In this document: in pieces, positions 1-64,000 of the stretch
Position numbering within the stretch: position 1 is the stretch's first letter
Layout: the number at the start of each line of letters is the position of its first letter
NCBI GenBank assembly: GCA_900065925.1
Contig: LN890280.1
Coordinates: 178,451 to 242,450 of the forward strand
Source: Nitrosotalea devaniterrae
Lineage (GTDB): Archaea; Thermoproteota; Nitrososphaeria; Nitrososphaerales; Nitrosopumilaceae
DNA length: 64,000 nt
Reading direction: 5' to 3'
Made by a program: the position numbers and the translations under genes
The notes under the pieces: generated by a model
The model's input: the letters and a program-made list of their open reading frames with translations, nothing else
Database searches by the model: none
Told to the model about the DNA's origin: nothing

Positions 1-237
1 GGTCCGTGCAGGATGGTAAGTCCTGTAATTGAGGAGCTAGCCGGTGAATATGCAGGAAAGATCAACTTTGTCAAGGTTAATGTTGATGAAAGCAACGAAC
101 TTGCATCAAAGTACAATGTCTTTAGCATACCGACACTAGCATTATTCAACAAGGGCCAAGTTGTAGCACAACAGGTAGGAGCTGCATCAAAGGGCTCTTA
201 CAAGAATATGATAGATAGTGCTCTTTCAAAAATCTAA
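1..237 (+). CDS. Thioredoxin, carboxyl-terminal part (5' cut by window)
   Basis: Reading frame 1 is open from the first base and begins with GPCR, the second half of the thioredoxin CGPC active site, so the amino-terminal strand-helix and first catalytic cysteine lie outside the window. The rest fits the fold: VNVDE strand, SIPT with the cis-proline loop, then LALFNKGQVV and a final amphipathic helix. It is a cytoplasmic dithiol reductant. A methionine just after the motif is not the real start. Family assignment is firm; which thioredoxin paralog it is cannot be told. Confidence 0.9.
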   Translation, partial: GPCRMVSPVIEELAGEYAGKINFVKVNVDESNELASKYNVFSIPTLALFNKGQVVAQQVGAASKGSYKNMIDSALSKI

Positions 238-296
238 ACCTCATTTCTTCTTTTTTAGATCTAAAATAATTAATACCGGTCAAGGAAACAGTCCAC

Positions 297-818
297 ATGT
301 CATTTGGGGATATTGATACTCTAAACCTTCTATTTGACAAACTACAGAATCTACTAAATGATACCCAAGGATACTATGAGTCATTTCTTGATGCAAATAC
401 AATGTACAAACAAGGAAAATTAACAGACAAGGAATTCTTTGAGAAACTGGGAGACTATGTAGTATCATATTCATCACTAGAGTTTTTGTCTGTCAAAGTA
501 ATCTTTGAGCTAAAAAAATCACTTGACAAGATAGCTGGTGGACGTGCTTCTGGCGGTTCTACCATGGCAAGCCCAATGCCTCCAGGCATGGGATCGCAAG
601 CATCACATGTTACAGCATCTACCTTGCCGGGACCTGGACAGCCTCCATCAATTATCTCGGCTGCTGCAGCTTTTTCGACACCTGGTGAGCTTCCGCGACC
701 GGATCCTTCATTGTTGCCAAAACAAAGCTCCTCAAGTGGTCCCGTGTGCAACTCTTGTGGGTCTGCTCTAAAAATTAATGCAAAGTTTTGTTCCAAATGT
801 GGAAATAAAACATCCTAA
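297..818 (+). CDS. Hypothetical protein with C-terminal zinc ribbon
   Basis: 173 residues. The first ~85 residues look helical and charged. Residues ~90-145 are a low-complexity linker rich in proline, glycine, serine and alanine. The last ~25 residues carry two CxxC pairs (CNSC and CSKC) spaced as in a zinc ribbon. The zinc ribbon is seen; its partner (nucleic acid or protein) is unknown. It is convergent with the gene ending at 832, which has the same type of tail. The ATG start at 297 precedes the first regular helix and nothing upstream looks coding. Confidence 0.75.
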   Translation: MSFGDIDTLNLLFDKLQNLLNDTQGYYESFLDANTMYKQGKLTDKEFFEKLGDYVVSYSSLEFLSVKVIFELKKSLDKIAGGRASGGSTMASPMPPGMGSQASHVTASTLPGPGQPPSIISAAAAFSTPGELPRPDPSLLPKQSSSSGPVCNSCGSALKINAKFCSKCGNKTS

Positions 819-831
819 AAATCTAATACTA

Positions 832-1206
832 TCAGTCTTGGTTTGCGCCACACTCTGTACAGAATTTTGCAATTGTAGATAATTTTGAACCACATTCTGG
901 ACAAAACTTGGTACTTGCGTCAGTAGGTGTACCAACGCTACCATACAAACCACCAATAGTCTTCATTGCGCCTGTTGGCACAAATGTATCGTCATCTACT
1001 AAAGGCGTTGGAGCAAAATCTCTTTCTTCTACAAAATTCATTATTCTGGGCATCTGTTGACCTGGATTTTTTGGATCAGGTACCATATCGCCTAACCAAA
1101 ATGCAAATCTGGTCAATGTAAGCTCTGGTGTAGAAAAAGTCAATGTATGACTTGACATATAATCATCAGCTGCTGTCTTACCATTGAACACTTTCATTAA
1201 ATGCAC
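832..1206 (-). CDS. Hypothetical protein with C-terminal zinc ribbon
   Basis: 124 residues, or 121 if the second methionine (1197) is used. A short globular region (to about residue 75) is followed by a glycine-rich stretch and a zinc ribbon with CPEC and CTEC pairs. The spacing and the AKFC element match the tail of the convergent neighbour ending at 818, only 13 bases away. Function unknown; the ribbon suggests a small binding or scaffold protein. Confidence is in the gene, not in any function. Confidence 0.7.
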   Translation of the reverse strand: MHLMKVFNGKTAADDYMSSHTLTFSTPELTLTRFAFWLGDMVPDPKNPGQQMPRIMNFVEERDFAPTPLVDDDTFVPTGAMKTIGGLYGSVGTPTDASTKFCPECGSKLSTIAKFCTECGANQD

Positions 1207-1240
1207 TAATCGGAATAGCTGTATATTGTTTTTTATTTAT

Positions 1241-1316
1241 TGGTGGACCGAGGGGGATTTGAACCCCCGACTTCCGCGTTGCGAACGCGGCATCACTACC
1301 ACTAGACTACCGGCCC
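1241..1316 (-). tRNA. tRNA-Ala (CGC)
   Basis: Read on the minus strand the sequence folds as a full cloverleaf: 7-bp acceptor stem with the alanine identity pair G3-U70, D-arm, a 5-bp anticodon stem of CCGCG/CGCGG closing loop TTCGCAA (anticodon CGC, codon GCG), and T-arm GGGGG/CCCCC with TTCAAAT. A73 is followed by an encoded CCA at 1241-1243. No intron is visible. Confidence 0.95.
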
Positions 1317-1392
1317 TTTTGTTATCAATAATACCAACTGCTTTTATCTATTTACTCAAAGAATAATACTAGGTTTTCAATTCAAATTTCTG

Positions 1393-2787
1393 ATGACTGT
1401 TGATGCTGTAATTACAGGGTCACACGTTATTCTTCAAAATGGGGGAATGGTAGACAAGAACATTGTCATAGATGAAGGCAAAGTTGTTGGTCTGACAAAT
1501 GATATTCCACAATGTGATCTAAAAATAAAAGGAGATGGTTTGGTCTCACTTCCTGGAATAATTGATCCTCACATACATTATGGTGTATATTCACCAATTG
1601 ACGAAGCTGCAATAACAGAATCAAAAGTAGCCGCAATAGGGGGAGTTACTACAATGATGAGAATGTTGAGACTGAGCGGCTCATACAAGAGAAATCTAGA
1701 TTCCCAACTTGAGACAAGTGCAAAAACACATTATGTTGATTATTCAATTCATGCCTCAATACTTTCCAAAAGTCAAATCGATGAAATGGAATTTTGTAAA
1801 AGTAGAGGAATAACGTCATTTAAGATATACATGAATCTTGGCGAAGAAGTGAGTCATATCTACATGGACATGCAGCCAGGAGAAAAATCTTTGCGAGAAG
1901 AAAGAGTAGAGATGACAACAGACATGATTGAAAAGATAATTGAAAAAGCTGCAGCCCTGAATTGCCAAGTTCTTGTGCATGCAGAAGATTATCAAATGTG
2001 TTCCTGTGGAATAAAGACTGCGAAAGAGAAAAAAATGGATGGACTTGGAGCCTGGTCCCAGAGTAGACCTGTGGAATCTGAAGTCAAGTCAATTACTAAT
2101 ATATCTAAAATTGCAAGAAAGTTTGGTTGCAATCTTTATTTTGTACATATTGGATCACGTGCTGCAATTGATGCAATACATCAAGAAAAGAAAAATGGAA
2201 CCAAGATTCATGTTGAAACATGTCCTCATTATCTGACATTATCACATGAATCACAAAAAGGATACCTCGCAAAAGTCATGCCTCCAATACGCTCTTCTCA
2301 TGATGTGGAATCAATATGGCATGAAGTACAGAATGGCAGAATGGATACAATAGGAACAGATCATGTGGCAAATCGGCTGAATCTAAAGTTGGGCGGAGAA
2401 AATGTATGGAGTGCACTTGCTGGATTTCCAGGAATGGGTACAATGCTTCCAATATTGCTCAGTGAAGGAGTCAACAAGGGAAGAATAAATCTTCAGCAAT
2501 TATCAAATATGACAAGCCTCAATACTGCACAAATATTTGGGATGTATCCAAAAAAAGGAACAATCAAGAAAGGTTCTGACGCAGATATTGTTCTAGTTGA
2601 TTTGAAAAAGGAAGCAAAAGTGTCCTCTGAAAATATCGATGGTTTTTCTGATTATACTGTATACGAAGGATGGAATCTCAAGGGATGGCCTGTCAAGACA
2701 ATTGTTCGAGGAAACGTCATAGCTGAAGATTTCAAGATCATTGCAAAACCTGGTTATGGCAAGTTTGTTTCAAGACCTCAAATCTGA
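1393..2787 (+). CDS. Amidohydrolase of the dihydroorotase/dihydropyrimidinase type
   Basis: 464 residues, the usual length for cyclic amidohydrolases with a beta-sandwich plus TIM barrel. The complete binuclear metal set can be placed: H60 and H62 in DPHIHYG, the candidate carboxylated lysine K144, H196 in VHAED, H252 in VHIGS and D323 in GTDH. The arginine that follows HxH in true dihydroorotases (HxHxR) is absent, so a hydantoinase, dihydropyrimidinase or allantoinase-like reaction is as likely as pyrimidine synthesis. It is monocistronic, with its ATG 76 bases past the tRNA gene, which lies on the other strand. Confidence 0.8.
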   Translation: MTVDAVITGSHVILQNGGMVDKNIVIDEGKVVGLTNDIPQCDLKIKGDGLVSLPGIIDPHIHYGVYSPIDEAAITESKVAAIGGVTTMMRMLRLSGSYKRNLDSQLETSAKTHYVDYSIHASILSKSQIDEMEFCKSRGITSFKIYMNLGEEVSHIYMDMQPGEKSLREERVEMTTDMIEKIIEKAAALNCQVLVHAEDYQMCSCGIKTAKEKKMDGLGAWSQSRPVESEVKSITNISKIARKFGCNLYFVHIGSRAAIDAIHQEKKNGTKIHVETCPHYLTLSHESQKGYLAKVMPPIRSSHDVESIWHEVQNGRMDTIGTDHVANRLNLKLGGENVWSALAGFPGMGTMLPILLSEGVNKGRINLQQLSNMTSLNTAQIFGMYPKKGTIKKGSDADIVLVDLKKEAKVSSENIDGFSDYTVYEGWNLKGWPVKTIVRGNVIAEDFKIIAKPGYGKFVSRPQI

Positions 2788-2801
2788 CTCGAAAATTTTT
2801 A

Positions 2802-4004
2802 TTAAATTGTTATAAAACCTGATTTTACTGCTGATAGAGCAATGTTTAGGCCAAACAAGGCAAATGTTACAGCATATATCGATATCATGGAAGCTTTTAA
2901 TATTTTTTCAGATACTTTCTTTTCAATTATTGTATGGATAAACTTGCCTCCATCTAGAATCGGTAATGGTAACATGTTGAATATTCCTATGAAAAATGAC
3001 AGCATCCAAAGCCACAACAAGAACATGAAGACCTCTGGACTCCAATGGATGTAGTATGGAACTACTGGTTCGTATGATGGTAATGCTGCTCGCAAAATTC
3101 CAAGCATTCCTTTTTGCGGATCATCCGTAGATGGAGTGGTGACAACAGGAATTTGCAAAGTTTTCCCGTCTCTAATTACGGTGACCATGGCAGTGTCTCC
3201 GGCCTTTAATTTTATCTTGGCAAAGTCTTGGGGTAGAGCAATAGAGTTTCCATCTATTGCATTTATGATATCATCTTTTTGCAGCCCAGCTTTTTCAGCG
3301 CCTGAACCTGCTGTAACTGAGACTATGGGGACTCCAAGGGGCTGATGATAAAATACACCCTTGATTGGGTCTGGCATTATGAGGGCAAATGATGGATTGA
3401 ATATTAACAGTCCTGCAATTATGAATGAAAACAAAACATTTGATGTCGCACCTGCACCAATTACTCTGAGGCGTGAGAGTTTTTTTGCCTTGACAAATTC
3501 TTCCTCGTCAGGCTCTACAAATCCTGCAAATAATGCAATAAAGACTGCAAATCCTCCAGTCTTGATTTTTATTTTTTCTAGTGTGGCAACAATTCCATGC
3601 GCACCTTCATGAATCACTAGAACGATTGGAACAGAAAGCAGAAAATATGCAATGTTTGAGCTTGACTGGATTGTAACTCCTGGTATTAGTACGGTCATCT
3701 CTGAGAATGATTCTGGCTTTACAAAAAAGTTTGATAGGTTTGATGCAAGGTACCAGAATGCTGCACCCATCATTATAAAACCGAGAACCACGCTTATGTT
3801 GGAAAAAATTCTAGTTGCACGTTGGGTCCTGTTTAAAATTCTTGAGAGTATCAATTGTACATTCTGGTTCTTGTATGTCAAACTGTATGGTTTTATTTCA
3901 AATCCATGCTTGTCAAGCTTTGAGACCTTTGCAACTGTAAATACTACAACCCATGCAATCAAAACATAGATGATGGAATTGTGCGTTAAAAATTCAAAAG
4001 CCAA
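2802..4004 (-). CDS. Site-2 type membrane metalloprotease (M50) with PDZ domain
   Basis: 400 residues. Transmembrane segments at about 7-25 and 68-88 precede the zinc motif HEGAHG (H132, E133, H136) inside a third hydrophobic segment. A PDZ-like domain (about 222-295) follows, then the second active-site motif PLPILDGG with the third ligand D351. These proteases cut membrane-spanning substrates such as anti-regulators. The start is a TTG with a TATA-like element about 30 bases upstream; no better ATG exists. Family is clear, substrate unknown. Confidence 0.85.
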   Translation of the reverse strand: MAFEFLTHNSIIYVLIAWVVVFTVAKVSKLDKHGFEIKPYSLTYKNQNVQLILSRILNRTQRATRIFSNISVVLGFIMMGAAFWYLASNLSNFFVKPESFSEMTVLIPGVTIQSSSNIAYFLLSVPIVLVIHEGAHGIVATLEKIKIKTGGFAVFIALFAGFVEPDEEEFVKAKKLSRLRVIGAGATSNVLFSFIIAGLLIFNPSFALIMPDPIKGVFYHQPLGVPIVSVTAGSGAEKAGLQKDDIINAIDGNSIALPQDFAKIKLKAGDTAMVTVIRDGKTLQIPVVTTPSTDDPQKGMLGILRAALPSYEPVVPYYIHWSPEVFMFLLWLWMLSFFIGIFNMLPLPILDGGKFIHTIIEKKVSEKILKASMISIYAVTFALFGLNIALSAVKSGFITI

Positions 4005-4048
4005 ATTAATTGATACTCTTTTTAGTCAGGGCAAATTTATCAGTTGCT

Positions 4049-4405
4049 ATGGGAATTATACTAGTTTCAACATATCCTGACAAAAAATCAATTTCTAGAA
4101 TAGCACATGTTGTAGTGGAACAAAAACTGGCAGCTTGTGTTAACTATACAAAAATAAACTCTGTTTATTCATGGAAAGGCAAAATTGAAGATGCCGAAGA
4201 ATTTCTTGCACTCTTTAAAACTACAACAAAATCAAAACAAAAACTCAAAGAAAAAATAGCAAAATCTCATCCATATGATGTGCCAGAAATTGTAGAGCTC
4301 AAGATGGATAATGTCAGTATGTCGTACATGAAATGGCTTGAAGAGTCAACTTTGGGGAGCAAACCTGAGAAGCGAAATAACGCCTCCAAGAGACGAAACC
4401 CGTAG
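4049..4405 (+). CDS. cutA: CutA1-like divalent cation tolerance protein
   Basis: 118 residues from the ATG at 4049; a TTG 39 bases earlier would add a tail foreign to the family. The sequence follows the trimeric CutA1 core: VSTYPDK, AACVN, YSWKGKIE with the conserved tryptophan, LFKTT, HPYDVPEI and a last strand ending YMKWLEES. A short basic tail then runs over the end of the convergent pelota gene, sharing 60 bases. CutA1 proteins bind copper and other divalent metals; their physiological job is uncertain. Confidence 0.85.
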   Translation: MGIILVSTYPDKKSISRIAHVVVEQKLAACVNYTKINSVYSWKGKIEDAEEFLALFKTTTKSKQKLKEKIAKSHPYDVPEIVELKMDNVSMSYMKWLEESTLGSKPEKRNNASKRRNP

Positions 4406-5398
4406 TCCGGCGTCTGTAGTGGAATCTACTGCATAAACTTCAACTCCTTTTGATTCAACATGATTGAGAAATTCTATTATTTTATCTTCATCTTGCTTTT
4501 CAAAGATCTTGTCTGAAAATACCAGTGACTCTACTGCACCAATTTCATTTGCCTTTGCAGTCTCCTCAAAACCCATGGTGAACTTGTTGCTTTTCTTGTT
4601 TGCTCTTGCCATGGTTTCATCTAGTATGGCAGAAACCTTTGCAATCTTACTAGTATCAAGTGTCTGCTTCATTATCTCAGACTTGATAAAAGTGTAAATC
4701 CCGTCTTCTCCTGAAGAGTCTATTCCATCTACTACCTGTATCTTGTGTACCTTAATTGATGGAACCTCTGAAAGGAAATTTGCCAATCTTTTCTTGGTTT
4801 CACCTGGACCAAATATCACAATACTATCCCCATCTCTTAGCAAAGTTGAGATTGCACTCTGAACATCTTTGAAAAAATCTTGTATGTTGAATTTAGACTT
4901 GTATCTCTTTCCGCTTGCACCCGAATACATGTTTGGTAAAAGTTTTAGATGTGTTCCACTCAATCTTCCCAAACCACAGTCTGTAGTATCTATTGCAGCA
5001 AGAAGAAATGTACTAGTGTCTTTTTTTCCAAAGATCAATTTTTGCTCAATATCACTCCAACTCTTCTTGACAAGTGTAACAGCATCACCAATTTTTAATG
5101 TCAGGGAATGGTGTGATCCCTTGCTTACTGATGGATTATCTGACTCTTCTATTGTACCCTGCACTCTTAATCTGTCTACTACTTCATCAATAGAAATTTT
5201 TTCAACATCCAGTGCTATGCGAATCCTGACCCTCTCTCCCTTGTCAGGTCTTGAAAAATCCTTTTCTTGCTTGACTGCTCGTGAAGTATCTCCAGTTACT
5301 CTGTCTCCTTTGGATATTATACGTCGTAGTGTAAAAAGATCATCTGATTCCTCTGGTATGAGGGCAACAGCGTTGTCATCTATCTTTTTAATAATCAA
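4346..5398 (-). CDS. pelA: Pelota (Dom34) mRNA surveillance protein
   Basis: 350 residues, the normal archaeal pelota length. It has the amino-terminal Sm-like domain (about 1-130, including GDRVTG and the KGERVRIRIALDVEKI region), a central eRF1-like domain without the GGQ loop, and the carboxyl-terminal domain with a VYAVDSTTDAG stretch. It works with aEF1A/ABCE1 to rescue stalled ribosomes. Start is TTG. The last 60 bases are antisense to the end of cutA, so both products keep a coding tail there. Confidence 0.92.
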   Translation of the reverse strand: MIIKKIDDNAVALIPEESDDLFTLRRIISKGDRVTGDTSRAVKQEKDFSRPDKGERVRIRIALDVEKISIDEVVDRLRVQGTIEESDNPSVSKGSHHSLTLKIGDAVTLVKKSWSDIEQKLIFGKKDTSTFLLAAIDTTDCGLGRLSGTHLKLLPNMYSGASGKRYKSKFNIQDFFKDVQSAISTLLRDGDSIVIFGPGETKKRLANFLSEVPSIKVHKIQVVDGIDSSGEDGIYTFIKSEIMKQTLDTSKIAKVSAILDETMARANKKSNKFTMGFEETAKANEIGAVESLVFSDKIFEKQDEDKIIEFLNHVESKGVEVYAVDSTTDAGLRVSSLGGVISLLRFAPQS

Positions 5399-5439
5399 TC
5401 TAATACCTTTGTGGAACTATAATAAAAAAGAAAAGTAAT

Positions 5440-5865
5440 CTAGTTTGTTAACTCGTCGGTCTTGGATTCCTTCTTTTCTTCTGCTTTTTTCCTCAAATAG
5501 TTCTGGACCCATTCCTGTGTTATGACTCCAGATTCGGTCAAGTTAACAAGCGTGTTGGTTGAAGCTTCTCCCACTACTTTGCCCGTGTTTCTTCTTACCT
5601 GTCTCCACTTTAGATTTGTATTGCCGCTTTTTGACGAGTATATGATTCCCAGTACTTCTTTTGCGTTTACAAAAGTCATGTCTCGAATCTTTTTTAGAGT
5701 AACCTTGTCTGCAGCCTCTACATATATTGGACCAGGCGTTGTCTCACGTTCTGGGAACACTTCGTAATCCTCCAAGTAACTTTCAGGAATAAACGAGTTA
5801 CAAGTGCTTAGGATTACAAACTTCCTAAAACTTTCAAGAGAACACGTTGCGTCTATTGCTACCAT
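5440..5865 (-). CDS. Conserved-looking hypothetical protein
   Basis: 141 residues from the ATG at 5865; a TATA-like element near 5890-5899 lies about 27 bases upstream, which favours this over the TTG at 5877. The body is mixed alpha/beta with no motif I recognise. The carboxyl end is strongly charged (KKAEEKKESK) and probably disordered. It sits upstream of pelota on the same strand with a 41-base gap, so the two may be cotranscribed; a link to translation is only a guess from position. Confidence 0.65.
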   Translation of the reverse strand: MVAIDATCSLESFRKFVILSTCNSFIPESYLEDYEVFPERETTPGPIYVEAADKVTLKKIRDMTFVNAKEVLGIIYSSKSGNTNLKWRQVRRNTGKVVGEASTNTLVNLTESGVITQEWVQNYLRKKAEEKKESKTDELTN

Positions 5866-5939
5866 TTGTGTAAACAATGCTCTCGCCTTTTATCAAGCTT
5901 CTTGAAAGACTCAAGTAGGAACAAACAAAATTGTTTGCT

Positions 5940-6000
5940 GCAGGCGTTGATGACCAAATCCCTTTGATTTGATGAGAAGGATCTTGAGTTCTGAGCCTGC
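5940..6000 (+). ncRNA. Candidate C/D box guide sRNA
   Basis: A C box TGATGA (5948-5953), a C' box TGATGA (5970-5975) and a D box CTGA (5991-5994) are enclosed by a perfect 6-bp terminal stem (5940-5945 with 5995-6000). The 15 bases between C' and D are the right size for a guide. A D' box is weak (TTGA at 5964-5967). A T5 run at 6007-6011 follows. Size and order match archaeal methylation guides; the target was not identified. Confidence 0.65.
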
Positions 6001-6036
6001 ACTGGATTTTTATCAGTAAATGATCATATTGTTATC

Positions 6037-6456
6037 ATGAAATCATATACTGAGTATCTTACATACAATATTCCATCAAGGCGAGGATTTGTAAATATCA
6101 CATCAGAGGTAAGAAAAATAATTCAAAAAAGTGGAATCAACGAAGGTCTCTGTCTTGTCAATGCAATGCACATTACTGCAAGTGTCTTCATTAATGATAA
6201 TGAGAGTGGATTGCATCAAGATTATGAAAAGTGGCTAGAAGAGATTGCACCACATGAACCTGTATCGCAGTATGAACACAATAAAACAGGCGAAGACAAT
6301 GCAGACGCACATCTGAAAAGACAAGTAATGGGAAGAGAAGTTGTAGTGGCTATAACAAAAGGCCAACTTGATTTTGGTCCTTGGGAACAAATATTCTATG
6401 GAGAATTTGACGGTAAGAGACCAAAACGCGTTTTAGTTAAAGTGATAGGCGAATAG
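6037..6456 (+). CDS. YjbQ/UPF0047 family protein
   Basis: 139 residues, full length for the YjbQ family. Typical elements are visible: [14 protein letters not shown], a [11 protein letters not shown] segment, H[15 protein letters not shown] with the conserved histidines, and [18 protein letters not shown]. YjbQ proteins are linked to thiamine phosphate synthesis as an alternative to ThiE, though the reaction is not firmly settled. The start is the first ATG after the sRNA candidate. It ends 3 bases before the convergent zinc-ribbon gene. Confidence 0.88.
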
Positions 6457-6458
6457 CT

Positions 6459-6614
6459 TTATGATAAAGAGCCTCTCTTCTGGGCCCCTTCTTCTAGTGG
6501 TTTTAGCTTGAAACTCTGTTCATGATTCTGTGCACCATGACTGCATTTTACGCAGCCTACCTTGAATCCATTACTGTCCTTGACAAAAGTTTCACAGCCA
6601 CAAAAACAAGTCAT
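6459..6614 (-). CDS. Small cysteine-rich (zinc-ribbon-like) protein
   Basis: A 51-residue frame starting MTCFCGCETF and ending GSLS. It has a CxCxC cluster at residues 3-7 and a CVKC pair at 21-24, followed by HGAQNHE and a basic tail. The four or five cysteines plus histidines suit one zinc site. It fills the gap between yjbQ (3 bases away) and the DtxR-like gene (40 bases upstream on the same strand). Function unknown; small size limits certainty. Confidence 0.6.
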   Translation of the reverse strand: MTCFCGCETFVKDSNGFKVGCVKCSHGAQNHEQSFKLKPLEEGAQKRGSLS

Positions 6615-6654
6615 TTGATTTTATGCTCCATCTCTCTGATATAACTTATTTCAA

Positions 6655-7095
6655 TTAATTCTTGCAACAATTTCCACGTGGAATGTCATTATCATGTGGG
6701 CATTTTCTTGGATGTTTGAGCATAGTACATAATGCATCTGTAAATTGTGCATTCATGTGATGTTCAATACCACAAACCATTTCCTCATCAATGTCTACCT
6801 TTAGGGCACTATCCATTAGCACCTCGAGCAATCTACTGTTTCGCATCATGTTGGAGCCTATCTCTTCACCGTTCTTGGTAAGTGATACTCCACTTTTGTT
6901 ATAATTTACAAGCTTTGACTCATTTAATTTTTTTAACATTTGTACTACACTTGGTTGTCTTACGTTTAGCATCTTGGCAATGGTACTAATTTTTACTGGA
7001 TTTCCATCTTCCTTTATGTGCCATATTGCCTTAAGATACATCTCAACATGTTCTGCTTCGGCAGTTCCAACAAACAAAACTTCTTGATCTTTCAT
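6655..7095 (-). CDS. DtxR/MntR-family metal-dependent repressor
   Basis: 146 residues. A winged helix (about 15-75) contains YLKAIWHI, ISTIAKMLNVRQPSVVQMLKKL and a wing. The dimerisation and metal-binding part follows with MVCGIEHHM (cysteine and histidines) and HPRKCPHDNDIP, the usual primary-site pattern. The SH3-like third domain of DtxR is missing, so it is an MntR-length form, with a CC near the end. It should repress iron or manganese uptake genes when metal is bound. It is 10 bases downstream of the TrmB-like gene and may be cotranscribed with it. Confidence 0.85.
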   Translation of the reverse strand: MKDQEVLFVGTAEAEHVEMYLKAIWHIKEDGNPVKISTIAKMLNVRQPSVVQMLKKLNESKLVNYNKSGVSLTKNGEEIGSNMMRNSRLLEVLMDSALKVDIDEEMVCGIEHHMNAQFTDALCTMLKHPRKCPHDNDIPRGNCCKN

Positions 7096-7105
7096 AATTG
7101 GTATC

Positions 7106-7885
7106 TCACTTACTTGATTTTACATCTTTTGATTCTTTTAACAAGTATTCAAAATATTCACGAGCAAATCCTGCTAGGCCAGAATGATCTGCCCATATGG
7201 CAACTGCCTCCTTTGTTCCTGTTGTGCCAAGCTCTTCACCAAGAAGTAAAACAACATATCTTTTATCGGAAATTATTCCTCCTCCGAAGAGACCTCTCTT
7301 TACTTTTACCGTTGCTAGTCTTGATAATGACTTTAACGTATCCGCCTCTACATCTTCTGAAACTAAAATTGTAATGTCCACTCCTCTATCATGTAAAAGT
7401 CTGATCTTTGGCAAGGCTTCTTTTGCCAATTCTTCTGCAACCTTGGGAATGGCAATCATGACCTCATTTCTACAAGAGTCTACCATCTCGAGGATCTTTG
7501 TTGCAATGTTTATCACACCTGAAATTATCCAAATGTCTGGACGTTCACTTATCCCACTTTGTTCATAGAGTGGAGTGAGTTCCTTGAGTACAATATTTTC
7601 ATTATTTCTAAATTCTGTCTCAAACTGCTGCTTTGATGTCTGGATTGCAGTGGCTGGAGATTTTGCAAAATATTGCGTTGGTCTTGAATCATCAGAGCCT
7701 ATCCATCCTTTCTCTTCAAGCGTGCCTAGGACCTCATAAATTTTTGAATATGGCACACCTGATTTCTGGCTCAGATCAGAGGCAGTAATGGGACCTGTTT
7801 TTAAAAGTGAAGAATAAGTCTTGATCTCATAACTTGTGAGACCCATTTTTTCCAGTGACTTTCTTGCCTTGTCTGATAGACTCAT
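7106..7885 (-). CDS. TrmB-family transcriptional regulator
   Basis: 259 residues from the ATG at 7885, chosen because a TATA box (7910-7917) lies about 28 bases upstream; a longer frame to 7960 would start before that promoter. Residues 1-75 form a winged helix with LTSYEIKTYSSLL and SGVPYSKIYEVLGTLEEKGW, the TrmB signature. The rest resembles the ligand-binding alpha/beta domain of TrmB proteins, without the long sugar-binding tail. It is divergent from the radical SAM gene at 8017, which it might control. Confidence 0.82.
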   Translation of the reverse strand: MSLSDKARKSLEKMGLTSYEIKTYSSLLKTGPITASDLSQKSGVPYSKIYEVLGTLEEKGWIGSDDSRPTQYFAKSPATAIQTSKQQFETEFRNNENIVLKELTPLYEQSGISERPDIWIISGVINIATKILEMVDSCRNEVMIAIPKVAEELAKEALPKIRLLHDRGVDITILVSEDVEADTLKSLSRLATVKVKRGLFGGGIISDKRYVVLLLGEELGTTGTKEAVAIWADHSGLAGFAREYFEYLLKESKDVKSSK

Positions 7886-7909
7886 GTGATATGATCGGGG
7901 GCTCTTTTG

Positions 7910-7917
7910 ATATATAT
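7910..7917 (-). promoter_or_regulatory. TATA box of TrmB-like gene
   Basis: An ATATATAT element centred 28 bases before the ATG at 7885. The spacing fits a leaderless archaeal transcript and decides the start codon. Confidence 0.6.
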
Positions 7918-8016
7918 GTCTAGGATTGGGCTTTTTGTAGGAAGGAACTAACCTATTCATCTGGTGTCTTGTAGGAAATGGATTAAATACTATCTCCTAA
8001 GATATGCGTATAAGAC

Positions 8017-9681
8017 ATGGAATTAATTCAGATATCTAATCAGAAGACTCCTACTCTAGGCAAGAAATCAACTATAAGATTTACTCAGAGTATCTGCCCT
8101 GAATGTAATATGATACTTGACGCAGAGGTCTTTGAAAGAGACGGTAAGGTATTCATGACAAAGACTTGTCCAACACACGGAGAATGCGAAGAACTCTATT
8201 TTGGCTCTTATGACATGTACAAAAAATTCAGTACCTACTGGATTGACGGAAAAGGTGCACATGCTCCAAACGTAATGATTGACAAATGTTCTTGTCCTAA
8301 CAACTGTGGTTTGTGTTCTAATCACTTGTCTCACAGTGGACTGGCAAACATGATAGTTACAAACAGATGTGATTTGACATGCTGGTACTGTTTCTTCTAT
8401 GTAAAGAAAGGACTTGAAGGCGCATACATGTATGAACCATCCCAAGATCAAGTACGAGCAATGATGAAGACATTGCGAGCAGAAAGGCCAATTCCAGGAA
8501 ACTCTATGCAGATTACTGGTGGTGAACCAATGCTTAGAGAAGATATTGTCGATGTTATCAAAATAATGAAAGAAGAAGGTGTTGATCACATTCAGATGAA
8601 TACAAACGGAATCAGATTTGCACTAGATCCAGAAGCAATGAGAGAAGTAAGACTTGCAGGTGTAAACAATCTCTATCTTAGTTTTGATGGTGTAACTCCC
8701 AGAACAAATCCAAAGAATCACTGGGAAATTCCATATGCACTAGAGAGTGCAAGAAAGACAGGAACTACAGTAGTATTTGTTCCAACAGTTATCAAATCAA
8801 TCAATGATCATGAATTAGGTCCAATTATCAGATATGCTCAAAAGAACATGGATGTTGTCCATGCAGTAAACTTCCAACCAGTATCATTGACTGGAAGAAT
8901 GGGCAAGAAAGAACGTGAAAAATATAGAATTACAATACCAGACTGTATACAAAGAATTGAAGAACAAACACAAGGTGAAGTAACAGTAGACGACTGGTTC
9001 CCAGTTCCAAGTTGCATGCCTCTAACAAACGTAATTGAAGCATTCTCTAGCAAACCAAAGTATGAACTCTCAATCCACTTTGCATGTGGTGCAGGAACAT
9101 ACATCTTTGAAGATGCAGAGACAAAGAAGTTTGTACCATTGACAAGATTTGCAGACATTCAAGGAATGTTAGAACTCTTTGAAGACAAGGCCGAAGAAAT
9201 CAAGTCTGGAAAGAACAAGTACTTTACAATGCTCGAAGTAGTAAGAAAACTCTCAAGCTTTATCGATAAAAAGAAACAACCAGCAGGTCTTGACTTGGCA
9301 AAGATGTTCGGTAGCATCTTGATGAAGAGATCGTTTAATTCTGTAGGTTCATGGCATGTCAAAGGCCTGTTCTTGGGCATGATGCACTTCCAGGACAAAT
9401 ACAATGAAGACCTTGAAAGACTCCAGAGATGTGATATCCACTATCTTACACCAGACTTGAGAATCGTTCCATTCTGTGCCTTTAACGTAATTCCAGAGTG
9501 GTACAGGGATAGAATCCAAAAGAAATATTCCATATCTGTAGAAGAATGGGAGAAAAGAGTTGGAGTAAAACTCGAAGATGGTCTATACAGAGGAATCATG
9601 AGAAGAGGTTCAGGTGATGAGCTTGCAGCTGGTTGTGCAAAGAGCCAGATGATGCATGAAGCATCACAATCTCTAATGTAA
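8017..9681 (+). CDS. tes: Radical SAM protein, probable tetraether lipid synthase (Tes)
   Basis: 554 residues. The radical SAM cluster motif is C118-x3-C122-x2-C125 (NRCDLTCWYC), followed by GGEP (ITGGEPML) and the barrel. Extra cysteine sets precede it (C27/C30, C51, C91/C93/C97/C100) and more cysteines come late. This layout matches the MJ0619/Tes family, which joins two archaeol chains into membrane-spanning GDGT tetraethers. Thaumarchaeota make GDGTs, so the role fits, but related paralogs exist. A TATA-like ATTAAATAC about 31 bases upstream supports the ATG. Monocistronic, followed by a hairpin terminator. Confidence 0.75.
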   Translation: MELIQISNQKTPTLGKKSTIRFTQSICPECNMILDAEVFERDGKVFMTKTCPTHGECEELYFGSYDMYKKFSTYWIDGKGAHAPNVMIDKCSCPNNCGLCSNHLSHSGLANMIVTNRCDLTCWYCFFYVKKGLEGAYMYEPSQDQVRAMMKTLRAERPIPGNSMQITGGEPMLREDIVDVIKIMKEEGVDHIQMNTNGIRFALDPEAMREVRLAGVNNLYLSFDGVTPRTNPKNHWEIPYALESARKTGTTVVFVPTVIKSINDHELGPIIRYAQKNMDVVHAVNFQPVSLTGRMGKKEREKYRITIPDCIQRIEEQTQGEVTVDDWFPVPSCMPLTNVIEAFSSKPKYELSIHFACGAGTYIFEDAETKKFVPLTRFADIQGMLELFEDKAEEIKSGKNKYFTMLEVVRKLSSFIDKKKQPAGLDLAKMFGSILMKRSFNSVGSWHVKGLFLGMMHFQDKYNEDLERLQRCDIHYLTPDLRIVPFCAFNVIPEWYRDRIQKKYSISVEEWEKRVGVKLEDGLYRGIMRRGSGDELAAGCAKSQMMHEASQSLM

Positions 9682-9684
9682 AAT

Positions 9685-9708
9685 ACAAGAAAACTTGTTT
9701 CTTGTTTT
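9685..9708 (+). terminator. Hairpin plus T-run after the radical SAM gene
   Basis: A perfect 8-bp stem (9685-9692 with 9698-9705), loop of 5, begins 3 bases after the stop codon and runs into TTTT. It should end the transcript before the glycan island. Confidence 0.55.
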
Positions 9709-9759
9709 GTAATTATTTAATCTAATACCTTATTAGAGAACCTGATAGATTTTACATTA

Positions 9760-10779
9760 ATGCAAGTGTTGATCATATCTCCAACTAGTGGAGGAATAGG
9801 AGGTATAGCACAACATGTACAAGGCCTAAGTGATTTTCTACAAAAAAATAATTACAAGGTAGAGATTTTATCTTCGCAAAATACATTCACAATTCCAGTA
9901 AAGGGTTTGAAAAATCCAAGCTTTATGATATCTGCATTTTTAAAAACAAAATTCAAAAAGGGAAATGACATTATCCACGCTCATAATCTTCCATCTGCAC
10001 TTCCTATGAAGAACGCAAGTGGAAAAAAAGTGCTTACACTTCATGGAATTTATTCTGAACAAGTTGACATGCTTCATGGCAAAATAACGGGCAAACTTTC
10101 AAACTCCTATGAAAAAGATGCGTTAACTTGGGCTGATGCAATAACCGTAATTTCAAAAGAAGCTCAAAATTATTATGCCAAATTAGGTTTCAAGGTGTAT
10201 CTTGTACCTAATGCGATAGATATCACATCTCTTCCAAAATCTGAAGAGCGATTATATGAAAAACAAGTCATTTTTGCAGGCAGACTTTCAAAAGAAAAAG
10301 GCATATTGGACGTACTTGAAATGTCATCAAAACTTCCTCAGGATATTCATCTTTTAATTTTAGGATCAGGTCCTGAAGAAGATAAAGTACTAGAAGCAAC
10401 AAAATTGAGATCTAATATTCATTTTTTGGGTTACACTCAAAGGGCAAGAACAATATCCCTAATCCGAGGATCAGATATGCTGATTCAACCTTCACTTGTT
10501 GAAGCCATCAGCTCGACACTTCTTGAAGCCATGGCATGCAAGACGCCAATAATTGCTACAAATGTAGGTGGAAACAAGGAATTACTTGAAAACAACATCA
10601 GTGGAGTCATTATAGAACCGAATTCACCGCAGCAAATTCTAGACGGGATTATGGATTTATTTTCAAACAAAGAAAAATCCACAAAGCTAAAAGAAGAAGC
10701 ATTTAGACATGTACAAAAATATGATTGGTCCCACGTTGGAAAACTTTACTTGGATATCTATGAATCTCTGCTGCAATAG
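9760..10779 (+). CDS. GT4-family glycosyltransferase
   Basis: 339 residues, GT-B fold. The amino-terminal half opens with a glycine-rich loop (SGGIGGIAQHV) and has IHAHNLPSALP. The donor half has VIFAGRLSKEKG, LLILGSGPEE and the E-x7-E segment VEAISSTLLEAMACKTPIIATNVGG. It should move a sugar from an NDP donor to a glycan at the inner membrane face. It is the first gene of the island; the UDP-GlcNAc 2-epimerase follows 28 bases later. Donor and acceptor cannot be told. Confidence 0.88.
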   Translation: MQVLIISPTSGGIGGIAQHVQGLSDFLQKNNYKVEILSSQNTFTIPVKGLKNPSFMISAFLKTKFKKGNDIIHAHNLPSALPMKNASGKKVLTLHGIYSEQVDMLHGKITGKLSNSYEKDALTWADAITVISKEAQNYYAKLGFKVYLVPNAIDITSLPKSEERLYEKQVIFAGRLSKEKGILDVLEMSSKLPQDIHLLILGSGPEEDKVLEATKLRSNIHFLGYTQRARTISLIRGSDMLIQPSLVEAISSTLLEAMACKTPIIATNVGGNKELLENNISGVIIEPNSPQQILDGIMDLFSNKEKSTKLKEEAFRHVQKYDWSHVGKLYLDIYESLLQ

Positions 10780-10807
10780 TCAAAAGGAGTATTAGAGTGA
10801 GAATTGT

Positions 10808-11893
10808 ATGAAAGTAGCCATAGTAATGGGTACAAGACCTGAGATTGTCAAACTCTCTTCTTTGATCAAGTTGTTAGGAAAAAATAGTACTGTGATATTC
10901 ACAGGTCAGCACTATGACTATAACATGAGCATGCAGTTCATGGATGAACTTGATATTAGAAAACCAGACTATTCAATGAAGCTTACAAAACTACAAAATG
11001 CTACAACTGACAGGGCTACACAGATAGGCGAGATTGTTTTAAACCTTGCAAAGATAATCAGCAGGATAAAACCTGATACTGTTCTTGTTCAAGGAGATAC
11101 AAATACTGTACTTGCTGCTGCCATAACAGGAATAAAATGTAGTGTTCCTGTATCACATGTTGAAGCGGGGCTTAGAAGTTATGACTGGAGGATGCCTGAG
11201 GAACATAATCGTATAGCAGTAGATCACATATCTGAATTTCTTTTTGCTCCAACTGAACTTGCAAAAAATACACTTGCAAGCGAGAAAGTTCATGGAAGAA
11301 CATTTGTTACTGGAAATACATCTATTGATGCAATACAACAAAACATTTCCAAGGCAGAACAAAAATCAAAGCTTTCCATTGATAAAAAGGACGAATTTGC
11401 ACTTGTAACACTTCATCGTGGAGAAAATGTAGACAGCAAAGAAATACTTTCATCAATTGTACAAGGATTATTACGGTCTAAAATGGACATGATATTTCCA
11501 GCTCATCCAAGGACTGTAAAACAGTTGCAAAGATTTGGACTTGATAAAAAAATTCAAAAATCTGAAAACATACTGATCGTACCGCCTGTGGGATACTTTG
11601 ACATGATGTATCTTATGAAAAAATGCAAATTCATCATATCTGATTCAGGTGGAGTACAGGAGGAGGCAACTTCTCCATCTATTAGAAAAAAAGTGCTCAT
11701 AATACGCAAAAGTACTGACAGGCCAGAAGCGGTAAAGGCTGGATACTCTGAACTTGTTGGTACTGGTACTCAAAAAATCATCCATGCAATAAAAAAGGCA
11801 AAAAATGATTCCAAGATAACATCAACCACAAATCCATACGGAAGTGGTCATTCTGCTGAAAAAATTCTCTCTATTCTAAGAAAGACCCTGTAG
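10808..11893 (+). CDS. wecB: UDP-N-acetylglucosamine 2-epimerase (non-hydrolysing)
   Basis: 361 residues. Family motifs are all present: GTRPEIVKL at the start, FTGQHYDYNM, VQGDTNT, HVEAGLRS with the catalytic-region glutamate, EEHNR, TLHRGENV and SDSGGVQEE. It interconverts UDP-GlcNAc and UDP-ManNAc. With the dehydrogenase at 13181 it would give UDP-ManNAcA. Its end overlaps the convergent gene by 18 bases. A second, more divergent copy is at 17893. Confidence 0.93.
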   Translation: MKVAIVMGTRPEIVKLSSLIKLLGKNSTVIFTGQHYDYNMSMQFMDELDIRKPDYSMKLTKLQNATTDRATQIGEIVLNLAKIISRIKPDTVLVQGDTNTVLAAAITGIKCSVPVSHVEAGLRSYDWRMPEEHNRIAVDHISEFLFAPTELAKNTLASEKVHGRTFVTGNTSIDAIQQNISKAEQKSKLSIDKKDEFALVTLHRGENVDSKEILSSIVQGLLRSKMDMIFPAHPRTVKQLQRFGLDKKIQKSENILIVPPVGYFDMMYLMKKCKFIISDSGGVQEEATSPSIRKKVLIIRKSTDRPEAVKAGYSELVGTGTQKIIHAIKKAKNDSKITSTTNPYGSGHSAEKILSILRKTL

Positions 11894-13132
11894 ATTATTG
11901 AATCTGTATAATCCTTCTATTGCAAACTGAACTGGCCATATGGGAATTTTATCCAATAATACAGTAACATCAGATACATATTCTGAACTTGATATCTTTC
12001 CAACTACGCGCTCTTTTGCATATGCAATCTTTTTCTGTAAACCTGAAAGATGTTTGTTTGGATAAACCCAGTAAAATGCTCCTGCAAACTGTGAATCTTT
12101 TAATTGATTTGTTACAAGCCAGTTTGCTGCTTTTGTTGCAGCATCAAGGAATTTTTTCTCGCCAGTTTTTTCATACAAATGAACAAAGGAGCACAATGCC
12201 TGTCCTATTGGAGGAGACTGTTTATGCCATACATGTCCATCCTTGTGGTAATATGTGTAAAATCCTCCGTCTACATCTTGGACTTTTGTGAGCCAATTTA
12301 CACATTTTTGAAATGCTGCAAAACATCCTCTCTGACCCATATCTTCAAGTTCTGACAAGGGAAATCCCATCAAGTTGTATAATGGATAAATGGTAAAATG
12401 TGAATATGCTGTTTCATTGAATTTGTTTTGTAATGGTTGATAGAAAAATGGAAAAACCCCCTCAGAAGTCTGTGATTGTACTCCCCAAGAGATTGCAGAG
12501 TCAAGATCCTTTTTTTGCTCTTCTGATATCTCTAAATCATTTTGAAATTTTAACAAAATAAATGGAATGCAAATAGATTCGTAAGGATATACCTTGTCTG
12601 ATTTTTCACTCTGACTGAAAAACTCTTTAAATCCAATACATTTGTCATCTTTTCTTTCAAGCATTTCAAAGAGCCATTTTGTTGTTTTTCTTGCAGATTC
12701 CAAAAAACGCTTGTCTTTGGTTTCATGATATAACTCACATAGTGCACCCGCACAAACTGCATTAGGATAAACATGAAATGTCTCAAAAAAGTTTCCAGAA
12801 TCTGGATAGAATCTATCAAAAAATGCACCATTTGTTTTTGGATTGTTGCTATTGACTTGACCTAATAGTATTGACTCGCCTGTTTTTTTTGCAAGATCAA
12901 GAAACTTGGGGTCATTATACCATTTGTATAATTTTAACAGTAAGTTTATGCCGTATCCAGATATTTCATAAAAAATGAAAGGCTTGTCAGTTTCTCTCAT
13001 TGGTTTTGTTGTATTTTGGAATCCGTAAAAGCCTGATTTTGCCTTGGTAGTTGAATCATCAATTGAAGATGGACCGAGAAGAAACTTTACAGCACTATCC
13101 AAAGCCAATTGCACATCTTTCATTTGTTTCAA
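11876..13132 (-). CDS. Alpha/alpha-toroid protein, possible glycan epimerase or hydrolase
   Basis: 418 residues, soluble. Repeated helical hairpins with aromatic and GGFY-type turns (FYEISGYGINLLLKLYKWY, WLTKVQDVDGGFYTYY, ANWLVTNQ) suggest an (alpha/alpha)6 toroid as in glucuronyl C5-epimerases and unsaturated glucuronyl hydrolases. No catalytic residue can be named with confidence. It may modify the acidic sugar made by the adjacent genes. The second methionine (13123) fits better with the shared TATA element at 13148-13159; the first is at 13132. Confidence 0.6.
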   Translation of the reverse strand: MKQMKDVQLALDSAVKFLLGPSSIDDSTTKAKSGFYGFQNTTKPMRETDKPFIFYEISGYGINLLLKLYKWYNDPKFLDLAKKTGESILLGQVNSNNPKTNGAFFDRFYPDSGNFFETFHVYPNAVCAGALCELYHETKDKRFLESARKTTKWLFEMLERKDDKCIGFKEFFSQSEKSDKVYPYESICIPFILLKFQNDLEISEEQKKDLDSAISWGVQSQTSEGVFPFFYQPLQNKFNETAYSHFTIYPLYNLMGFPLSELEDMGQRGCFAAFQKCVNWLTKVQDVDGGFYTYYHKDGHVWHKQSPPIGQALCSFVHLYEKTGEKKFLDAATKAANWLVTNQLKDSQFAGAFYWVYPNKHLSGLQKKIAYAKERVVGKISSSEYVSDVTVLLDKIPIWPVQFAIEGLYRFNNLQGLS

Positions 13133-13147
13133 AGTTTCAATTGACCC

Positions 13148-13159
13148 ATAATATATTAT
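13148..13159. promoter_or_regulatory. Palindromic TATA box shared by two divergent genes
   Basis: ATAATATATTAT is a perfect 12-base palindrome in the 48-base gap between divergent starts. Its centre is about 27 bases from the ATG at 13181 and about 30 from the second ATG (13123) on the other strand. One element could therefore serve both directions. Confidence 0.5.
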
Positions 13160-13180
13160 AGGTTGGTAAAAGACTCTAGA

Positions 13181-14533
13181 ATGAAATCCATGCCAACCAA
13201 CTTGTTATCAAAGGTTGAAAATAATGAGGCAAAAATTTGTGTAATTGGGCTTGGACAGGTGGGATTGCCAACTGCGCTGACTTTTTGTCAATCTGGTTTT
13301 GATGTAACAGGACATGATATCAACAAAGATCTTCTATCTTCTTTGAATAAATCTAAAACACCATTTGAGGAAAAAGGCATTGAAGAATTATTGAAATCAT
13401 GTATTGCATCAAACAAGTTTCATACTAATTCTAGTGCTGAAGACTCGATAAAAAATGCCGATGTCATTATAGTTTGTGTGGCAACTCCACTAACTAGTGG
13501 AATAATGCCTGACCTATCATATCTTGAAAAGGCATGTCTGTCAATCTCTGAAATATCTCTTGAAAATAAACTTGTGATAATTGAGAGCTCAATTCCCCCT
13601 GGAACCTTCAAGGGATTGGTTTTGCCAATACTTGAGAAAAGATCAAAACTTGGAAAAGACTTTTGGGCTGCATTTGTGCCAGAGAGACTAGCTCCTGGAA
13701 CTGCATTATCTGAAATAAAAACAACTCCACGTGTAATTGGATATGCTGATGAGAACTCGGGAAATCTTGCCAACTCTCTCTATAAAAAGATGGTTACCTC
13801 GCAAGTTGTTTCAACACCAGTAGAAGTAGCTGAAATATCTAAGCTGGTTGAAAATGCATTTCGAGATGTTAATGTGGCATTTGCAAACGAAGTAGGGCTT
13901 ATCTGTGAAAACTATGGAATTGATGTTTCTGAACTAATCAAAGTGTGCAATTCTCACCCTAGAGTAAAACTTCTTCAACCAGGTCCTGGTGTAGGAGGGC
14001 CATGTCTTCCAAAGGATCCATATCTTTTACTTAATCCTCCAGGAAAAAAGAGAATTGAATCTAAAATGATTACTGATTCACGAAAGATCAACGACAATAT
14101 GCCATTTCATGTGGTAGAACTTGTAATTAGCGCCATCACAGAACATGGTAAAAAGGCATCAGAATCAACTGTGCTTGTACTTGGCGTATCATACAAAGCA
14201 AATGTAAGTGATACTCGTTTTTCTCCTTCAAAAGATATTGTAGAACAACTTTCAAAAAATGGATGTAATGTAATTGTATATGACCCAAAAAGCACTGAAA
14301 CTTTTGGTGGGCGAAGAACTGAAGATATGTGGGATTCACTGTCTCAATCAGATGTTTTAGTTATAGTTACAGATCATGATGAATTCAAGAGATTGGATCT
14401 TGGCAAAATAAAACAGACCATGCGAACACCAATTGTAATTGATACTAGACGAATATTTTCAAGAAGTATGGCAGAAGAACTTGGAATAAAATACATCTCA
14501 GTGGGTTATACTAAAACCCTCAAAGATAAATGA
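13181..14533 (+). CDS. wecC: UDP-sugar 6-dehydrogenase (UDP-ManNAc dehydrogenase type)
   Basis: 450 residues from ATG 13181, which sits about 27 bases past a TATA box. Three domains: NAD-binding (IGLGQVGLPTAL, then SSIPPGT), central dimer helix with KLVENAFRDVNVAFANE, catalytic GPGVGGPCLPKDP with the nucleophilic cysteine, and a UDP-binding end (LGVSYKANVSDTRFSPS). It oxidises a UDP-hexose, probably UDP-ManNAc given wecB nearby, to the uronate. Its stop overlaps the next start by 4 bases (ATGA), so the two are cotranslated. Confidence 0.92.
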   Translation: MKSMPTNLLSKVENNEAKICVIGLGQVGLPTALTFCQSGFDVTGHDINKDLLSSLNKSKTPFEEKGIEELLKSCIASNKFHTNSSAEDSIKNADVIIVCVATPLTSGIMPDLSYLEKACLSISEISLENKLVIIESSIPPGTFKGLVLPILEKRSKLGKDFWAAFVPERLAPGTALSEIKTTPRVIGYADENSGNLANSLYKKMVTSQVVSTPVEVAEISKLVENAFRDVNVAFANEVGLICENYGIDVSELIKVCNSHPRVKLLQPGPGVGGPCLPKDPYLLLNPPGKKRIESKMITDSRKINDNMPFHVVELVISAITEHGKKASESTVLVLGVSYKANVSDTRFSPSKDIVEQLSKNGCNVIVYDPKSTETFGGRRTEDMWDSLSQSDVLVIVTDHDEFKRLDLGKIKQTMRTPIVIDTRRIFSRSMAEELGIKYISVGYTKTLKDK

Positions 14534-15501
14534 AGCAGGTTGAGTCATCTTATATGATGGATATTTCAGGAATCAACGCTCTTGTAACTGGAGGAAATGG
14601 TGCGGTAGGCTCCAATTTGGTAAAAAGGCTTCTTGAACAGGGTGCTAAGGTGACAGTCCTTGATGATTTTTCACAAAGTGGGACAGGAAATCTTCCAAGA
14701 CATGCAAATCTTACCATTATGAAAGGAGACATTACGGATAAGAAAATCCTCTCTAAAGTATTTTCAAAAAAATTTGACTATGTATTTCATTTGGCAGCAA
14801 GATTTGCAAATGAGCTCTCTGTAAAAGACCCACTTGAAGACCTTAGAGTTAATGTTCAAGGGACACTTCAGGTATTGCTTTATGCATCAAAACAAAAACC
14901 AGAGCGATTTCTTTATACTTCATCTTCATCACTTTATGGTCATCAAATAAAGCCCGTAATGAAAGAAGACATGATGCCAAATCCATCTACCCCGTATGCT
15001 ACTAGCAAACTTACGGCAGAATACTATTGTAAATCAATCTATGAATTGTATGGAATGAACTATACCATTGTACGACTCTCAAATTCATATGGTCCACATG
15101 ACCCTCCTGGAAGATACCGAAACGTAATTCCAAACTTTTTTGAAAATGCTTTGCATAAAAGACCAATTATTATAACCGGTACAGGAAAAGAGACACGTGA
15201 CTTTACCTTTGTTGATGACTGTGTTGATGGTATTATTCTTGCAGCAACAAAAAAGGGTGGAAAAAATGAGACCTTCAATCTTGGGACAGGAAAGGAAACG
15301 CAGATTTCTCAGATTGCCAAATTAATTCTAAAGATAACAAAGAGCAAATCAAAGACAAATTACAAATCGATGCGAAGCTTTGATCATGTTAAACGAAGAA
15401 AAATGGATATCTCCAAAGCAAAAAGAATGATTGGTTACAATCCCTCCACGACAATTGAACGGGGACTGGAAAAAACATACCAATGGTTTCTGAGTAATTA
15501 A
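14530..15501 (+). CDS. NAD-dependent sugar-nucleotide epimerase/dehydratase (extended SDR)
   Basis: 323 residues. TGGNGAVGSNL gives the Rossmann loop; SSSSLYG and YATSKLTAEYY supply the catalytic serine/threonine, tyrosine and lysine; RLSNSYGPHDPPGRYRNVIP and DFTFVDD are typical of GalE/UDP-glucuronate epimerase relatives. It likely epimerises the UDP-uronate or UDP-HexNAc. Its ATG lies inside the TGA of the dehydrogenase. Exact substrate unresolved. Confidence 0.88.
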   Translation: MKQVESSYMMDISGINALVTGGNGAVGSNLVKRLLEQGAKVTVLDDFSQSGTGNLPRHANLTIMKGDITDKKILSKVFSKKFDYVFHLAARFANELSVKDPLEDLRVNVQGTLQVLLYASKQKPERFLYTSSSSLYGHQIKPVMKEDMMPNPSTPYATSKLTAEYYCKSIYELYGMNYTIVRLSNSYGPHDPPGRYRNVIPNFFENALHKRPIIITGTGKETRDFTFVDDCVDGIILAATKKGGKNETFNLGTGKETQISQIAKLILKITKSKSKTNYKSMRSFDHVKRRKMDISKAKRMIGYNPSTTIERGLEKTYQWFLSN

Positions 15502-15502
15502 G

Positions 15503-16687
15503 GTGATTTGTATCAACTTACTTGTTTTCTGCAATATTGATCTGTCACAAAAATGGGGTGACTATGCTAGAATCTTTTCTTTGATGAATGCTTTTTCAAA
15601 ACTTGGAAACAAAATATTCATTGTAATAATACGACCTGAATCAAAATCCCCACAAATATCAAATTTTAAAGAAAATGGTCTTGATGTAATTGAGATTCAT
15701 CCTCCAGGTATAATGAAATTCAAGGGAAAACGAGGAATTGGAAAATATCTAAACTATTTGTCATCTCTTCCCACGACATCTAAGATTGCTTCTAAAATTA
15801 TCAAAGATCATGGGATAGACTATGTATATGCATACATGCCAGGAATCGGAAGCTCACTTCCTGCAATGAGGGTGCAATCAAAACACAAGATAAAATTTGT
15901 ACTAGATTTTGCAGACCTGCATGTCTTTGTAAGGCCAAAGAAAGTGACAGATGCTTCATTTCAAAAGGCTGATGAGATAATTGCAATAACAAGCTATCTA
16001 AAAGATGATCTACTAAAGAGAGGTATTTCTGAAAAAAAGATCCATATCATTCCAAATGGAGTAGATTTGAAATTATTTGATCCTGCAAAATACAGCATGA
16101 ATGACATTAGTAATCTTAGGGAGTCCTTTGGTACAAAACACCTACTAGTATTTGCTGGCTCGCTACAGGATCTTAATTTGATAATTGATTCTGCAAAAGA
16201 TGTAATTGAAAAAGTGCCTGATGTAAAATATCTCATTATTGGTGATCATAGAGATCCCAATAGGACACGCGATGTTTGGGAAGCAAAAGTGAAAGAAAAA
16301 GGATTAACTAAAAATTTTGTCTTTCTTGGAAGAAAACCTCGGGATGAAATACCAAAATATGTCATATGTGCAGATGTTTGCCTTGATTCCTTTCCAGATG
16401 AACCATATTATGCTGCAGCACATCCGGTAAAGCTGCTGGAGTATGGTGCTTGTGGAAAACCAGTCGTTGCAACAAGAGTTACCGAGACTGCAAAGCTGGT
16501 ACAACATGGTGTATATGGATTCTTAGCAACTCCTGGAAATGGCGCCGAATATGCAAATTATATTGTAACACTGCTAGCTGACAAGGAAAAAAGGGAAAAG
16601 ATGGGAAAAGAATTCTCTTCATATGTCAGGTCAACCTTTGATTGGAACAAGATCGCCATAGATCTTGAAAATGTGTTAAAGAACTAA
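15503..16687 (+). CDS. GT4-family glycosyltransferase
   Basis: 394 residues, GTG start one base after the previous stop, so part of the same operon. It has an amino-terminal Rossmann half, HIIPNGVDLKLFDPAKY at the hinge, LLVFAGSLQDLN, LGRKPRDEIPKYV and a donor segment HPVKLLEYGACGKPVVAT with the late glutamate. It transfers a sugar to a membrane-linked acceptor. Compared with the GT at 9760 it keeps a longer linker. Donor unknown. Confidence 0.87.
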   Translation: MICINLLVFCNIDLSQKWGDYARIFSLMNAFSKLGNKIFIVIIRPESKSPQISNFKENGLDVIEIHPPGIMKFKGKRGIGKYLNYLSSLPTTSKIASKIIKDHGIDYVYAYMPGIGSSLPAMRVQSKHKIKFVLDFADLHVFVRPKKVTDASFQKADEIIAITSYLKDDLLKRGISEKKIHIIPNGVDLKLFDPAKYSMNDISNLRESFGTKHLLVFAGSLQDLNLIIDSAKDVIEKVPDVKYLIIGDHRDPNRTRDVWEAKVKEKGLTKNFVFLGRKPRDEIPKYVICADVCLDSFPDEPYYAAAHPVKLLEYGACGKPVVATRVTETAKLVQHGVYGFLATPGNGAEYANYIVTLLADKEKREKMGKEFSSYVRSTFDWNKIAIDLENVLKN

Positions 16688-16760
16688 TGGATATCATGGT
16701 GCCTTTTTCAAGTATGTCTATCTGGAAATAACTAAAATAACTCAACTATGAAATTGGTAT

Positions 16761-17117
16761 ATGAAAATAGAAAAAGAAGTTGAGGACAAAAGAGGAAAAA
16801 TCATTTTTTTATCTTTTGAGGGTAAACAAATTAACATATTGGAATTAAAGAAAGGGTTCTCTAGAGGTGGACATTATCATAAATCTCCTACTAAGCACTT
16901 CATTATATCTGGTAAAATAGAATATAGAGGAAAAAATGTGATTACTGGAAAAGAAAGAAAACAAGTCTTCTCAAGTAATGATATAATTGAAACCCCAGAA
17001 AACGAAGCTCATCTATTAACTGCAGTAGGTAATAGTATCTTTTTGGAAACATTTGAAAATGATTATGAAGCTACACTCTTTCCAGAATATCGCAGAATTA
17101 TTGAGTCACAACTATAA
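16761..17117 (+). CDS. Cupin-domain protein, WxcM/FdtA-like
   Basis: 118 residues, a single cupin barrel. The first motif reads GGHYHKSPTKHFIISG with two histidines, the second TPENEAHLLTAVG. Single-domain cupins of this kind in glycan clusters isomerise or epimerise dTDP-keto sugars, or serve as sugar sensors. No dTDP-sugar pathway is visible nearby, so the substrate is open. It begins 73 bases after the GT4 gene and is small and stand-alone. Confidence 0.7.
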   Translation: MKIEKEVEDKRGKIIFLSFEGKQINILELKKGFSRGGHYHKSPTKHFIISGKIEYRGKNVITGKERKQVFSSNDIIETPENEAHLLTAVGNSIFLETFENDYEATLFPEYRRIIESQL

Positions 17118-17147
17118 ATTTACATTATCAAAACAATGAAATTTAAT

Positions 17148-17795
17148 TTATAATACATAATTTGAATTAGCACCATCAAAATTTATTACAACACCAGAAA
17201 GATATTTTATCTCTTTTTCAATGATGGCGGCTACAAAATTTCCTATTTCTTCTGGCTTTCCCATTCTTCTCATTGGGAGAGAAGATGTCATTTTCTTTGT
17301 ATCTATTCCTAGTTGATGTACTCTATCTGTGTCTATTGCCCCAGGTGCTATGTTAATACAATTGATGTTCCTTGATGCATATTCTTTGCTTAGGATCTTT
17401 AGTACGCTTGTAAATGCTAGTCTGTATGAACTCGAAAGTACAAGATCCGGATTTGGCTCTTTCATTACATCTGATGAAATTAAAAAAATATACCCTCCAT
17501 CATTTATTTTCAATTTCTGCAAGATTAAACAAAAACTCAAGAATAACTGATTGTGATAAAGATTCCATTCATGTTCAGTTATATCAAAAAAACTTTTTGC
17601 TGGTGGTCCACCGGTATTCAAAACTATGATATCTGTGTACTTTTGCTGTGCGACAAATTTTTTCACACTTTGCAGATCAGATGTATCTATATCATTTCTT
17701 GATGTTTGTATGACTTGACAATTGATAGACCTTAATGATGACGCAATGGATCTTCCAATTCCTCTTGAGCCTCCTATCACAATAGCTTTTTTCAT
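17148..17795 (-). CDS. Classical-length SDR with altered active site
   Basis: 215 residues. The cofactor loop GGSRGIGRSIA and the LNTGG strand are intact, and SS-D in FLISSDV supplies the serine. The YxxxK catalytic pair is not present: the aligned stretch at residues 121-125 reads SSSYR, so lysine is replaced by arginine and tyrosine is shifted or lost. The later IAPGAIDTDR element is normal. It may be an atypical reductase or a binding protein. Convergent with the cupin gene and divergent from the next epimerase. Confidence 0.8.
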   Translation of the reverse strand: MKKAIVIGGSRGIGRSIASSLRSINCQVIQTSRNDIDTSDLQSVKKFVAQQKYTDIIVLNTGGPPAKSFFDITEHEWNLYHNQLFLSFCLILQKLKINDGGYIFLISSDVMKEPNPDLVLSSSYRLAFTSVLKILSKEYASRNINCINIAPGAIDTDRVHQLGIDTKKMTSSLPMRRMGKPEEIGNFVAAIIEKEIKYLSGVVINFDGANSNYVL

Positions 17796-17892
17796 GTTTT
17801 GTATTTACTCCATTTTCATTTTAGTCTATTGGGAAATAATGATGAGTTTGTACTACAAACGTTAATTATTATCAAAGTTTTGGGTAATTACT

Positions 17893-18948
17893 ATGAAGTT
17901 TTGTCTAGTGGTAGGAACAAGACCGCAAATCATAAAATCACAACCTATAGTAAGAGAAATTTTAACACATGGAGGAAAATTAAGCATTGTGCATACTGGT
18001 CAACACTATGATTATGAAATGTCCAAAATGTTCTTTGAGGAGTTGAAAATTAGGGAGCCTGATATCAACTTGGCAGTAAAACCTAGATCTTCGGCAAATC
18101 AACTTGCACAAATAATTATGAAACTTGAAAACCCGTTAAGAAAACTAAATCCTGATGTAGTTCTAGTACCTGGTGATACAAGATCTGCATTAGGGGCTGC
18201 CTTGTGCGCAAATCGACTTGGAATTAAGGTAGCGCATATAGAATCCGGTGCACGAAGTATGGAGTTTGATATGGAAGAAGAAGTTAATAGGAGAATAATA
18301 GATCACTGTTCAAATATCTTGTTTGCTCCTACGCCATGGTGTAGAAAGAATCTACAAAAAGAATCAGTATTGGGTGACATACATTTTTCTGGCGATACCA
18401 TGTATGATGTATTTATTAAATTTAAAAATATGCTTGACCTGAATAAACCTAGTAACAGTAAATCTGTTATTATGACTATTCACAGAAAAGATAACATAGA
18501 AGATATTTCAAAAATTACAAAAATTATTCAATTGGCCAAAAAGATCTCTTCTAAGGGTTATGATGTGATATTTCCAATCCATCCTCATACTGCAAAAAAA
18601 ATAAAATCATTTGGAATAAATCTCGACGGAATTAATATTATAGAACCTGTAAAATACTCAGAAATGTTACAACTTTTGAGTAATGCAAAAATGCTTTTAA
18701 CTGATTCTGGGGGTCTTCAAAAAGAATCTTACTGGCTAAATACACCTTGTGTGACACTACGAAAAAGTACCGAATGGGTGGAAACATTTGAAGGAGGTCA
18801 TAATGTATTGGTGCCAAAGTTAACTAATTCAAGTTTTGACTTGATACTGAGAAAATTATCAAATAAAAAAGTTAAAAAACAAAAAAATATCAAACATTTT
18901 GGAAATGGGATGGCTGCAAAGAAGATTGTTTCAATTCTTCTCAAGTAA
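17893..18948 (+). CDS. UDP-GlcNAc 2-epimerase family, second paralog
   Basis: 351 residues. Motifs are kept but drifted: GTRPQIIKS, HTGQHYDYEM, VPGDTRSALG, HIESGARSMEFDMEEEVNRR, TIHRKDN, TDSGGLQKESYW. The loop HVEAGLRS of wecB is HIESGARS here. The protein could still epimerise UDP-GlcNAc or act on a modified UDP-HexNAc. Its last 18 bases overlap the convergent GT4 gene, the same length of overlap as the first paralog has with its convergent neighbour. Confidence 0.87.
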   Translation: MKFCLVVGTRPQIIKSQPIVREILTHGGKLSIVHTGQHYDYEMSKMFFEELKIREPDINLAVKPRSSANQLAQIIMKLENPLRKLNPDVVLVPGDTRSALGAALCANRLGIKVAHIESGARSMEFDMEEEVNRRIIDHCSNILFAPTPWCRKNLQKESVLGDIHFSGDTMYDVFIKFKNMLDLNKPSNSKSVIMTIHRKDNIEDISKITKIIQLAKKISSKGYDVIFPIHPHTAKKIKSFGINLDGINIIEPVKYSEMLQLLSNAKMLLTDSGGLQKESYWLNTPCVTLRKSTEWVETFEGGHNVLVPKLTNSSFDLILRKLSNKKVKKQKNIKHFGNGMAAKKIVSILLK

Positions 18949-20067
18949 TCTTAGGTAAAGATCTTTTTCTTTTTCTTCCATGACCTCACCACTAATTTTC
19001 TTTACTGTCTTCAAGCCATTTTCTACCATTTTTTGATATTTCTCTTTATCTGAAAGAATCCCTATGATTGCGTCTCTAAACGAGTCTGGATCATTATTGA
19101 CCATCAAGGCAAATTCGTTGATCAACTCAGGGTTTGTATCAAATTCTTGCTTTGGTAAAATTACTGGTAACCCTGATGCAGCTGCTTCTAATACTGGTAT
19201 GGCAAACCCTCCGTATTTTATTGGTAGGGCAAAAATATCTGCAGATGAATAAAACTTGTGAATTTCTTTGTGAGGTACTGATCTCTCAAACCTAACTTTA
19301 TTCTCAATTCCTAGATCTTTTGTTAGCTTTGCCAATTCATCATATTGTACACCATCTCCAATAAGCAGTAAAGTAACATCCAGATCTTTTACTGATCTTA
19401 TGAGGCATTCTTGGTTTTTTTCTTTCATCAGTCTTCCAACGCAAATTATTGTTGGTTTTGATTTTGATGGTTCTGTCTTGGTATTGTGGGAAAACTGTGA
19501 CAAGTCAATTCTGTTGTATATGACATGAATGTTTCTAGCGCCCATTTTTTGAGCATACTTTCTAATGAATTCATAAATTATGATAACTGCATCTGCATTT
19601 TTTATTGCAAATGATTCTAAAAATCTCTTGGTATACAATAATTTAAGATATGATTTTAGATCTTTGTTTTTTTTAGCAAAATGTCTTAGGTCTCTATCAT
19701 AATCACCCATTAATGAAATAACTACTGGAATTTTGAGGTTTTTTCCTGCTTGTACTGCGAGCCATCCCTGTAAAAGAGGATTGTAGGAACGGATCATGTC
19801 AGGCTGTATTTGTTTTACCAGATCAATAACTTTATTTTTTTTAGATCTTACATTAAGCAAGTTTGTTTTGCCAATAGTATGAATTTTTAATTCTGCATTG
19901 CCTGCAGCATCTCTTACTTCTTGTTCTCTTGCATCAGAGTCAAATAAGCTGATCACATGTATTTCGTCAAAAATATTTTTTGGGTTAAAATACCTGGGTT
20001 TTATCTCGCCTTTTGCTAAATATGCACTTAATTGGTCGTTTGGAAAAACACATAAGATCTTTTTCAT
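18931..20067 (-). CDS. GT4-family glycosyltransferase
   Basis: 378 residues, GT-B fold. Recognisable elements: VIYNRIDLSQF at the hinge, PTIICVGRLMKEKNQECLI, LLLIGDGVQYDELAKL, and FALPIKYGGFAIPVLEAAASGLPVI with the E of the donor site. The amino-terminal half lacks a usual glycine-rich loop but keeps IRSYNPLLQGWLAVQAGK. Convergent with the second 2-epimerase. Donor and acceptor unknown. Confidence 0.86.
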   Translation of the reverse strand: MKKILCVFPNDQLSAYLAKGEIKPRYFNPKNIFDEIHVISLFDSDAREQEVRDAAGNAELKIHTIGKTNLLNVRSKKNKVIDLVKQIQPDMIRSYNPLLQGWLAVQAGKNLKIPVVISLMGDYDRDLRHFAKKNKDLKSYLKLLYTKRFLESFAIKNADAVIIIYEFIRKYAQKMGARNIHVIYNRIDLSQFSHNTKTEPSKSKPTIICVGRLMKEKNQECLIRSVKDLDVTLLLIGDGVQYDELAKLTKDLGIENKVRFERSVPHKEIHKFYSSADIFALPIKYGGFAIPVLEAAASGLPVILPKQEFDTNPELINEFALMVNNDPDSFRDAIIGILSDKEKYQKMVENGLKTVKKISGEVMEEKEKDLYLRLLEKN

Positions 20068-20170
20068 AATAATGTTTTCCTATATCATACTTTTAATTCA
20101 TTTGCAAGTAGAATCTTTCACTAGTACAATTATAGCTGTTTTTATTATGTTGTCCACAAAGATTGTGTGA

Positions 20171-21679
20171 TCAATGTAGGGATGTTTTATTTGTCAGAAT
20201 ATTGGTAACATCTGTAAAATTAAGCCTTTTTTGATAATCACTATAATATATTTTATCTTCAAGTACGGGATATTTCTGATCAAAATAATGATCAAGGATA
20301 ACCCGAAATGAATTGACTGGAGTTATGGTACCATACAGCGACGATGTCCCGTTTTCTGGCAAGTAATATGCATTAAGTATCGTCAGTTTTCTCTTCATAA
20401 TTTCATTAGTATCATTAGAATCCAAGGATGTACCTGTATCTGATTGTATTATGATGATTGGCTGAACCTTGGACCCCTGTTGAATCTTGTCGACTACCTC
20501 CATGATCTCCTTGTTTACAAACTTGACCTGATTTATGTATCCGATCTTCTGATCATCTTCCATCAAAGTTTCGCCGTTGGGTCCAAACCTATACGGCGAA
20601 TGTGGCAATAATATGTGAGCAAACACAAAGAATGGTCTGGTGTCTTTTTTGTTAAGATCAGATAATTCAGAAAATACACACAAATCCCTTTGATTGTCAA
20701 ATGCTCTGAATACTTTCCAATATGCTGGTTCAAGTACTGATGTTTTGATAGCTGTTATCAGTAATTGTGAATGGACATATGGATTTTTTTCACAATAATT
20801 AATGTCTGCCACTCTGATGTTTCCTGTAACACCATCTCTTGATGCAAAGTTTATGATATCATAACCGTACGACTTCATGATTCTCATAATTTTGTTATCA
20901 TCTGTCATTTTGTAAAGCCTGTGAAAGTTCACTGTATCCTTGACAGAGTTATCTACACGATTGTTGATGTATTCAATATTAAGAGAGGAAGCAAAGGACA
21001 AGAATGTATGCCGATAATTACTATGACTACCATCTGCTACGTAGAAATTCCTGCTTTTTAAAAATGAAATAAATCCATCATCACTATAGTTGTATGCTTC
21101 TTTTAAGATGCTTGGATGCGCATAAGAATCCAATATTATGTAATAGATGTCAGGAGGATTTTCTCTTGTTGGTGCAGGAATAGTTGGATCATCTAGTGTC
21201 ATAAATGGATGTAAGGTTCGGTCTACATAGTTATAACTGCTAACTACAGATAAAATCACTAGTAAGGATATTGAGCAATAGTTTGCAATTGTAGTAGCTC
21301 TATCAAATTTTCTTTTTGTTTTTATGAAATAATACATCAAAACTAAAAAGAAGCCAAGATACACAGGAAGCAGGTATATGTGTCTTAGATAGAAACCGCC
21401 TATGGTAAAGTCGCTCAGGAAATTAAACACATAACCATATGAAAAAAATATACCCAATCCAAAAGAGACCACCAGCGCTCCTTTTTTCTTATTTTTCAGA
21501 ATAATTGCAAATAGAACCCAAACAGCTGTTACAATACTTAAGACAAGCAAAATTGGCAAAAGAATCTCTTTTGGATTTATCAGATTCAAACTTTGAGAAA
21601 ATATGATGAGAATGGGGCAAACAGAAAAAATCAAGGGGTGAATTACACTGGTTCTTGAAATTATGACCATTTTTATCAC
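20171..21679 (-). CDS. Membrane-anchored sulfatase/alkaline-phosphatase-fold protein
   Basis: 502 residues. The first ~160 residues have about five hydrophobic segments; the outer part resembles the sulfatase fold of LTA synthase and phosphoethanolamine transferases: DIYYIILDSYAHPS near the front, HSNYRHTFLSFASSLN where the nucleophile Thr/Ser would lie, FFVFAHILLPHSPYRF, then IIIIQSDTGTSLD in place of the usual SDHG. The late D-H pair is changed, so metal binding may differ. It may add a phospho group to the surface glycan. A second start at 21670 fits the TATA-like element near 21697 better. Confidence 0.7.
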   Translation of the reverse strand: MIKMVIISRTSVIHPLIFSVCPILIIFSQSLNLINPKEILLPILLVLSIVTAVWVLFAIILKNKKKGALVVSFGLGIFFSYGYVFNFLSDFTIGGFYLRHIYLLPVYLGFFLVLMYYFIKTKRKFDRATTIANYCSISLLVILSVVSSYNYVDRTLHPFMTLDDPTIPAPTRENPPDIYYIILDSYAHPSILKEAYNYSDDGFISFLKSRNFYVADGSHSNYRHTFLSFASSLNIEYINNRVDNSVKDTVNFHRLYKMTDDNKIMRIMKSYGYDIINFASRDGVTGNIRVADINYCEKNPYVHSQLLITAIKTSVLEPAYWKVFRAFDNQRDLCVFSELSDLNKKDTRPFFVFAHILLPHSPYRFGPNGETLMEDDQKIGYINQVKFVNKEIMEVVDKIQQGSKVQPIIIIQSDTGTSLDSNDTNEIMKRKLTILNAYYLPENGTSSLYGTITPVNSFRVILDHYFDQKYPVLEDKIYYSDYQKRLNFTDVTNILTNKTSLH

Positions 21680-21729
21680 CTTTTTTACTTAATCATATAA
21701 ATCAACATAATTAATTATACAATAAATTT

Positions 21730-22842
21730 ATGAACACTGAAACTGGAATTGAACCAGTGCAAAAAAAAATCAAGCTTTTTGATCCCTATATTGGTATTGA
21801 AGAAGAAAAAGCAGTAACAAGAGTCTTACATAGCGGCTTTTGGGCATCTGGGGCTGGAACTGGAAATGTTGCAAAATTTGAACATGCATTTAACAAGTTT
21901 GTTGGTTCCAGACAGTGTATTGCAGTAAATAGCGGAACTGCTGCACTCCATTTGGCACTAAAATTATTTGATATCCGAAATAAAGAAGTCATAATCCCAT
22001 CACTTTCATTTGTTGCCACGGCTCATGCTGTTTTGTATAATGGCGGAAAACCTGTGTTTGTAGATGTTGATAATGAAACTCTCTGTGTTGATCCAGATAT
22101 GATTAAGAAATCTATATCTAAAAAGACACAGGTCATTCTTCCAGTACATTTTGGAGGAATGCCATGCAACCTTACTGAAATAATGTCGGTATGTCATGAA
22201 AATAATATCAATCTTGTAGAAGATGCAGCTCATGCAAGTGGTGCGTCATTTAATGGAAAAAATATAGGGCAGCATGGACATGCAGTTTGTTTTAGTTTTC
22301 ATCCTGTGAAAAATCTGGCAATGCCTGGAGGTGGTGCAATAACCCTTAATGGAACTAAATCAAGCATTTTTGCTAAAACTCTAAAAGAATCTAGATGGTT
22401 TGGAATATCTGATAGGCACGGTCCATTTTATGATGTAAAAAGTGAGGGATGGAATTATTACATGAATGAATTTTCCGCAGCAATAGGAATAGAACAATTA
22501 AAAAAATTAGGTGTAATGAATAAAATAAGAAAAAACATTGCTAAACAATATTTCAATGAAATTAATCTAGAGCATAAAATGCCGTTAGATGAGAATTGTT
22601 CATATCATCTATACTGGATTCGAGTAAAAAATAGAAATAAATTCATCAAAAAAATGACAGAATATAATATAGAAGTAGGTATACATTACAAACCCATCCA
22701 CACCATGTCATACTATAATGTACGACAAAACCTTCCAATCACAAAGATGATTGAAAATGAACTTGTTTCAATTCCAATGCATCCAAATTTGACCGATTCT
22801 GATATCTCTAGAGTAGTAAAGACAGTCAATGAGTTTTCATAA
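21730..22842 (+). CDS. DegT/DnrJ/EryC1 sugar aminotransferase
   Basis: 370 residues, full length. PLP-lysine is K194 in FSFHPVKNLAMPGGG; D165 in VEDAAHASGA binds the pyridine nitrogen; VNSGTAALHLAL forms the phosphate pocket. It aminates a keto sugar nucleotide, and in this setting is a candidate PseC/LegC-type enzyme acting after the PseB-like dehydratase at 31738. Divergent from the sulfatase-fold gene and overlapping the convergent kinase-like gene by 17 bases. Confidence 0.9.
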   Translation: MNTETGIEPVQKKIKLFDPYIGIEEEKAVTRVLHSGFWASGAGTGNVAKFEHAFNKFVGSRQCIAVNSGTAALHLALKLFDIRNKEVIIPSLSFVATAHAVLYNGGKPVFVDVDNETLCVDPDMIKKSISKKTQVILPVHFGGMPCNLTEIMSVCHENNINLVEDAAHASGASFNGKNIGQHGHAVCFSFHPVKNLAMPGGGAITLNGTKSSIFAKTLKESRWFGISDRHGPFYDVKSEGWNYYMNEFSAAIGIEQLKKLGVMNKIRKNIAKQYFNEINLEHKMPLDENCSYHLYWIRVKNRNKFIKKMTEYNIEVGIHYKPIHTMSYYNVRQNLPITKMIENELVSIPMHPNLTDSDISRVVKTVNEFS

Positions 22843-23818
22843 GTATTTCTATTTTATTTTGTAATTTTAGCAGATTCAAGTGCTTGTCAAAATCCGACAT
22901 CCATAAATCAGATTTTTTAAAGTAATGCGTCCTAATGATATAGCATAGTCTTTGCAATGTAATATGCCTGAAAAAATAACATACGAGTTTTGTTCTCTCC
23001 TTTGTTATGGGATGATACTTCTTGTAAGTATCTATGAAATTTGTGACATGATTTTTGATTTCTCTGACATTCCTTTTTTTATATGATGCAAATCTATAGC
23101 TTGCAAACGCCAAATCCTCTTCAATTTCGCCAATTCTCAAAGAATTAAAATCAATAATTGCAGAAACTTTTCCATTGTTAAATATGACATTTTTTGGATG
23201 AAGATCCGAATGAATTAATTGTTTTGAACTTTTGATCTTGTTCATAATTTCTGCTTCAGAAATATCCTTTTCTATACATTCTGTAATGAATGAAATATTT
23301 CTGAATACTTTTTTATCAATAGACGAGAATTTCGCTTTTGTACATATTCCTTTAGATATTTTTTCCAATTCTGAACGCGTTAAAATTCTATATGGCTTAT
23401 TGTCAGTGGTGTGATTAAATCGTCTAGGATATGTGGATAATACCTTGTGTAGATTGGCAATGTTGCTTGATAGTTCTTTTAATTCCTTAACTGACCCATC
23501 ATACAAATGTCCTTCATAATATCTGGTCAAATAACAATTGTTTGTTACATCTACAAACTTGCCATTTTTTCTTATAATAGGTTCAGATACTTTAACCGCA
23601 TTTTCGGAACAAAATCGTAGTATTTTACAAACATCTTCTATTTTTTTTATCAAAGTCTTATCTGTATTAAAATGTAAAACATATTTTCCATTTTTCGAAT
23701 ATATGAGAAAATTCACACTATTAAGATCAATATGTCTTAATTTCACTATCTTCTTGATTGGTGTGATTTGCGGATAATTTTTTCGCAAGTATTCTTTTCT
23801 AACTATTATCGATTTCAT
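22826..23818 (-). CDS. Aminoglycoside-phosphotransferase (APH) fold kinase
   Basis: 330 residues. The kinase core is plain: an IHSDLHPKNVIFNNG catalytic loop and IIDFNSLRIG as the metal-binding DFG-like motif. The amino-terminal lobe has YVLHFNTDKTLIKKIEDV. APH-fold proteins phosphorylate small alcohols such as sugars, choline or homoserine. In this cluster a sugar kinase is likely, but the substrate cannot be read from sequence. It is 18 bases downstream of the NeuB-like gene and on the same strand. Confidence 0.83.
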   Translation of the reverse strand: MKSIIVRKEYLRKNYPQITPIKKIVKLRHIDLNSVNFLIYSKNGKYVLHFNTDKTLIKKIEDVCKILRFCSENAVKVSEPIIRKNGKFVDVTNNCYLTRYYEGHLYDGSVKELKELSSNIANLHKVLSTYPRRFNHTTDNKPYRILTRSELEKISKGICTKAKFSSIDKKVFRNISFITECIEKDISEAEIMNKIKSSKQLIHSDLHPKNVIFNNGKVSAIIDFNSLRIGEIEEDLAFASYRFASYKKRNVREIKNHVTNFIDTYKKYHPITKERTKLVCYFFRHITLQRLCYIIRTHYFKKSDLWMSDFDKHLNLLKLQNKIEILMKTH

Positions 23819-23836
23819 TTGATTATAAATGAAAGT

Positions 23837-24883
23837 CTAGTCTAACATGTTCCATTGTAGAAATGTTCCAGCAGTAATGTCTTGCATAGATCTTTTATCT
23901 AAGATTTTAAAACCGTCAGCTACCGAAATTCCTGCATTGCCAGGTCTTTTATAATCTAAATCTTGTTTGGTAATTTTTTCACCTTTCTTGATATCTCTGA
24001 TGGCAACTAAGCTTCTCCTTGCAGTTTCTTCAACTCTGGATGTTGACAAAATATCTGGATTTCCCATGGCTTGTTCTACTGCTCTGATATTTTCAACAAA
24101 TCTCTTTAATTCTGAGAGTTCTAACGACATGAAATGTTCTACATGTTCGATAGCTTTGTCAGTTGTTATTGTTTTTTCTAACATTGATGCACCCATCGCA
24201 ACTGCCGCGAAGTTCATAATATCACCAGGGGAATGATCTGCAAATCCGACTGGATATTGACATTTTTCTTGTATGGCATTTATCGCTCTTAGATGTACAC
24301 CGGCATTTTCAGTAGGATATCCTGATGGGCAATGCATTATTATTATTTGGTCATTTCCATTTTTTTCACATATCTTCATGGCTACCTCAACATCATGAAA
24401 TTTTTCTCGTCCATCAAGTATAATTGGTATGTTTGTTTTAGCTGCTTCTTCAATAAGAAGAACATTATTTATATCGCCTTTGCTTATTTTTAATGCGTCT
24501 ACTCCAGCATCTACCAGAAATTCGATAGATTCAGGAAATTCAGGTGTTGTAATAAAAACTAAATTCAAATCATGCGAATACTTGACAAGCTCACGCCAAG
24601 ACTCTTTGGGTAATTCTCTTCTTTTCAATGCATCATACACTAGTTCTTCTTTTTTACCATTCGCTGTTCCAAAATTTATCTTGATATCTTTTATGCCCAT
24701 AAGTCTGTCAGCATCTCCAGTAGCAAGTGTTTGAAATTTTATACCGTCTGCTTTTGCCAAAGATGTAGCATGTGTCATCATCTTTGCTTGTTCTAAATTA
24801 GCATAAGTAGCACCAGGCTCAAATGAAATAAAACATGGGTTTTCAGGACCAATAATCTTGTTTCTCATCTTCACTGTTTTCAT
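23837..24883 (-). CDS. NeuB-like synthase, divergent paralog
   Basis: 348 residues: TIM barrel (1-~280) plus a SAF domain (about 290-345, with RRSLVAIRDIKKGEKI). It aligns end to end with the NeuB-like protein at 25791, but the amino-terminal AEAGINHNG motif of that protein reads FEPGATYAN here, and of the two manganese-ligand histidines H217 is kept while position 238 is threonine (EKTIT instead of EKHFT). It probably condenses PEP with a different sugar, or has lost this reaction. A 10-bp inverted repeat (24906-24945) lies just upstream. Confidence 0.85.
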   Translation of the reverse strand: MKTVKMRNKIIGPENPCFISFEPGATYANLEQAKMMTHATSLAKADGIKFQTLATGDADRLMGIKDIKINFGTANGKKEELVYDALKRRELPKESWRELVKYSHDLNLVFITTPEFPESIEFLVDAGVDALKISKGDINNVLLIEEAAKTNIPIILDGREKFHDVEVAMKICEKNGNDQIIIMHCPSGYPTENAGVHLRAINAIQEKCQYPVGFADHSPGDIMNFAAVAMGASMLEKTITTDKAIEHVEHFMSLELSELKRFVENIRAVEQAMGNPDILSTSRVEETARRSLVAIRDIKKGEKITKQDLDYKRPGNAGISVADGFKILDKRSMQDITAGTFLQWNMLD

Positions 24884-24905
24884 ACATGTGTCATCTTTGA
24901 ACCTA

Positions 24906-24945
24906 TTAATGTCATTTACTAATATTTGTGGTTGTATGACATTAA
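24906..24945. promoter_or_regulatory. Inverted repeat before the divergent NeuB-like gene
   Basis: TTAATGTCAT (24906-24915) and its exact complement ATGACATTAA (24936-24945) are separated by 20 bases, so the half-sites are 30 bases apart, about three helical turns. The first arm is about 23 bases from the ATG at 24883 and covers the likely TATA region. A repressor operator is a fair guess. Confidence 0.4.
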
Positions 24946-24986
24946 ATCAATATCTAAAAAATTAATCATCCTTATGAATGTGATTC

Positions 24987-25733
24987 TTAAACGTATTTTT
25001 GATTTATTAATGATAATGATGGATTCTTCTTAAAAAGGTCTAGAATATCTTCCAATGTGAAAAATTGTTTATTATTGTATAGTTTTTCATAGACTTTCGA
25101 GATTAATTCAAAATCTTCTTTATAGTCTAACGTTAATCGCATCTGTGATAAATCATCATCATTAATTAATTCAAATTTTTTAAAGTCATTGGACTGCAAA
25201 ATGTAATCCGTTGGACAAATGAAAGTTTGAATGAATTTTTCAGTACTATCAAAACCACTTCGAGTTTTTTTCCATGCTAATTCTAAAGCAGTTGTTTTAA
25301 ATATTTCGTAATCTAATCCATGGGGATAATTTGATTTTCTGCCTACATTTACTAGGTCATAATTGTTTTCTAAAAAAATTTTCAAACCTTTGTCGATGAG
25401 ATTAAAATCTATTAGTGGACAATCCGCTGTGACTCTTATGATGTTATCCGGAAAAAATTTTTTACTTGCATTATAAAACCTATCTAATAAATTCTGCTCG
25501 CTTCCACAAAAATGATCTAATCCTATCTTTTCAGCTTCTTTGACCAATAACGCATTCTTATCATTTGAACCTGTAATCAAAATCATTTTGTCTACATTCT
25601 TTACCCTGTCTAATCTTTCTACAATAAGTTCTAGAATTGTCTTGTCAAAAATTTTCATTAGTATTTTACCAGGTAATCGGGTTGAACTGACTCTTCCTTG
25701 GATGAAAATGTGATTTTTCATTTTTATGGTCAT
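24987..25733 (-). CDS. SpsF/NeuA-like cytidylyltransferase
   Basis: 248 residues. The nucleotide-binding front QGRVSSTRLPGKIL is that of SpsF and CMP-sugar synthetases, followed by RVTADCPLID with the metal aspartates and SNYPHGLDYE. It should activate the nonulosonic acid made by a NeuB-like enzyme as its CMP (or similar) ester. It is upstream of the divergent NeuB-like gene on the same strand. A second start, residue 5 (25721), is possible. Function is inferred from family and from the neighbours. Confidence 0.85.
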   Translation of the reverse strand: MTIKMKNHIFIQGRVSSTRLPGKILMKIFDKTILELIVERLDRVKNVDKMILITGSNDKNALLVKEAEKIGLDHFCGSEQNLLDRFYNASKKFFPDNIIRVTADCPLIDFNLIDKGLKIFLENNYDLVNVGRKSNYPHGLDYEIFKTTALELAWKKTRSGFDSTEKFIQTFICPTDYILQSNDFKKFELINDDDLSQMRLTLDYKEDFELISKVYEKLYNNKQFFTLEDILDLFKKNPSLSLINQKYV

Positions 25734-25790
25734 TTCTGTATCTGAAATTATTTATGTGTAACCTAATTAATCATTAGTTAGAATAATAAA

Positions 25791-26843
25791 ATGATGCAAG
25801 TAAAAATAGGTGATTTCACTATAAGTCGTGATTCTGCCCCATTTATAGTGGCAGAAGCGGGAATAAATCATAATGGAGAAATTGAGAAAGCATTTGAAAT
25901 GATTCGTATAGCAAAAAAAGCAGGAGTCGATGCAATCAAATTCCAAACTTTTAAAGCTGAAGAATTTGTTGCAAATTCTGATCTTACATTTACCTATAAA
26001 TCACAAGGAACTGAAATAACCGAATCCATGATGGAATTATTCAAACGTCACGAATTTACAAGGGATCAATGGTTTGAAATTAAAAAGAAATGCGATGAAT
26101 TAGATTTATTGTTCTTCTCCACACCTCAAAATTATTCAGATCTAAAATTGTTATTAGATGTAGGAATACCAGCAATAAAGATAGGTTCTGATGACCTGAT
26201 CAATCTTCCTCTTTTAAAAGATTATTCGACTAGTGGATTACCAATAATCCTTTCATGTGGAATGTCTAACCTTGCAGAAATTTATGAGGCATTAAATGTG
26301 ATAGGTACTTTTGAAGAATATCCTACCATCTTACTTCTAACTACTTCTCAATACCCCACTCCAACAAAAGATGTGAATCTCCTCAAACTCACGACCTTAT
26401 CCGAGGCCTTTCCTAATTTACCATTGGGATTTTCCGATCACACATCAGGCCCTCTAGCATCATCACTTGCTCTTGCTCTGGGAGCCAGAGTTTTTGAAAA
26501 ACACTTTACAATTAATCATACTCTACCTGGCCCCGATCACTGGTTTTCCGAGGATCCGGCAAATTTGAAAATATGGTCAGATTCAATAAAGCAATCTTAT
26601 GAAATGTTGGGAGACAGAATCATTCGTCCTACTAAGATTGAAGAAGATATGAAAAATATTGCACGAAGAAGCATTGTTGCATTATGTGATATAAAAGAAA
26701 ATGATCTGTTTGATTCAATAAATCTTGGTCTAAGAAGACCCGGAAATGGACTTCCCCCAAAGATTCTAGATCAAATCGTTGGCAAACGAGCCACAAAGAA
26801 TATCAAAAAGGGAAATATATTACAATTTGGAGATTTTAAATAA
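25791..26843 (+). CDS. neuB: N-acetylneuraminate synthase (NeuB/SpsE) family
   Basis: 350 residues with the canonical signature AEAGINHNGE (21-30), FQTFKAEEF, KIGSDDL and TTSQYP, and both metal histidines H217 (SDHTSG) and H238 (EKHFT). A SAF domain closes the protein (about 290-348). It condenses PEP with an N-acyl hexosamine to a nine-carbon nonulosonic acid (sialic, legionaminic or pseudaminic type). Two bases separate it from the acyltransferase that follows, so they form an operon. Which acid is made is unknown. Confidence 0.93.
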   Translation: MMQVKIGDFTISRDSAPFIVAEAGINHNGEIEKAFEMIRIAKKAGVDAIKFQTFKAEEFVANSDLTFTYKSQGTEITESMMELFKRHEFTRDQWFEIKKKCDELDLLFFSTPQNYSDLKLLLDVGIPAIKIGSDDLINLPLLKDYSTSGLPIILSCGMSNLAEIYEALNVIGTFEEYPTILLLTTSQYPTPTKDVNLLKLTTLSEAFPNLPLGFSDHTSGPLASSLALALGARVFEKHFTINHTLPGPDHWFSEDPANLKIWSDSIKQSYEMLGDRIIRPTKIEEDMKNIARRSIVALCDIKENDLFDSINLGLRRPGNGLPPKILDQIVGKRATKNIKKGNILQFGDFK

Positions 26844-26845
26844 AA

Positions 26846-27304
26846 ATGGACTTATCAGAATTTCATAATCTATTCTCACTATTAACCAATTTTAAAAAAA
26901 ATAGATTTCATCCCATGGTGTGGATTAATGGTGATCCCCAGATTGGGGAAAATGTATCTATAGGATTTTTTTCAGAGGTAAATTCTAAAGATGCTAAAGT
27001 ACAGATTGGTGATTCTTGTGATATTGCATCTTTTGTATCCATTAACTGCGCAGATTCTCACAAAAAATGTATTGAATTATCTGAAAAAATTGAACGTAAA
27101 GACATCATACTTGAACAAAACGTGTTTGTAGGTTCTCATGTTGTAATTAAGGGCGGGGCATATATCGGACACCATTCTGTGATTGCATCAGGTACAATAG
27201 TGGAAGGGATCAAGATACCGCCATATTCTCTAGTCTCAGGTAATCCTATGAACATCAAAGAAGGATATTATGCGAAAAAAATTAACTCTGATGATAAAAA
27301 ATAA
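26846..27304 (+). CDS. Left-handed beta-helix acyltransferase (NeuD-like)
   Basis: 152 residues. Hexapeptide-type repeats are visible from about residue 30 to 130 (NPQIGENVSIG-type turns, IGDSCDIASFVSIN, LEQNVFVGSHVVIKGG, IGHHSVIASGTIV, YSLVSGNP). The catalytic histidine could be in ADSHKK or GSHV. It acylates an amino or hydroxyl group of a sugar. The methyltransferase remnant at 27291 overlaps its end, as in an original operon. Confidence 0.83.
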   Translation: MDLSEFHNLFSLLTNFKKNRFHPMVWINGDPQIGENVSIGFFSEVNSKDAKVQIGDSCDIASFVSINCADSHKKCIELSEKIERKDIILEQNVFVGSHVVIKGGAYIGHHSVIASGTIVEGIKIPPYSLVSGNPMNIKEGYYAKKINSDDKK

Positions 27305-27703
27305 CATTTTCAAAGGAGTGGGATGATAGATTCAAAGAAGGTACTCATCTTAGTGTTTGGCCATGGTCTGACTTGGTCAGTTACGTTATGCGATATGCCA
27401 GTCCTACTGGAAAAGATTTCTCTGTGTTAGAACTTGGGTGTGGTGGTTTTCTTTGTTACATTCTGACTATGCTAAAGGTCGAAAAGATTCTGACATGTTC
27501 ACAAAAACAGGATATGATTATGGACAATTTACCTCTGTGGGCAGAGTGCACTTCTCTAACAAAGAACACTTGCTAGATTTGTTCAATGGTTTCGATATTC
27601 TAGTTCTAGAACACAAAGAAATCAAGACAGAAATGCCTATGAATGAAAAGATCTTTGCTTCATGGAATCTGGTTGCACAAGAAAACTGTCTAGTTATATG
27701 AAA
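27291..27703 (+). pseudogene. Decayed SAM-dependent methyltransferase
   Basis: ATG 27291 overlaps the upstream stop. The first frame reads MIKNNIFK and meets TGA at 27324; a one-base shift near 27313-27320 opens EWDDRFKEGTHLSVWPW and then LELGCG, the methyltransferase glycine motif (27427-27447). The next frame carries a carboxyl end (HFSNKEHLLDLF, EHKEIK, FASWNLVA) ending at 27703. The middle of about 90 residues, including most of the SAM domain, is missing. So at least two frameshifts and an internal deletion. Confidence 0.75.
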
Positions 27704-27913
27704 TTCCAACTAGTAGATATGTTGTCATTAAAAACTGATAAATCTGTTCAATGCAATTATGTAAAGCCATTGAAAAATGATATATTAAGAATGGCGTTTA
27801 GTTGCAAAAAGGCACAACGTGATTTTAGATTCAAACTAATCTATAATCTAAGTGAGGGATTGGATGAATACATGCAATGGGAAAATACTTTGCAGACTCT
27901 AGAAGAAAAATGA
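27704..27913 (+). pseudogene. C-terminal fragment of an SDR sugar epimerase
   Basis: In a third frame, about 70 residues read FQLVDMLS, then YVKPLKNDILRMAFS, then YNLSEGLDEYMQWE and end at TGA 27913. This is the pattern of the last helices of NAD-dependent epimerases (reLvdml ... DilRmafSt ... ynleEGLkey). The cofactor and catalytic parts are absent, so the piece is a remnant left by a deletion that also clipped the methyltransferase. Confidence 0.65.
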
Positions 27914-28090
27914 AAAACTCGTTTTCTTAAGTATTTATAAAAAAGTTTTCGTCAAATCTGAATCGAATTCAGCTATCTGAAGTCTTCAGGTTGTGTTAAC
28001 ATGAGGAAAGTTGTAAGTACACCGTATATGTGCATCCTTCACTAAAATTTCAATTTTCTAAATCAAAAGTCATGGATTTAGTTTAAATCC
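27914..28090. other. Intergenic gap without a gene
   Basis: AT-rich, several T- and A-runs and one 13-codon frame (ATG 28000) that looks random. I see no RNA or repeat in it. With the two pseudogenes the decayed stretch without an intact gene is about 790 bases (27305-28090). Confidence 0.5.
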
Positions 28091-29038
28091 TTAATACATG
28101 GAATCATATTCTTTAGGCATTTTTAGATATGGCTCGAATCTAGGATTTGGTTCTACAATTAATTTTGAATTCTGTGGAAATAGTGTAGATATATGATAAT
28201 AGCATTTTGCAAAAAATTGATTTATTTTCGTTCTATGTTTAGGAAATCTGTCCTGCATTGGTTCGTAGTATTTCTCGATTGGCACTTTCTTAGTAAGTAG
28301 GTCTTTCCATTGTTCGTTGGCAAGATCAACAAGACTTGGTCTTGATTCCCAATTTTCAAAAACTTTTGGATTCTGATCTGCATATTTTGTAGCAGTAAAT
28401 CTAAAGTGAATTTGTGCTCTCCTGTATTTTTCCCTTCCAACACACGACCCCTTGTGAACTATTGCTTCATGAAAAAATAATAAATCGCCAGCTTTTACAG
28501 GAACACAAATTTCATTTTTCAAATGACCTCTTATCGTAGAATTACTTCCTTCCAAATCTTTGTTGCCCTTCTTATGACTTTTTGGTACGACATAAAAACC
28601 GCATTCATTATACAGTGGAAGAGTTGCCTTTATGCTAATTGTCTTTCCATCCAGTTCTATAGCGTCTCGGTGCCAATTCTGCCATGTACTATATCTGTAA
28701 GTTGTATGCATTCTGTTAAATGACATGAAAATATCATTATGTCCATAATGGGCCATGATCTCATTTGAATATTCTGCTATTTGTGAATCCATTATGGCTT
28801 TGAATATGTCAATCTCAAAAATATCTGGATGAAAAACATGTTCGATTTTCTCTATCATTTTATTCGAAATTTTTCCATTTGCTCTGTGATACGGATAAAG
28901 TCGTTTTTCACACTTTTCAATCATTCGCCTACTTGCTTCTCTTGCCCTTTCAAGTGATTCGTATGCCACATTTTTACTTACTACTAGATATCCTTCCTCA
29001 TCAAAAAATTTCTTTTGTGCTTCTGAGAGAAAGTTCAT
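28091..29038 (-). CDS. Phytanoyl-CoA dioxygenase (PhyH) family oxygenase
   Basis: 315 residues from ATG 29038; a TATA-like element 27 bases upstream argues against the TTG at 29059. The iron facial triad can be placed: H-x-D in WHRD and the distal histidine in IVHKG, followed by RRAQIHFR with the 2-oxoglutarate arginine. It should hydroxylate a small molecule or glycan intermediate using Fe(II) and 2-oxoglutarate. Homologs occur in antibiotic and glycan clusters. Substrate unknown. Confidence 0.85.
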   Translation of the reverse strand: MNFLSEAQKKFFDEEGYLVVSKNVAYESLERAREASRRMIEKCEKRLYPYHRANGKISNKMIEKIEHVFHPDIFEIDIFKAIMDSQIAEYSNEIMAHYGHNDIFMSFNRMHTTYRYSTWQNWHRDAIELDGKTISIKATLPLYNECGFYVVPKSHKKGNKDLEGSNSTIRGHLKNEICVPVKAGDLLFFHEAIVHKGSCVGREKYRRAQIHFRFTATKYADQNPKVFENWESRPSLVDLANEQWKDLLTKKVPIEKYYEPMQDRFPKHRTKINQFFAKCYYHISTLFPQNSKLIVEPNPRFEPYLKMPKEYDSMY

Positions 29039-29152
29039 TACTAATTTGGATGGAAACAACTATTAATATTTTTCACATTTTTAACATTTGACAGTTACGA
29101 TTTAACCAACCAAGTAATAAGAATTAATATGTAAGGAATAATCAGAATATCG

Positions 29153-29863
29153 ATGAACATACTGGTAATTGTTGCACACCCTGACGACGAAATTTTGGGT
29201 GCAGGTGGCGCAATTCTAAAACATACTCAAAAAGGCGATATTGTAAAAATAATATATCTAGCTACTGGGATTACTTCTAGACGAAAATCTGGACATCATA
29301 ATGTTTCATCATATGAATCTAAAACAAATGATGTTAAACATATGAAAAAAGAGATTGAAGATCTACGAACTGATGCAAGGAAAGCTTGTAGCCTATTGAA
29401 AGTCAAAAATGTGAAATTTTATGAATTTCCAGATAATGAAATGGATTCAATTCCACTTTTAAAAGTAGTAAAGACTATTGAGACAGAAATTGAGATGCAT
29501 AAACCTACTCGGGTTTATACTCATCATTATGGAGATCTGAACGTTGATCACCAAATAGTATATGAAGCAACACTGACTGCATGTAGGCCAGTTAATACTA
29601 CTGTTAAGGAGCTGATTTGTTTTGAGGTTCCTTCTTCAACTGAATGGAATTATCCCATTACCTTCAATCCTAATTATTTTGTTAATATAAAATCTCAATT
29701 AGAAGTAAAAATAAAAGCCATGGAAGCGTACAAAAATGAAATAAGAAAATTTCCGCATCCTAGATCATCAGAAAACCTCAGAGTAGTTGCTAAGAGATGG
29801 GGCAGTGTTTCTGGTAATGAAGTCGCTGAAGCATTTGAAATCATACGAATGATTGAAAAGTAA
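29153..29863 (+). CDS. PIG-L/LmbE family N-deacetylase
   Basis: 236 residues. The zinc motif AHPDDE (residues 9-14, VAHPDDEILGAGG) and the later HHYGDLNVDH box with two histidines are those of LmbE/PIG-L deacetylases, which remove acetyl from GlcNAc-type substrates. The full sequence length and a tail with EAFEIIRM are normal. In this cluster it may free an amine for reacylation or methylation. The next gene (WbqC-like) is convergent, 3 bases away. Confidence 0.9.
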   Translation: MNILVIVAHPDDEILGAGGAILKHTQKGDIVKIIYLATGITSRRKSGHHNVSSYESKTNDVKHMKKEIEDLRTDARKACSLLKVKNVKFYEFPDNEMDSIPLLKVVKTIETEIEMHKPTRVYTHHYGDLNVDHQIVYEATLTACRPVNTTVKELICFEVPSSTEWNYPITFNPNYFVNIKSQLEVKIKAMEAYKNEIRKFPHPRSSENLRVVAKRWGSVSGNEVAEAFEIIRMIEK

Positions 29864-29866
29864 TTT

Positions 29867-30556
29867 TTACCAATTTTTAGAATTGGCTAAAATAGTTTTG
29901 GTATTGTCTCCCTCATTGAAAAGAACATCTATTATAGAAAGATATGGTATGAATTCTCCGTGAATCTGTCTATATATTGGGTGTTCGAATTTCTCAAATA
30001 TTACTTCAATTCCGGCATTCTCAAACAATTTTACATCCAAATAATTTTTTCCTATTTCTCCAGAAATATAACAAGTTGCTCCTAATTTTTGACAAATTTC
30101 TAATAATTTAGTGGATTTTGTTGATTTTGTATCTAGCTCGGATGATCTAACTGTTTTTGTAGTCAAATTTAACACTGAACAAAAATATTTGATAAACTCT
30201 AAATTCAAGTCTATTAGTTTTTTCCATTCTTTACTTAGAATATTCTCAATAGAATTCCAGTATCTGTCAAAGAAAGGCGCCACTTTATAATTTTCTTTTA
30301 TGCTGTTTCTGTGTTTTTCTCTCCAATCCATATCATTAGCTATTTTGATTTCATTAAATTTTATATCATGTGGTTTTGATATGGGAACTGGTAATATTTT
30401 GGTTCCTTGAAATGTTCGAATTTTATTTTTGTTATCTCCGCCTCCCGTGGAATATAGAACATCATCAAGATGTACAAATACATCACATGTTTGTATTTTT
30501 TTAAAATATCCTAAATATGGCAAATAACCTGGTTGTCTAATTATGACTTTTGTCAT
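29867..30556 (-). CDS. WbqC-like family protein
   Basis: 229 residues. The front RQPGYLPYLGYFKKI and DVFVHLDDV, then NRRIR-like KNKIRTFQGTKILPVPI, follow the WbqC family, found in O-antigen and nonulosonic-acid clusters and thought to act as acyl or amino-acid transferases. No catalytic residue is known to me. It shares the island context with PseG- and PseB-like genes just beyond. Reaction open. Confidence 0.82.
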   Translation of the reverse strand: MTKVIIRQPGYLPYLGYFKKIQTCDVFVHLDDVLYSTGGGDNKNKIRTFQGTKILPVPISKPHDIKFNEIKIANDMDWREKHRNSIKENYKVAPFFDRYWNSIENILSKEWKKLIDLNLEFIKYFCSVLNLTTKTVRSSELDTKSTKSTKLLEICQKLGATCYISGEIGKNYLDVKLFENAGIEVIFEKFEHPIYRQIHGEFIPYLSIIDVLFNEGDNTKTILANSKNW

Positions 30557-30650
30557 TTATTATCATGAAGAAATACTTCTAGTTTTCTATTTATCATTTG
30601 CCTCTAATTCTATCGATGATATTTTCATAAGAAATACTATAATTTTACGT

Positions 30651-31655
30651 TTAATCCATATTAAGAAGATTTTTTGCTACGCGCAAACACCCCTTACCAT
30701 CTACTATTTTTCTTCCTAATTGATAGATTTTTTTCCTATTTTCATAATTATCCAAAATACCAATAATTCTTTCTACCCTTGTAAAATTATCGTCCCAATA
30801 ACCATAATTCACGGCGCAACCATTATTTTCCATGCTTATTGCTGTTGGTAATTGATGCTTATCAACCGGAATTAGTATCGAAGGAACACCGAGACATGCT
30901 AATTCATAGGACGTTATACCAGAGGATGAAATTACAAGATCCTGGTTTACAAATAGCGATGCCATGTCTCCCACCGATGTTCTGATTTTCACATTATCAA
31001 ATTTACTGGCATAATTGATTAACGTGTCACTTTTCTTAAAACTTGGACCTATAACAGCAGTTATTCTATAATTTTTTTTACCAAAGAATCTTACAAATTT
31101 CTTTGCTAAGCCCGATTCATCAGATCCACCAAATGTTAAAAGTATATTTCTAATCCCTCTTTTTGAAACTGAATATTCTTTTCGTTTATCAAGAAATTCT
31201 CTTCGCAGAATCATGTATTTTGGACCTGTATAAATTTGAGATTTTTTATTGATTTTTTTATAATTATGATAGTTATTGACAATTGAACCATTAAACAAAT
31301 AATTGGAAAATACTTTCATGTTGCCCAAATCATCTATTATTGCGGTTTTGCAAATTCCATAAAATAATTCTCCATAAAGTTCATTATGTATTGGCAAATC
31401 AATTATGAGATTTTTTATGGAGTCTAGAATGTTTTTACATGATTTTATTTCATCCCTGATATTTTCACTCTTTATAGTCATGAATGGAATTTTCTTATTT
31501 TCAATATGTGATAGAAATTCGTCTTTATTTTTTACAATAAATGTTACTTCCTTTCCTTGCTTGCAAATCTCTTCTGCTAATGATAAACATCTGTAAAAGT
31601 GACCGGAACCTATTTTCTTCCCCATGTCAACTCGGATGCCAAAATCATACTTCAC
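30651..31655 (-). CDS. PseG-like UDP-sugar hydrolase
   Basis: 334 residues. The amino-terminal motif RVDMGKKIGSGHFYRCLSLA is the PseG/SpsG signature, including the G-x-G-H histidine. A GT-B-like second half has LTFGGSDESG, ISSSGITSYELACLG and PVDKHQLPTA. PseG releases the 2,4-diacetamido-trideoxyhexose from UDP before NeuB-type condensation. With the PseB-like gene (31738) and DegT genes it supports a pseudaminic or related route. Confidence 0.85.
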   Translation of the reverse strand: MKYDFGIRVDMGKKIGSGHFYRCLSLAEEICKQGKEVTFIVKNKDEFLSHIENKKIPFMTIKSENIRDEIKSCKNILDSIKNLIIDLPIHNELYGELFYGICKTAIIDDLGNMKVFSNYLFNGSIVNNYHNYKKINKKSQIYTGPKYMILRREFLDKRKEYSVSKRGIRNILLTFGGSDESGLAKKFVRFFGKKNYRITAVIGPSFKKSDTLINYASKFDNVKIRTSVGDMASLFVNQDLVISSSGITSYELACLGVPSILIPVDKHQLPTAISMENNGCAVNYGYWDDNFTRVERIIGILDNYENRKKIYQLGRKIVDGKGCLRVAKNLLNMD

Positions 31656-31737
31656 ATATACTGCATGACAAACTTACCTTATGAATTTGACCCTATAGAA
31701 AAATTCAATTATCTATCTATTTACCGTAAATTTACCA

Positions 31738-32733
31738 ATGACACTAAAAAATAAGAAAATTCTCATTACGGGAGGTACTGGTTCTCTTGGTCATGCATTG
31801 ACTTCTCGCTTGTTAAAGATGGGTGTAGAAACTGTCAGAATTTACAGTAGAAATGAAAATAAACAAGTCCAAATGGATTCTGAATTCAAAGACTCACGAC
31901 TACGTTTCTTTGTGGGTGATGTTCGTGACTTGCAGAGGCTTACACGAGCACTAGAAGATGTTGATATTGTTTTTCATGCTGCAGCCTTGAAACACGTACC
32001 TGTGGTAGAGTACAACCCATTTGAAGCAATAAAGACTAACGTGCTTGGATCACAAAACGTCATAGATGCATCTCTTATGAATAATGTGGAAGTTGCTCTA
32101 TGCATTGGTACTGATAAAGCCGTCTCACCACTCAACACATATGGTGCTACTAAATTACTAATGGAAAAATTATTTGCCACAGCACATAATTATTTGAATA
32201 AACAACGTCACAAAACTAAATTTCTTGCAGTAAGATATGGAAACGTGCTTGGTAGTAGTGGTTCTATTGTTCCAAAGATCATTTCTCAGATAATGGCAAA
32301 CCAAAAAATCACAATCACAGATCCCACTATGACAAGATTTAACATTACTATGAACCACGCTCTGGATTTTATTTTCAGAGTTCTTGAAAAAGGTGATAGC
32401 GGTGAAATTTTTGTACCGCAGTTAAAGGCATATCAGTTAAGTGATATGCGTGATGTATTGCTTGATTTATTAAAATCTGATAACAAAACACAATTAATTC
32501 CAGTTAGAACTGGTGAAAAATATCATGAATCATTGATTAATCAAGATGAGTTGAGATATACTTATGATGACGGCGAAGATTATGTAGTTACCCAGAAACT
32601 AGATAATCTAAAGAAAAGAGGTTTCAAAAAGGCTACTTTGAAGAAAGAATATTCATCTGATAATGTAGAATTATACTCAAAAGATGAGCTAAAGAAGATT
32701 CTCATTAAGGAAAAATTGATTCCAATTAAATAA
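31738..32733 (+). CDS. pseB: PseB-like UDP-GlcNAc 4,6-dehydratase (inverting)
   Basis: 331 residues. TGGTGSLGHAL forms the NAD(P) loop; FHAAALKHVP, the GTDKAVSPLNTYGATKLLMEKL active site (T-D-K, Y-x3-K) and YGNVLGSSGSIVP are typical of PseB/CapD-type short dehydratases. It starts the pseudaminic or bacillosamine-type pathway from UDP-GlcNAc. Divergent from pseG-like gene with an 82-base gap. Substrate inferred. Confidence 0.9.
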   Translation: MTLKNKKILITGGTGSLGHALTSRLLKMGVETVRIYSRNENKQVQMDSEFKDSRLRFFVGDVRDLQRLTRALEDVDIVFHAAALKHVPVVEYNPFEAIKTNVLGSQNVIDASLMNNVEVALCIGTDKAVSPLNTYGATKLLMEKLFATAHNYLNKQRHKTKFLAVRYGNVLGSSGSIVPKIISQIMANQKITITDPTMTRFNITMNHALDFIFRVLEKGDSGEIFVPQLKAYQLSDMRDVLLDLLKSDNKTQLIPVRTGEKYHESLINQDELRYTYDDGEDYVVTQKLDNLKKRGFKKATLKKEYSSDNVELYSKDELKKILIKEKLIPIK

Positions 32734-32763
32734 CATATCTGTCTATTTTATAATACGTGGAAA

Positions 32764-34659
32764 TTAATCCACACTTCTTATGATGTTGCATATTCTATCA
32801 GTTGATTTTCCATCATTTCCATAGTTGAAATTCCTTATCACTTCCTCTCTTCCTTTTTTTAAGCTCTCAGCATGTTTTCCTTCTACAAGAATTTGTTTTA
32901 AAATATTCTCTAGCTCATTATAATTTTCAGTATAAAATGAAGCACCATATTTCTCAACACGGGAAGGGTAATCTTCCCATTTTTCTTTTGAAATATTTAC
33001 TGAGATTAACGGCTTTTCATGAAATATTGCCTCTAATCCTATGCTGGAATAATCAGTTATGAGTACATCTGCAGCAGATAATAACATGGTTAAATCTATG
33101 TCTTGTACCATAAAATATCTTAATCCTTTACATTTCTGAGAAATTTTTTCAATTTTATTATGGCTATATTCTGATTCTATTCTGTATAATGGGTGAATCT
33201 TGATTATTATCTCAAAATTGTTTTCATTACAAAATCCTATCAGCTCAGACATCCAAAGTTCGTCTGTCTCATGCCATCTTGACATTCCAATTACTACTAG
33301 TTTCTTATTCTTGGTCACTTTCAATATCTCTTCTAATTTGATCTTTGATTTTGTTGAATCCAAATGCTTGATATAGTCATATTTGGGATTTCCTGTTACA
33401 ATAATTCTATTTTCCTCATAACCTAATTTTGTCAATGCTTCTTTAGCCTGAATTCCTGGAACGCAAATTTTGTCAACTTTTAACCATTTTGAATAGAATG
33501 GATTGGAATCAACTAATCCTGGAGGAATAGAGATGCTTTGTATGGAATGTTTTTTAGCAATCTCTGTTATTGTGTTCTCGAATATTTCTCCAGTGGGAGC
33601 TATGACGATAGATTTAACTTGCATTTTTGCAATTACATGATCACAAATAATCATTATTGCAATCGTTCTAAATGATTTCTCTATCAACTCTGATGTAAAG
33701 TCTTTGAAAGCAAATACTGTAGATTGTGAATTTGCAATTTTATTTATCTGATTTTTTGTATCGTGTCCAATTTCATTATTCTTTATTTCTTGATAAATAA
33801 TATTAAATTCCTCAAAGATGTTTATGAAGGGTCTCTTCGATTTTGATAGGACTAGTCCTGTAGAGAGATCAGCAGTTATTATGTGAAAATGATCCTTGTC
33901 TTCTACAAGTTTATCCATGATGGGATATAGTGGTCTTATGTATAGATCCTCTCTTATTGCACTTACAAAAAAGCAGCACATGGCTTCATATGGTACATCA
34001 TCTAGTATTTTCTTGTCAACTCTGTCCAGTATTTTTTTTATGACATCCACTTGCAGGTGATGTTGAAATTTATATGATGTTGAATGAACAAGAAATGTAA
34101 ATATCCTTGATGCAAATTTATAATACATCTTAAATTTACTGTATGATAATCCGCTCCCAAACGAATGTTTTAGTATTTGTCTTTGTTTAGAAACGAACAT
34201 TTTTCTTCTATATTCAGACGTATTTTGATCAAACTCTTCTCCATGATATTCAATTTGGTCTCCTTTGATTACTCCTATTTTCATTTGAATTGAATATCCT
34301 AGACTTTCTGCAAATCTTAAGATGGAAAAATATACTGAAGAGAAAAGAGTATCAAGAATAAATATTGTTGATGTCTTGTCCTCTATGATTTTTCTTATTC
34401 TTATTAGAAAAGCAAGTTGGAGAAAAATCTGATATTCATATCCTTCGAATATCGTCATGTTGTTAAATCTGATATTTTGTAGCGCGATCTTGTATTTTTC
34501 ATGAATATCCTTTGCAATTTTTACCACTTCCTCCCATTTTGGACCCTCCTCTGGGATTACGTCATTTAATTTAACAACTTTTTTTCCTAAAGAATTTAAA
34601 AAATCAAACATTTGAGTATTAGAAGTAATGATTTGATATTGTTCACTAATTGTTTCCAA
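32764..34659 (-). CDS. Large CDP-glycerol glycerophosphotransferase-like protein
   Basis: 631 residues. The last ~250 residues are GT-B-like: KICVPGIQAKEALTKLG, IVTGNPKYD, VVIGMSRWHETD, IKIHPLYR, and LLSAADVLITDYSSIGLEAIFHEKPLI, the motif of CDP-glycerol:polyglycerol-phosphate transferases. The first half is a long helical domain I do not recognise. It likely builds a phosphate-linked or sialyl-type surface polymer. Start is a TTG at 34659 with an in-frame stop upstream; an ATG at residue 17 is possible. Confidence 0.7.
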   Translation of the reverse strand: METISEQYQIITSNTQMFDFLNSLGKKVVKLNDVIPEEGPKWEEVVKIAKDIHEKYKIALQNIRFNNMTIFEGYEYQIFLQLAFLIRIRKIIEDKTSTIFILDTLFSSVYFSILRFAESLGYSIQMKIGVIKGDQIEYHGEEFDQNTSEYRRKMFVSKQRQILKHSFGSGLSYSKFKMYYKFASRIFTFLVHSTSYKFQHHLQVDVIKKILDRVDKKILDDVPYEAMCCFFVSAIREDLYIRPLYPIMDKLVEDKDHFHIITADLSTGLVLSKSKRPFINIFEEFNIIYQEIKNNEIGHDTKNQINKIANSQSTVFAFKDFTSELIEKSFRTIAIMIICDHVIAKMQVKSIVIAPTGEIFENTITEIAKKHSIQSISIPPGLVDSNPFYSKWLKVDKICVPGIQAKEALTKLGYEENRIIVTGNPKYDYIKHLDSTKSKIKLEEILKVTKNKKLVVIGMSRWHETDELWMSELIGFCNENNFEIIIKIHPLYRIESEYSHNKIEKISQKCKGLRYFMVQDIDLTMLLSAADVLITDYSSIGLEAIFHEKPLISVNISKEKWEDYPSRVEKYGASFYTENYNELENILKQILVEGKHAESLKKGREEVIRNFNYGNDGKSTDRICNIIRSVD

Positions 34660-34915
34660 ATGATCCTGTAACTCTTTGGACTTTACATTGTTGCCAGTTA
34701 AAAAAAAATCTCACATATCATATGATTTTAGAACAGATTATTTTTGTTATTAAAGTATACGAAAATATTTGAGATATACTACTGCCAAATCTGATAGTTT
34801 TTTGTATATGAGAACAAAAAAGGACCGATAAATCTAAACTTTGAAGATTTCAAGTTGTACTCTGCTACCTAAAATATACTAAACTTTTATTGTACGCAAA
34901 GAACCAGTTTATGGA

Positions 34916-36409
34916 TTGAGTAACATTCGTGTCACGTATTCTGGACTGATTGCCTTTGTAGTTTCTTTTGCTAGCGTCATCACGGGAACTTTTTTTGTAA
35001 TAATAGTCACTAGAAGGCTAACTCCTGATGAATTTGGAACATGGACTCTAGTTAACAGTATGTTGTTTTATGTTTTAATTCTTGAACCAATCATTAGCAA
35101 TTGGTCGTCAAGACAAGTTGCCAGAGGAGAAAAAGTAGGCAAGACTGCAATTTTTACAGGCAGCCTATTCTCTGCCGGGGGATCTGCAATTTTTATAGTT
35201 ATGATGATTTTTGTTTCACATAATCTTGGAGCCGATCTGAATATCTTACTTTTAGCTGCAGCATTAGTACCATTGAACATAATTAACGGTGTTTTAGGAT
35301 CTGTATGTCTTGGATACAAACCACATTTTGTATCATATGGTCTCTTTGCGTTTGAGACATCAAAACCACCAATTGGGTTTGTATTTGTATATTTACTTCA
35401 TTTTGGCATTGTAGGTGCATTTCTAACTGTAATACTTTCAAGTCTTATACGTACAATTTTACTAATAATAGCAGCTAGAAACATCATATCTGGAAAAATT
35501 GAAAAACAGACAATCAAGTTTTGGTTGAAAATGTCATGGCTTGTTACTTATCAGAATATTGCAGGAATAATTTTTAGATTAGATGTAATACTTGTCTCCC
35601 TTGTTTTTCATTCTCTTAGTATATTGGCTTTCTGGGGTGCGTCTCAAACGATTGGATATGTTGTTCTCAACGCAGGAAATATCGCTCAAGCTCTTTATTC
35701 AAAGTTATTGGCTACTGGAAAAAAAGCTCTTGCTGAAGAGACACTTACTAGAACAATATTCTTTGCAATACCTATAACTGCTACATGTATAGTCTTTGCC
35801 AAACCTGCACTGCATGTATTAAATCCTCTTTATGATGGTGCTATTTACTCAGTTTGGTTTGTCACTCTTGCTTCTCTTTTTAGTACTATCAAAACCGTAA
35901 ACTATGGAATACTTACAAGTTATGAAACTGTAGACATGGGCCAACAAGCATCGTTTAAGGCGTATGTTCGAAGTAAATTATTTTCTGTACCTACGCTCAA
36001 TTATGTTTCGTATATTTCGTATGTTGCTCTTCTTGCTCTTTTCTTATTTGTAATGAGAACCCCGCAAATGTCTCAACTTTTCATTGTTTCTATATGGTCA
36101 TTAATCTTACTTGTGACTACCATTCCAGTTACTGCATATACCACAATAATTGTAAAAAAACAACATAATGTTAATTTTCAGTATGGTACCATAACAAGAT
36201 ACGTAATTGTGGCTATATTTTCTTCTTTGGTTGTTTTCTTTATCTCAGATGGAGTACTTGAGTATCCAGAAAACATATTTGAGTTTATTGTGCAAGTAAT
36301 TCCATTTATGTTGGTGGGTGCGTTTCTCTACTTTGGAATTAATTATTTGATAGACGTATCTACGAAAAATCTTTTTAGATCAATTGTTAAAGAATTGATG
36401 AAAAAATAA
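34916..36409 (+). CDS. Wzx-type polysaccharide flippase
   Basis: 497 residues with about 14 hydrophobic segments throughout, as in MATE/MOP flippases of lipid-linked oligosaccharides. The beginning FVSFASVITGTFFVIIVTRRLTPDEFGTW is the common RxLxPxEFG start. It should flip the lipid-linked glycan to the outer side. The only start in range is TTG at 34916. It is alone on its strand between two minus-strand gene groups. Confidence 0.88.
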   Translation: MSNIRVTYSGLIAFVVSFASVITGTFFVIIVTRRLTPDEFGTWTLVNSMLFYVLILEPIISNWSSRQVARGEKVGKTAIFTGSLFSAGGSAIFIVMMIFVSHNLGADLNILLLAAALVPLNIINGVLGSVCLGYKPHFVSYGLFAFETSKPPIGFVFVYLLHFGIVGAFLTVILSSLIRTILLIIAARNIISGKIEKQTIKFWLKMSWLVTYQNIAGIIFRLDVILVSLVFHSLSILAFWGASQTIGYVVLNAGNIAQALYSKLLATGKKALAEETLTRTIFFAIPITATCIVFAKPALHVLNPLYDGAIYSVWFVTLASLFSTIKTVNYGILTSYETVDMGQQASFKAYVRSKLFSVPTLNYVSYISYVALLALFLFVMRTPQMSQLFIVSIWSLILLVTTIPVTAYTTIIVKKQHNVNFQYGTITRYVIVAIFSSLVVFFISDGVLEYPENIFEFIVQVIPFMLVGAFLYFGINYLIDVSTKNLFRSIVKELMKK

Positions 36410-36429
36410 AATTAAAGATTATCATATGA

Positions 36430-37536
36430 TCATTTTATTTTAGATATATTTTCTCTAATTACTTTTATTTTATCCCCATTCAATACTGATTCATAAATCA
36501 TAATGCATTTACGAGCTATTGCCACAGGTGAGAGATATCTATCCGCCCATACTTTGCCATTTTTAGCCAATTGTAGTCGTTTCTTTTCATCCTTCAAGTA
36601 TTCTAGTTTTTCATAGATTTCGTCTATTGTGGAGGCATCAAGTAATGGGATTGGTTCTGGGTGAAGACCTTGATATGCATTTTCATTGCATTTTATGATT
36701 AATGGTTTCTCACAGATGAGTGCTTCCATACCTATTGCTCCAATACCAGGTTGAATGAATTGATCTGCAACGATATCACAAATATTGTAATAATAAAGTA
36801 GTTCCTTGGCACCTAGTTGATTCAAAATCAAAACCTTGTCTTCAATTCCAAGAGACTTGACTAATTCTTTACTTTTTTCTTTATCTGCTCCCCAATCAAC
36901 CATGATTAAAATTGCATTAATACATGTCTTTGAAAATCTAGCAAAAGCCTTGATCATGATATCGTTGCCTTTTATGTTCCAAATGTGACTGGCAGGATGA
37001 AAAATCACAAGTTTATTTCTAAATTTCTCGTCATCTATTTTCTGTGGTTTGAAGAAAGAAAGATCTGATATAAGCGGCAAAAATATTGTATTTTTTATTT
37101 TAAGTTGTTTTAGTAATGGCGGCTGATCTGGAGTAGAAAATAAAACTACTTTTGCTTTTCTATATGCTCTTCTAAGAAGCACTCCTCTCAACGAATTTGT
37201 AAATGCCATTTCATTTAGATCACTCCCCAAAGTTTGTGCAATGAAGGATTTTCCAGAGAATGATGCAAATATAGGTAACTCAACATGAGCATGAATTAAA
37301 TCATATTTTGATTCTTTCATAATGTTCAATACTTGAAACTTCCATAACGAACTTTGTTTGTTGTAAAATCTTATCCATTGTGGATATGATGTTAATTGAG
37401 GATCACGAATTAATGGATCTGCAGTAATCTTGGGGTTTTTTTCCATTAATAGATCAATATCTGTATCTGATTCTCGTAATTGCTTTACATGATAATATCC
37501 CACGTTTGCCATATTTCCAGCGTAAAGTATTTTCAT
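36430..37536 (-). CDS. GT4-family glycosyltransferase
   Basis: 368 residues from ATG 37536, five bases past the stop of the upstream FemAB-like gene; upstream in-frame codons would overlap it. Elements: MKILYAGNMANVGYYHV, HAHVELPIFASF, LVIFHPASHIWNIKG, VLILNQLGAKELLYYYNICDIV, and GIGAIGMEALICEKPLI with the donor E-x7-E. The linkage and donor are unknown. Confidence 0.86.
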   Translation of the reverse strand: MKILYAGNMANVGYYHVKQLRESDTDIDLLMEKNPKITADPLIRDPQLTSYPQWIRFYNKQSSLWKFQVLNIMKESKYDLIHAHVELPIFASFSGKSFIAQTLGSDLNEMAFTNSLRGVLLRRAYRKAKVVLFSTPDQPPLLKQLKIKNTIFLPLISDLSFFKPQKIDDEKFRNKLVIFHPASHIWNIKGNDIMIKAFARFSKTCINAILIMVDWGADKEKSKELVKSLGIEDKVLILNQLGAKELLYYYNICDIVADQFIQPGIGAIGMEALICEKPLIIKCNENAYQGLHPEPIPLLDASTIDEIYEKLEYLKDEKKRLQLAKNGKVWADRYLSPVAIARKCIMIYESVLNGDKIKVIRENISKIK

Positions 37537-37541
37537 ATTAT

Positions 37542-38489
37542 TCAACTGGACATAATCCAATAGTTTTTCTGTATGCCGCCCCACTTCTTCTTGTATTCTA
37601 GTATTCCTTCCTCCTTTTTTGATTTGGGAATTGGATTTACGCCTGAAAGATCATACCATTTCATCTTATGGTCAATTCCCCATTCTATTATTTTCCATTT
37701 GATAAGGTCTTGTGCATATAGTTTTTCTTCAGTATCTTGTTGTGAACGTGCTACGCCCCATTCGTTTATGTAATTGTTGAAAAAAGAAAATAATAACCCA
37801 CCAATAGATATTCCATCTTTTCTTGCAAGGAATCCTGAAAATCCGGCATTATGTAGAAATTTCCACATATCATGAAACTCCTGAGCATTACCAGATGATA
37901 AATTCATGGATGATCTATGCTTATCTAAAAGAGATGAATATTCATCTAACGTCTTGTCTGTTATCTCTTCTACTATGACATTTCTTTCTATGGATCTTTC
38001 TATGTTTTTACGTGCGTTATGTTTAGACATTCCTCCATAAAGTTCCTCTTTTGATTTAGTTAAATCTATCAAAAAAGTGCTCCACAGAGTCTTGTTGAAA
38101 TATGTATATTCTAAATTCGAAAGAGGATGAGTTGTTCCATATACTTTTTTATAATTTTGTTTTATGTGAGACAAAAAGAATGTAGAGCATTCTTGTGAAG
38201 ATGTAATTGGTCCATAATTCCACCTTATGGAATTCTTTAATTTTCTTACTACTCCATGCAAAAAATGTGGAACTCTTTTAACATTAGATATGTATTCAAA
38301 CAATAATGTCTGCAGTAAAATATTCCCCGATGAATCAAAAACTCGACAAAATATTGGATTCCACTTTAACCATTTTCTTGCATATTCCGAGTATTCCACA
38401 CTGTTGAAAATATTTCCTGTAGTATTTGACAACAAGTGTTTATTCCAATCTTGTGGTGGCTCATTTTTTAATTCTAATGAAAAGTTCAA
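37542..38489 (-). CDS. FemAB/GNAT-type acyltransferase
   Basis: 315 residues. A GNAT-fold core typical of FemAB-like proteins: SKHNARKNIERSIERNV in the first half and IIEWGIDHKMKWYDLSGVNPIPKSKKEEGILEYKKKWGG at the end, the WYDLxG-type strand and following loop. In bacteria these add amino acids from aminoacyl-tRNA to lipid II; here they may acylate an amino sugar of the surface glycan. Operon with the GT4 gene that follows. Confidence 0.8.
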   Translation of the reverse strand: MNFSLELKNEPPQDWNKHLLSNTTGNIFNSVEYSEYARKWLKWNPIFCRVFDSSGNILLQTLLFEYISNVKRVPHFLHGVVRKLKNSIRWNYGPITSSQECSTFFLSHIKQNYKKVYGTTHPLSNLEYTYFNKTLWSTFLIDLTKSKEELYGGMSKHNARKNIERSIERNVIVEEITDKTLDEYSSLLDKHRSSMNLSSGNAQEFHDMWKFLHNAGFSGFLARKDGISIGGLLFSFFNNYINEWGVARSQQDTEEKLYAQDLIKWKIIEWGIDHKMKWYDLSGVNPIPKSKKEEGILEYKKKWGGIQKNYWIMSS

Positions 38490-38615
38490 TTACTCATATC
38501 TTCCAATTTCTCTTTATAATTGGTTAACTTTTGTATTCTTATTTCTCATGAAATAAACCAAAGAAAACAAATGTTTATCACGTAAACTAGTCTATTTACT
38601 GATAATCATTAAATC

Positions 38616-39785
38616 TTGGAAAGAAAAACGTTATCTGTTACAACTATGTCTGTCCACAAATTAAATAATTTTAATCGATTGGATACTCTAGATAAAATTA
38701 AAAAAATCGTTTTTAACTCAATTAAAAAAACTGATCTAGATCTTTCAGGATTAACTGTATTGACAGAAGCAGCTACGGGTAATTGGGCATATACTCCATT
38801 TATTGCTGCTCTCTCTGGTGCTACTGTTTTGTGTTTTACAAAGGATTCCAAATATGGTACGACAAAAGAAATTATTTGTAATTTCAATACTCTTTCAAAA
38901 TTTTTTGGTCTTAAAAAGAAGATTCATGTTTATAAAAAAATAACAAAAGAAATTATCAGTAAGGCGGATATAGTAACTAATAGCGGCTTATTGAGGCCCA
39001 TTGATAAAAAATTCATTAATTCGATGAAAAAAACAGCGGTAATATCGTTAATGTGGGAGCCATGGGAATTCCGAAAACAAGATCTTGATCTTGTCAATTG
39101 TATGAAACGGGGTATTGCTGTTTTAGGTGTTAATGAAGATAATCATATTCTAAATGTTGCAAAATATAATGGTGAAAATATATTGAAAATTTTATCTGCA
39201 AATAAGATCCCTGTAAAAAGAAAAAATATTATACTGGTTGTTGAAAACAGAATTTATTCTCATGTTATTAAATCCCTTATTTCACATGGAGCTAACGTAA
39301 TATTAGTTTCAGAATCAATATGTGACGAATTAAATGATTTTGATGTTCCAGTTATACGTGATCTTAAAAGTCCTAAAATTATATCATTTCTAAAGAAATG
39401 CGATCTAATGATAATTAACTCTGCTCCGTTAAAAAAGAAAATAATCGGTGGAAAACACGGTCTATCGATTTCACTTCTCAAAAAAATAAATCCTGATATG
39501 CGAATTTTAATTTATTTTGGTAATGTAGATTATAAAGGACTCAAAAAAGCAAAATTGGTATGTATTCCTATGACAAATCCTGGTCTTGGGCACATGCCTT
39601 GGACACTTGACTTCTTAGGTCCTAATCCAACTATTGAGTTAAATGCACTTGGACTCAAGGTGGGAGAACTACTTGCAAAAAATAGATTATCTAATTTTGA
39701 AGTGGAAGAGGCTAAACAAAAGGCTCTTACAAGTCCATTTTGTTTAGACTTTACAGCAGAGCAGAAAAAACATTTTCACAGATGA
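38616..39785 (+). CDS. Unrecognised protein with Rossmann-like segments
   Basis: 389 residues from TTG 38616, or 379 from ATG 38646. A TATA-like element near 38594 fits the TTG better. Two alpha/beta halves can be seen: the first with LTVLTEAATGNWAYTPF and ADIVTNSGLLRPI, the second from about 200 with KNIILVVENRIYSHVIKSLISHGANVILVS, which resembles an NAD-binding fold (DSH-like) without a clear GxGxxG. No catalytic motif found. It lies between the FemAB and aminotransferase-fusion genes, so a sugar-linked role is plausible. Confidence 0.65.
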   Translation: MERKTLSVTTMSVHKLNNFNRLDTLDKIKKIVFNSIKKTDLDLSGLTVLTEAATGNWAYTPFIAALSGATVLCFTKDSKYGTTKEIICNFNTLSKFFGLKKKIHVYKKITKEIISKADIVTNSGLLRPIDKKFINSMKKTAVISLMWEPWEFRKQDLDLVNCMKRGIAVLGVNEDNHILNVAKYNGENILKILSANKIPVKRKNIILVVENRIYSHVIKSLISHGANVILVSESICDELNDFDVPVIRDLKSPKIISFLKKCDLMIINSAPLKKKIIGGKHGLSISLLKKINPDMRILIYFGNVDYKGLKKAKLVCIPMTNPGLGHMPWTLDFLGPNPTIELNALGLKVGELLAKNRLSNFEVEEAKQKALTSPFCLDFTAEQKKHFHR

Positions 39786-39808
39786 CTTATCTTATCGTTG
39801 AACGTATG

Positions 39809-41155
39809 TCAAAAGTAGTGTGATTTTACCACTCCTAAAATGTAGTCAAGATCTTTATGAGTCAAGTTTTGGTGAACAGGTAAAATGATGGCATTTGATT
39901 TATGATATACTCCTGCCTCAATACCAAATGACTTTAGCCTTTCTAACAATTTGTACGGAATTTCTGATTTTAAAAGATATGCATGAGGGACTACACCGTT
40001 TTGTAATTCTTTGAAGGGAGATAGACCAATCTTTTTAAATCCTGAATCTAGATGTGAATAATTTCTTATTCGAAGCGACTCGTATTCTGAAATTTTTTCC
40101 AATCCTACGCTGACACCTTTTCTTATAACCTCTCTTTTTGCAAAATCAAATATTCTCAGTTTTTTTTGTTCATTGTCATCAACATGCATTCCTAGTAGCA
40201 TACCACCATATTGAACCGGGAAAACTTTTGAAAATGAGTAAATTGAATAATTGCCAAATGTACCTATTCTTTTTCCATTGATTGATGTGGTGATGGAATG
40301 AGCACAATCTTCGATCAAAATAATTTCATTTTTGATTGCATATTCACGTAATTCTTCGATATTCTGTACTGGAAATCCCCATTCATGAATAGCGTATATG
40401 ACCTTAGTTTTTTTAGTTATTTTTCTGGAATGCTTACAAATAATCTCAATTTCATCTGTCACATCTCTTGCAACATATGGTGTGTTAAATGACGTGACCA
40501 ATGTGACAACATCAGTTTTATTGAGGCCGAGTTTTTTTAATATCAGGTAAATTGCAGTTCTTCCATCTGGAAGTAATGTGAAGTCTTTTCCTGTAAACTC
40601 TGTGATTTTTTCTTCTACATTATTTACTTCGCTGAATGTTTGCTGGTTGTTGTAATATGGATCTAATCTTATTAATGGTTTTACTCTGGGGGGATTGTAT
40701 ATTGTTGGATAAGTTTCACATGAAAATTGTTGTTTAAAATGGTCTAATTCATTTCTATATGATGTACCAAGATCAAAATATCTGTATTTTGATTTTGCAA
40801 ATTTTTTTACTACATACCATATCAAAAATGAGTTAGCTTGAGCGTTTCTACCGTCTTCTTTTGATACACTATATTTGTAAAATATGTTTAAATTAAAGAA
40901 CTCGATCACTATTCCAGCTACGATCTTTTTCTTCTCATCTAAAGCGTAATAGCATCTTTGGTTTTTTTTCAATTTTTTGGGAAACAACACGTCATTAATT
41001 TTTGAGGTTGTTTTGGATTCCACTGCACTTAATCTAAGGTTTTCAGCCTTTTTGATTGCCCATCGAGCCTCTTTTGATATTTTATTCCAGCTTTCTAATT
41101 CTAGTGTTATCAAATAACCGTTCTTTACATAATCTTTTCCTGTATATGGCATCAT
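39809..41155 (-). CDS. GNAT/FemAB-type domain fused to a DegT aminotransferase
   Basis: 448 residues. Residues ~20-155 look like the second half of a FemAB/GNAT acyltransferase, with RYFDLGTSYRNELDHFKQQFS. Residues ~175-448 are a DegT/DnrJ aminotransferase: DGRTAIYL for the phosphate pocket, EDCAHS (D283), and SFSKVFPVQYGG with K310 as PLP lysine. The amino-terminal domain of the usual aminotransferase is shortened. It may amine and then acylate one sugar. Starts at ATG 41155 or 41152. Confidence 0.75.
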   Translation of the reverse strand: MMPYTGKDYVKNGYLITLELESWNKISKEARWAIKKAENLRLSAVESKTTSKINDVLFPKKLKKNQRCYYALDEKKKIVAGIVIEFFNLNIFYKYSVSKEDGRNAQANSFLIWYVVKKFAKSKYRYFDLGTSYRNELDHFKQQFSCETYPTIYNPPRVKPLIRLDPYYNNQQTFSEVNNVEEKITEFTGKDFTLLPDGRTAIYLILKKLGLNKTDVVTLVTSFNTPYVARDVTDEIEIICKHSRKITKKTKVIYAIHEWGFPVQNIEELREYAIKNEIILIEDCAHSITTSINGKRIGTFGNYSIYSFSKVFPVQYGGMLLGMHVDDNEQKKLRIFDFAKREVIRKGVSVGLEKISEYESLRIRNYSHLDSGFKKIGLSPFKELQNGVVPHAYLLKSEIPYKLLERLKSFGIEAGVYHKSNAIILPVHQNLTHKDLDYILGVVKSHYF

Positions 41156-41181
41156 TTGCTACTAAAAATTCAGATCTTTTA

Positions 41182-42129
41182 CTATTTCAACTTCCTGTTC
41201 ATCTTCCAGATCAAGTATCTGGTTATTCCTTCTTCCAACTTTACTTTTGGTTTATAACCTAGAACTTTCCTTGCGTGGGAAATGCTTGCCAGGTGTCTTT
41301 TCACATCCCCTTTTCTTTCCTGTTTGAATGTGATTTTACTATCGATTTCTTTACCTGTTATATCTTGAAATTTCTTTATCATTATCTTTGCAATATTGAG
41401 TACACTGGCTTCTTTTCCACTACCAATGTTGAAGGTTTCCCCTATGAAATTCGAGCTTTGATCTGCCAGCATGATTCCTTCACATGTGTCATCTACATAT
41501 GTGAAATCTCTTGTTTGTTTTCCATTGCCAAATATTATTGGTGATTGATTATTTGAAATTCTTCTAAAAAAATTGGGTATCACAGCTGCATATGTGTCAT
41601 CTCTCATAAATTCTCCATAGCTATTAAATGGTCTAACTGTTACAGCTTTGAGATTTTCAGTTTTCTCAAAACCCTTCACATAAAGATCTGCAGCAGCTTT
41701 TGAACCCGCATAGATTGTACTAGGAAATAGTGGATGGTCTTCTCTCATGGGAATGTGTAAGGCTGTTCCATAAACCTCGCTTGATGATACATGAATCAAT
41801 TTAATCTTTAAGTCACTACAGGTTTTTGCAACTAGATACGATCCGTAATCATTTACTCTTACCACCTCTTCTGGTTTATCAAAGGACATTGTCAGGGGTT
41901 TTACTGCCAAATGAAAAACTACATCAGCTTTTCTAAATGCAGATCTAAGGTTATTTGGATTCAGGATGTTGTCTTTTTTAATGCATACTTCTCTTGGAAT
42001 ATTGCTAATTCCACTACCGTTTGACAAATCATCATAGACTAGTACATCATAACCTTTTTGATGCAGCTTTTTAGTCAGATGTGAACCTATGAATCCAGCT
42101 CCACCTGTGACAACCGCGCGACGTTTCAT
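41182..42129 (-). CDS. NAD-dependent epimerase/dehydratase (extended SDR)
   Basis: 315 residues. GGAGFIGSHL at the front, VSSSEVYG and YAGSKAAADLY (catalytic Y and K), RPFNSYGEF and DFTYVDD. Family length. It would epimerise or dehydrate an NDP-sugar, acting near the two aminotransferases on either side; gaps of 26 and 63 bases on the same strand suggest one operon of three genes (43269 to 39809). Confidence 0.88.
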   Translation of the reverse strand: MKRRAVVTGGAGFIGSHLTKKLHQKGYDVLVYDDLSNGSGISNIPREVCIKKDNILNPNNLRSAFRKADVVFHLAVKPLTMSFDKPEEVVRVNDYGSYLVAKTCSDLKIKLIHVSSSEVYGTALHIPMREDHPLFPSTIYAGSKAAADLYVKGFEKTENLKAVTVRPFNSYGEFMRDDTYAAVIPNFFRRISNNQSPIIFGNGKQTRDFTYVDDTCEGIMLADQSSNFIGETFNIGSGKEASVLNIAKIMIKKFQDITGKEIDSKITFKQERKGDVKRHLASISHARKVLGYKPKVKLEEGITRYLIWKMNRKLK

Positions 42130-42192
42130 TACTTAGCTCTGAAATAATTCGTTAAAATATGTTGTTGTGAACTTCATGTGTGTTATGTCTAA

Positions 42193-43269
42193 CTAGATCT
42201 CTCTTATTGTCTTGCAAATGAATTCCTGATCATCTATTGTTAGCTCCTCATGTAGCGGCAAGGAAATGGCATTTTTATATAAAAATTCAGAGTTTTCTAA
42301 ATTACCTTTTCGTCTATATTTTCTAAAGGCTGGCAAACAGTGTAAGGCATAGGTCCCAATCTGAGTTTCTACATTCTGTTGCGCAAGTTTGGTTCTTATC
42401 TTATCTCGTAAGCCAGGCTTTGTAATATAACACACATAGGACTGATATGTATGCCTTGAATTTTCAACTGGCTTTTGTTTATGAACAAAGTCCACTTTGG
42501 AAAGTAATTCGTCATAAATTTTTGCCTGTGAAATTCGTTTTTTGATTATTCCTTCAATCTTTTCCATTTGTGCAAGTCCTATTGCACTTAGAATGTCTGA
42601 AATCTTGTAATTGGTTCCAGCATTTACAAATTCTGAACCTACCTTTCCAAACATCTTGTACGAACTGCACTTGTCTGCCAAGTTCTTATCATTGGTTGTT
42701 ATCATTCCACCTTCACCAGTTGTAATTATTTTTCGTGGGTGAAAGCTAAAGCAAGTTATATCTGCTAAAGAGCCCACATACTTGTTTCCTATCTTTGTTC
42801 CTAAATTTGTAGCTGCATCTTCTAAAATCTTGATTCCATCTCTTCTAATTTTGTAAAAATCTTCTTCTAACGGATTTCCAAAAAGTGATACTGGTAAGAC
42901 AAATCTAGTGGACTCATCTAATGATTCTTCTACAATTTTTCTTGTAACATTCATTGTCTCCTTATCAACATCCACCAAAACTGGTATCCCACCTGCAAGA
43001 TCTATTGTAAGAACTGTAGCAGGAAATGTAAAATCAGAAACTAGAACTTTTTTCCCCTTTACTCCCAAGCTTTCAAGAGACGTATGAAGAGACGTAGTTG
43101 CCGACGTTGTTGCAATGGCATATCTTGCTTTCACATATTTAGCAACTTTTTGTTCAAATTGATGAGTTATTTTTCCTTCGGTAAGTATCTTTGAATCTAA
43201 CACTTTTTTTATTAATGACATCTCACGAGTATCAATTTTTGGACGCATCAGGAATATTCTTTTTTTCAT
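42193..43269 (-). CDS. DegT/DnrJ/EryC1 sugar aminotransferase
   Basis: 358 residues. PLP lysine K180 in FSFHPRKIITTGEGG, D151 in LEDAATNLG, and TTSATTSLHTSL at the phosphate pocket. The fold is complete. It aminates a keto sugar; with the SDR and fusion protein downstream it looks like the head of a small three-gene operon. Which position (C3, C4, etc.) is aminated is not clear. Confidence 0.9.
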   Translation of the reverse strand: MKKRIFLMRPKIDTREMSLIKKVLDSKILTEGKITHQFEQKVAKYVKARYAIATTSATTSLHTSLESLGVKGKKVLVSDFTFPATVLTIDLAGGIPVLVDVDKETMNVTRKIVEESLDESTRFVLPVSLFGNPLEEDFYKIRRDGIKILEDAATNLGTKIGNKYVGSLADITCFSFHPRKIITTGEGGMITTNDKNLADKCSSYKMFGKVGSEFVNAGTNYKISDILSAIGLAQMEKIEGIIKKRISQAKIYDELLSKVDFVHKQKPVENSRHTYQSYVCYITKPGLRDKIRTKLAQQNVETQIGTYALHCLPAFRKYRRKGNLENSEFLYKNAISLPLHEELTIDDQEFICKTIREI

Positions 43270-43302
43270 TATTGATGATTCTACAAATTACCTCTATTTC
43301 TA

Positions 43303-43310
43303 TATTTTAT
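43303..43310 (+). promoter_or_regulatory. TATA box upstream of the short dehydrogenase
   Basis: TATTTTAT centred 26 bases before an ATG at 43333. That ATG opens an 18-codon frame (43333-43389) which ends across the start of the dehydrogenase at 43382, so the mRNA either has a leader of about 50 bases or a short leader peptide. Confidence 0.4.
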
Positions 43311-43381
43311 AACTTTGCTAGATTCAAGTCAAATGAGGTACCAAAAACTAATTATTGGTTGTAAATACACCTTCTTTCAAT

Positions 43382-44176
43382 ATGGTTAATAAATTAAAAG
43401 ATGTGGTTGCAGGGTTGGGGGAAATAGGAACACCTATCTTGCAACTTATCTCAAAAGCAAATCTATCCGTAGGTTATGATATTAATGAGAGACTAATGGA
43501 TCTTGATAAATTCAAAAAATTTGAAAAACTTGATACTTGCTTTTTGCATATCTGTATCCCATATAACAACAATTTTGATTCAAATGTACTATCATTATAC
43601 AAGAAATTCAAACCTGATTGTATTGTAATTCACAGTACAGTAAGTCCAGGCACTACAAGTAAAATACAATCAAAACTTCCAATTCCTGTAATCTACAGCG
43701 CAACAAGGGGTGTTCACAGAAGAATGTTGCATGACATGAAAAGATATGTAAAATTCTATGCGGTAGATCCAAATGCACCAAAAGCAAAATGGGCATCTAC
43801 TATATACTCTAATATGCTGAAAAAATGCGGCGTCAAAACAAAACAAATGTCAGGACCTCTTACACTAGAGCTTGCCAAGATAGTAGTTGATACATCCTAT
43901 TATGGTTGGCTAATTACATATGCACAACTAAGTAACATGATTGCTATCCAAAACAAAGTAGACTATGATGAGATGTGGTCATTTGCAGATGAGATTCACA
44001 AGTATCTTGGCAATAGACCGAAAATGTTTCCAGGATTTATTGGAGGACATTGTGTGATTCCTAATCTTGAATTAATACGTAATCCAACTTTGGATATGAT
44101 TAAGGAAATCAATGATATTTACGCAAAAAAAGTCAAAAACTCAAAGTCAATAGCAAAAAAATATCAATCTAAATAG
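43382..44176 (+). CDS. Short UDP-sugar dehydrogenase-like protein lacking the C-terminal domain
   Basis: 264 residues from ATG 43382. The NAD loop VAGLGEIGTPIL, the HSTVSPGTT segment and a late FIGGHCVIP with C224 match the first two domains of UDP-glucose/UDP-ManNAc dehydrogenases, but the third, UDP-binding, domain (about 150 residues) is absent and the lysine-aspartate after the catalytic cysteine is missing. It may act on a different substrate or not be a dehydrogenase. It stands before the SDR gene at 44266. Confidence 0.72.
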   Translation: MVNKLKDVVAGLGEIGTPILQLISKANLSVGYDINERLMDLDKFKKFEKLDTCFLHICIPYNNNFDSNVLSLYKKFKPDCIVIHSTVSPGTTSKIQSKLPIPVIYSATRGVHRRMLHDMKRYVKFYAVDPNAPKAKWASTIYSNMLKKCGVKTKQMSGPLTLELAKIVVDTSYYGWLITYAQLSNMIAIQNKVDYDEMWSFADEIHKYLGNRPKMFPGFIGGHCVIPNLELIRNPTLDMIKEINDIYAKKVKNSKSIAKKYQSK

Positions 44177-44265
44177 AAAAACTATCCGTATTTTTTGACA
44201 TGTACTATGTGTCTTTGAGAGAGAAAATCTCTATAATTTAATACGCACCAGTATAGACAAAATCT

Positions 44266-45189
44266 ATGCAAATCTTTGTTACTGGGGGTGCAGGCTTTAT
44301 TGGACAACACCTAGTAAAACACCTCTTAGAGAAAAAAAATAAGGTAGTAATCTATGACAATCTAAAGAACAACAAAAAAGATTCTATATCACATCTGCAA
44401 AAACTTGGAGCAAAATTCGTCAAAGGAGACGTAACGAATCTTACACAATTGAAAAAATCAATCAGGGGATCTGATGTTGTAATTCATCTTGCTGCACAGA
44501 TAAACGTGCAAGATTCGATAAAAAATCCACAATATACTCACAATGTAAATGTCACGGGAACTCTGAATGTTCTTCTGGCGTGTATCGAAAAAAACATAAA
44601 AAATTTTATTGCTCCATCTAGCGCAGCAGTATACGGAGATCAAAATGATCTTCCACTTTCTGAAAATTCTATAACTGTACCAATATCTCCTTATGGTGCA
44701 ACAAAGCTTGCAATGGAGCATTATCTACAATCTTTTTCAAAATGTTATGACATGAATTGTATCTCACTTAGACTGTTTAATGTATATGGAAAAGGTCAGT
44801 CATCGTCTTATGCCGGTGTGATTACAAAATTCTTACAAAACATAGCACAAAACAAACCCATTGTGATATTTGGAGATGGTTCTAACACTAGGGATTTTGT
44901 ATCAATCGATGATGTGGTCCAAGCATTTGACAAGTCAATTGCAAAAATAAGTGGAAAACAAGGCAAGTTTTACAATATAGCAAGTGGCAAATACATATCA
45001 ATTAAAGAACTTGCACAAATGATGATAGAAATCTCAGGAAAGGAAATACCCATAATCTACAAAAAGGCAAATACCGGAGATATCAGACACAGCCAGGTAT
45101 CTGTATGGCTTGCAAAAAAAGAACTTGGATATGTTCCTCAGGTAGAACTCAAAAAAGGACTGCAAAGACTGATACAAGGATTTACTTGA
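44266..45189 (+). CDS. NAD-dependent epimerase/dehydratase (extended SDR)
   Basis: 307 residues. TGGAGFIGQHL at the front, PSSAAVYG and YGATKLAMEHY (Y and K), RLFNVYGKGQ and DFVSIDDV. A UDP-glucose 4-epimerase-like protein. It is the last gene of the island; MtnA, a housekeeping gene, follows 27 bases later on the same strand. Confidence 0.87.
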   Translation: MQIFVTGGAGFIGQHLVKHLLEKKNKVVIYDNLKNNKKDSISHLQKLGAKFVKGDVTNLTQLKKSIRGSDVVIHLAAQINVQDSIKNPQYTHNVNVTGTLNVLLACIEKNIKNFIAPSSAAVYGDQNDLPLSENSITVPISPYGATKLAMEHYLQSFSKCYDMNCISLRLFNVYGKGQSSSYAGVITKFLQNIAQNKPIVIFGDGSNTRDFVSIDDVVQAFDKSIAKISGKQGKFYNIASGKYISIKELAQMMIEISGKEIPIIYKKANTGDIRHSQVSVWLAKKELGYVPQVELKKGLQRLIQGFT

Positions 45190-45216
45190 TATTAGGTTCT
45201 TTAATTTTTTAAAAAT

Positions 45217-46263
45217 ATGATTCATTCAAGCCTTAGAACTGTAGAATGGAAGGACAATTCTGTTGTAATGATAGACCAGACAAAACTTCCAAATGAACTG
45301 ATCTATGTTACCTATACTGATTATCAAGATGTGGCAGTTGCTATAAGAGATCTAATTGTGCGAGGTGCACCTGCAATTGGAGTTTCTGGGGCTTTTGGCC
45401 TCGCATTGGCGGCACTACAAAGTACAGCTAATACAAAAGAATCTCTCTTGGAGGATTTGGAAAAAGCAAGAAAAGTCCTACATGAAACAAGGCCTACTGC
45501 AATAAATCTTGCATGGGGTCTTGAAAAAATAATGAATGTTGCAAGATCTGCAAATGATGTTTCTGATCTAAAAGAATCTGTTGTCACAGAAGCAAAAAAA
45601 ATGGCAGAAGAGGACATTGCAATAAACATGCGTATGGGAAAACACGGTTCGCAATTGTTTGATGATAATGATACTATAATGACTCACTGTAATGCAGGTG
45701 CTCTTGCAACTGTGGCATATGGAACAGCTCTTGGAGTAATTCGAGCTACAAAAGATAGTGGAAAAAAGATCAAGGTCATAGCAACTGAAACAAGACCTGT
45801 CATGCAAGGCTCTAGGCTTACTGCATTTGAGTTAAAGCATGATGGAATAGATGTTAGTTTAATCCCAGATACTGCAGTTGGATATTCTATGGCAAACAAA
45901 CTGGTTTCCAAGGTAATTGTAGGAGCTGATAGAATACTTCGAACTGGACATGTTTATAATAAAATAGGAACATACCAAGTTGCATTGATAGCAAGACAGC
46001 ATAACATACCCTTCTATGTTGCAGCACCTCTTTCAACTTTTGATCTTAAAAGTAGACCCGAAGATGTTATAATCGAACAACGAAAGGCAAGCGAAGTGAC
46101 AGGAGTGGCAGGAAAGAAAACTGCTCCTGATGACATCACTGTAATAAACCCCGCATTTGACATGACACCCCCTGAGTTAATCACTGGAATCATCACAGAG
46201 GTAGGTGTTGCAAAACCACCGTTTGAAACATCGATTAAAAAATTATTTGAATCCCAGTTGTAA
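45217..46263 (+). CDS. mtnA: S-methyl-5-thioribose-1-phosphate isomerase
   Basis: 348 residues. The aIF-2B-like family signature is complete: RGAPAIGVSGAFGLAL, MTHCNAGALATVAYGTALG with the catalytic cysteine, ETRPVMQGSRLTAFEL, and VGADRI with the catalytic aspartate, then NKIGTYQ. It isomerises methylthioribose-1-phosphate in methionine salvage; ribose-1,5-bisphosphate isomerase is a related alternative. It resumes the core genome after the island. Confidence 0.9.
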   Translation: MIHSSLRTVEWKDNSVVMIDQTKLPNELIYVTYTDYQDVAVAIRDLIVRGAPAIGVSGAFGLALAALQSTANTKESLLEDLEKARKVLHETRPTAINLAWGLEKIMNVARSANDVSDLKESVVTEAKKMAEEDIAINMRMGKHGSQLFDDNDTIMTHCNAGALATVAYGTALGVIRATKDSGKKIKVIATETRPVMQGSRLTAFELKHDGIDVSLIPDTAVGYSMANKLVSKVIVGADRILRTGHVYNKIGTYQVALIARQHNIPFYVAAPLSTFDLKSRPEDVIIEQRKASEVTGVAGKKTAPDDITVINPAFDMTPPELITGIITEVGVAKPPFETSIKKLFESQL

Positions 46264-46296
46264 AGTATTTATTCTATTGTGGAAACAAACCAATTC

Positions 46297-46926
46297 ATGG
46301 CAACTGTTACTTCACAACAAATACTAGATTCATTAAAACAATGCATGGATCCTGAGATTCCAATCAGTGTAGTGGATATGGGATTAATCTATGGCGTTAA
46401 CATAAACCCTAACAATAAAGTAGACATTAAAATGACAATGACAACACGTGGCTGTCCATTACATGATACACTAGTTACTGACGTAAAGCGATACGTGACC
46501 AAAGTTCCAGGAGTATCAGCAGTTGATGTAGAAATTGTATGGGAGCCAGCATGGACACCAGAGAAAATGTCTGATGAAGGAAAGAAAATGATTAACTATG
46601 GTAAGCAAAAAACAATTGCACCAATAAATTATGAAATTGCCATGCCACAAGGTGTGGGCTCTCTAGTAAAACAAGAAGATGGTTCTCTTATTCTAATGGA
46701 TGAAAAACAACAAGGCTTTATGGTGAATCAGGCCATAGTCGAATTTTGGAAATTATGCAATGGCCAGAGAAGAATCACGGAACTAGTTGACTTGTTTGCA
46801 CAACAAGTCGGACTACAACGAGGACAGATGGAAAAAGAAGTCTTACAGTTGATACAACAACTTCGTGATGGTGGATTGATAATAATAAAAGAACCAGAAG
46901 TATCTAACGTCCAATTTAGAAAATAA
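46297..46926 (+). CDS. MIP18/SufT (DUF59) protein fused to a PqqD-like domain
   Basis: 209 residues from ATG 46297; an in-frame GTG at 46279 is less likely. Residues ~4-95 form a MIP18-like domain, with DPEIPISVVDMGLIYG and RGCPLHDTL, as in SufT/CIA2 Fe-S assembly factors. Residues ~120-205 match PqqD-like RiPP-recognition domains: LILMDEKQQGFMVNQ, VEFWKLCNGQRRITELVDLF. Fusion of the two could connect Fe-S delivery to a client protein. It overlaps nothing; its neighbour ends 4 bases beyond. Confidence 0.8.
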   Translation: MATVTSQQILDSLKQCMDPEIPISVVDMGLIYGVNINPNNKVDIKMTMTTRGCPLHDTLVTDVKRYVTKVPGVSAVDVEIVWEPAWTPEKMSDEGKKMINYGKQKTIAPINYEIAMPQGVGSLVKQEDGSLILMDEKQQGFMVNQAIVEFWKLCNGQRRITELVDLFAQQVGLQRGQMEKEVLQLIQQLRDGGLIIIKEPEVSNVQFRK

Positions 46927-46929
46927 ATC

Positions 46930-47169
46930 CTAAATCTCGTTAATCTCGGTTATAGTACCCTGCACAGAATCCATTTTTACAATCGCCCGCTTCTCCCCAA
47001 AACCTAGTGCCACATACCAGTCTCCGCTGTCGATATCAAACTTGGTCTCTAGTGTCTTGATGCCATCTGACTTTACTCCGTATTTTTGTACGATTCCTGA
47101 CACCGCAACAGGTATTGCTTCCTTTTCCGTAGGAAGTCTTCGTTTCATTAATCCTATGCCTGGACTCAT
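46930..47169 (-). CDS. Small conserved-looking hypothetical protein
   Basis: 79 residues from ATG 47169 (MSPGIG); a TATA-like element at 47190-47199 lies 26 bases upstream. Longer frames to 47238 would run through that promoter. The body is rich in charged residues with EVKFD-like ETKFDIDSGDWYVALGF, strand-like. No family known. The start codon is overlapped by an 18-base perfect palindrome. Confidence 0.6.
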   Translation of the reverse strand: MSPGIGLMKRRLPTEKEAIPVAVSGIVQKYGVKSDGIKTLETKFDIDSGDWYVALGFGEKRAIVKMDSVQGTITEINEI

Positions 47170-47185
47170 GGTACCATGGTACCAT
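47168..47185. promoter_or_regulatory. Perfect 18-bp palindrome at the start codon
   Basis: ATGGTACCATGGTACCAT reads the same on both strands and comprises two tandem ATGGTACC units. It runs from the start codon of the minus-strand gene upstream to just before its TATA box, so a protein bound here would cover the transcription start. An operator is a fair guess. Confidence 0.4.
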
Positions 47186-47302
47186 AATCCAGTATAATAG
47201 TTATTTCTACAAAAATCACATCCACAGATTGTAATCAATAAAACAAGATGCTAAAAATTCCATAACAACATTCTATATAGCAAGATCATTTCGAGTCAGA
47301 GT

Positions 47303-47887
47303 ATGGTAATACCGCAAATTGTATCAAGATCGTTTCTATCGCGACAAAATGATCTATTGTTTATCGCTTCAATACTGGCAGTCTTGGGCACCTCAGGTGT
47401 TCTAGTTGGAGGAATCTGGGATTCTGCATCGCATGCACTAAAGATTCCAGACAGTTTCTGGACCATCCAACATGTTACCGTATATACAGGAGTGAGCATA
47501 GTTGCATTTTCTGCCGCATTTGGAACCATGTTATCTCTGAAGAACAGAAAGATAATCATTGGAATGATACTATTACTTGCAGGCTCTGCAATGCAGCTTG
47601 GAGGGGGATATGTAGATTACAATTTTCATACGATATACGGAATTGATGGACTGGTCACATCCTCTCATCTTACCATCGAATCCGGATTGCTACTGACTTC
47701 AATTGGAGGTTTTCTCACACTTGCAAAATTTGGCTACACCAAAACAAGAAAACTTGTCCCGTTTGCAATCCTAAATGTAATTTTTTCTACAACCTGGATA
47801 GGATTCAATTTGTCCTTACTGGTTGGTGCAACCATGTTATGTATTCCAGTCTATGACTTGTTCTCGTCTGGCTGCTCTGTAATGTAG
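47303..47887 (+). CDS. Hypothetical membrane protein with conserved histidines
   Basis: 194 residues, five hydrophobic segments. Histidines sit near or inside them: SASHAL, TIQHVTVY, NFHTIYG and SSHLTIES. Such paired histidines can bind heme or metal in membranes, but no known family is recognised. The carboxyl end has CSVM. It overlaps the convergent gene by 37 bases. Confidence 0.7.
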   Translation: MVIPQIVSRSFLSRQNDLLFIASILAVLGTSGVLVGGIWDSASHALKIPDSFWTIQHVTVYTGVSIVAFSAAFGTMLSLKNRKIIIGMILLLAGSAMQLGGGYVDYNFHTIYGIDGLVTSSHLTIESGLLLTSIGGFLTLAKFGYTKTRKLVPFAILNVIFSTTWIGFNLSLLVGATMLCIPVYDLFSSGCSVM

Positions 47888-48345
47888 TTTTTCAACTTTC
47901 TGTATCCTGAAAAGACCAAGACCAAGGCTCCACCAAATATCAGTATTGCAGGAAACATGATCTCCTGTACTCGCGTATCTCCTATGGTAGCTGTAATCTT
48001 TACAGGTTTGTCAGACAGATTTGTAACCTCTAGTGTAACCTGATCACCATGTGAAAAATGAAAATAATCCACTGTAACTTTGTTTGTTACTTTTCTGATA
48101 TCAAGAAAATTTCCATGCGGGTCAATGACTTTGGCCAAGATATTGTTTTGATAACTCTCAGATGAAATCAAGTAATATCCAATCCCATCGCCTTTGATCT
48201 TTACTGGAACATAGTTTGCTTCAAGGCTGTCAAGTGAAAAACTAGTTGTACTCTTGCTTGATTGGGATAAAATAATTCCCGCCCCAATTGATCCTGTTAT
48301 GATTAACAAAATCCCCACATAGAATAACGAAACCTGAAATCTCAT
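47851..48345 (-). CDS. Hypothetical protein with N- and C-terminal membrane segments
   Basis: 164 residues. A hydrophobic segment (about 5-28) is followed by an extracellular-type beta-rich region (VPVKIKGDGIGYYLISS, VTLEVTNLSDKPVKIT) and a second hydrophobic segment (about 132-152). A short charged tail ends in the cytoplasm. It is likely an anchored beta-sandwich. Function unknown; the convergent partner has membrane histidines. Confidence 0.65.
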   Translation of the reverse strand: MRFQVSLFYVGILLIITGSIGAGIILSQSSKSTTSFSLDSLEANYVPVKIKGDGIGYYLISSESYQNNILAKVIDPHGNFLDIRKVTNKVTVDYFHFSHGDQVTLEVTNLSDKPVKITATIGDTRVQEIMFPAILIFGGALVLVFSGYRKLKNYITEQPDENKS

Positions 48346-48472
48346 GCAAATATGATCTGAATTTCCGTCTATTTATTATCAAGGGTTTGAAAAATTCCGT
48401 CTTATAGGGATCTAATGAAAAATACATGGAATGCGCGGAAACTTAAATAATTAAAACGAATATTCAACTATT

Positions 48473-48667
48473 ATGTCTGTTAAGATAAAAGATATCAAAA
48501 CCAAGGTAATAAAGGAAGATGATGGTTCTTATTCTATTGCATGTTCTGCATTAGGTGTTTATAGTACGGGCAAAAATCTAAAAGATGCCAAAAAAAGCTA
48601 TCTTGAGGCAATTGAGCTTCATTTGTCTGTATTAAGAGAAAAAGCTATAGAATCTATTGTGATTTGA
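48473..48667 (+). CDS. hicB: HicB-like antitoxin
   Basis: 64 residues. A short alpha/beta domain of the HicB/UPF0150 type: DDGSYSIACSALGVYSTGKNLKDAKKS then a helix EAIELHLSVLREKA. It lacks a separate DNA-binding domain. Such proteins bind and neutralise HicA. The HicA start overlaps its stop by 4 bases (TTGA). Order antitoxin-toxin is common in archaea. Confidence 0.8.
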   Translation: MSVKIKDIKTKVIKEDDGSYSIACSALGVYSTGKNLKDAKKSYLEAIELHLSVLREKAIESIVI

Positions 48668-48879
48668 AGAATCTTGTACCAGTCCAAGGAAAAGAATTAC
48701 TCAAAATTCTTTGTAACAAATTTGGCTTTCAAGTAATAAGACAAAAAGGAAGTCATGTAACCATAACAAATGGCACAATATACGTTACTGTTCCGCTAAA
48801 GGAAATTCGCGTAGGATTGCTTGGAGTCATTTTGCGAGATTGTGGGATAACAAGAGAAGAATTTCTCAAAGAAGTTTAA
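48664..48879 (+). CDS. hicA: HicA-like mRNA interferase toxin
   Basis: 71 residues from a TTG that overlaps the hicB stop. The HicA fold is visible: GKELLKILCNKFGFQVIRQKGSHV with the catalytic histidine H31, then VTVPLKEIRVGLLGVILRDCGIT. HicA toxins cleave mRNAs when free. The pair is just upstream of tRNA-Arg, a usual entry site for accessory DNA. Confidence 0.85.
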   Translation: MKNLVPVQGKELLKILCNKFGFQVIRQKGSHVTITNGTIYVTVPLKEIRVGLLGVILRDCGITREEFLKEV

Positions 48880-48975
48880 CAAATTCAAAAATATTCTAAC
48901 TGGTGTAAATTCCAATGTAATTAGTCCTTTTAGCAAATTCGTATTCAAAATTTAGAATGTGTGATATTATTATCA

Positions 48976-49050
48976 AGGGCTCGGTGGGATTCGAACCCAC
49001 GACCTGGTGGTCCGAAGCCGCCCGCACTATCCTGGCTATGCAACGAGTCC
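48976..49050 (-). tRNA. tRNA-Arg (TCG) with two A-C mismatches
   Basis: Read on the minus strand it makes a cloverleaf: D-arm with GG at 18-19, anticodon loop CTTCGGA (anticodon TCG, codon CGA), variable loop AGGTC and T-arm GTGGG/CCCAC. Two A-C mismatches occur, at 3-70 in the acceptor stem and 29-41 in the anticodon stem. The CCA end is not encoded and the base at 73 is T. Whether both are corrected by editing or the tRNA is impaired is unknown. Confidence 0.8.
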
Positions 49051-49093
49051 AATTAATTAAGAATTTAACGGGGCTAAATATCTGTCTAGGTGA

Positions 49094-50266
49094 TTGAAAA
49101 TTTCACAAAGGGTAGCAGGAGTCGAGTATGCAATACGGGATATTGCACTGGAGGCAAGAAAGCTCCAGAAGCAAGGTAAAAAGATAACGTATCTTAACAT
49201 TGGCGACCCGCTCCAGTATGGATTCCAGCCTCCTGACAGAGTAAAAGAGGCATTAATCAAAGCAGTAAAAGATGGCCAGAATTATTATGCATCATCAGAG
49301 GGCCTCCCAGAATTACGCCAAGCTATTGCAAAAAAAGAGGCAAAAAAAGGACTCCAAGTTCTAGAAGATGATATCCTGGTAACAAATGGAGTGTCTGAAG
49401 GGCTAGAAATGATTATGGCATCTATAGTAGAAGCAGGTGACGAGGTCCTGATACCTGGTCCATACTATCCGCCATATGCATCCTATGTTAGGTTGTTTGG
49501 CGGAAAGCCAATTGAATTTCTAGTAGACCTGCACAGCTCAACTCCTGATTTAGATGATATAAAATCAAAGATTACAGAAAAGACAGTTGCAATATGTCTT
49601 ATCAGTCCCAACAATCCAACAGGTGTAGTATTTAGTGAAAAGTCTCTAAAGGATCTAGTTGACCTTGCAAACGAACATGATTTGTATATCATCTGTGATG
49701 AAATATACGACCAGATTGTCTTTGACGAAAAATTCACAGGAATAGGCAAGGTAAGTGGAGACTCGCCTGTAATTTTGCTTAACGGATTTTCCAAAGTCCA
49801 CCTGATGTCTGGCTGGAGAGTTGGATATGTCGCATTTAACCAATCAAAGAGATTAGAGCTGCTCAGAGAAAATGTACCAAAATTATCTAGAGTGAGGATT
49901 GCAACAAATCTGCCAGTCCAGTATGCCGCACTAGAATCATTGAACGGACCTCAGGATTATGTAACAAACTTTGTCTCTGAATTGAAAAAAAGACGAGACT
50001 ATACCATAAGGAGACTAAATGAGATGAACGGCATTAGCTGCTCAAACCCAAAGGGTGCATTCTATGCATTTCCAAAAATTGAGCACAACAAGTATGGCTC
50101 CGATAAAGAGTTTGTAACTGAATTGTTGAAAGAGACTGGTATTCTTACGGTTCATGGTTCTGGATTTGGAACCCAGTATGGAACAGGTCACTTTAGGATG
50201 GTCTTTCTGCCTGAAATCCCTATACTGCAAGATGCACTAGATAAAATCGAAAAATTTGTTAGCTAG
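49094..50266 (+). CDS. Class I/II PLP aminotransferase (AspC/AlaT-like)
   Basis: 390 residues. YLNIGDP near the front, YYASSEGLPELRQAI, VTNGVSEGLEM, SPNNPTG, ICDEIYDQIVF, FSKVHLMSGWRVGY with the PLP lysine in SKV, and a final HGSGFG with FRMVFLP arginine. It transfers an amino group between glutamate and a keto acid such as pyruvate or oxaloacetate. A TGA immediately precedes the TTG start; overlap with the minus-strand gene is 4 bases. Confidence 0.9.
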   Translation: MKISQRVAGVEYAIRDIALEARKLQKQGKKITYLNIGDPLQYGFQPPDRVKEALIKAVKDGQNYYASSEGLPELRQAIAKKEAKKGLQVLEDDILVTNGVSEGLEMIMASIVEAGDEVLIPGPYYPPYASYVRLFGGKPIEFLVDLHSSTPDLDDIKSKITEKTVAICLISPNNPTGVVFSEKSLKDLVDLANEHDLYIICDEIYDQIVFDEKFTGIGKVSGDSPVILLNGFSKVHLMSGWRVGYVAFNQSKRLELLRENVPKLSRVRIATNLPVQYAALESLNGPQDYVTNFVSELKKRRDYTIRRLNEMNGISCSNPKGAFYAFPKIEHNKYGSDKEFVTELLKETGILTVHGSGFGTQYGTGHFRMVFLPEIPILQDALDKIEKFVS

Positions 50267-50661
50267 TATTTCCACTCGGTAACCTTTCTTGGTGTTATCT
50301 GTATGATACAATCAGTCTGGTCCAAGAGTTGCTGTGCTGATTTATTTTTCAGGCTCTTAAAATATCGCAACAAGATTCTTTTTGAAAATGATTCCACAGA
50401 ATCTTTTTTTAAAATCAGCCTTGCCCTTCCAGTTCCCATTATGCCTATTATATCAGGTGATCGCACTCCAACATCAACACAAAAAGACACCTTGGGATTT
50501 TTTTTAATATTTTTTGCCTTTTGTGTCCTTGTATTTGTCCCAACATAGAACTTGCCGTTCCTGTACATGTACCAGACAGGAACAATGTGCGGACTACCTG
50601 AAGAATCTATTGTGGCAAGCCGTAAAATTTTCTGTGATTTTAGAAATTTTTCATTCTTCAT
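50263..50661 (-). CDS. Pyridoxamine-phosphate-oxidase-like flavin/F420-binding protein
   Basis: 132 residues, split-barrel fold: LATIDSSGSPHIVPVWYMYRNGKFYVGTNTRTQKAKNIKKNPKV is typical of the FMN/F420-binding class (PNPOx-like). The GRARLI strand and following helices agree. Archaeal members often reduce small molecules with F420H2. With the F420:NADP oxidoreductase gene nearby the assignment is reasonable. Its ATG overlaps the membrane-protein gene by 11 bases. Confidence 0.82.
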   Translation of the reverse strand: MKNEKFLKSQKILRLATIDSSGSPHIVPVWYMYRNGKFYVGTNTRTQKAKNIKKNPKVSFCVDVGVRSPDIIGIMGTGRARLILKKDSVESFSKRILLRYFKSLKNKSAQQLLDQTDCIIQITPRKVTEWKY

Positions 50662-50875
50662 AGGTCTCTCCTCGCAGGCCTAATACAATGAGAAAACCCG
50701 CAATGCCAAACATTCCTACTGATATCTTTTCACTTGTGATATCACTTGACGTAAAAAAGTCTGATGTAAACTCTGGACCCCATATTAGCAAGTCCCGTAT
50801 TATGGCAATGCATGCAACTACGATAAACAACACACCCATTGCGGTAAACCAATTCTTTCTTCTGACCTGTCCCAT
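50651..50875 (-). CDS. Small membrane protein, unknown
   Basis: 74 residues with two hydrophobic segments (about 10-28 and 52-68) and an aspartate/serine-rich middle (FTSDFFTSSDITSE). It starts MGQVRRKNWF and ends ETYEE. The overlap with the flavin-protein gene and the 20-base gap to the reductase gene suggest a three-gene operon. No family known. Confidence 0.6.
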   Translation of the reverse strand: MGQVRRKNWFTAMGVLFIVVACIAIIRDLLIWGPEFTSDFFTSSDITSEKISVGMFGIAGFLIVLGLRGETYEE

Positions 50876-50895
50876 GCTTGATTGTACTTGTTACA

Positions 50896-51567
50896 CTAGA
50901 TTATCTTTATGCCTGGGTTTTTCATCTTGTTTTTTATCATTGCATTCAAAAGAATTGGCGTAGCCACCTCTGCAAGATATGAAAGCGATCCGGGACCCAA
51001 TAGTATTGGCCTGAGATTTTTTATCTCAGTTATCAACTGGCGTACTATGTTTATCGAATCCTCTGCATCTCCGCACACAAATATGTCTGAATCAAGCACA
51101 AGTTTTGGGTCAATCAATTTTTTCTCTGATATTGTATGAAACGCAGAAACCAGCCTGGACTTGTTCTTCATATATTTGTGAACCAATTCAAACGCAGATG
51201 GTTTCTTGTCTTTAAATGAAATAAACTCAAAACCAAGATCAGTCTTTGTCAGGGGTACGATTGGAGATATTACGGTGCAATCGTCTCGCACGTTAGGTAA
51301 AAGCTGGGAGCATATTGCATCTATATTTTCATATGGAATTGATAAAACCAGAACATCGCTTTCTTTTGAAACTGTAACATTGTCTTTTCCTGAAATCTTT
51401 CCTTTGATGGTAGAGTATTGTACCTGTGCAAGACTGGAATATTCTTTTGCAGCTTCTTCTGCCTTTGCCGCTTCCCTTGATCCTATCATAACATCATGGT
51501 TTTCACACCAACGCAGAGCAAACCCCTTGCCCATACCACCAGTTCCACCGATAATTCCAATCTTCAT
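50896..51567 (-). CDS. npdG: F420H2:NADP+ oxidoreductase (Fno/NpdG-like)
   Basis: 223 residues from ATG 51567 (MKIGIIGG). The NADP loop GGTGGMGKGFALRW, the SR-type recognition in IGSREAAKAEEAA, VLSIPY and the end PILLNAMIKNKMKNPGIK follow the NpdG family. It passes hydride between reduced F420 and NADP+. The start was set at the second methionine because the glycine loop should begin close to residue 5. Confidence 0.88.
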   Translation of the reverse strand: MKIGIIGGTGGMGKGFALRWCENHDVMIGSREAAKAEEAAKEYSSLAQVQYSTIKGKISGKDNVTVSKESDVLVLSIPYENIDAICSQLLPNVRDDCTVISPIVPLTKTDLGFEFISFKDKKPSAFELVHKYMKNKSRLVSAFHTISEKKLIDPKLVLDSDIFVCGDAEDSINIVRQLITEIKNLRPILLGPGSLSYLAEVATPILLNAMIKNKMKNPGIKII

Positions 51568-51622
51568 GAAATCAAACACAGGTAATGTTATTATTATCTT
51601 TATTCAATAATTGTAATCATTA

Positions 51623-52243
51623 TTGCCACTAGTAATTTTTCTAAGACACGGTCAGGCCAAAAACAATGTTGAGCGCATTTTAGCTGGACGCACAAAAGGA
51701 TTTCCACTCACTGATTTAGGTGTCAACCAAGCCGAGCAGATAGGAAATTTTCTAAAATCATTTAACATCTCTAAAATATATTGCAGCCCAATAGAGAGGG
51801 CAGAGCATACTGCCAAGATAGTTGCAGATAAAGTAGGACTAGATTGTACCATTGATGAGCGACTAACCGAGATAGAGATGGGCAAGTTTTCTGGAATGCA
51901 TTATGATACCATGTTTGAAAAACACGGAAATGTTTTCTTGAAATTCTACCAGAGTCACCCAGTAGTTGAGCAAAACGGCATTGAAACATTTGCAAGCGTA
52001 AAAAATAGAGTCTTGGATATGGTTTCGCACTGTTCCAAAAAACATGATAACGAAACTGTACTGCTTGTCACTCACATGGACCCAATCAAATCCATGATAT
52101 CAAATATCTTGCAGCCAAGACCCGAGTCGCTGTATGAAATGATAATACGAAATGCATCCTTGACAATATTGAAAAACGAGCAATCAACTTTTTCAATGGT
52201 TGCAATAAATTCCATGAATCCTGAACGATATTCCGACGAATGA
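51623..52243 (+). CDS. Histidine phosphatase (phosphoglycerate-mutase-like)
   Basis: 206 residues from TTG 51623. The front IFLRHGQAKNN carries the catalytic histidine; RAEHTA is the ExR-type element, IEMGKFSG, and VTHMDP holds the second histidine. It may be a phosphatase of small sugar phosphates, including alpha-ribazole phosphate. No ATG exists near, so TTG is likely. Confidence 0.85.
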   Translation: MPLVIFLRHGQAKNNVERILAGRTKGFPLTDLGVNQAEQIGNFLKSFNISKIYCSPIERAEHTAKIVADKVGLDCTIDERLTEIEMGKFSGMHYDTMFEKHGNVFLKFYQSHPVVEQNGIETFASVKNRVLDMVSHCSKKHDNETVLLVTHMDPIKSMISNILQPRPESLYEMIIRNASLTILKNEQSTFSMVAINSMNPERYSDE

Positions 52244-52304
52244 TCTTTTACTAGTACAAAAATAGCAGAACCAATATCTATGGGTTAGCAAAATCATAAT
52301 TATA

Positions 52305-53291
52305 TTGAAACCATTGATACTTGCATTATTGGTTATTGTAGTTGCAAGTAGTTTCTTGACCCAGGCTTTTGCTTTGGAATTGTCCACTGATAGGGATGTC
52401 TACTCCAAGGGCCAACCGCTTCTTGTCTACGGACAAGCTCTTCCAAACGAACCTCTGATAATTCGATTGTTTGCACCAGATGGCACCATCGCACAGTTCA
52501 ACCAGATAAATGCAGATGATACTGGTGCCTTTAGTCACATACTGATAAGATGGCCCAATGCCACAAACACCTACTCGTTTGGAACATATTCTGTAGAGGC
52601 AATTGCCACAAAGGAGCAAGGGATATCAAAAACAATTGATGTAAAATTTCTAGCAAATTCATCGTTGGTTCAAGTACCGCAACAACCAATTGTTCTAGTG
52701 TCTGTATTTGCACCACAAAATGCAGCTATTAACCAAACATTTCGAGTCTTCATCCAAGTTACAAGTGATGGCTTGCTTGTTGCAGGAAATCCATCCATAG
52801 TACTTGGTTCATCACATGTCCACATGCCTGATGGCAGCGTGATCAGTCTTACTGATTCACTAAAAACTCTGCATCAAGGGTTATTCTATGTGGACTTTAC
52901 GCCAACCCAAGAGGGCACGTATATCTTTCACATAACTGCCACCAGCAAGGGTACTGTTGCCAATGGTTCTGTTGCCACTCTGGTCTTAAAGCAAAACATT
53001 GAGGGAATATCTAACCAGATTCTACAACTAAATACAGTCTTGGATTCTACCTCAAAAGAGCTTGACAAGCTAAAGTCTGAGATCCAAGGATTTGGAAATG
53101 TACTAAACAGCAGCCAGCAATCAATCACTCAGGCAAACCAAAATTTGAACAAGAGTGTAACTAAAATGTCTGACTCTGTTACAAATATAGATCAGGCATC
53201 AACACAGTTAAACTCACTATTTCTTCCTGTCGTGGCTCTCATAGCAATAATTATCGCACTACAAATAACAATTCTTGCTAGGCGACGATAG
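52305..53291 (+). CDS. Exported beta-domain protein with C-terminal coiled coil and membrane anchor
   Basis: 328 residues, TTG start. A signal peptide (1-~24, LILALLVIVVASSFLTQAFA) is followed by two beta-sandwich-like domains: LSTDRDVYSKGQPLLVYGQALPNEPL, and FAPQNAAINQTFRVFIQVTSD. A coiled coil (about 235-295) precedes a final hydrophobic segment and a basic tail. It is anchored at the cell surface. The protease gene follows 5 bases later, so they are probably cotranscribed. Confidence 0.72.
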   Translation: MKPLILALLVIVVASSFLTQAFALELSTDRDVYSKGQPLLVYGQALPNEPLIIRLFAPDGTIAQFNQINADDTGAFSHILIRWPNATNTYSFGTYSVEAIATKEQGISKTIDVKFLANSSLVQVPQQPIVLVSVFAPQNAAINQTFRVFIQVTSDGLLVAGNPSIVLGSSHVHMPDGSVISLTDSLKTLHQGLFYVDFTPTQEGTYIFHITATSKGTVANGSVATLVLKQNIEGISNQILQLNTVLDSTSKELDKLKSEIQGFGNVLNSSQQSITQANQNLNKSVTKMSDSVTNIDQASTQLNSLFLPVVALIAIIIALQITILARRR

Positions 53292-53296
53292 TTTAC

Positions 53297-56200
53297 ATGG
53301 TAAAGAAAAAAAGTATAATCTCAAAAACTGGGTTTTTTCTAGTCTGTATCTTGGCATTCTCTCTTTTTCCAAAGGCAGTAATGGGATTTGACATTGATCT
53401 TCCAAAAAACAATCTCTCTATACTAATAGACAATACATCAGACTTGGTAAACTTCCAGCCGTTATCATACCAACATATTGTAAAAAGATACATTGTATCC
53501 GGTTCTGGCCATGTTGCAGATATTGCATCACAAGCAAATGATATCATATATGCAATGGACTCAAGTCATGGTTCTCTTGCATTGGGTTTTTTTGATCAAG
53601 ACCAAGTCTCAAATTTGAAATTAAACGGATACAATGTCATTGAAGATCTTCCTCTAGAATTTGATTCTGTAAAGCCTGCAATGCCTGCTACAGAAGTTTC
53701 ACGAATTGACAACATCATGGGCTCTGATGTAGCAATTCACAAGTATGGGTATAATGGAAACGGAATAAAAATAGGAATAGTGGATACTGGAACTGATTTT
53801 TCAAATCCTGATGTATCCGATTCTATTGCACGTGACAAAAATAATGCCCCGATAATGATTGACGCTGACGGGCAAGGAATCGTACTGACAAACGCAACAT
53901 TTGTTGCAAATATCAAAAAAGGCGTGATACAAAACTATACAAATACGATTCCAAAAAATGTCACATCTTCTGTATATGTAACTTCAAAGGGTGTATTCTT
54001 GGACCTTCATAAAAAAGGCAAGACTACATACATCCAGGTGTACAATTCGCTATATCCAAAGGGAGGGTCTCCTGTACTAAACGGAACAGTTCCAAGTGAC
54101 TATAAGATAGGAAAAGACTCACGACACTTTATCGTATCTCAAAGTGGGGTGTATCATTTTGGCATGATATATGAGAGCGTCTCTCAGGGACAGTATTCTA
54201 GGCTGCAGATTGTGCCAGTTCTTGTTGTTGATTCAAGCATCCCTGGATTATATGATACAATAATTGCAGACATGTCAGACTCGTGGAAGGATTATACAAA
54301 ATTTGACAATTCCGTTGTTCCAAAATATGATCTTGATTTTACTGATGAAAACCCAATCACACTTGGCAAGGGAAACGAGAACCTTGTTTATGATTCAAAC
54401 CATGATGGAACACCAGACTATGGAGCAGGTACAGTTGGCGCAGATGTACTTGATGTGTATGGTGTAATTGCAAAACCGTCTCTTGTTGACAAGAAACTTG
54501 GTGCCATAAACGGAACACTCCTTCCCCCCCTTGACCCACATGGGAATTTCTTTGGAGTGATGTATGACTTTGGGGGCCACGGTACTGGCACTGCTGGATC
54601 AATAACTTCGGCAGGAAAACAAAGTTATGACATTTATGCCAACTCTACAAAATATTACATAAGGGGTATTGCACCTGGTGCAAAGATAGTTCCTATCAAG
54701 GCACTCTGGTTGGGTGATGCAATCTATGGCTGGCTCTGGGCTGCAGGATTTGACCAAGAAAAAAACCAGTGGAAATACAGTGGAAATACTAGAGTAGATA
54801 TAATATCTAACAGCTGGGGAATTTCGACTTTTCCTGCTTTACAGTCAGTTCCGGGACTGGATGCACAATCGCTTTTGCTTGGAGCACTGTCTGTACCGCA
54901 CTCCCTTGATGTCAACTATCCTGGAGTGCTGATAGTTAGCAGTGCTGGAAACGCAGGACCTGGGTATGGCACAATGGGAACACCAGATGCTGCACCGTTT
55001 GGAATTACAGTTGGAGCAGTAACTGACAATGTCTTTGTGGGTTATGGCCCATTCAAGGGCCAACCGAGATTTGGAAACAGCACGTCTCATTATGGTGAAG
55101 TGTCTGGATTTTCAAGCAAGGGCCCATCTCTTATTGGAGACCCCAAGCCTGATCTGATGGCAGTAGGAGAGTATAGCTATACCCCAACATCGGTTACAAA
55201 AACCAGCAAAAATGATACAAGTAACTATGGCCTGTTTGGTGGAACAAGTCTTGCAGCACCACTTGTGGCAGGCTCTGCAGCGATTTTAATGGAGAGCCTA
55301 AAAGACAAAGGTATACCGTACAATTCTTTTATAATAAAAAATATTTTAATGTCAACTGCAACTGATCTTGGAAACGATCCATTCTCTCAAGGCACTGGAC
55401 TGGTAAATGTAACAAGGGCAGTTGATTTTGCATTAGGAAATGGTGACACCTTTGAAGTTTACAATGACGCATCATACTATAATACAAAAAAAATTCTAGA
55501 TTCTGCACTAAACCAAATGAATGCATCTTCAGTTGGCTTGAAAAAAATTCGATTCACCAACTCTTCACTACCTGAAACGTCTTGGTTTGGCGGAAGATTA
55601 AATCCAGGAGACAGGACATCTGCAGTTTTTACCATTGTAAACCCGACTAATCATACAATAGAAATTAACATTGAACCGCAAAAACTTGGACTGATTAAAA
55701 CTGATACCTATAACGGAACAACCCAGGTCAGATTACAGGACCAAACAACAAAAAAATCAGGAACCTATAGGCCAAATTATGTATCATTGGAAGAAATAAA
55801 AAATTATACTGGACTTGGATCTTTCTTTGAAAAGACAAACCCTATTCCTGGTGATGCTTCTATGCTGGTCCTCAATCTGGAATCTCCCTTTTCACAATTC
55901 ATGAACTCGTCTGCAAAAACATATGCCGATGACATGAAGATATCATCACTTTATCTATATGACTGGGACACAGAAAACACCAGTTCTGTTCCTGTCTCAA
56001 AAGATCTCTCATTGATAAACAGGGGTGGAGCATGGGGGACTGTGCAGGAACTCAGGGTATCAGAGCCTGCAGCGCAAATAAAACATGTGCCTCTAGTTGG
56101 TGTCTATCCTGTACCTACAAGATATTCATACTGGACGGGGGACACAAAGAAAAACTCGACATCGTCTGACTATACCTTGACTGCAAGCTATTACAAAAAA

Positions 56201-57541
56201 GTACCATGGAGTGAAATTTGGTTAAACTCAAAAAGTATTCAAATCAAACCGCATGATACAGCTAGGGTTACAGCTACACTGATTGTACCGCAAGACAAAA
56301 CTCCTGGACTGTATCAAGCATTCATCAACTTTGAAGAAGATTCCCACAGTGTCAGTGTACCGGTATCATATGCTGTAATGAAAAAACTCCAACCAAAAGA
56401 TCTGCCTACTGTGATACAGGGACAGTCAGGTGATGCGTTATATGGAAACGGATACATCGGAGGAGGGTTTGACATGTCAAACAGGTACAATGCAGGAGAC
56501 TGGAGACAATATTATTTTGATGTCACTGACAAGACCATAAACTCTATTGCAATGACTTTATCTTGGAAAGATCCCGATACAAATCTGTCAGTCTTTGTAA
56601 TAGATCCACAAGGAAGAATTATTCAAACAAATACTCCTCCTGGAGTGCTGGGACAGTTTCAGGGATGGCCAACTGGAGACTGGCTTGGTCCAAGTGTACC
56701 ATTTAGTGAAGGTGGAGGATTTTATCCTGTAAAAAATAATGATCCAACATCTACTGCATTATATGCATCAATAAACCAAACCGGAGTTTATTCTGTATTG
56801 ATTCATGCACCATTATTTGGAGGAAGAAACACTGCAGAACCTGTAACAATTGCTACAAAGTTTTCTACTTTATTACCAATAGAATCCTCGCCTCAACTGA
56901 TTCTAGACATTCCACTTTTCATCAACAATAGTTATACAGTTAATCCAAAAATAATTGGACAAAGCATTGAGGATGAAAAATATTACCTTGACGGCAACGA
57001 ACCAAAAGAAATAAACCAATCTAGTCTATCTAATGATGTAAAAAATCTCTCTGAGGGAGAGCATGACCTCAAGTTTACCTTAAATGATGCCGTAGGGCAT
57101 GATGTATCAAAAGAATTCAAATTTGTAATTGATGATACTCCTCCGCAGATTATGGTAAAATCACCAAGAAATAATTCTGCAGTTTCTGGAATGGTTAGCA
57201 TTGATCTAGATGTAAATGAATTGAACCTTGCACAAAAAGACTGGTTGATTGTAAAAACTCCCAAGCAAGTTTTCCATGATACAAAAAACATCCAGTTTGA
57301 TACAACAACTGTACCCAATGGAAATTACACCATTGAAATTACTGCAAAGGACAGGGCAGAAAATGTTGGCATGGTAAACATCATACTAGATGTGAACAAC
57401 TCTGGTCCCAGCATATTATCAAACAAAACTACAAGCGATCAGAATTTTATGACTTTGTCTGAAATACTAGTTGGAATCGGAATTGCATCTACAGCAACCA
57501 TTATTGCTTTGAAAAAATTAAGAATTTCCAAAAGAAGCTAG
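53297..57541 (+). CDS. Giant membrane-anchored subtilisin-like protease (pyrolysin/TPPII-like)
   Basis: 1414 residues. A signal peptide (about 5-30) and a propeptide-like region precede the catalytic domain. D163 (GIVDTGTDF), H428 (GGHGTGTAG), N552 (SSAGNAG) and S651 (GGTSLAAP) make the subtilase centre. Asp and His are about 265 residues apart, as against about 30-40 in ordinary subtilases; this long insertion occurs in pyrolysin and TPPII. After 800 there are beta domains, and a membrane segment (about 1388-1405) with a basic tail. It degrades or processes proteins at the surface. Confidence 0.88.
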   Translation: MVKKKSIISKTGFFLVCILAFSLFPKAVMGFDIDLPKNNLSILIDNTSDLVNFQPLSYQHIVKRYIVSGSGHVADIASQANDIIYAMDSSHGSLALGFFDQDQVSNLKLNGYNVIEDLPLEFDSVKPAMPATEVSRIDNIMGSDVAIHKYGYNGNGIKIGIVDTGTDFSNPDVSDSIARDKNNAPIMIDADGQGIVLTNATFVANIKKGVIQNYTNTIPKNVTSSVYVTSKGVFLDLHKKGKTTYIQVYNSLYPKGGSPVLNGTVPSDYKIGKDSRHFIVSQSGVYHFGMIYESVSQGQYSRLQIVPVLVVDSSIPGLYDTIIADMSDSWKDYTKFDNSVVPKYDLDFTDENPITLGKGNENLVYDSNHDGTPDYGAGTVGADVLDVYGVIAKPSLVDKKLGAINGTLLPPLDPHGNFFGVMYDFGGHGTGTAGSITSAGKQSYDIYANSTKYYIRGIAPGAKIVPIKALWLGDAIYGWLWAAGFDQEKNQWKYSGNTRVDIISNSWGISTFPALQSVPGLDAQSLLLGALSVPHSLDVNYPGVLIVSSAGNAGPGYGTMGTPDAAPFGITVGAVTDNVFVGYGPFKGQPRFGNSTSHYGEVSGFSSKGPSLIGDPKPDLMAVGEYSYTPTSVTKTSKNDTSNYGLFGGTSLAAPLVAGSAAILMESLKDKGIPYNSFIIKNILMSTATDLGNDPFSQGTGLVNVTRAVDFALGNGDTFEVYNDASYYNTKKILDSALNQMNASSVGLKKIRFTNSSLPETSWFGGRLNPGDRTSAVFTIVNPTNHTIEINIEPQKLGLIKTDTYNGTTQVRLQDQTTKKSGTYRPNYVSLEEIKNYTGLGSFFEKTNPIPGDASMLVLNLESPFSQFMNSSAKTYADDMKISSLYLYDWDTENTSSVPVSKDLSLINRGGAWGTVQELRVSEPAAQIKHVPLVGVYPVPTRYSYWTGDTKKNSTSSDYTLTASYYKKVPWSEIWLNSKSIQIKPHDTARVTATLIVPQDKTPGLYQAFINFEEDSHSVSVPVSYAVMKKLQPKDLPTVIQGQSGDALYGNGYIGGGFDMSNRYNAGDWRQYYFDVTDKTINSIAMTLSWKDPDTNLSVFVIDPQGRIIQTNTPPGVLGQFQGWPTGDWLGPSVPFSEGGGFYPVKNNDPTSTALYASINQTGVYSVLIHAPLFGGRNTAEPVTIATKFSTLLPIESSPQLILDIPLFINNSYTVNPKIIGQSIEDEKYYLDGNEPKEINQSSLSNDVKNLSEGEHDLKFTLNDAVGHDVSKEFKFVIDDTPPQIMVKSPRNNSAVSGMVSIDLDVNELNLAQKDWLIVKTPKQVFHDTKNIQFDTTTVPNGNYTIEITAKDRAENVGMVNIILDVNNSGPSILSNKTTSDQNFMTLSEILVGIGIASTATIIALKKLRISKRS

Positions 57542-57546
57542 ACAAG

Positions 57547-57555
57547 GTTTATATG
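57547..57555 (+). promoter_or_regulatory. TATA box of the Rieske gene
   Basis: GTTTATATG centred 30 bases before the ATG at 57581. It gives the Rieske/cytochrome b pair its own leaderless-type promoter. Confidence 0.55.
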
Positions 57556-57580
57556 CAATTTTTCAAGAACGGAGCTTTGG

Positions 57581-58189
57581 ATGTCTGAGCAAAATTCTGC
57601 CAAGGATGCCCTATCACGACGTGACTTTCTTAAATTACTTGGCGCTGCTGGAGTAGCTTTAACATTTACACCGTTTGTTCCATGGGGCAAATTCATGCCT
57701 AATCCATCAAACGCTTCCCTTGAGAGAGCTCAAGTAATTTTACCTGATGGAACACAGGCAAACGTCAAGACTTTTCCAAAAAATCATTCTGAGGTTATCA
57801 CTTATCCAAAAACAGGCGATTCTGTACTTGACCAAGAGGCATTCAAAAAATGGCAGTTTATTCGATTGCCTGAAGAACTTGGCGGTGACAAGGACGATGT
57901 TAGCGCTTTTCGCGCCTATAGCATGGTCTGCTTACATTTGTGGTGCTTGTGGAAATACTGGCCACAAGAAGGTAGAAAAAGAGGGGAATGTCCATGTCAT
58001 GGAAGCATGTATAATCCATTGAATGGAAAGGCATTTGCAGGACCTGCATCACTTCAAGCTTCTCCGTCAAATGTACTTGCAACTCTTTATTTTGAAGCTG
58101 ATAACGATGGAAATTTGTGGATTAAACCAGCTGTATGGTCTGTAAACGAAAATGGAGTAGTGGGGTATGGTCGTTTCCTTAAAACGTAG
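57581..58189 (+). CDS. Rieske [2Fe-2S] protein of cytochrome bc complex
   Basis: 202 residues. A Tat signal (SRRDFLK at 12-18) leads into a hydrophobic helix. The two Rieske boxes are C117-L-H119-L-W-C122 and C137-P-C139-H140-G; C117, H119, C137 and H140 bind the cluster, and C122 and C139 form the disulfide. It takes electrons from quinol at the outer face. Its last 23 bases overlap cytochrome b. Confidence 0.92.
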   Translation: MSEQNSAKDALSRRDFLKLLGAAGVALTFTPFVPWGKFMPNPSNASLERAQVILPDGTQANVKTFPKNHSEVITYPKTGDSVLDQEAFKKWQFIRLPEELGGDKDDVSAFRAYSMVCLHLWCLWKYWPQEGRKRGECPCHGSMYNPLNGKAFAGPASLQASPSNVLATLYFEADNDGNLWIKPAVWSVNENGVVGYGRFLKT

Positions 58190-59603
58190 AAACGGTCTAG
58201 TAGATTTCTTCTACTGGATATGGGATGGAATGGAGCGAACTGTATTCATCGGTACAAAGTTCTCATTCCCTGCAAGATTTGTAAGCCCATTTGGATTTTT
58301 GGGAATGCTCACATTTGTGATATTCATAATTCTAGGAATCACTGGTGCGCTACTGATGTTTTACTATCAGCCAATACTTGATAGGGCATGGGATAGTGTT
58401 GCCAAAATCAATGATACTGTTCCATATGGATTTATGATAAGAAATATTCATTATCACGCTTCAAATGCAATGGTTCTGCTTGCAGTACTTCACATGTATT
58501 ATCAATACTTTAGTGGAAGATACAAGATAAGAAATGAAATCATCTGGGTTACAGGTGTAGTACTGGGTACTGTGACTATCTTGGAAGCATTTACCGGATA
58601 TGATATTATATTTAGTGAACGCGCCGAGCTTGCAATCAGTATAGCTGCATCACTTACAAATTCCATGCCAGTAGTTGGACCTACTATACGTGATGCCATG
58701 TTTGGTTCAGGCTTTGCTGACTTTATACTTAGATTCTATACGATGCACGTATTTCTCTTACCGATAGTAATGCTAGGATTGATGGCAGTACACATGCCCA
58801 GATTCTTGGTATTTGATGTACCGATGGTTATGGCAATCTCAGGTGCCATATTTCTAACAGGAGGAGTCTTTCCAGTAGATCTTGGTTCCAAGTTTGAACC
58901 GACTGTACCTCCAGGGATTACAGTGCCGGAATGGTATCTTACTGGAATCTATGCATTCCTAAGGACGCAGTATGACAAATTTGTGACAGGTGTGCTCTGG
59001 CCTGGCATATTTATTGTAGCGATAGCTATGACACCATTCATAGATAGGTACAAGAAATTCTCATGGAAAGATAGACCAATAGTAACAGCATTTGGTATTA
59101 CTGGTATTACACAAGTTATGGTTACCACATACTGGGGCTTTTACATTACACCTGATGTAACCAAGCCGCTAGTTGCAAGACTTGTAATCGATCCGATATT
59201 CTTCTATCTGATAATGTTATTGCTAGTTCCAATTGGATTTGGATTCTCATACATGATGATATTGCTTGCAAAAGAATCAGAAAGAAAGGCAAAACTTGCA
59301 GCATCAAAAGGCCCACACAAAGCATCTCCAATTAATCTCTCTGGCAAATGGATCAACTGGTTGATCATAGGACTACTCGCATTCCAAGTATACCTTAACA
59401 TTGCAGCATACAATGCAGCCCTGAGTGGAATGAAGAACTTTGCTCTATTCCTAACTGGGTTGATTCTCATGGTATTTGCAGGTCTATTCCACTTGTATAG
59501 ACACGGACTAAATGAAGCAAAGAAGATTCCAACTCCATCACCTGCCGAGCCCGAATCTCCAAAACCGCTTGACAGTAAAGAATCGCCTAGTCTACCACAG
59601 TAA
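58167..59603 (+). CDS. Cytochrome b of complex III (bc1/b6-type)
   Basis: 478 residues, eight or nine membrane segments. Four heme histidines are visible: IHYHASN, LHMYY, TMHVF and AVHMPR. The quinol-site PEWY motif is VPEWYLTG. A proline-rich cytoplasmic tail (about 450-478) is added. With the Rieske protein it forms the quinol oxidase part of the ammonia-oxidation respiratory chain. ATG at 58167 overlaps the Rieske gene by 23 bases, so translation is coupled. Confidence 0.95.
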   Translation: MVVSLKRRNGLVDFFYWIWDGMERTVFIGTKFSFPARFVSPFGFLGMLTFVIFIILGITGALLMFYYQPILDRAWDSVAKINDTVPYGFMIRNIHYHASNAMVLLAVLHMYYQYFSGRYKIRNEIIWVTGVVLGTVTILEAFTGYDIIFSERAELAISIAASLTNSMPVVGPTIRDAMFGSGFADFILRFYTMHVFLLPIVMLGLMAVHMPRFLVFDVPMVMAISGAIFLTGGVFPVDLGSKFEPTVPPGITVPEWYLTGIYAFLRTQYDKFVTGVLWPGIFIVAIAMTPFIDRYKKFSWKDRPIVTAFGITGITQVMVTTYWGFYITPDVTKPLVARLVIDPIFFYLIMLLLVPIGFGFSYMMILLAKESERKAKLAASKGPHKASPINLSGKWINWLIIGLLAFQVYLNIAAYNAALSGMKNFALFLTGLILMVFAGLFHLYRHGLNEAKKIPTPSPAEPESPKPLDSKESPSLPQ

Positions 59604-59673
59604 ATCTAGGCTGTATAATCTGGATTGATCTTTATTTTTTGTTTTGTTAAATGTCTCAATTATTTTTGTATAG

Positions 59674-59682
59674 CTTTATAAG
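59674..59682 (+). promoter_or_regulatory. TATA box of the cupredoxin gene
   Basis: CTTTATAAG centred 29 bases before the TTG at 59707, which supports the TTG as the start of a leaderless message. Confidence 0.55.
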
Positions 59683-59706
59683 ACTAAAAAAAAGATTGGC
59701 AAACAG

Positions 59707-60177
59707 TTGAGTCTTCCATCCTCCAGTCATGCGTATGGGATCGGATTAATCGCAGTTATTGTAGGTGCCGCTCTTGGAGTTTCATATTACCAGCTTTATT
59801 TCATACCTGAACTTAATGCAAAACCAATAATTCCAGAAAAAATTCTCCATCCTGGTGATACAACTACTATTATCATTGTTCCTGGTGCCGAAAACCAAGC
59901 ACAAGAGCAAAACTTTACTCCAAAGACTACAAAGGCGCAGCTTGGAGTAAATAATCTTGTAGTCTGGAAGAATACTGGTGAAACTGCCCATACTGTTACT
60001 CCTGACAAGCCGTTCAAGGATCAGTTCAGCGGTGACTTTGGCTCTCCTGGAGTCATCAAGCCAGGTGCTAGCTATCAATTCACGTTTACACAGGAAATAG
60101 TCGTTCCGTATCATTGTGATCCTCACCCATGGATGAAAGGACAGATAACCATAGAACACGGAGCCTTGACATCTTAA
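59707..60177 (+). CDS. Blue-copper (plastocyanin-like) protein
   Basis: 156 residues. An amino-terminal membrane segment (about 7-27) anchors a cupredoxin domain with copper ligands in ETAHTVT (His) and YHCDPHPWM (Cys, His, Met). It is an electron carrier at the outer surface, likely between complex III and the terminal oxidase. A TTG start is supported by a TATA box. It stands alone after cytochrome b with a 103-base gap. Confidence 0.93.
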   Translation: MSLPSSSHAYGIGLIAVIVGAALGVSYYQLYFIPELNAKPIIPEKILHPGDTTTIIIVPGAENQAQEQNFTPKTTKAQLGVNNLVVWKNTGETAHTVTPDKPFKDQFSGDFGSPGVIKPGASYQFTFTQEIVVPYHCDPHPWMKGQITIEHGALTS

Positions 60178-60187
60178 AATTATAAAT

Positions 60188-60538
60188 CTAGGACATTAAT
60201 TTTCCAAAAACAATATCACTTTCAATCTCTTTGTGTTCTTGAATTACAGATGCTCTAAATTTTATTTCATGAGTTTCTTTTGGCTCAAATTCTATTGAAG
60301 CTGTAAATTCTACTGAATTTTGTTGCATGTCATTTTTGTTGATAAACAGTCTTGAGAGATTCTGTGATATGGTTTTACCATTGTATGATCTGTAGACTAT
60401 GAGTTGGTTTGAACCCAAAATTTGGGCATTTACTACTACCCCATCATATCTTCCAGAATAGTTTACCTGAATTTTTCCCTTGATTATTTCATGAGGTTTG
60501 AAAGTCAGATTTTCTAATTTTAGTTCAATCTCTTTCAT
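60188..60538 (-). CDS. Hypothetical arrestin-like beta protein
   Basis: 116 residues from ATG 60538. Mostly beta-type with the pattern LENLTFKPHEIIKGKIQVNYSGRYDGVVVNAQI, and a strand-rich end. It resembles arrestin/SpoOM-type beta-sandwich proteins. No catalytic residue is visible. It is convergent with the cupredoxin gene (10 bases apart) and divergent from the repeat and response regulator. Confidence 0.6.
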   Translation of the reverse strand: MKEIELKLENLTFKPHEIIKGKIQVNYSGRYDGVVVNAQILGSNQLIVYRSYNGKTISQNLSRLFINKNDMQQNSVEFTASIEFEPKETHEIKFRASVIQEHKEIESDIVFGKLMS

Positions 60539-60618
60539 GTTGTGTTTGATCTTCTGATGAAGATAATTAAATTATTGGAACTTGGAAAAACACTTGAATT
60601 ATCTAGAAAGCGGGCCCG

Positions 60619-60698
60619 AAGGTTCGCACTAGATCAGTTCTAGCGCGTCCACCCCATTTTTTTGATTTTTTATTAACTTATTGTAAATTTGTTAATAA
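60619..60698. repeat. 80-base direct repeat, copy 1
   Basis: Matches 61199-61278 in the same orientation with two mismatches (positions 60626 and 60654). It holds a 9-bp inverted repeat (60626-60634 with 60640-60648, loop 5, one G-U or A-C pair) and then T-runs and AT-rich DNA. A perfect CGGGCCCG palindrome at 60611-60618 precedes copy 1 only. Confidence 0.9.
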
Positions 60699-60760
60699 TG
60701 GTAATTTTGTCTGTATTGATCTTCCAGAATATTTGTAGTATATTGAGATATACAATACAA

Positions 60761-60770
60761 TACTATAGTT
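60761..60770 (+). promoter_or_regulatory. TATA box of the response-regulator gene
   Basis: TACTATAGTT, about 27 bases before the GTG at 60793; supports the GTG start and an independent promoter between the repeats. Confidence 0.5.
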
Positions 60771-60792
60771 AGTATCCAAAGGTTGATTCCAA

Positions 60793-61146
60793 GTGAAAAT
60801 TCTCGTGGTAGATGACAACAAAAGCATCTGCAATATGTTGCAGAAATTTTTAGAGATAAAAGGACATGATTGTACAGTTAGTCTAGATGGGAGAAATGCG
60901 TTGGATTTGATGCTGCATCAAAAATTTGATTTTGTAATACTTGATCTGACCATGCCCGAGTTTAGTGGTTATGATGTCATCGAAGAGCTTGAAAAAAATG
61001 GCAAAGTCGAGGAACAAAATATCATATTGCTCACGGCTGCTTCCCTCACAACTGATATTATTAACTCCCTTCTGAAACGAGGAGTAAAATCTTGTCTTAA
61101 AAAGCCGATCACACCAGATGTTTTGCTGAAAACCTTGATGTCTTAA
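60793..61146 (+). CDS. Single-domain response regulator (CheY-like)
   Basis: 117 residues, GTG start. The receiver fold is complete: VVDDNK (acid pocket D7-D8), D51 in ILDLTMPEFSG as phosphoacceptor, LLTAAS with the switch threonine and LKKPIT with the conserved lysine. No output domain, so it signals through a partner. No histidine kinase is in the window. The gene lies between two 80-base direct repeats, copy 2 beginning about 52 bases after its stop. Confidence 0.9.
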   Translation: MKILVVDDNKSICNMLQKFLEIKGHDCTVSLDGRNALDLMLHQKFDFVILDLTMPEFSGYDVIEELEKNGKVEEQNIILLTAASLTTDIINSLLKRGVKSCLKKPITPDVLLKTLMS

Positions 61147-61198
61147 CCAAAAGGTTTGAGTTCTGTAAATTTCGCCAAAACAGTTCTAATAAAATTCT

Positions 61199-61278
61199 AA
61201 GGTTCTCACTAGATCAGTTCTAGCGCGTCCACCACATTTTTTTGATTTTTTATTAACTTATTGTAAATTTGTTAATAA
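61199..61278. repeat. 80-base direct repeat, copy 2
   Basis: Copy of 60619-60698 at a distance of exactly 580 bases. The hairpin followed by T-runs could end transcription of the response-regulator gene. It lies between this gene and the end of the convergent S-layer-like gene. Confidence 0.9.
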
Positions 61279-61318
61279 CATAAATTTTGATGTTGTTTCA
61301 AAACTCTTTTCCTTGAAT

Positions 61319-62080
61319 TTATTTTTTGATCTTGTTTATGTCGTCAAATGTAAAATGGACAACTTGATCACCGCCAGCTTTCTGATAATCTACAGTTACT
61401 GTTGATGGAATTGTTGAAAAGTCATAGAGTTGGATTATTGGCCAAACTTTGCCTATTGCAGTCATATTAAGACCTAAACCAAATCCGTTTGGATTAGTGT
61501 TAATGGTCTTGTAATGTCTTATGACATCTTCTAGAAAAACACCCGTAATACCACCTGTTGCCAAACATGAATTGGTAATTGGATTGGATACTGTAGAGCC
61601 TTCAAGAGAACCTGTGACTTTTGTAGCTACAGTGTATCCCATAGTTTCTGCAAAGCTTAAACCCGTCTTCAAGTTTGCAGCAAAAGTATCACCACTAGTA
61701 CCACAGAAGGTACCAAAGTTTACGCCCCTAATTCCAACTGAAGATGTTTTATCAGATGCAATTGCTTGATTTCTATCTGCAAAGTATGCATACCAATTTC
61801 CGTCTGTAGCCTGCATCATCCTCAGCCTCTTGCCATTGACGGTCACAAGAGGTTCGCCATACTGTTGGTTTAATTTGTGTATATCAGGATCAGATACAAC
61901 AACCTTGATTACTCGAGAATCGGAAAAGTGATTATTGTGTTGAACGTGTTCAGCAGATACAAACAAGTTTGTATTACTTGTTGCATGCACTATTGGAATT
62001 GTGTATGGCAATCCAATCACGGCACTACCAAAAATTAGTATTGTTAGTAGTGTTAAACCATATCTTTTGTTCGTATACAA
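61319..62080 (-). CDS. Secreted protein resembling the N-terminal part of thaumarchaeal S-layer proteins
   Basis: 253 residues. A signal peptide (about 1-33, ending HATSN) is followed by VIKVVVSDPDI, LVTVNGKRLRMMQATDGNWYAYFADR and VNFGTFCG, a series I associate with the first repeat of Nitrosopumilus-type S-layer proteins. At 253 residues it is far shorter than an S-layer monomer, with no anchor segment. It could be a minor surface protein. Family link rests on memory of motif, so moderate. Confidence 0.6.
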   Translation of the reverse strand: MYTNKRYGLTLLTILIFGSAVIGLPYTIPIVHATSNTNLFVSAEHVQHNNHFSDSRVIKVVVSDPDIHKLNQQYGEPLVTVNGKRLRMMQATDGNWYAYFADRNQAIASDKTSSVGIRGVNFGTFCGTSGDTFAANLKTGLSFAETMGYTVATKVTGSLEGSTVSNPITNSCLATGGITGVFLEDVIRHYKTINTNPNGFGLGLNMTAIGKVWPIIQLYDFSTIPSTVTVDYQKAGGDQVVHFTFDDINKIKK

Positions 62081-62272
62081 GATACACTCAACATATGTTG
62101 TAAGTATAAAAATACACTTGTTTCATTTGAAAATGGTTTGAATTTTTTCTTGAATTCTTCATAGATCTTAAAAAAAATTAAAATCGAATAGAATTATCCA
62201 TAAATTTTAGGTCATAGTAATTCAACGGGTTTTCAGAGGTCTGAACCTTCCAAGACTCGCCACCATAGTGTT

Positions 62273-62842
62273 TTAGGGCAGTTGCCACAGACTTACGGTG
62301 TAATTTTTTTCGCCAACCTGATCATGCAATCCAATCTTAAAATCATTTGTACCATATTGGTATATCGTGGAATTCAAATCACTAAATGCTTGACCGGGGA
62401 ATGCATTCTCAAGAACGTCAGGTACATTGAATTTGAATTGTTTATAGTAATGGTAATACAAGTCATTACAACTTGTATCAATGGTCTTTAGATCTGTGCG
62501 TATGAATGATCTACAATGATCATAAACGGCAATAGGTACACGATTATCTTCATTTGTTGATGTCACGCTATTTTGTAGGTTAGAAATTGATTGTTGTCCC
62601 TGTAAAGATATTCGTTGAATCGTACTACCCGTATTGTTGATAACTTTGTTAGCCTCATTCTGTATATTTTGAGGGGTTCCATAGGTTTGCAAAACAAAGT
62701 ATCCCCCAATTAACACGCATATTATGGCTGAAAATATGATGATGATTCGTTTGGTGCCTGATTGCCCGGAATGTCTTTTTACGCCCTTGTAACGATTATC
62801 GTTTTTGCCATTCTTCCAACTACGCCAATCATCATCACCCAT
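62273..62842 (-). CDS. Hypothetical membrane protein, possibly frameshifted at the 3' end
   Basis: 189 residues: a basic start (to ~30), one membrane segment (about 33-52), then an outer domain. Frame 1 ends at a TAA at 62273. A one-base insertion in the A7 tract at 62304-62310 would instead continue for about 40 codons (HYGGESWKVQTSENPLNYYD) to a TAA at 62178-62180. The extension looks protein-like. Sequencing error, phase variation or natural change cannot be separated here. Confidence 0.65.
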   Translation of the reverse strand: MGDDDWRSWKNGKNDNRYKGVKRHSGQSGTKRIIIIFSAIICVLIGGYFVLQTYGTPQNIQNEANKVINNTGSTIQRISLQGQQSISNLQNSVTSTNEDNRVPIAVYDHCRSFIRTDLKTIDTSCNDLYYHYYKQFKFNVPDVLENAFPGQAFSDLNSTIYQYGTNDFKIGLHDQVGEKNYTVSLWQLP

Positions 62843-63224
62843 ATTTTTCCCTGATAATGGATATGATATGAGTTAGATAAGCATGTCAAAAATACAAGCC
62901 CTGTAAGACTCAGATTCTCACAGGTCTGAATCTAGTTGAATTTTTCCAGTACAATACGAGTTTGAAATAAGTATTATAATTATTTCAGGTTCTGCATAGT
63001 CTTCAGCACATTTGTGAGCTTTTCCTACATGTAAAGGCACGACTCATTTTGAGCCTGTAAATCACTTTTCTAGTCAGCGTTTTTTAGGTATTATTCAAAT
63101 ATACCCACATTCTCCTAAAAAAATGGGAGGGGAATATGAGGGCAAACTCATATTCCAATGGGAAGATTGTTTGTTCAATCTTCTTATTTTCTCACCTTTT
63201 GCTGCAATTAACAATCATCTCAGT
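62843..63224. other. Intergenic stretch rich in hairpins
   Basis: No protein gene is supported in these 382 bases. Inverted repeats include AGATTC/GAATCT (about 62910-62930), GGTAT/ATACC (63087-63105), and a near-perfect series continuing at 63131. A T6 run at 63080-63085 lies on the plus strand. Confidence 0.55.
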
Positions 63225-63293
63225 TTATGTGAGATGATTGACCCATTGTGGTGCGTTCTGAAAGAACATAGTGCAGAGTTGAGTTGCACTATG
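63131..63293. other. Series of five consecutive perfect hairpins
   Basis: Stems: 63131-63140/63147-63156 (10 bp), 63162-63169/63176-63183 (8 bp), 63212-63222/63230-63240 (11 bp), 63255-63259/63263-63267 (5 bp), 63267-63275/63285-63293 (9 bp). Loops are 3-9 bases and stems have no sequence in common. A T7 run on the minus strand at 63117-63123 follows the last stem. The region overlaps the end of the 67-residue gene. A structured RNA on the minus strand is the best reading. Confidence 0.6.
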
Positions 63294-63428
63294 AAACGCC
63301 GATGGGTTGTTGGCAGTATTCTGATATGCAATAGGACACATTTGTCCCATTACAATTATGCCAACGACCGCCACAATTGCAACCCCTATAGCTGCTATTG
63401 CGGCCTCTATTGCTTTCTTAATATTCAT
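63225..63428 (-). CDS. Small membrane protein (67 residues)
   Basis: MNIKKAIEAAIAAIG starts a hydrophobic helix (about 7-28), followed by a small polar domain with two cysteines (QMCPIAY, QLCTMFF). A TATA-like element at 63455-63467 about 33 bases upstream supports transcription. The last third of the gene lies inside hairpins and the stop codon is within a stem-loop. It could be a real small protein, or part of a structured RNA. Confidence 0.55.
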   Translation of the reverse strand: MNIKKAIEAAIAAIGVAIVAVVGIIVMGQMCPIAYQNTANNPSAFHSATQLCTMFFQNAPQWVNHLT

Positions 63429-63767
63429 GTTATTACTAATAGTAATGATCAGAAGATTATAAAATTTAGAAAACCTATTTTTTGCCGCAGTGTTTATTTA
63501 ACTCCCATTTTTTAGTTGCAGAATTATTTTTTATCAAAAAATAATACGGTGTAATATTTTATAATATTTGATAACATAAATTATTAATTAATAATATTCT
63601 ATATTATTTTCTGACAAGTAAAATTTTAACAGATCAGGAGTTTTATCGTCTAAAATCATGTGTGGTCTAAACATAATTGTAATAAATCTGATAGTATCCA
63701 CATAGAATATCATTTCGTACCTTCACCAGTTTATAGACAAAAAGTAGTATCCTAATAGTATCCAGAA
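63429..63767. other. AT-rich palindromic intergenic DNA
   Basis: No gene seen. It holds a perfect 10-bp stem with a 3-base loop (63523-63545), a perfect 16-base palindrome (63580-63595), and three TAGTATCC copies (63692, 63745, 63756). DNA of this kind may act as promoter, operator or origin-like site; none can be shown. Confidence 0.55.
63455..63467 (-). promoter_or_regulatory. TATA-like element before the 67-residue gene
   Basis: Minus strand AAATTTTATAATC; transcription from here would run through the hairpin series and stop at the T7 run near 63117, giving an RNA of about 300 bases. Confidence 0.45.
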
Positions 63768-64000
63768 ATGATTGTAATTTCAGTATCAAAACGATGGTAT
63801 CATCCAAGATCGGAGGTAAGACAGCATGGAAAAAACGGTGCAAAGAAGCGTTGGTTTGTATTTTATTTGGATGAAGATGGCAGATTCCGCTCAAAAAGGA
63901 TTCAATGGTACGAGGTTTTGTGGTACAAATCTCAAAAACACTACAAAAGAAGATTGATTTGTCTTGATTGCGATAGAGAGTTTTTCGGATATGTCAGGTC
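63768..64000 (+). CDS. Hypothetical zinc-finger-like protein, 3' end cut by window
   Basis: Open from ATG 63768 to the window end, 77 codons without stop. Residues run MIVISVSKRWYHP, then KKRWFVFYLDEDGRFRSKRI, WYEVLWYKSQKHYKRR and CLDCDREFFGYVR, with one CxxC pair at the end. Strong basic content suggests nucleic-acid or RNA binding. TATA-like DNA at 63729-63737 is about 35 bases upstream. Family unknown to me. Confidence 0.6.
   Translation, partial: MIVISVSKRWYHPRSEVRQHGKNGAKKRWFVFYLDEDGRFRSKRIQWYEVLWYKSQKHYKRRLICLDCDREFFGYVR

Follow-up and report, generated by a model that had tools for sequence, protein, structure and literature searches.

A single unbroken gene on the minus strand of the window (the whole stretch of 64,000 nucleotides from Nitrosotalea devaniterrae that was analysed) joins a FemAB-type transferase domain to a compact DegT-type PLP domain, and the same two parts occur as adjacent genes in many bacteria and in some archaea. 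The identity of both domains and the pairing of FemAB with compact DegT are held with high confidence. That the fused gene is the single-gene form of a conserved two-gene unit, FemAB-type transferase followed by compact DegT, is given about an even chance. Coordinates of the relevant features are compiled in Table 1.

Table 1. Features of the fused gene and of the two sugar genes of its unit, in window coordinates.
Feature	Position	Strand	Basis or remark
Fused FemAB-type/compact-DegT gene	39809..41155	-	448 aa, ATG start, last 3 bases are the stop
FemAB-type GNAT domain, residues 9-152	40700..41131	-	TIGR03019, FemAB HMM, AF2 and Foldseek
Lys141 (Phe140-Lys141)	40733..40735	-	aligned with catalytic Lys305 of FemX
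Compact DegT-type PLP domain, residues 154-448	39812..40696	-	PF01041, phmmer, AF2, Foldseek
Asp283, pairs with PLP N1 in the DegT fold	40307..40309	-	invariant in alignments A3, A4 (as D134) and A5
Lys310, expected PLP Schiff-base lysine	40226..40228	-	invariant in alignments A3, A4 (as K161) and A5
NAD-dependent sugar 4,6-dehydratase/epimerase, LegB/dTDP-glucose-dehydratase-like	41182..42129	-	TIGR04180 E=4e-54, TIGR01181 E=7e-51, below equivalog cut-offs
Ordinary DegT sugar aminotransferase, PseC/LegC-like	42193..43269	-	Pfam E=3e-89; TIGR03588 E=1e-73, below equivalog cut-off

The preliminary description had reported one frame without break joining the two parts and had left the strand unstated. 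The fusion is real: the 448-aa reading frame was unbroken on the minus strand, and the plus strand was full of stops. Scored in blocks of 50 codons, the codon log-odds of the gene stayed at 0.18-0.32 per codon throughout; those of the other frames were strongly negative. No ATG, GTG or TTG codon was found between residues 121 and 215, and with the even codon log-odds this means that both halves form one chain, if the gene is expressed. A frameshift artefact or a second start as origin of the join was rejected on the same two grounds, and an assembly join is unlikely in a genome that is assembled as a single contig of 1.8 Mb and is 99.8% complete. Judged by the open reading frames of the window, its gene content fits an ammonia-oxidising archaeon of the Nitrososphaerota. 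The boundary between the domains was located at about residue 153, not at residue 170 as proposed before. Motif YFDLGTSYRNELDHF occupies residues 126-140 of the fused protein.

For the N-terminal half, NCBIfam TIGR03019 (FemAB, XrtA-associated) matched residues 67-154 at E=5e-7, below its equivalog cut-off. On the fused protein, Pfam Acetyltransf_6 (PF13480) reached 12.8 bits against a cut-off of 22 (E=0.13) and Pfam FemAB (PF02388) gave no match; phmmer of the N-terminal half against the PDB returned nothing useful. Of two profiles built without the window protein, one from all FemAB rows found the half at E=3e-19 and one restricted to the FemAB neighbours of compact DegT at E=2e-12; among 1000 shuffles the best E was about 0.015. 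Modelled alone by AF2, with an alignment that included FemAB rows, the half adopted a GNAT fold (pLDDT 80.5); its part of the full-length AF2 model was poor. Top Foldseek matches of the separate model were Sbb17, FemX, MprF and related transferases that use aminoacyl-tRNA (E 2.7e-8 onward), and FemX-type PDB structures matched at E~1e-8 to 1e-6. The GNAT fold and the FemX-type matches rule out that residues 1-152 are an aminotransferase N-terminal region, which had been named beforehand as a finding that would overturn the fusion. In the FemAB tree the window branch was too long to place.

The single GNAT domain of this half corresponds to the second one of FemAB proteins; their first is missing here and would not fit upstream, since the neighbouring gene ends about 27 bases away. 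In FemX, the first GNAT domain helps to form the acceptor site and Lys305 is catalytic (PMC12945691). The FemAB profile placed its conserved 'fK' on F304-K305 of FemX 1NE9, and lysine was found at the Lys141 column in 27 of 27 ungapped FemAB rows. An acetyl-CoA GNAT as first choice for this half was rejected, as no CoA-binding R/Q-x-x-G-x-G/A loop was visible and the FemX-type lysine was present. By its sequence counterpart in FemX, Lys141 suggests aminoacyl-tRNA as donor. With FemAB/FemX and the streptothricin-type Sbb17/Sba18 the half shares the GNAT fold of the second domain and the FemX active-site Phe-Lys, whereas the window protein has one GNAT domain instead of two and is fused to a PLP domain. 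Lacking the first GNAT domain, the FemAB half could be impaired, or the DegT half could be used instead. A second FemAB-type protein, two-domain-sized (37542-38489, minus strand; Pfam FemAB E=3e-8), is encoded two genes from the fusion; its gene overlaps a glycosyltransferase gene and has no DegT gene beside it.

The C-terminal half matched Pfam PF01041 (DegT_DnrJ_EryC1) over residues 175-336 at E=7e-21 (75.2 bits, curated cut-off 19.8). Foldseek returned DegT aminotransferases at E=2e-17, and block pLDDT in the full-length AF2 model was about 76-98 over residues 181-448. Asp283 and Lys310 lie where the preliminary description had placed them, and all residues invariant in the compact DegT class are kept. 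The nearest solved structures by profile were ordinary DegT proteins. Fold, PLP Asp and Lys, His257 and GG motifs are common to the DegT half and the DegT/DnrJ/EryC1/StrS family (PF01041; QdtB, WbpE, PglE, ArnB). Compared with that family, the half is shorter (~295 aa against ~360), its Ser-Phe-x-Lys active-site loop is two residues shorter, it is fused, and its class is paired with FemAB. Both the half and its compact class lack the segment that carries the G-x-N-x-R motif: the motif (G-x-N-x-R/Y/K after the catalytic lysine) was found in 24 of 24 ordinary DegT, against at most 3 chance matches in 56 compact loci.

These 56 loci (L065-L120) were collected from 84,980 species genomes with the DNA pattern EDxAH ... 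YSxxKx[FL]PxxxGG, in which ED and K were already fixed. Five stand-alone Bacteroidota proteins of 304-317 aa matched most of residues 138-445 (E=3e-48 to 1e-43); by phmmer, the stand-alone L109 matched residues 154-445 at E=3e-48. In the maximum-likelihood tree, the window DegT half was sister to the five Bacteroidota proteins (95/85), two Cytophagales proteins were the next sister (99/98), and ordinary DegT formed a clade of their own (100/99). The class was also present in Patescibacteria, Omnitrophota, Chloroflexota, DPANN archaea and others; its Patescibacteria/Nanoarchaeota branch is nearer to ordinary DegT, and a FemAB neighbour is mostly missing there. For some relatives the nearest named family is TIGR04422 (putative PLP-dependent aminotransferase, 315 aa), to which L087 scored 50 bits, below the cut-off of 75 bits; the window protein gave no match. 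In the literature library searched, no paper came up for TIGR04422 or for FemAB combined with DegT. To our knowledge no activity is on record for any compact DegT, and with the G-x-N-x-R motif missing from the class, amination by compact DegT is only putative.

A FemAB-type gene was the immediate same-strand neighbour of compact DegT in 25 of the 56 loci, which had been picked by the DegT active-site DNA motif only and not by FemAB. The paired genes mostly overlap or are separated by a few bases. In the closest clade FemAB lies directly upstream in all six visible loci (L109, L093, L087, L102, L071, L118; L074 and L108 were left out because their upstream side is cut off), and this gene order is the domain order of the fusion. 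Among ordinary DegT, an adjacent FemAB-type gene was found in 0 of 37 (39 control loci), a rough comparison, as the controls were mostly archaeal with flanks of mostly 1.5 kb. It had been held that homologs with the two parts independent would speak against the fusion. The parts are indeed separate genes in relatives, but these are adjacent, co-oriented and usually overlapping or nearly so, which supports a functional link.

A second fusion was detected in a Gammaproteobacteria MAG (L066:1-1719), where Acetyltransf_6 (E=1.5e-18) is followed in one frame by DegT (E=8e-27); the sequence starts at a contig end, leaving the N-terminus open. Since L066 is far from the window protein in the DegT tree, the fusion arose at least twice. 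With the gene pairing in relatives also in view, the fusion is no chance event. Searches of 60 relatives, of 250 genomes from the family and of 398 from the phylum found no orthologue of the window fusion, so that a lineage-wide fusion was rejected; the window copy is the one example known from this archaeal phylum. Scans of genome and viral collections with back-translated peptides, using the window protein as single query, gave no lead; tblastn of plasmids and phages matched ordinary DegT only, and L109 had no match in plasmids. The simplest view of the window copy is that its compact DegT line came in by horizontal transfer, the FemAB half being unplaced.

DhpH, from dehydrophos biosynthesis, likewise has a PLP domain fused to a FemX-like domain, which in DhpH uses aminoacyl-tRNA. 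Its PLP domain is N-terminal and its FemX-like domain C-terminal, the reverse of the order in the window protein; DhpH has two GNAT domains and a phosphonate peptide context, against one GNAT domain and a glycan context here. The PLP subclass also differs, and the likeness is one of domain make-up. The earlier statement that no enzyme of this make-up had been described was too strong given DhpH and L066. The C-terminal half of DhpH has been described as FemX-like (PMC12945691).

The dehydratase gene lies upstream of the fused gene within one unit, which also holds the ordinary DegT; the latter fell outside the compact class in the tree. Among the genes at the loci of the closest relatives are FdtA, ordinary DegT and hexapeptide or formyl transferases; these loci resemble the FdtA-FdtB-FdtC dTDP-3-amino-3,6-dideoxyhexose pathway (FdtA, ordinary DegT, hexapeptide acyltransferase). 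To that set they add FemAB and compact DegT. The window has dehydratase and ordinary DegT beside the fusion, with no FdtA noted. L151 (L151:3478-7466) has FdtA, compact DegT, hexapeptide acyltransferase, FemAB and ordinary DegT in a row; it is filed in a viral collection and is probably bacterial in origin, its flanks looking like flagellar regulators. Elsewhere in the window, 21730-32733 holds nonulosonic-acid-type genes: a PseC-like DegT, two NeuB/PseI-like synthases, a cytidylyltransferase-like protein, PseG (above cut-off) and a PseB-like dehydratase. On the plus strand, 38616-39785 encodes a 389-aa protein, convergent with the fusion, with no family above cut-off, and 43355-44176 a 273-aa protein, by eye like a nucleotide-sugar dehydrogenase fragment, with no Pfam match above cut-off.

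The reading preferred here is that the gene lies in a surface-glycan locus of this Nitrososphaerota ammonia oxidiser and is the fused form of a conserved pair acting on an amino sugar, a proposal that may be right or wrong in about equal measure. The neighbouring dehydratase would make a keto sugar and the ordinary DegT would aminate it; the fused protein would then act on the resulting amino sugar or at a second position of that sugar. The compact DegT half would catalyse a PLP-dependent step, most probably another amination; as the locus already has an ordinary DegT, this half probably serves a second PLP step and not the initial amination. Its FemAB partner would place an acyl or aminoacyl group onto an amine, its most likely role, with the Lys141 site suggesting an aminoacyl-tRNA donor, and the fusion would hold the two active sites together. 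In this detail the reaction has at best an even chance of being correct.

The preliminary description had proposed a bifunctional enzyme: amination of a keto sugar by the DegT half would be followed by acylation of the same new amine, here taken with acyl-CoA, by the FemAB half. Asp283, Lys310 and every class-invariant residue are kept and the dehydratase could supply the keto sugar, as this scheme would have it, and the FemAB-type/DegT-type fusion behind it stood. The proposed reaction fared less well and is now thought unlikely: the unit has its ordinary DegT already, and so do the loci of the nearest relatives; the DegT half belongs to a class that lacks the G-x-N-x-R motif; and the FemAB half shows the FemX-type lysine in place of a visible CoA loop. 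Slightly less likely still is a scheme on the lines of DhpH, with an amino acid attached from aminoacyl-tRNA by the FemAB half and the PLP half working on that amino-acid moiety or some other PLP substrate instead of a keto sugar. The fusion in DhpH of a FemX-like to a PLP domain, the counterpart of FemX Lys305 and the complete sugar-amination sets that accompany compact DegT argue for it; the PLP half, however, is DegT-type by fold and sequence, and that family is best known for nucleotide-sugar substrates.

That the compact class as a whole has lost the G-x-N-x-R motif, that the first GNAT domain is absent and that the ordinary DegT already covers amination would all fit a PLP half that is no longer an enzyme and serves as a structural or substrate-holding partner in place of the lost domain. 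This is improbable, because the counterparts of Lys310 and Asp283 are invariant in aligned members from many phyla, even if the search motif demanded ED and K. Decay, or an accidental fusion of two truncated genes with no function, would account for the half-length FemAB part and for the lack of an orthologue in 250 family genomes, but is very improbable given the even, gene-like codon bias, the retention of all class-invariant residues and a domain order that is the order of the conserved gene pair. The widest form of the preferred reading is rather speculative: FemAB and compact DegT would make up an unrecognised widespread module (in bacteria, DPANN archaea and one Nitrososphaerota archaeon) that puts amino acids from aminoacyl-tRNA on amino sugars of surface glycans, with compact DegT as a new functional class of PLP enzymes and the window protein as its fused single-protein form.

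Gene fusions reveal partners, and the rare fusion described here led to a recurring pairing of FemAB-type and compact DegT genes across many phyla. It points to a widespread and so far uncharacterised two-enzyme step in the making of surface sugars. Should aminoacyl-tRNA be the donor for the FemAB half, the reaction could conveniently be sought with this one fused polypeptide, and intermediates of translation would feed the synthesis of archaeal surface glycans.

Follow-up and report, generated by a model that had tools for sequence, protein, structure and literature searches.

The two direct repeats that flank a response regulator gene in the DNA analysed here, a window of 64,000 nucleotides, are most probably the left ends of small integrative elements, which a tyrosine recombinase would insert into the 3′ end of a tRNA-Arg(UCU) gene. 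The limits of the island, its empty site, the recombinase gene beside the tRNA and the inverted arms around a 12-bp core can each be read from the sequence itself (Table 1). It is an even question whether the island consists of two stacked units, namely unit A (~580 bp), which holds the regulator and lies on the side of the flank gene, and unit B (~4.9 kb), which holds the recombinase gene and lies on the side of the tRNA. In the proposed mechanism the recombinase would bind the arms, and the ends of an excised circle would be joined as right arm, core CGGGCCCGAAGG and left arm.

The repeat pair had been described in the initial annotation as two 80-base copies enclosing a single-domain response regulator, and this description holds: the copies (60619-60698 and 61199-61278) are identical at 78 of 80 positions with a spacing of 580, and the open reading frame (ORF) between them encodes a receiver domain alone. 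A repeat search extends both copies to 91 nt, over which their identity is 93%. With copy 1 as the BLAST query against the 1.805-Mb genome, copy 2 was found at 138 bits (E 6.3e-34) and no third copy was found at E <= 0.001; a repeat model adds two weak matches in this genome (E 0.0018 and 0.016). The T-runs reported for the copies are present in both, whilst the 9-bp inverted repeat ascribed to each can be seen in copy 1 with one mismatch (CGCACTAGA/TCTAGCGCG) and is weaker in copy 2.

Table 1. Position of the island features, in window coordinates
Feature	Position	Strand	Basis or remark
Flank gene, 116 aa, outer side of island	60188..60538	-	tblastn marker in 24/29 loci; conserved beside tRNA-Arg(UCU) in relatives
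Displaced tRNA-Arg(UCU) 3′ end, attL core GCGGGCCCGAAGG	60610..60622	-	Same bases continue into tRNA in empty relatives
Repeat copy 1, putative left end of unit A	60619..60709	+	Repeat search and relatives
Left arm in copy 1, ATCAGTTCTAGCGCGTCC, inverted relative to right arm at tRNA	60633..60650	-	Joint best PWM match; left-arm score 19.9
Single-domain response regulator	60793..61146	+	PF00072, E 6.5e-22, residues 3-115 of 117
Weak right arm of unit A, AAATTTCGCCAAAACAGT	61167..61184	+	Score 4.3; 18 nt from core end (reference 17)
Inner junction core AAAATTCTAAGG	61191..61202	+	Recurs in other genomes
Repeat copy 2, putative left end of unit B	61199..61289	+	Repeat search and relatives
Left arm in copy 2	61213..61230	-	Joint best PWM match
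Unit B ORF, 253 aa, no family	61319..62080	-	Pfam, PHROG and NCBIfam scans
Unit B ORF, 189 aa, no family above cut-off	62273..62842	-	Pfam and NCBIfam scans
Unit B ORF, 90 aa, zinc-ribbon-like below cut-off	63768..64000, continuing past window end (L038:219-491)	+	Pfam scan
Cys-containing ORF, 185 aa, divergent from recombinase	64037-64594 (L038 488-1045)	-	ORF reading
Recombinase, 437 aa, beside tRNA-Arg(UCU)	64648-65961, past window end	+	Relatives, fold match
Right arm	about 66044-66061, past window end		Beside tRNA-Arg(UCU)
Intact tRNA-Arg(UCU)	from 66066	-	5.46 kb from displaced end, 2 kb past window

The island at tRNA-Arg(UCU)

Copy 1 overlaps a 13-bp displaced 3′ end of tRNA-Arg(UCU), and the intact tRNA carries the second copy of that 3′ end, CGGGCCCGAAGG, at window coordinate 66067. 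The bases to the left of copy 1 continue into tRNA-Arg(UCU) in eight relatives; in G018 they do so only to the contig end. Loci were compared in 29 of the 37 genomes of the genus, those with a match to the tRNA, and the flank gene, whose family is found in neither Pfam nor NCBIfam, served as the marker. The site was found to be empty in 11 loci and filled in 13, and five loci, in which the flank gene was absent from the stretch examined, were not judgeable. Flank gene and tRNA end are separated by 79-91 bp in the empty loci and by 647, 737, 974, 1086, 1086, 1095, 1317, 2321, 2768, 2771, 2811, 3498 and 5535 bp in the filled loci, lengths that include the normal spacer; the shortest (G013, 647 bp, GC 0.57) was scored as filled by distance alone and may be ordinary spacer. 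The empty and filled loci of relatives therefore place the start of copy 1 at the insertion boundary. The features of a tRNA genomic island in the Islander sense were found together here, with the intact tRNA at one end, the displaced fragment at the other, a tyrosine integrase gene inside and an empty site in relatives.

The earlier proposal of a movable cassette is upheld in kind, in that the repeats appear to be ends of integrative elements and the site is empty in 11 of the 24 judgeable loci of relatives. A duplicated target, proposed alongside it, can be accepted for the 12-13-bp tRNA 3′ end adjoining copy 1 and not for the 80 bp; the notion of the 80 bp as a tRNA-derived repeat was rejected, its tRNA part being the 13-bp remnant only. 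At the empty site of G036 (L123, contig C135), GATTAAACGGG stands before the tRNA end and resembles the right end of an element, whilst the close relative G017 has GGAAAACGGG; the G036 sequence is perhaps an excision scar.

A comparison of the seven island proteins with the PHROGs gave weak matches and receiver-domain families without an assigned function, and nothing else. A 202-aa ORF at the same place in G004 may be the counterpart of the 185-aa ORF (22% identity, pairwise E 0.002), and the latter is perhaps an accessory factor. Just outside the island (window 57581-60177), genes resembling those for a Rieske protein, cytochrome b and a cupredoxin were recognised by eye.

Arms, repeat copies and recombinase

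The tRNA-side end of the element reads AGGACGCGCTATATCAGATTAA, then CGGGCCCG. A near-identical arm lies beside recombinases that are 74-80% identical, at tRNA-Arg (L176, L177, L178) and at tRNA-Met (L202, where the recombinase is 74% identical), and was not seen by eye in 19 other tRNA-side sequences, those away from tRNA-Arg(UCU). A PWM was built from nine right arms with the repeats excluded, four of the arms (G005, G008, G030, G032) having been chosen by eye, and was scanned along the window on both strands (127,964 positions); the top two matches were the two repeats, with a score of 22.2 vs 12.6 for the third. In the distribution of arm identity, 14/18 is reached by exactly two 18-mers of the window, and these were taken as the two repeat copies. 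Since the PWM of tRNA-proximal arms has its best matches in both repeats, in inverted orientation, each repeat is read as the left end of an integrated element.

The arm test was then repeated, trained this time on five recombinase-bearing elements alone. Among the 12 other filled loci, five have the right arm at a fixed spacing (G005, G008, G012, G030, G032; p <= 8.6e-5) and G020 comes near (p 1.3e-3); the right arm was not found in G002, G003, G013, G027, G031 or G033 (p 0.029 or more), nor in any of the 11 empty loci (p 0.29 or more). The left arm is clear in the window's genome (G000) and in G033, marginal in G005 (corrected p 0.05) and, taken alone, not significant in the ten other filled loci of the 13. 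A different right end is common to G002, G029 and G033. On these results, some of the filled loci thus hold other types of element.

A repeat model (R1) was built from 13 copies and run over 200 genomes of the family. Because it was built from those copies, its strong matches within the genus are the training copies themselves, and the independent evidence consists of the weaker matches in the genus and the matches in other genera. Outside the genus, seven strong copies (E <= 1.3e-11) were found in five genomes of two genera, and these seven only were examined; the weaker matches in other genera have E values of 9e-5 to 2e-6 (e.g. G116, G043, G131, G135, G108, G055). In five of the seven, a homologue of the marker flank gene is 41-92 bp away, with tRNA-Arg(UCU) in view for two of those five (G155 (L312) and G090). 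The copy on C133 of G126 has a tRNA-Met-like core, and that on C8 of G090 is an inner-type site. On a single contig of G090, a left repeat (C5:18676), a recombinase gene (28756-30024) and tRNA-Arg(UCU) (30109) make up an 11.4-kb element with the same ends.

Two further observations concern the origin and spread of the repeat. The core GGGCCCAAAGG, seen in L003/L042 (G016 C18) and L307 (G126 C133), fits tRNA-Met(CAT), and the outer flank is partly common to both. A viral origin was considered and set aside, as four exact 17-mer matches in viral contigs sit in flanks unlike the repeat; no relative of the recombinase was found encoded in viral contigs at the sensitivity used.

The recombinase itself has no Pfam, PHROG or NCBIfam model above cut-off, and relatives of it are present in 23 of the 37 genomes of the genus, G000 included. 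A tRNA was called by ARAGORN 48-304 bp from the matched stretch in 22 of the 28 recombinase loci scanned, and its orientation is unusual in two of those 22 (L066, L077); the tRNAs near recombinase relatives are Val, Arg, Ala, Lys, Gly and one unassigned. Across 27 aligned recombinase sequences, R202, K247, R329, H356 and Y364 are invariant, and these are presumably the catalytic set of a tyrosine recombinase; PF00589 was matched by two of the 27 members (best E 1.1e-5). The predicted structure (27 rows, mean pLDDT 78.7; a poor 9-sequence version with mean pLDDT 50 was not used) matched XerA (E 1e-7), VchIntIA and Cre (E 2.7e-5) in Foldseek, with low TM-scores of 0.22-0.44. In a comparison of the recombinase profile with PDB sequences, the only low-E matches were TAL effector repeats over a short helical stretch (residues about 51-104), and these were taken as spurious. 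The recombinase of G004 lies at the tRNA, and the flank gene is absent from its contig. In G032 (C294; L120/L077) a recombinase relative (52%) is found 5′ of tRNA-Arg(UCU), with the insert on the 3′ side.

The proposed unit A, its inner junction and other explanations

The chances are about equal that the stretch 60623-61190 is, or is not, a unit of its own. This unit A (about 580 bp) contains one gene and no recombinase, and the regulator that it encodes is probably cargo. The nearest relatives of the regulator in the genus are 67-69% identical (G021, G028, G026), the repeat not being in view there, and the DNA before the relative in G021 and G026 resembles on reading the end of a histidine kinase gene. 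As for a tandem of units, the two left ends are clear and the right end of unit A is weak: its right arm has p 1.1e-3 for one position and 0.064 when corrected for the 59 tried. The inner core AAAATTCTAAGG, in which no tRNA end can be recognised, is also present in G019 and G090 C8, and in G025 with two differences. In G025, G019 and G033 C51 the right arm scores best at a distance of 17-18 nt from the end of the core (corrected p 0.30, 0.018 and 0.001). The arm is present in four of the six inner junctions examined and absent at the expected spacing from those of G033 C11 and G002, as it is from the other six of the 12 sites, which are outer flanks or unclear.

If the island is a stack, unit A would have been joined at the left end of unit B through a common AAGG, with the recombinase acting in trans. 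This place of joining is proposed because unit A is without a recombinase and its inner core, not being that of the tRNA, would not have regenerated the tRNA; for the latter reason an arrival of A before B was also rejected. Alternatively, A and B would have arrived as one composite.

Sites away from the tRNA offer circumstantial evidence that bears on recombination there. In G033 C51 and G002 (C1, about 811.1-811.9 kb) homology extends to the right arm and ends at the core, after which a left end follows in G033 C51 and unrelated sequence in G002. In G025 an inner-type site is contained in a ~1.4-kb insertion, and the genes on either side of this insertion are adjacent or almost adjacent in other genomes. 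All three sites match what would be expected of recombination at non-tRNA sites. A variable intergenic spot between two genes was observed in G025 (L041 about 7155-8577, contig C10) and at the same locus in G018 (L228) and G009 (L229), with content that differs between genomes. In G025 the spot is flanked by AGTCCTGTAAGAC, which resembles the end of a tRNA T-arm and whose core is single-copy in G000. To the right of the G025 site (L041 about 8401-8535), a ~130-bp stretch is repeated at 78-96% identity, scattered in several genomes of the genus. A second core, TCCTGTAAGAC, was considered as a widespread cassette site and rejected, as G000 has one copy of it.

At tRNA-Arg(UCU) in relatives, the cargo includes a response regulator (G005), a winged helix protein (G005, above cut-off, and G030, below), a ParE-like toxin after a small ORF (G033, below cut-off), a zinc-finger-like protein (G020, below cut-off), a HipA-like kinase (G003), pentapeptide repeats (G002) and a GXGXG motif (G027). 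The odds fall only a little short of even that such short inserts, unit A included, are remnants of larger elements whose recombinase was deleted, with no movement in trans. Tandem integration and integrase loss are described for archaea in PMC8371274 and PMC6563490, the former for loss of the integrase gene after integration; a recombinase match is found in none of the 12 other filled inserts at tRNA-Arg(UCU), and most ends are degenerate. Against decay stand the good right arms kept in the inserts of G005, G030 and G032 and the whole-looking ORFs in several.

More doubtful is a single element whose left end was duplicated internally, by unequal recombination or gene conversion, leaving the regulator between the copies as a result. 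Such an event is favoured by the closeness of the two copies, which are nearer to each other than to other copies in the genus (best 89%), and by the weak right arm of unit A. However, the inner junction has its own core, which together with right-end-like sequence is found at other loci in G019, G025 and G090 C8, and the sequence after copy 2 repeats none of the regulator.

Folding was also considered. Copy 1 folds better than shuffled sequences (z -2.86 on the + strand and -3.81 on the - strand, flank included in both), whilst copy 2 hardly does so (z -1.26). Over the 13 aligned copies 68.9% of cells pair, vs 68.6% in column shuffles and 27-49% in slid versions, the excess over the latter being expected since the structure was derived from one row of the alignment. 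No Rfam family reached its gathering score in the region, where the only two matches scored 22.6 vs 44 and 15.4 vs 42. A dispersed terminator or small RNA, the reading for which the initial annotation would have looked to many copies at the ends of unrelated genes, is thus highly improbable despite the hairpin-like stretch and T-runs of each copy and the folding of copy 1, as there are two copies and two weak model matches in G000, no Rfam family, pairing equal to that of column shuffles, and a position tied to the tRNA flank.

Comparison with known systems

An island at a tRNA gene is ordinary in kind; less ordinary are the very small inserts without a recombinase and the second, non-tRNA core common to two genera. 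Among the papers listed in the literature searches, none was seen on the 80-base repeat or on cassettes of Nitrosotalea, and the island may already be listed in the supplement of PMC6563490. The reading of the repeats as ends of integrative elements suggests that small regulatory and toxin-like genes could be exchanged among ammonia-oxidising archaea by way of a single tRNA. The end sequences are defined and the recombinase can be tested in vitro; the ends also allow ~1-kb inserts that lack an integrase gene to be recognised.

A bolder reading, which is possible and on present evidence unlikely, is that of an integron-like system anchored in a tRNA, where the 3′ end of tRNA-Arg(UCU) would be the docking site, the recombination sites would consist of arm, core and arm (the core being that of the tRNA or AAAATTCTAAGG), and sub-kilobase units would be stacked there, and also placed at intergenic sites, by a tyrosine recombinase that acts in trans. 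In this reading a unit would carry one gene or two (for a response regulator, a ParE-like toxin or a zinc-finger-like protein), and the hosts would be ammonia-oxidising archaea.

As in the tRNA genomic islands of Islander (PMC4383910), a regenerated tRNA and a displaced fragment form the ends and the integrase lies inside; unlike those islands, the present one has an archaeal recombinase subfamily without a Pfam match of its own and possibly a stacking of very small units. Cryptic integrated elements in tRNA genes of Thaumarchaeota have been reported with a median att core of 17 bp, the smallest being 2.6 kb with an integrase (PMC6563490), and they resemble the elements described here in their tyrosine recombinase, insertion at the tRNA 3′ end, short core (here 12-13 bp) and small size, whereas here the filled sites can be as short as about 0.6-1.3 kb, with no recombinase, and the core of an inner junction is not that of a tRNA. 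The Integrons of Archaea (PMC9668308) differ in that the docking site here is a tRNA gene and the sites have two arms around a core; attC-type folding finds no support in the pairing over 13 copies, which equals that of column shuffles. If A is a unit, the two systems nevertheless have in common a tyrosine recombinase, small cargo units lined up at a docking site and many arrays without a recombinase.
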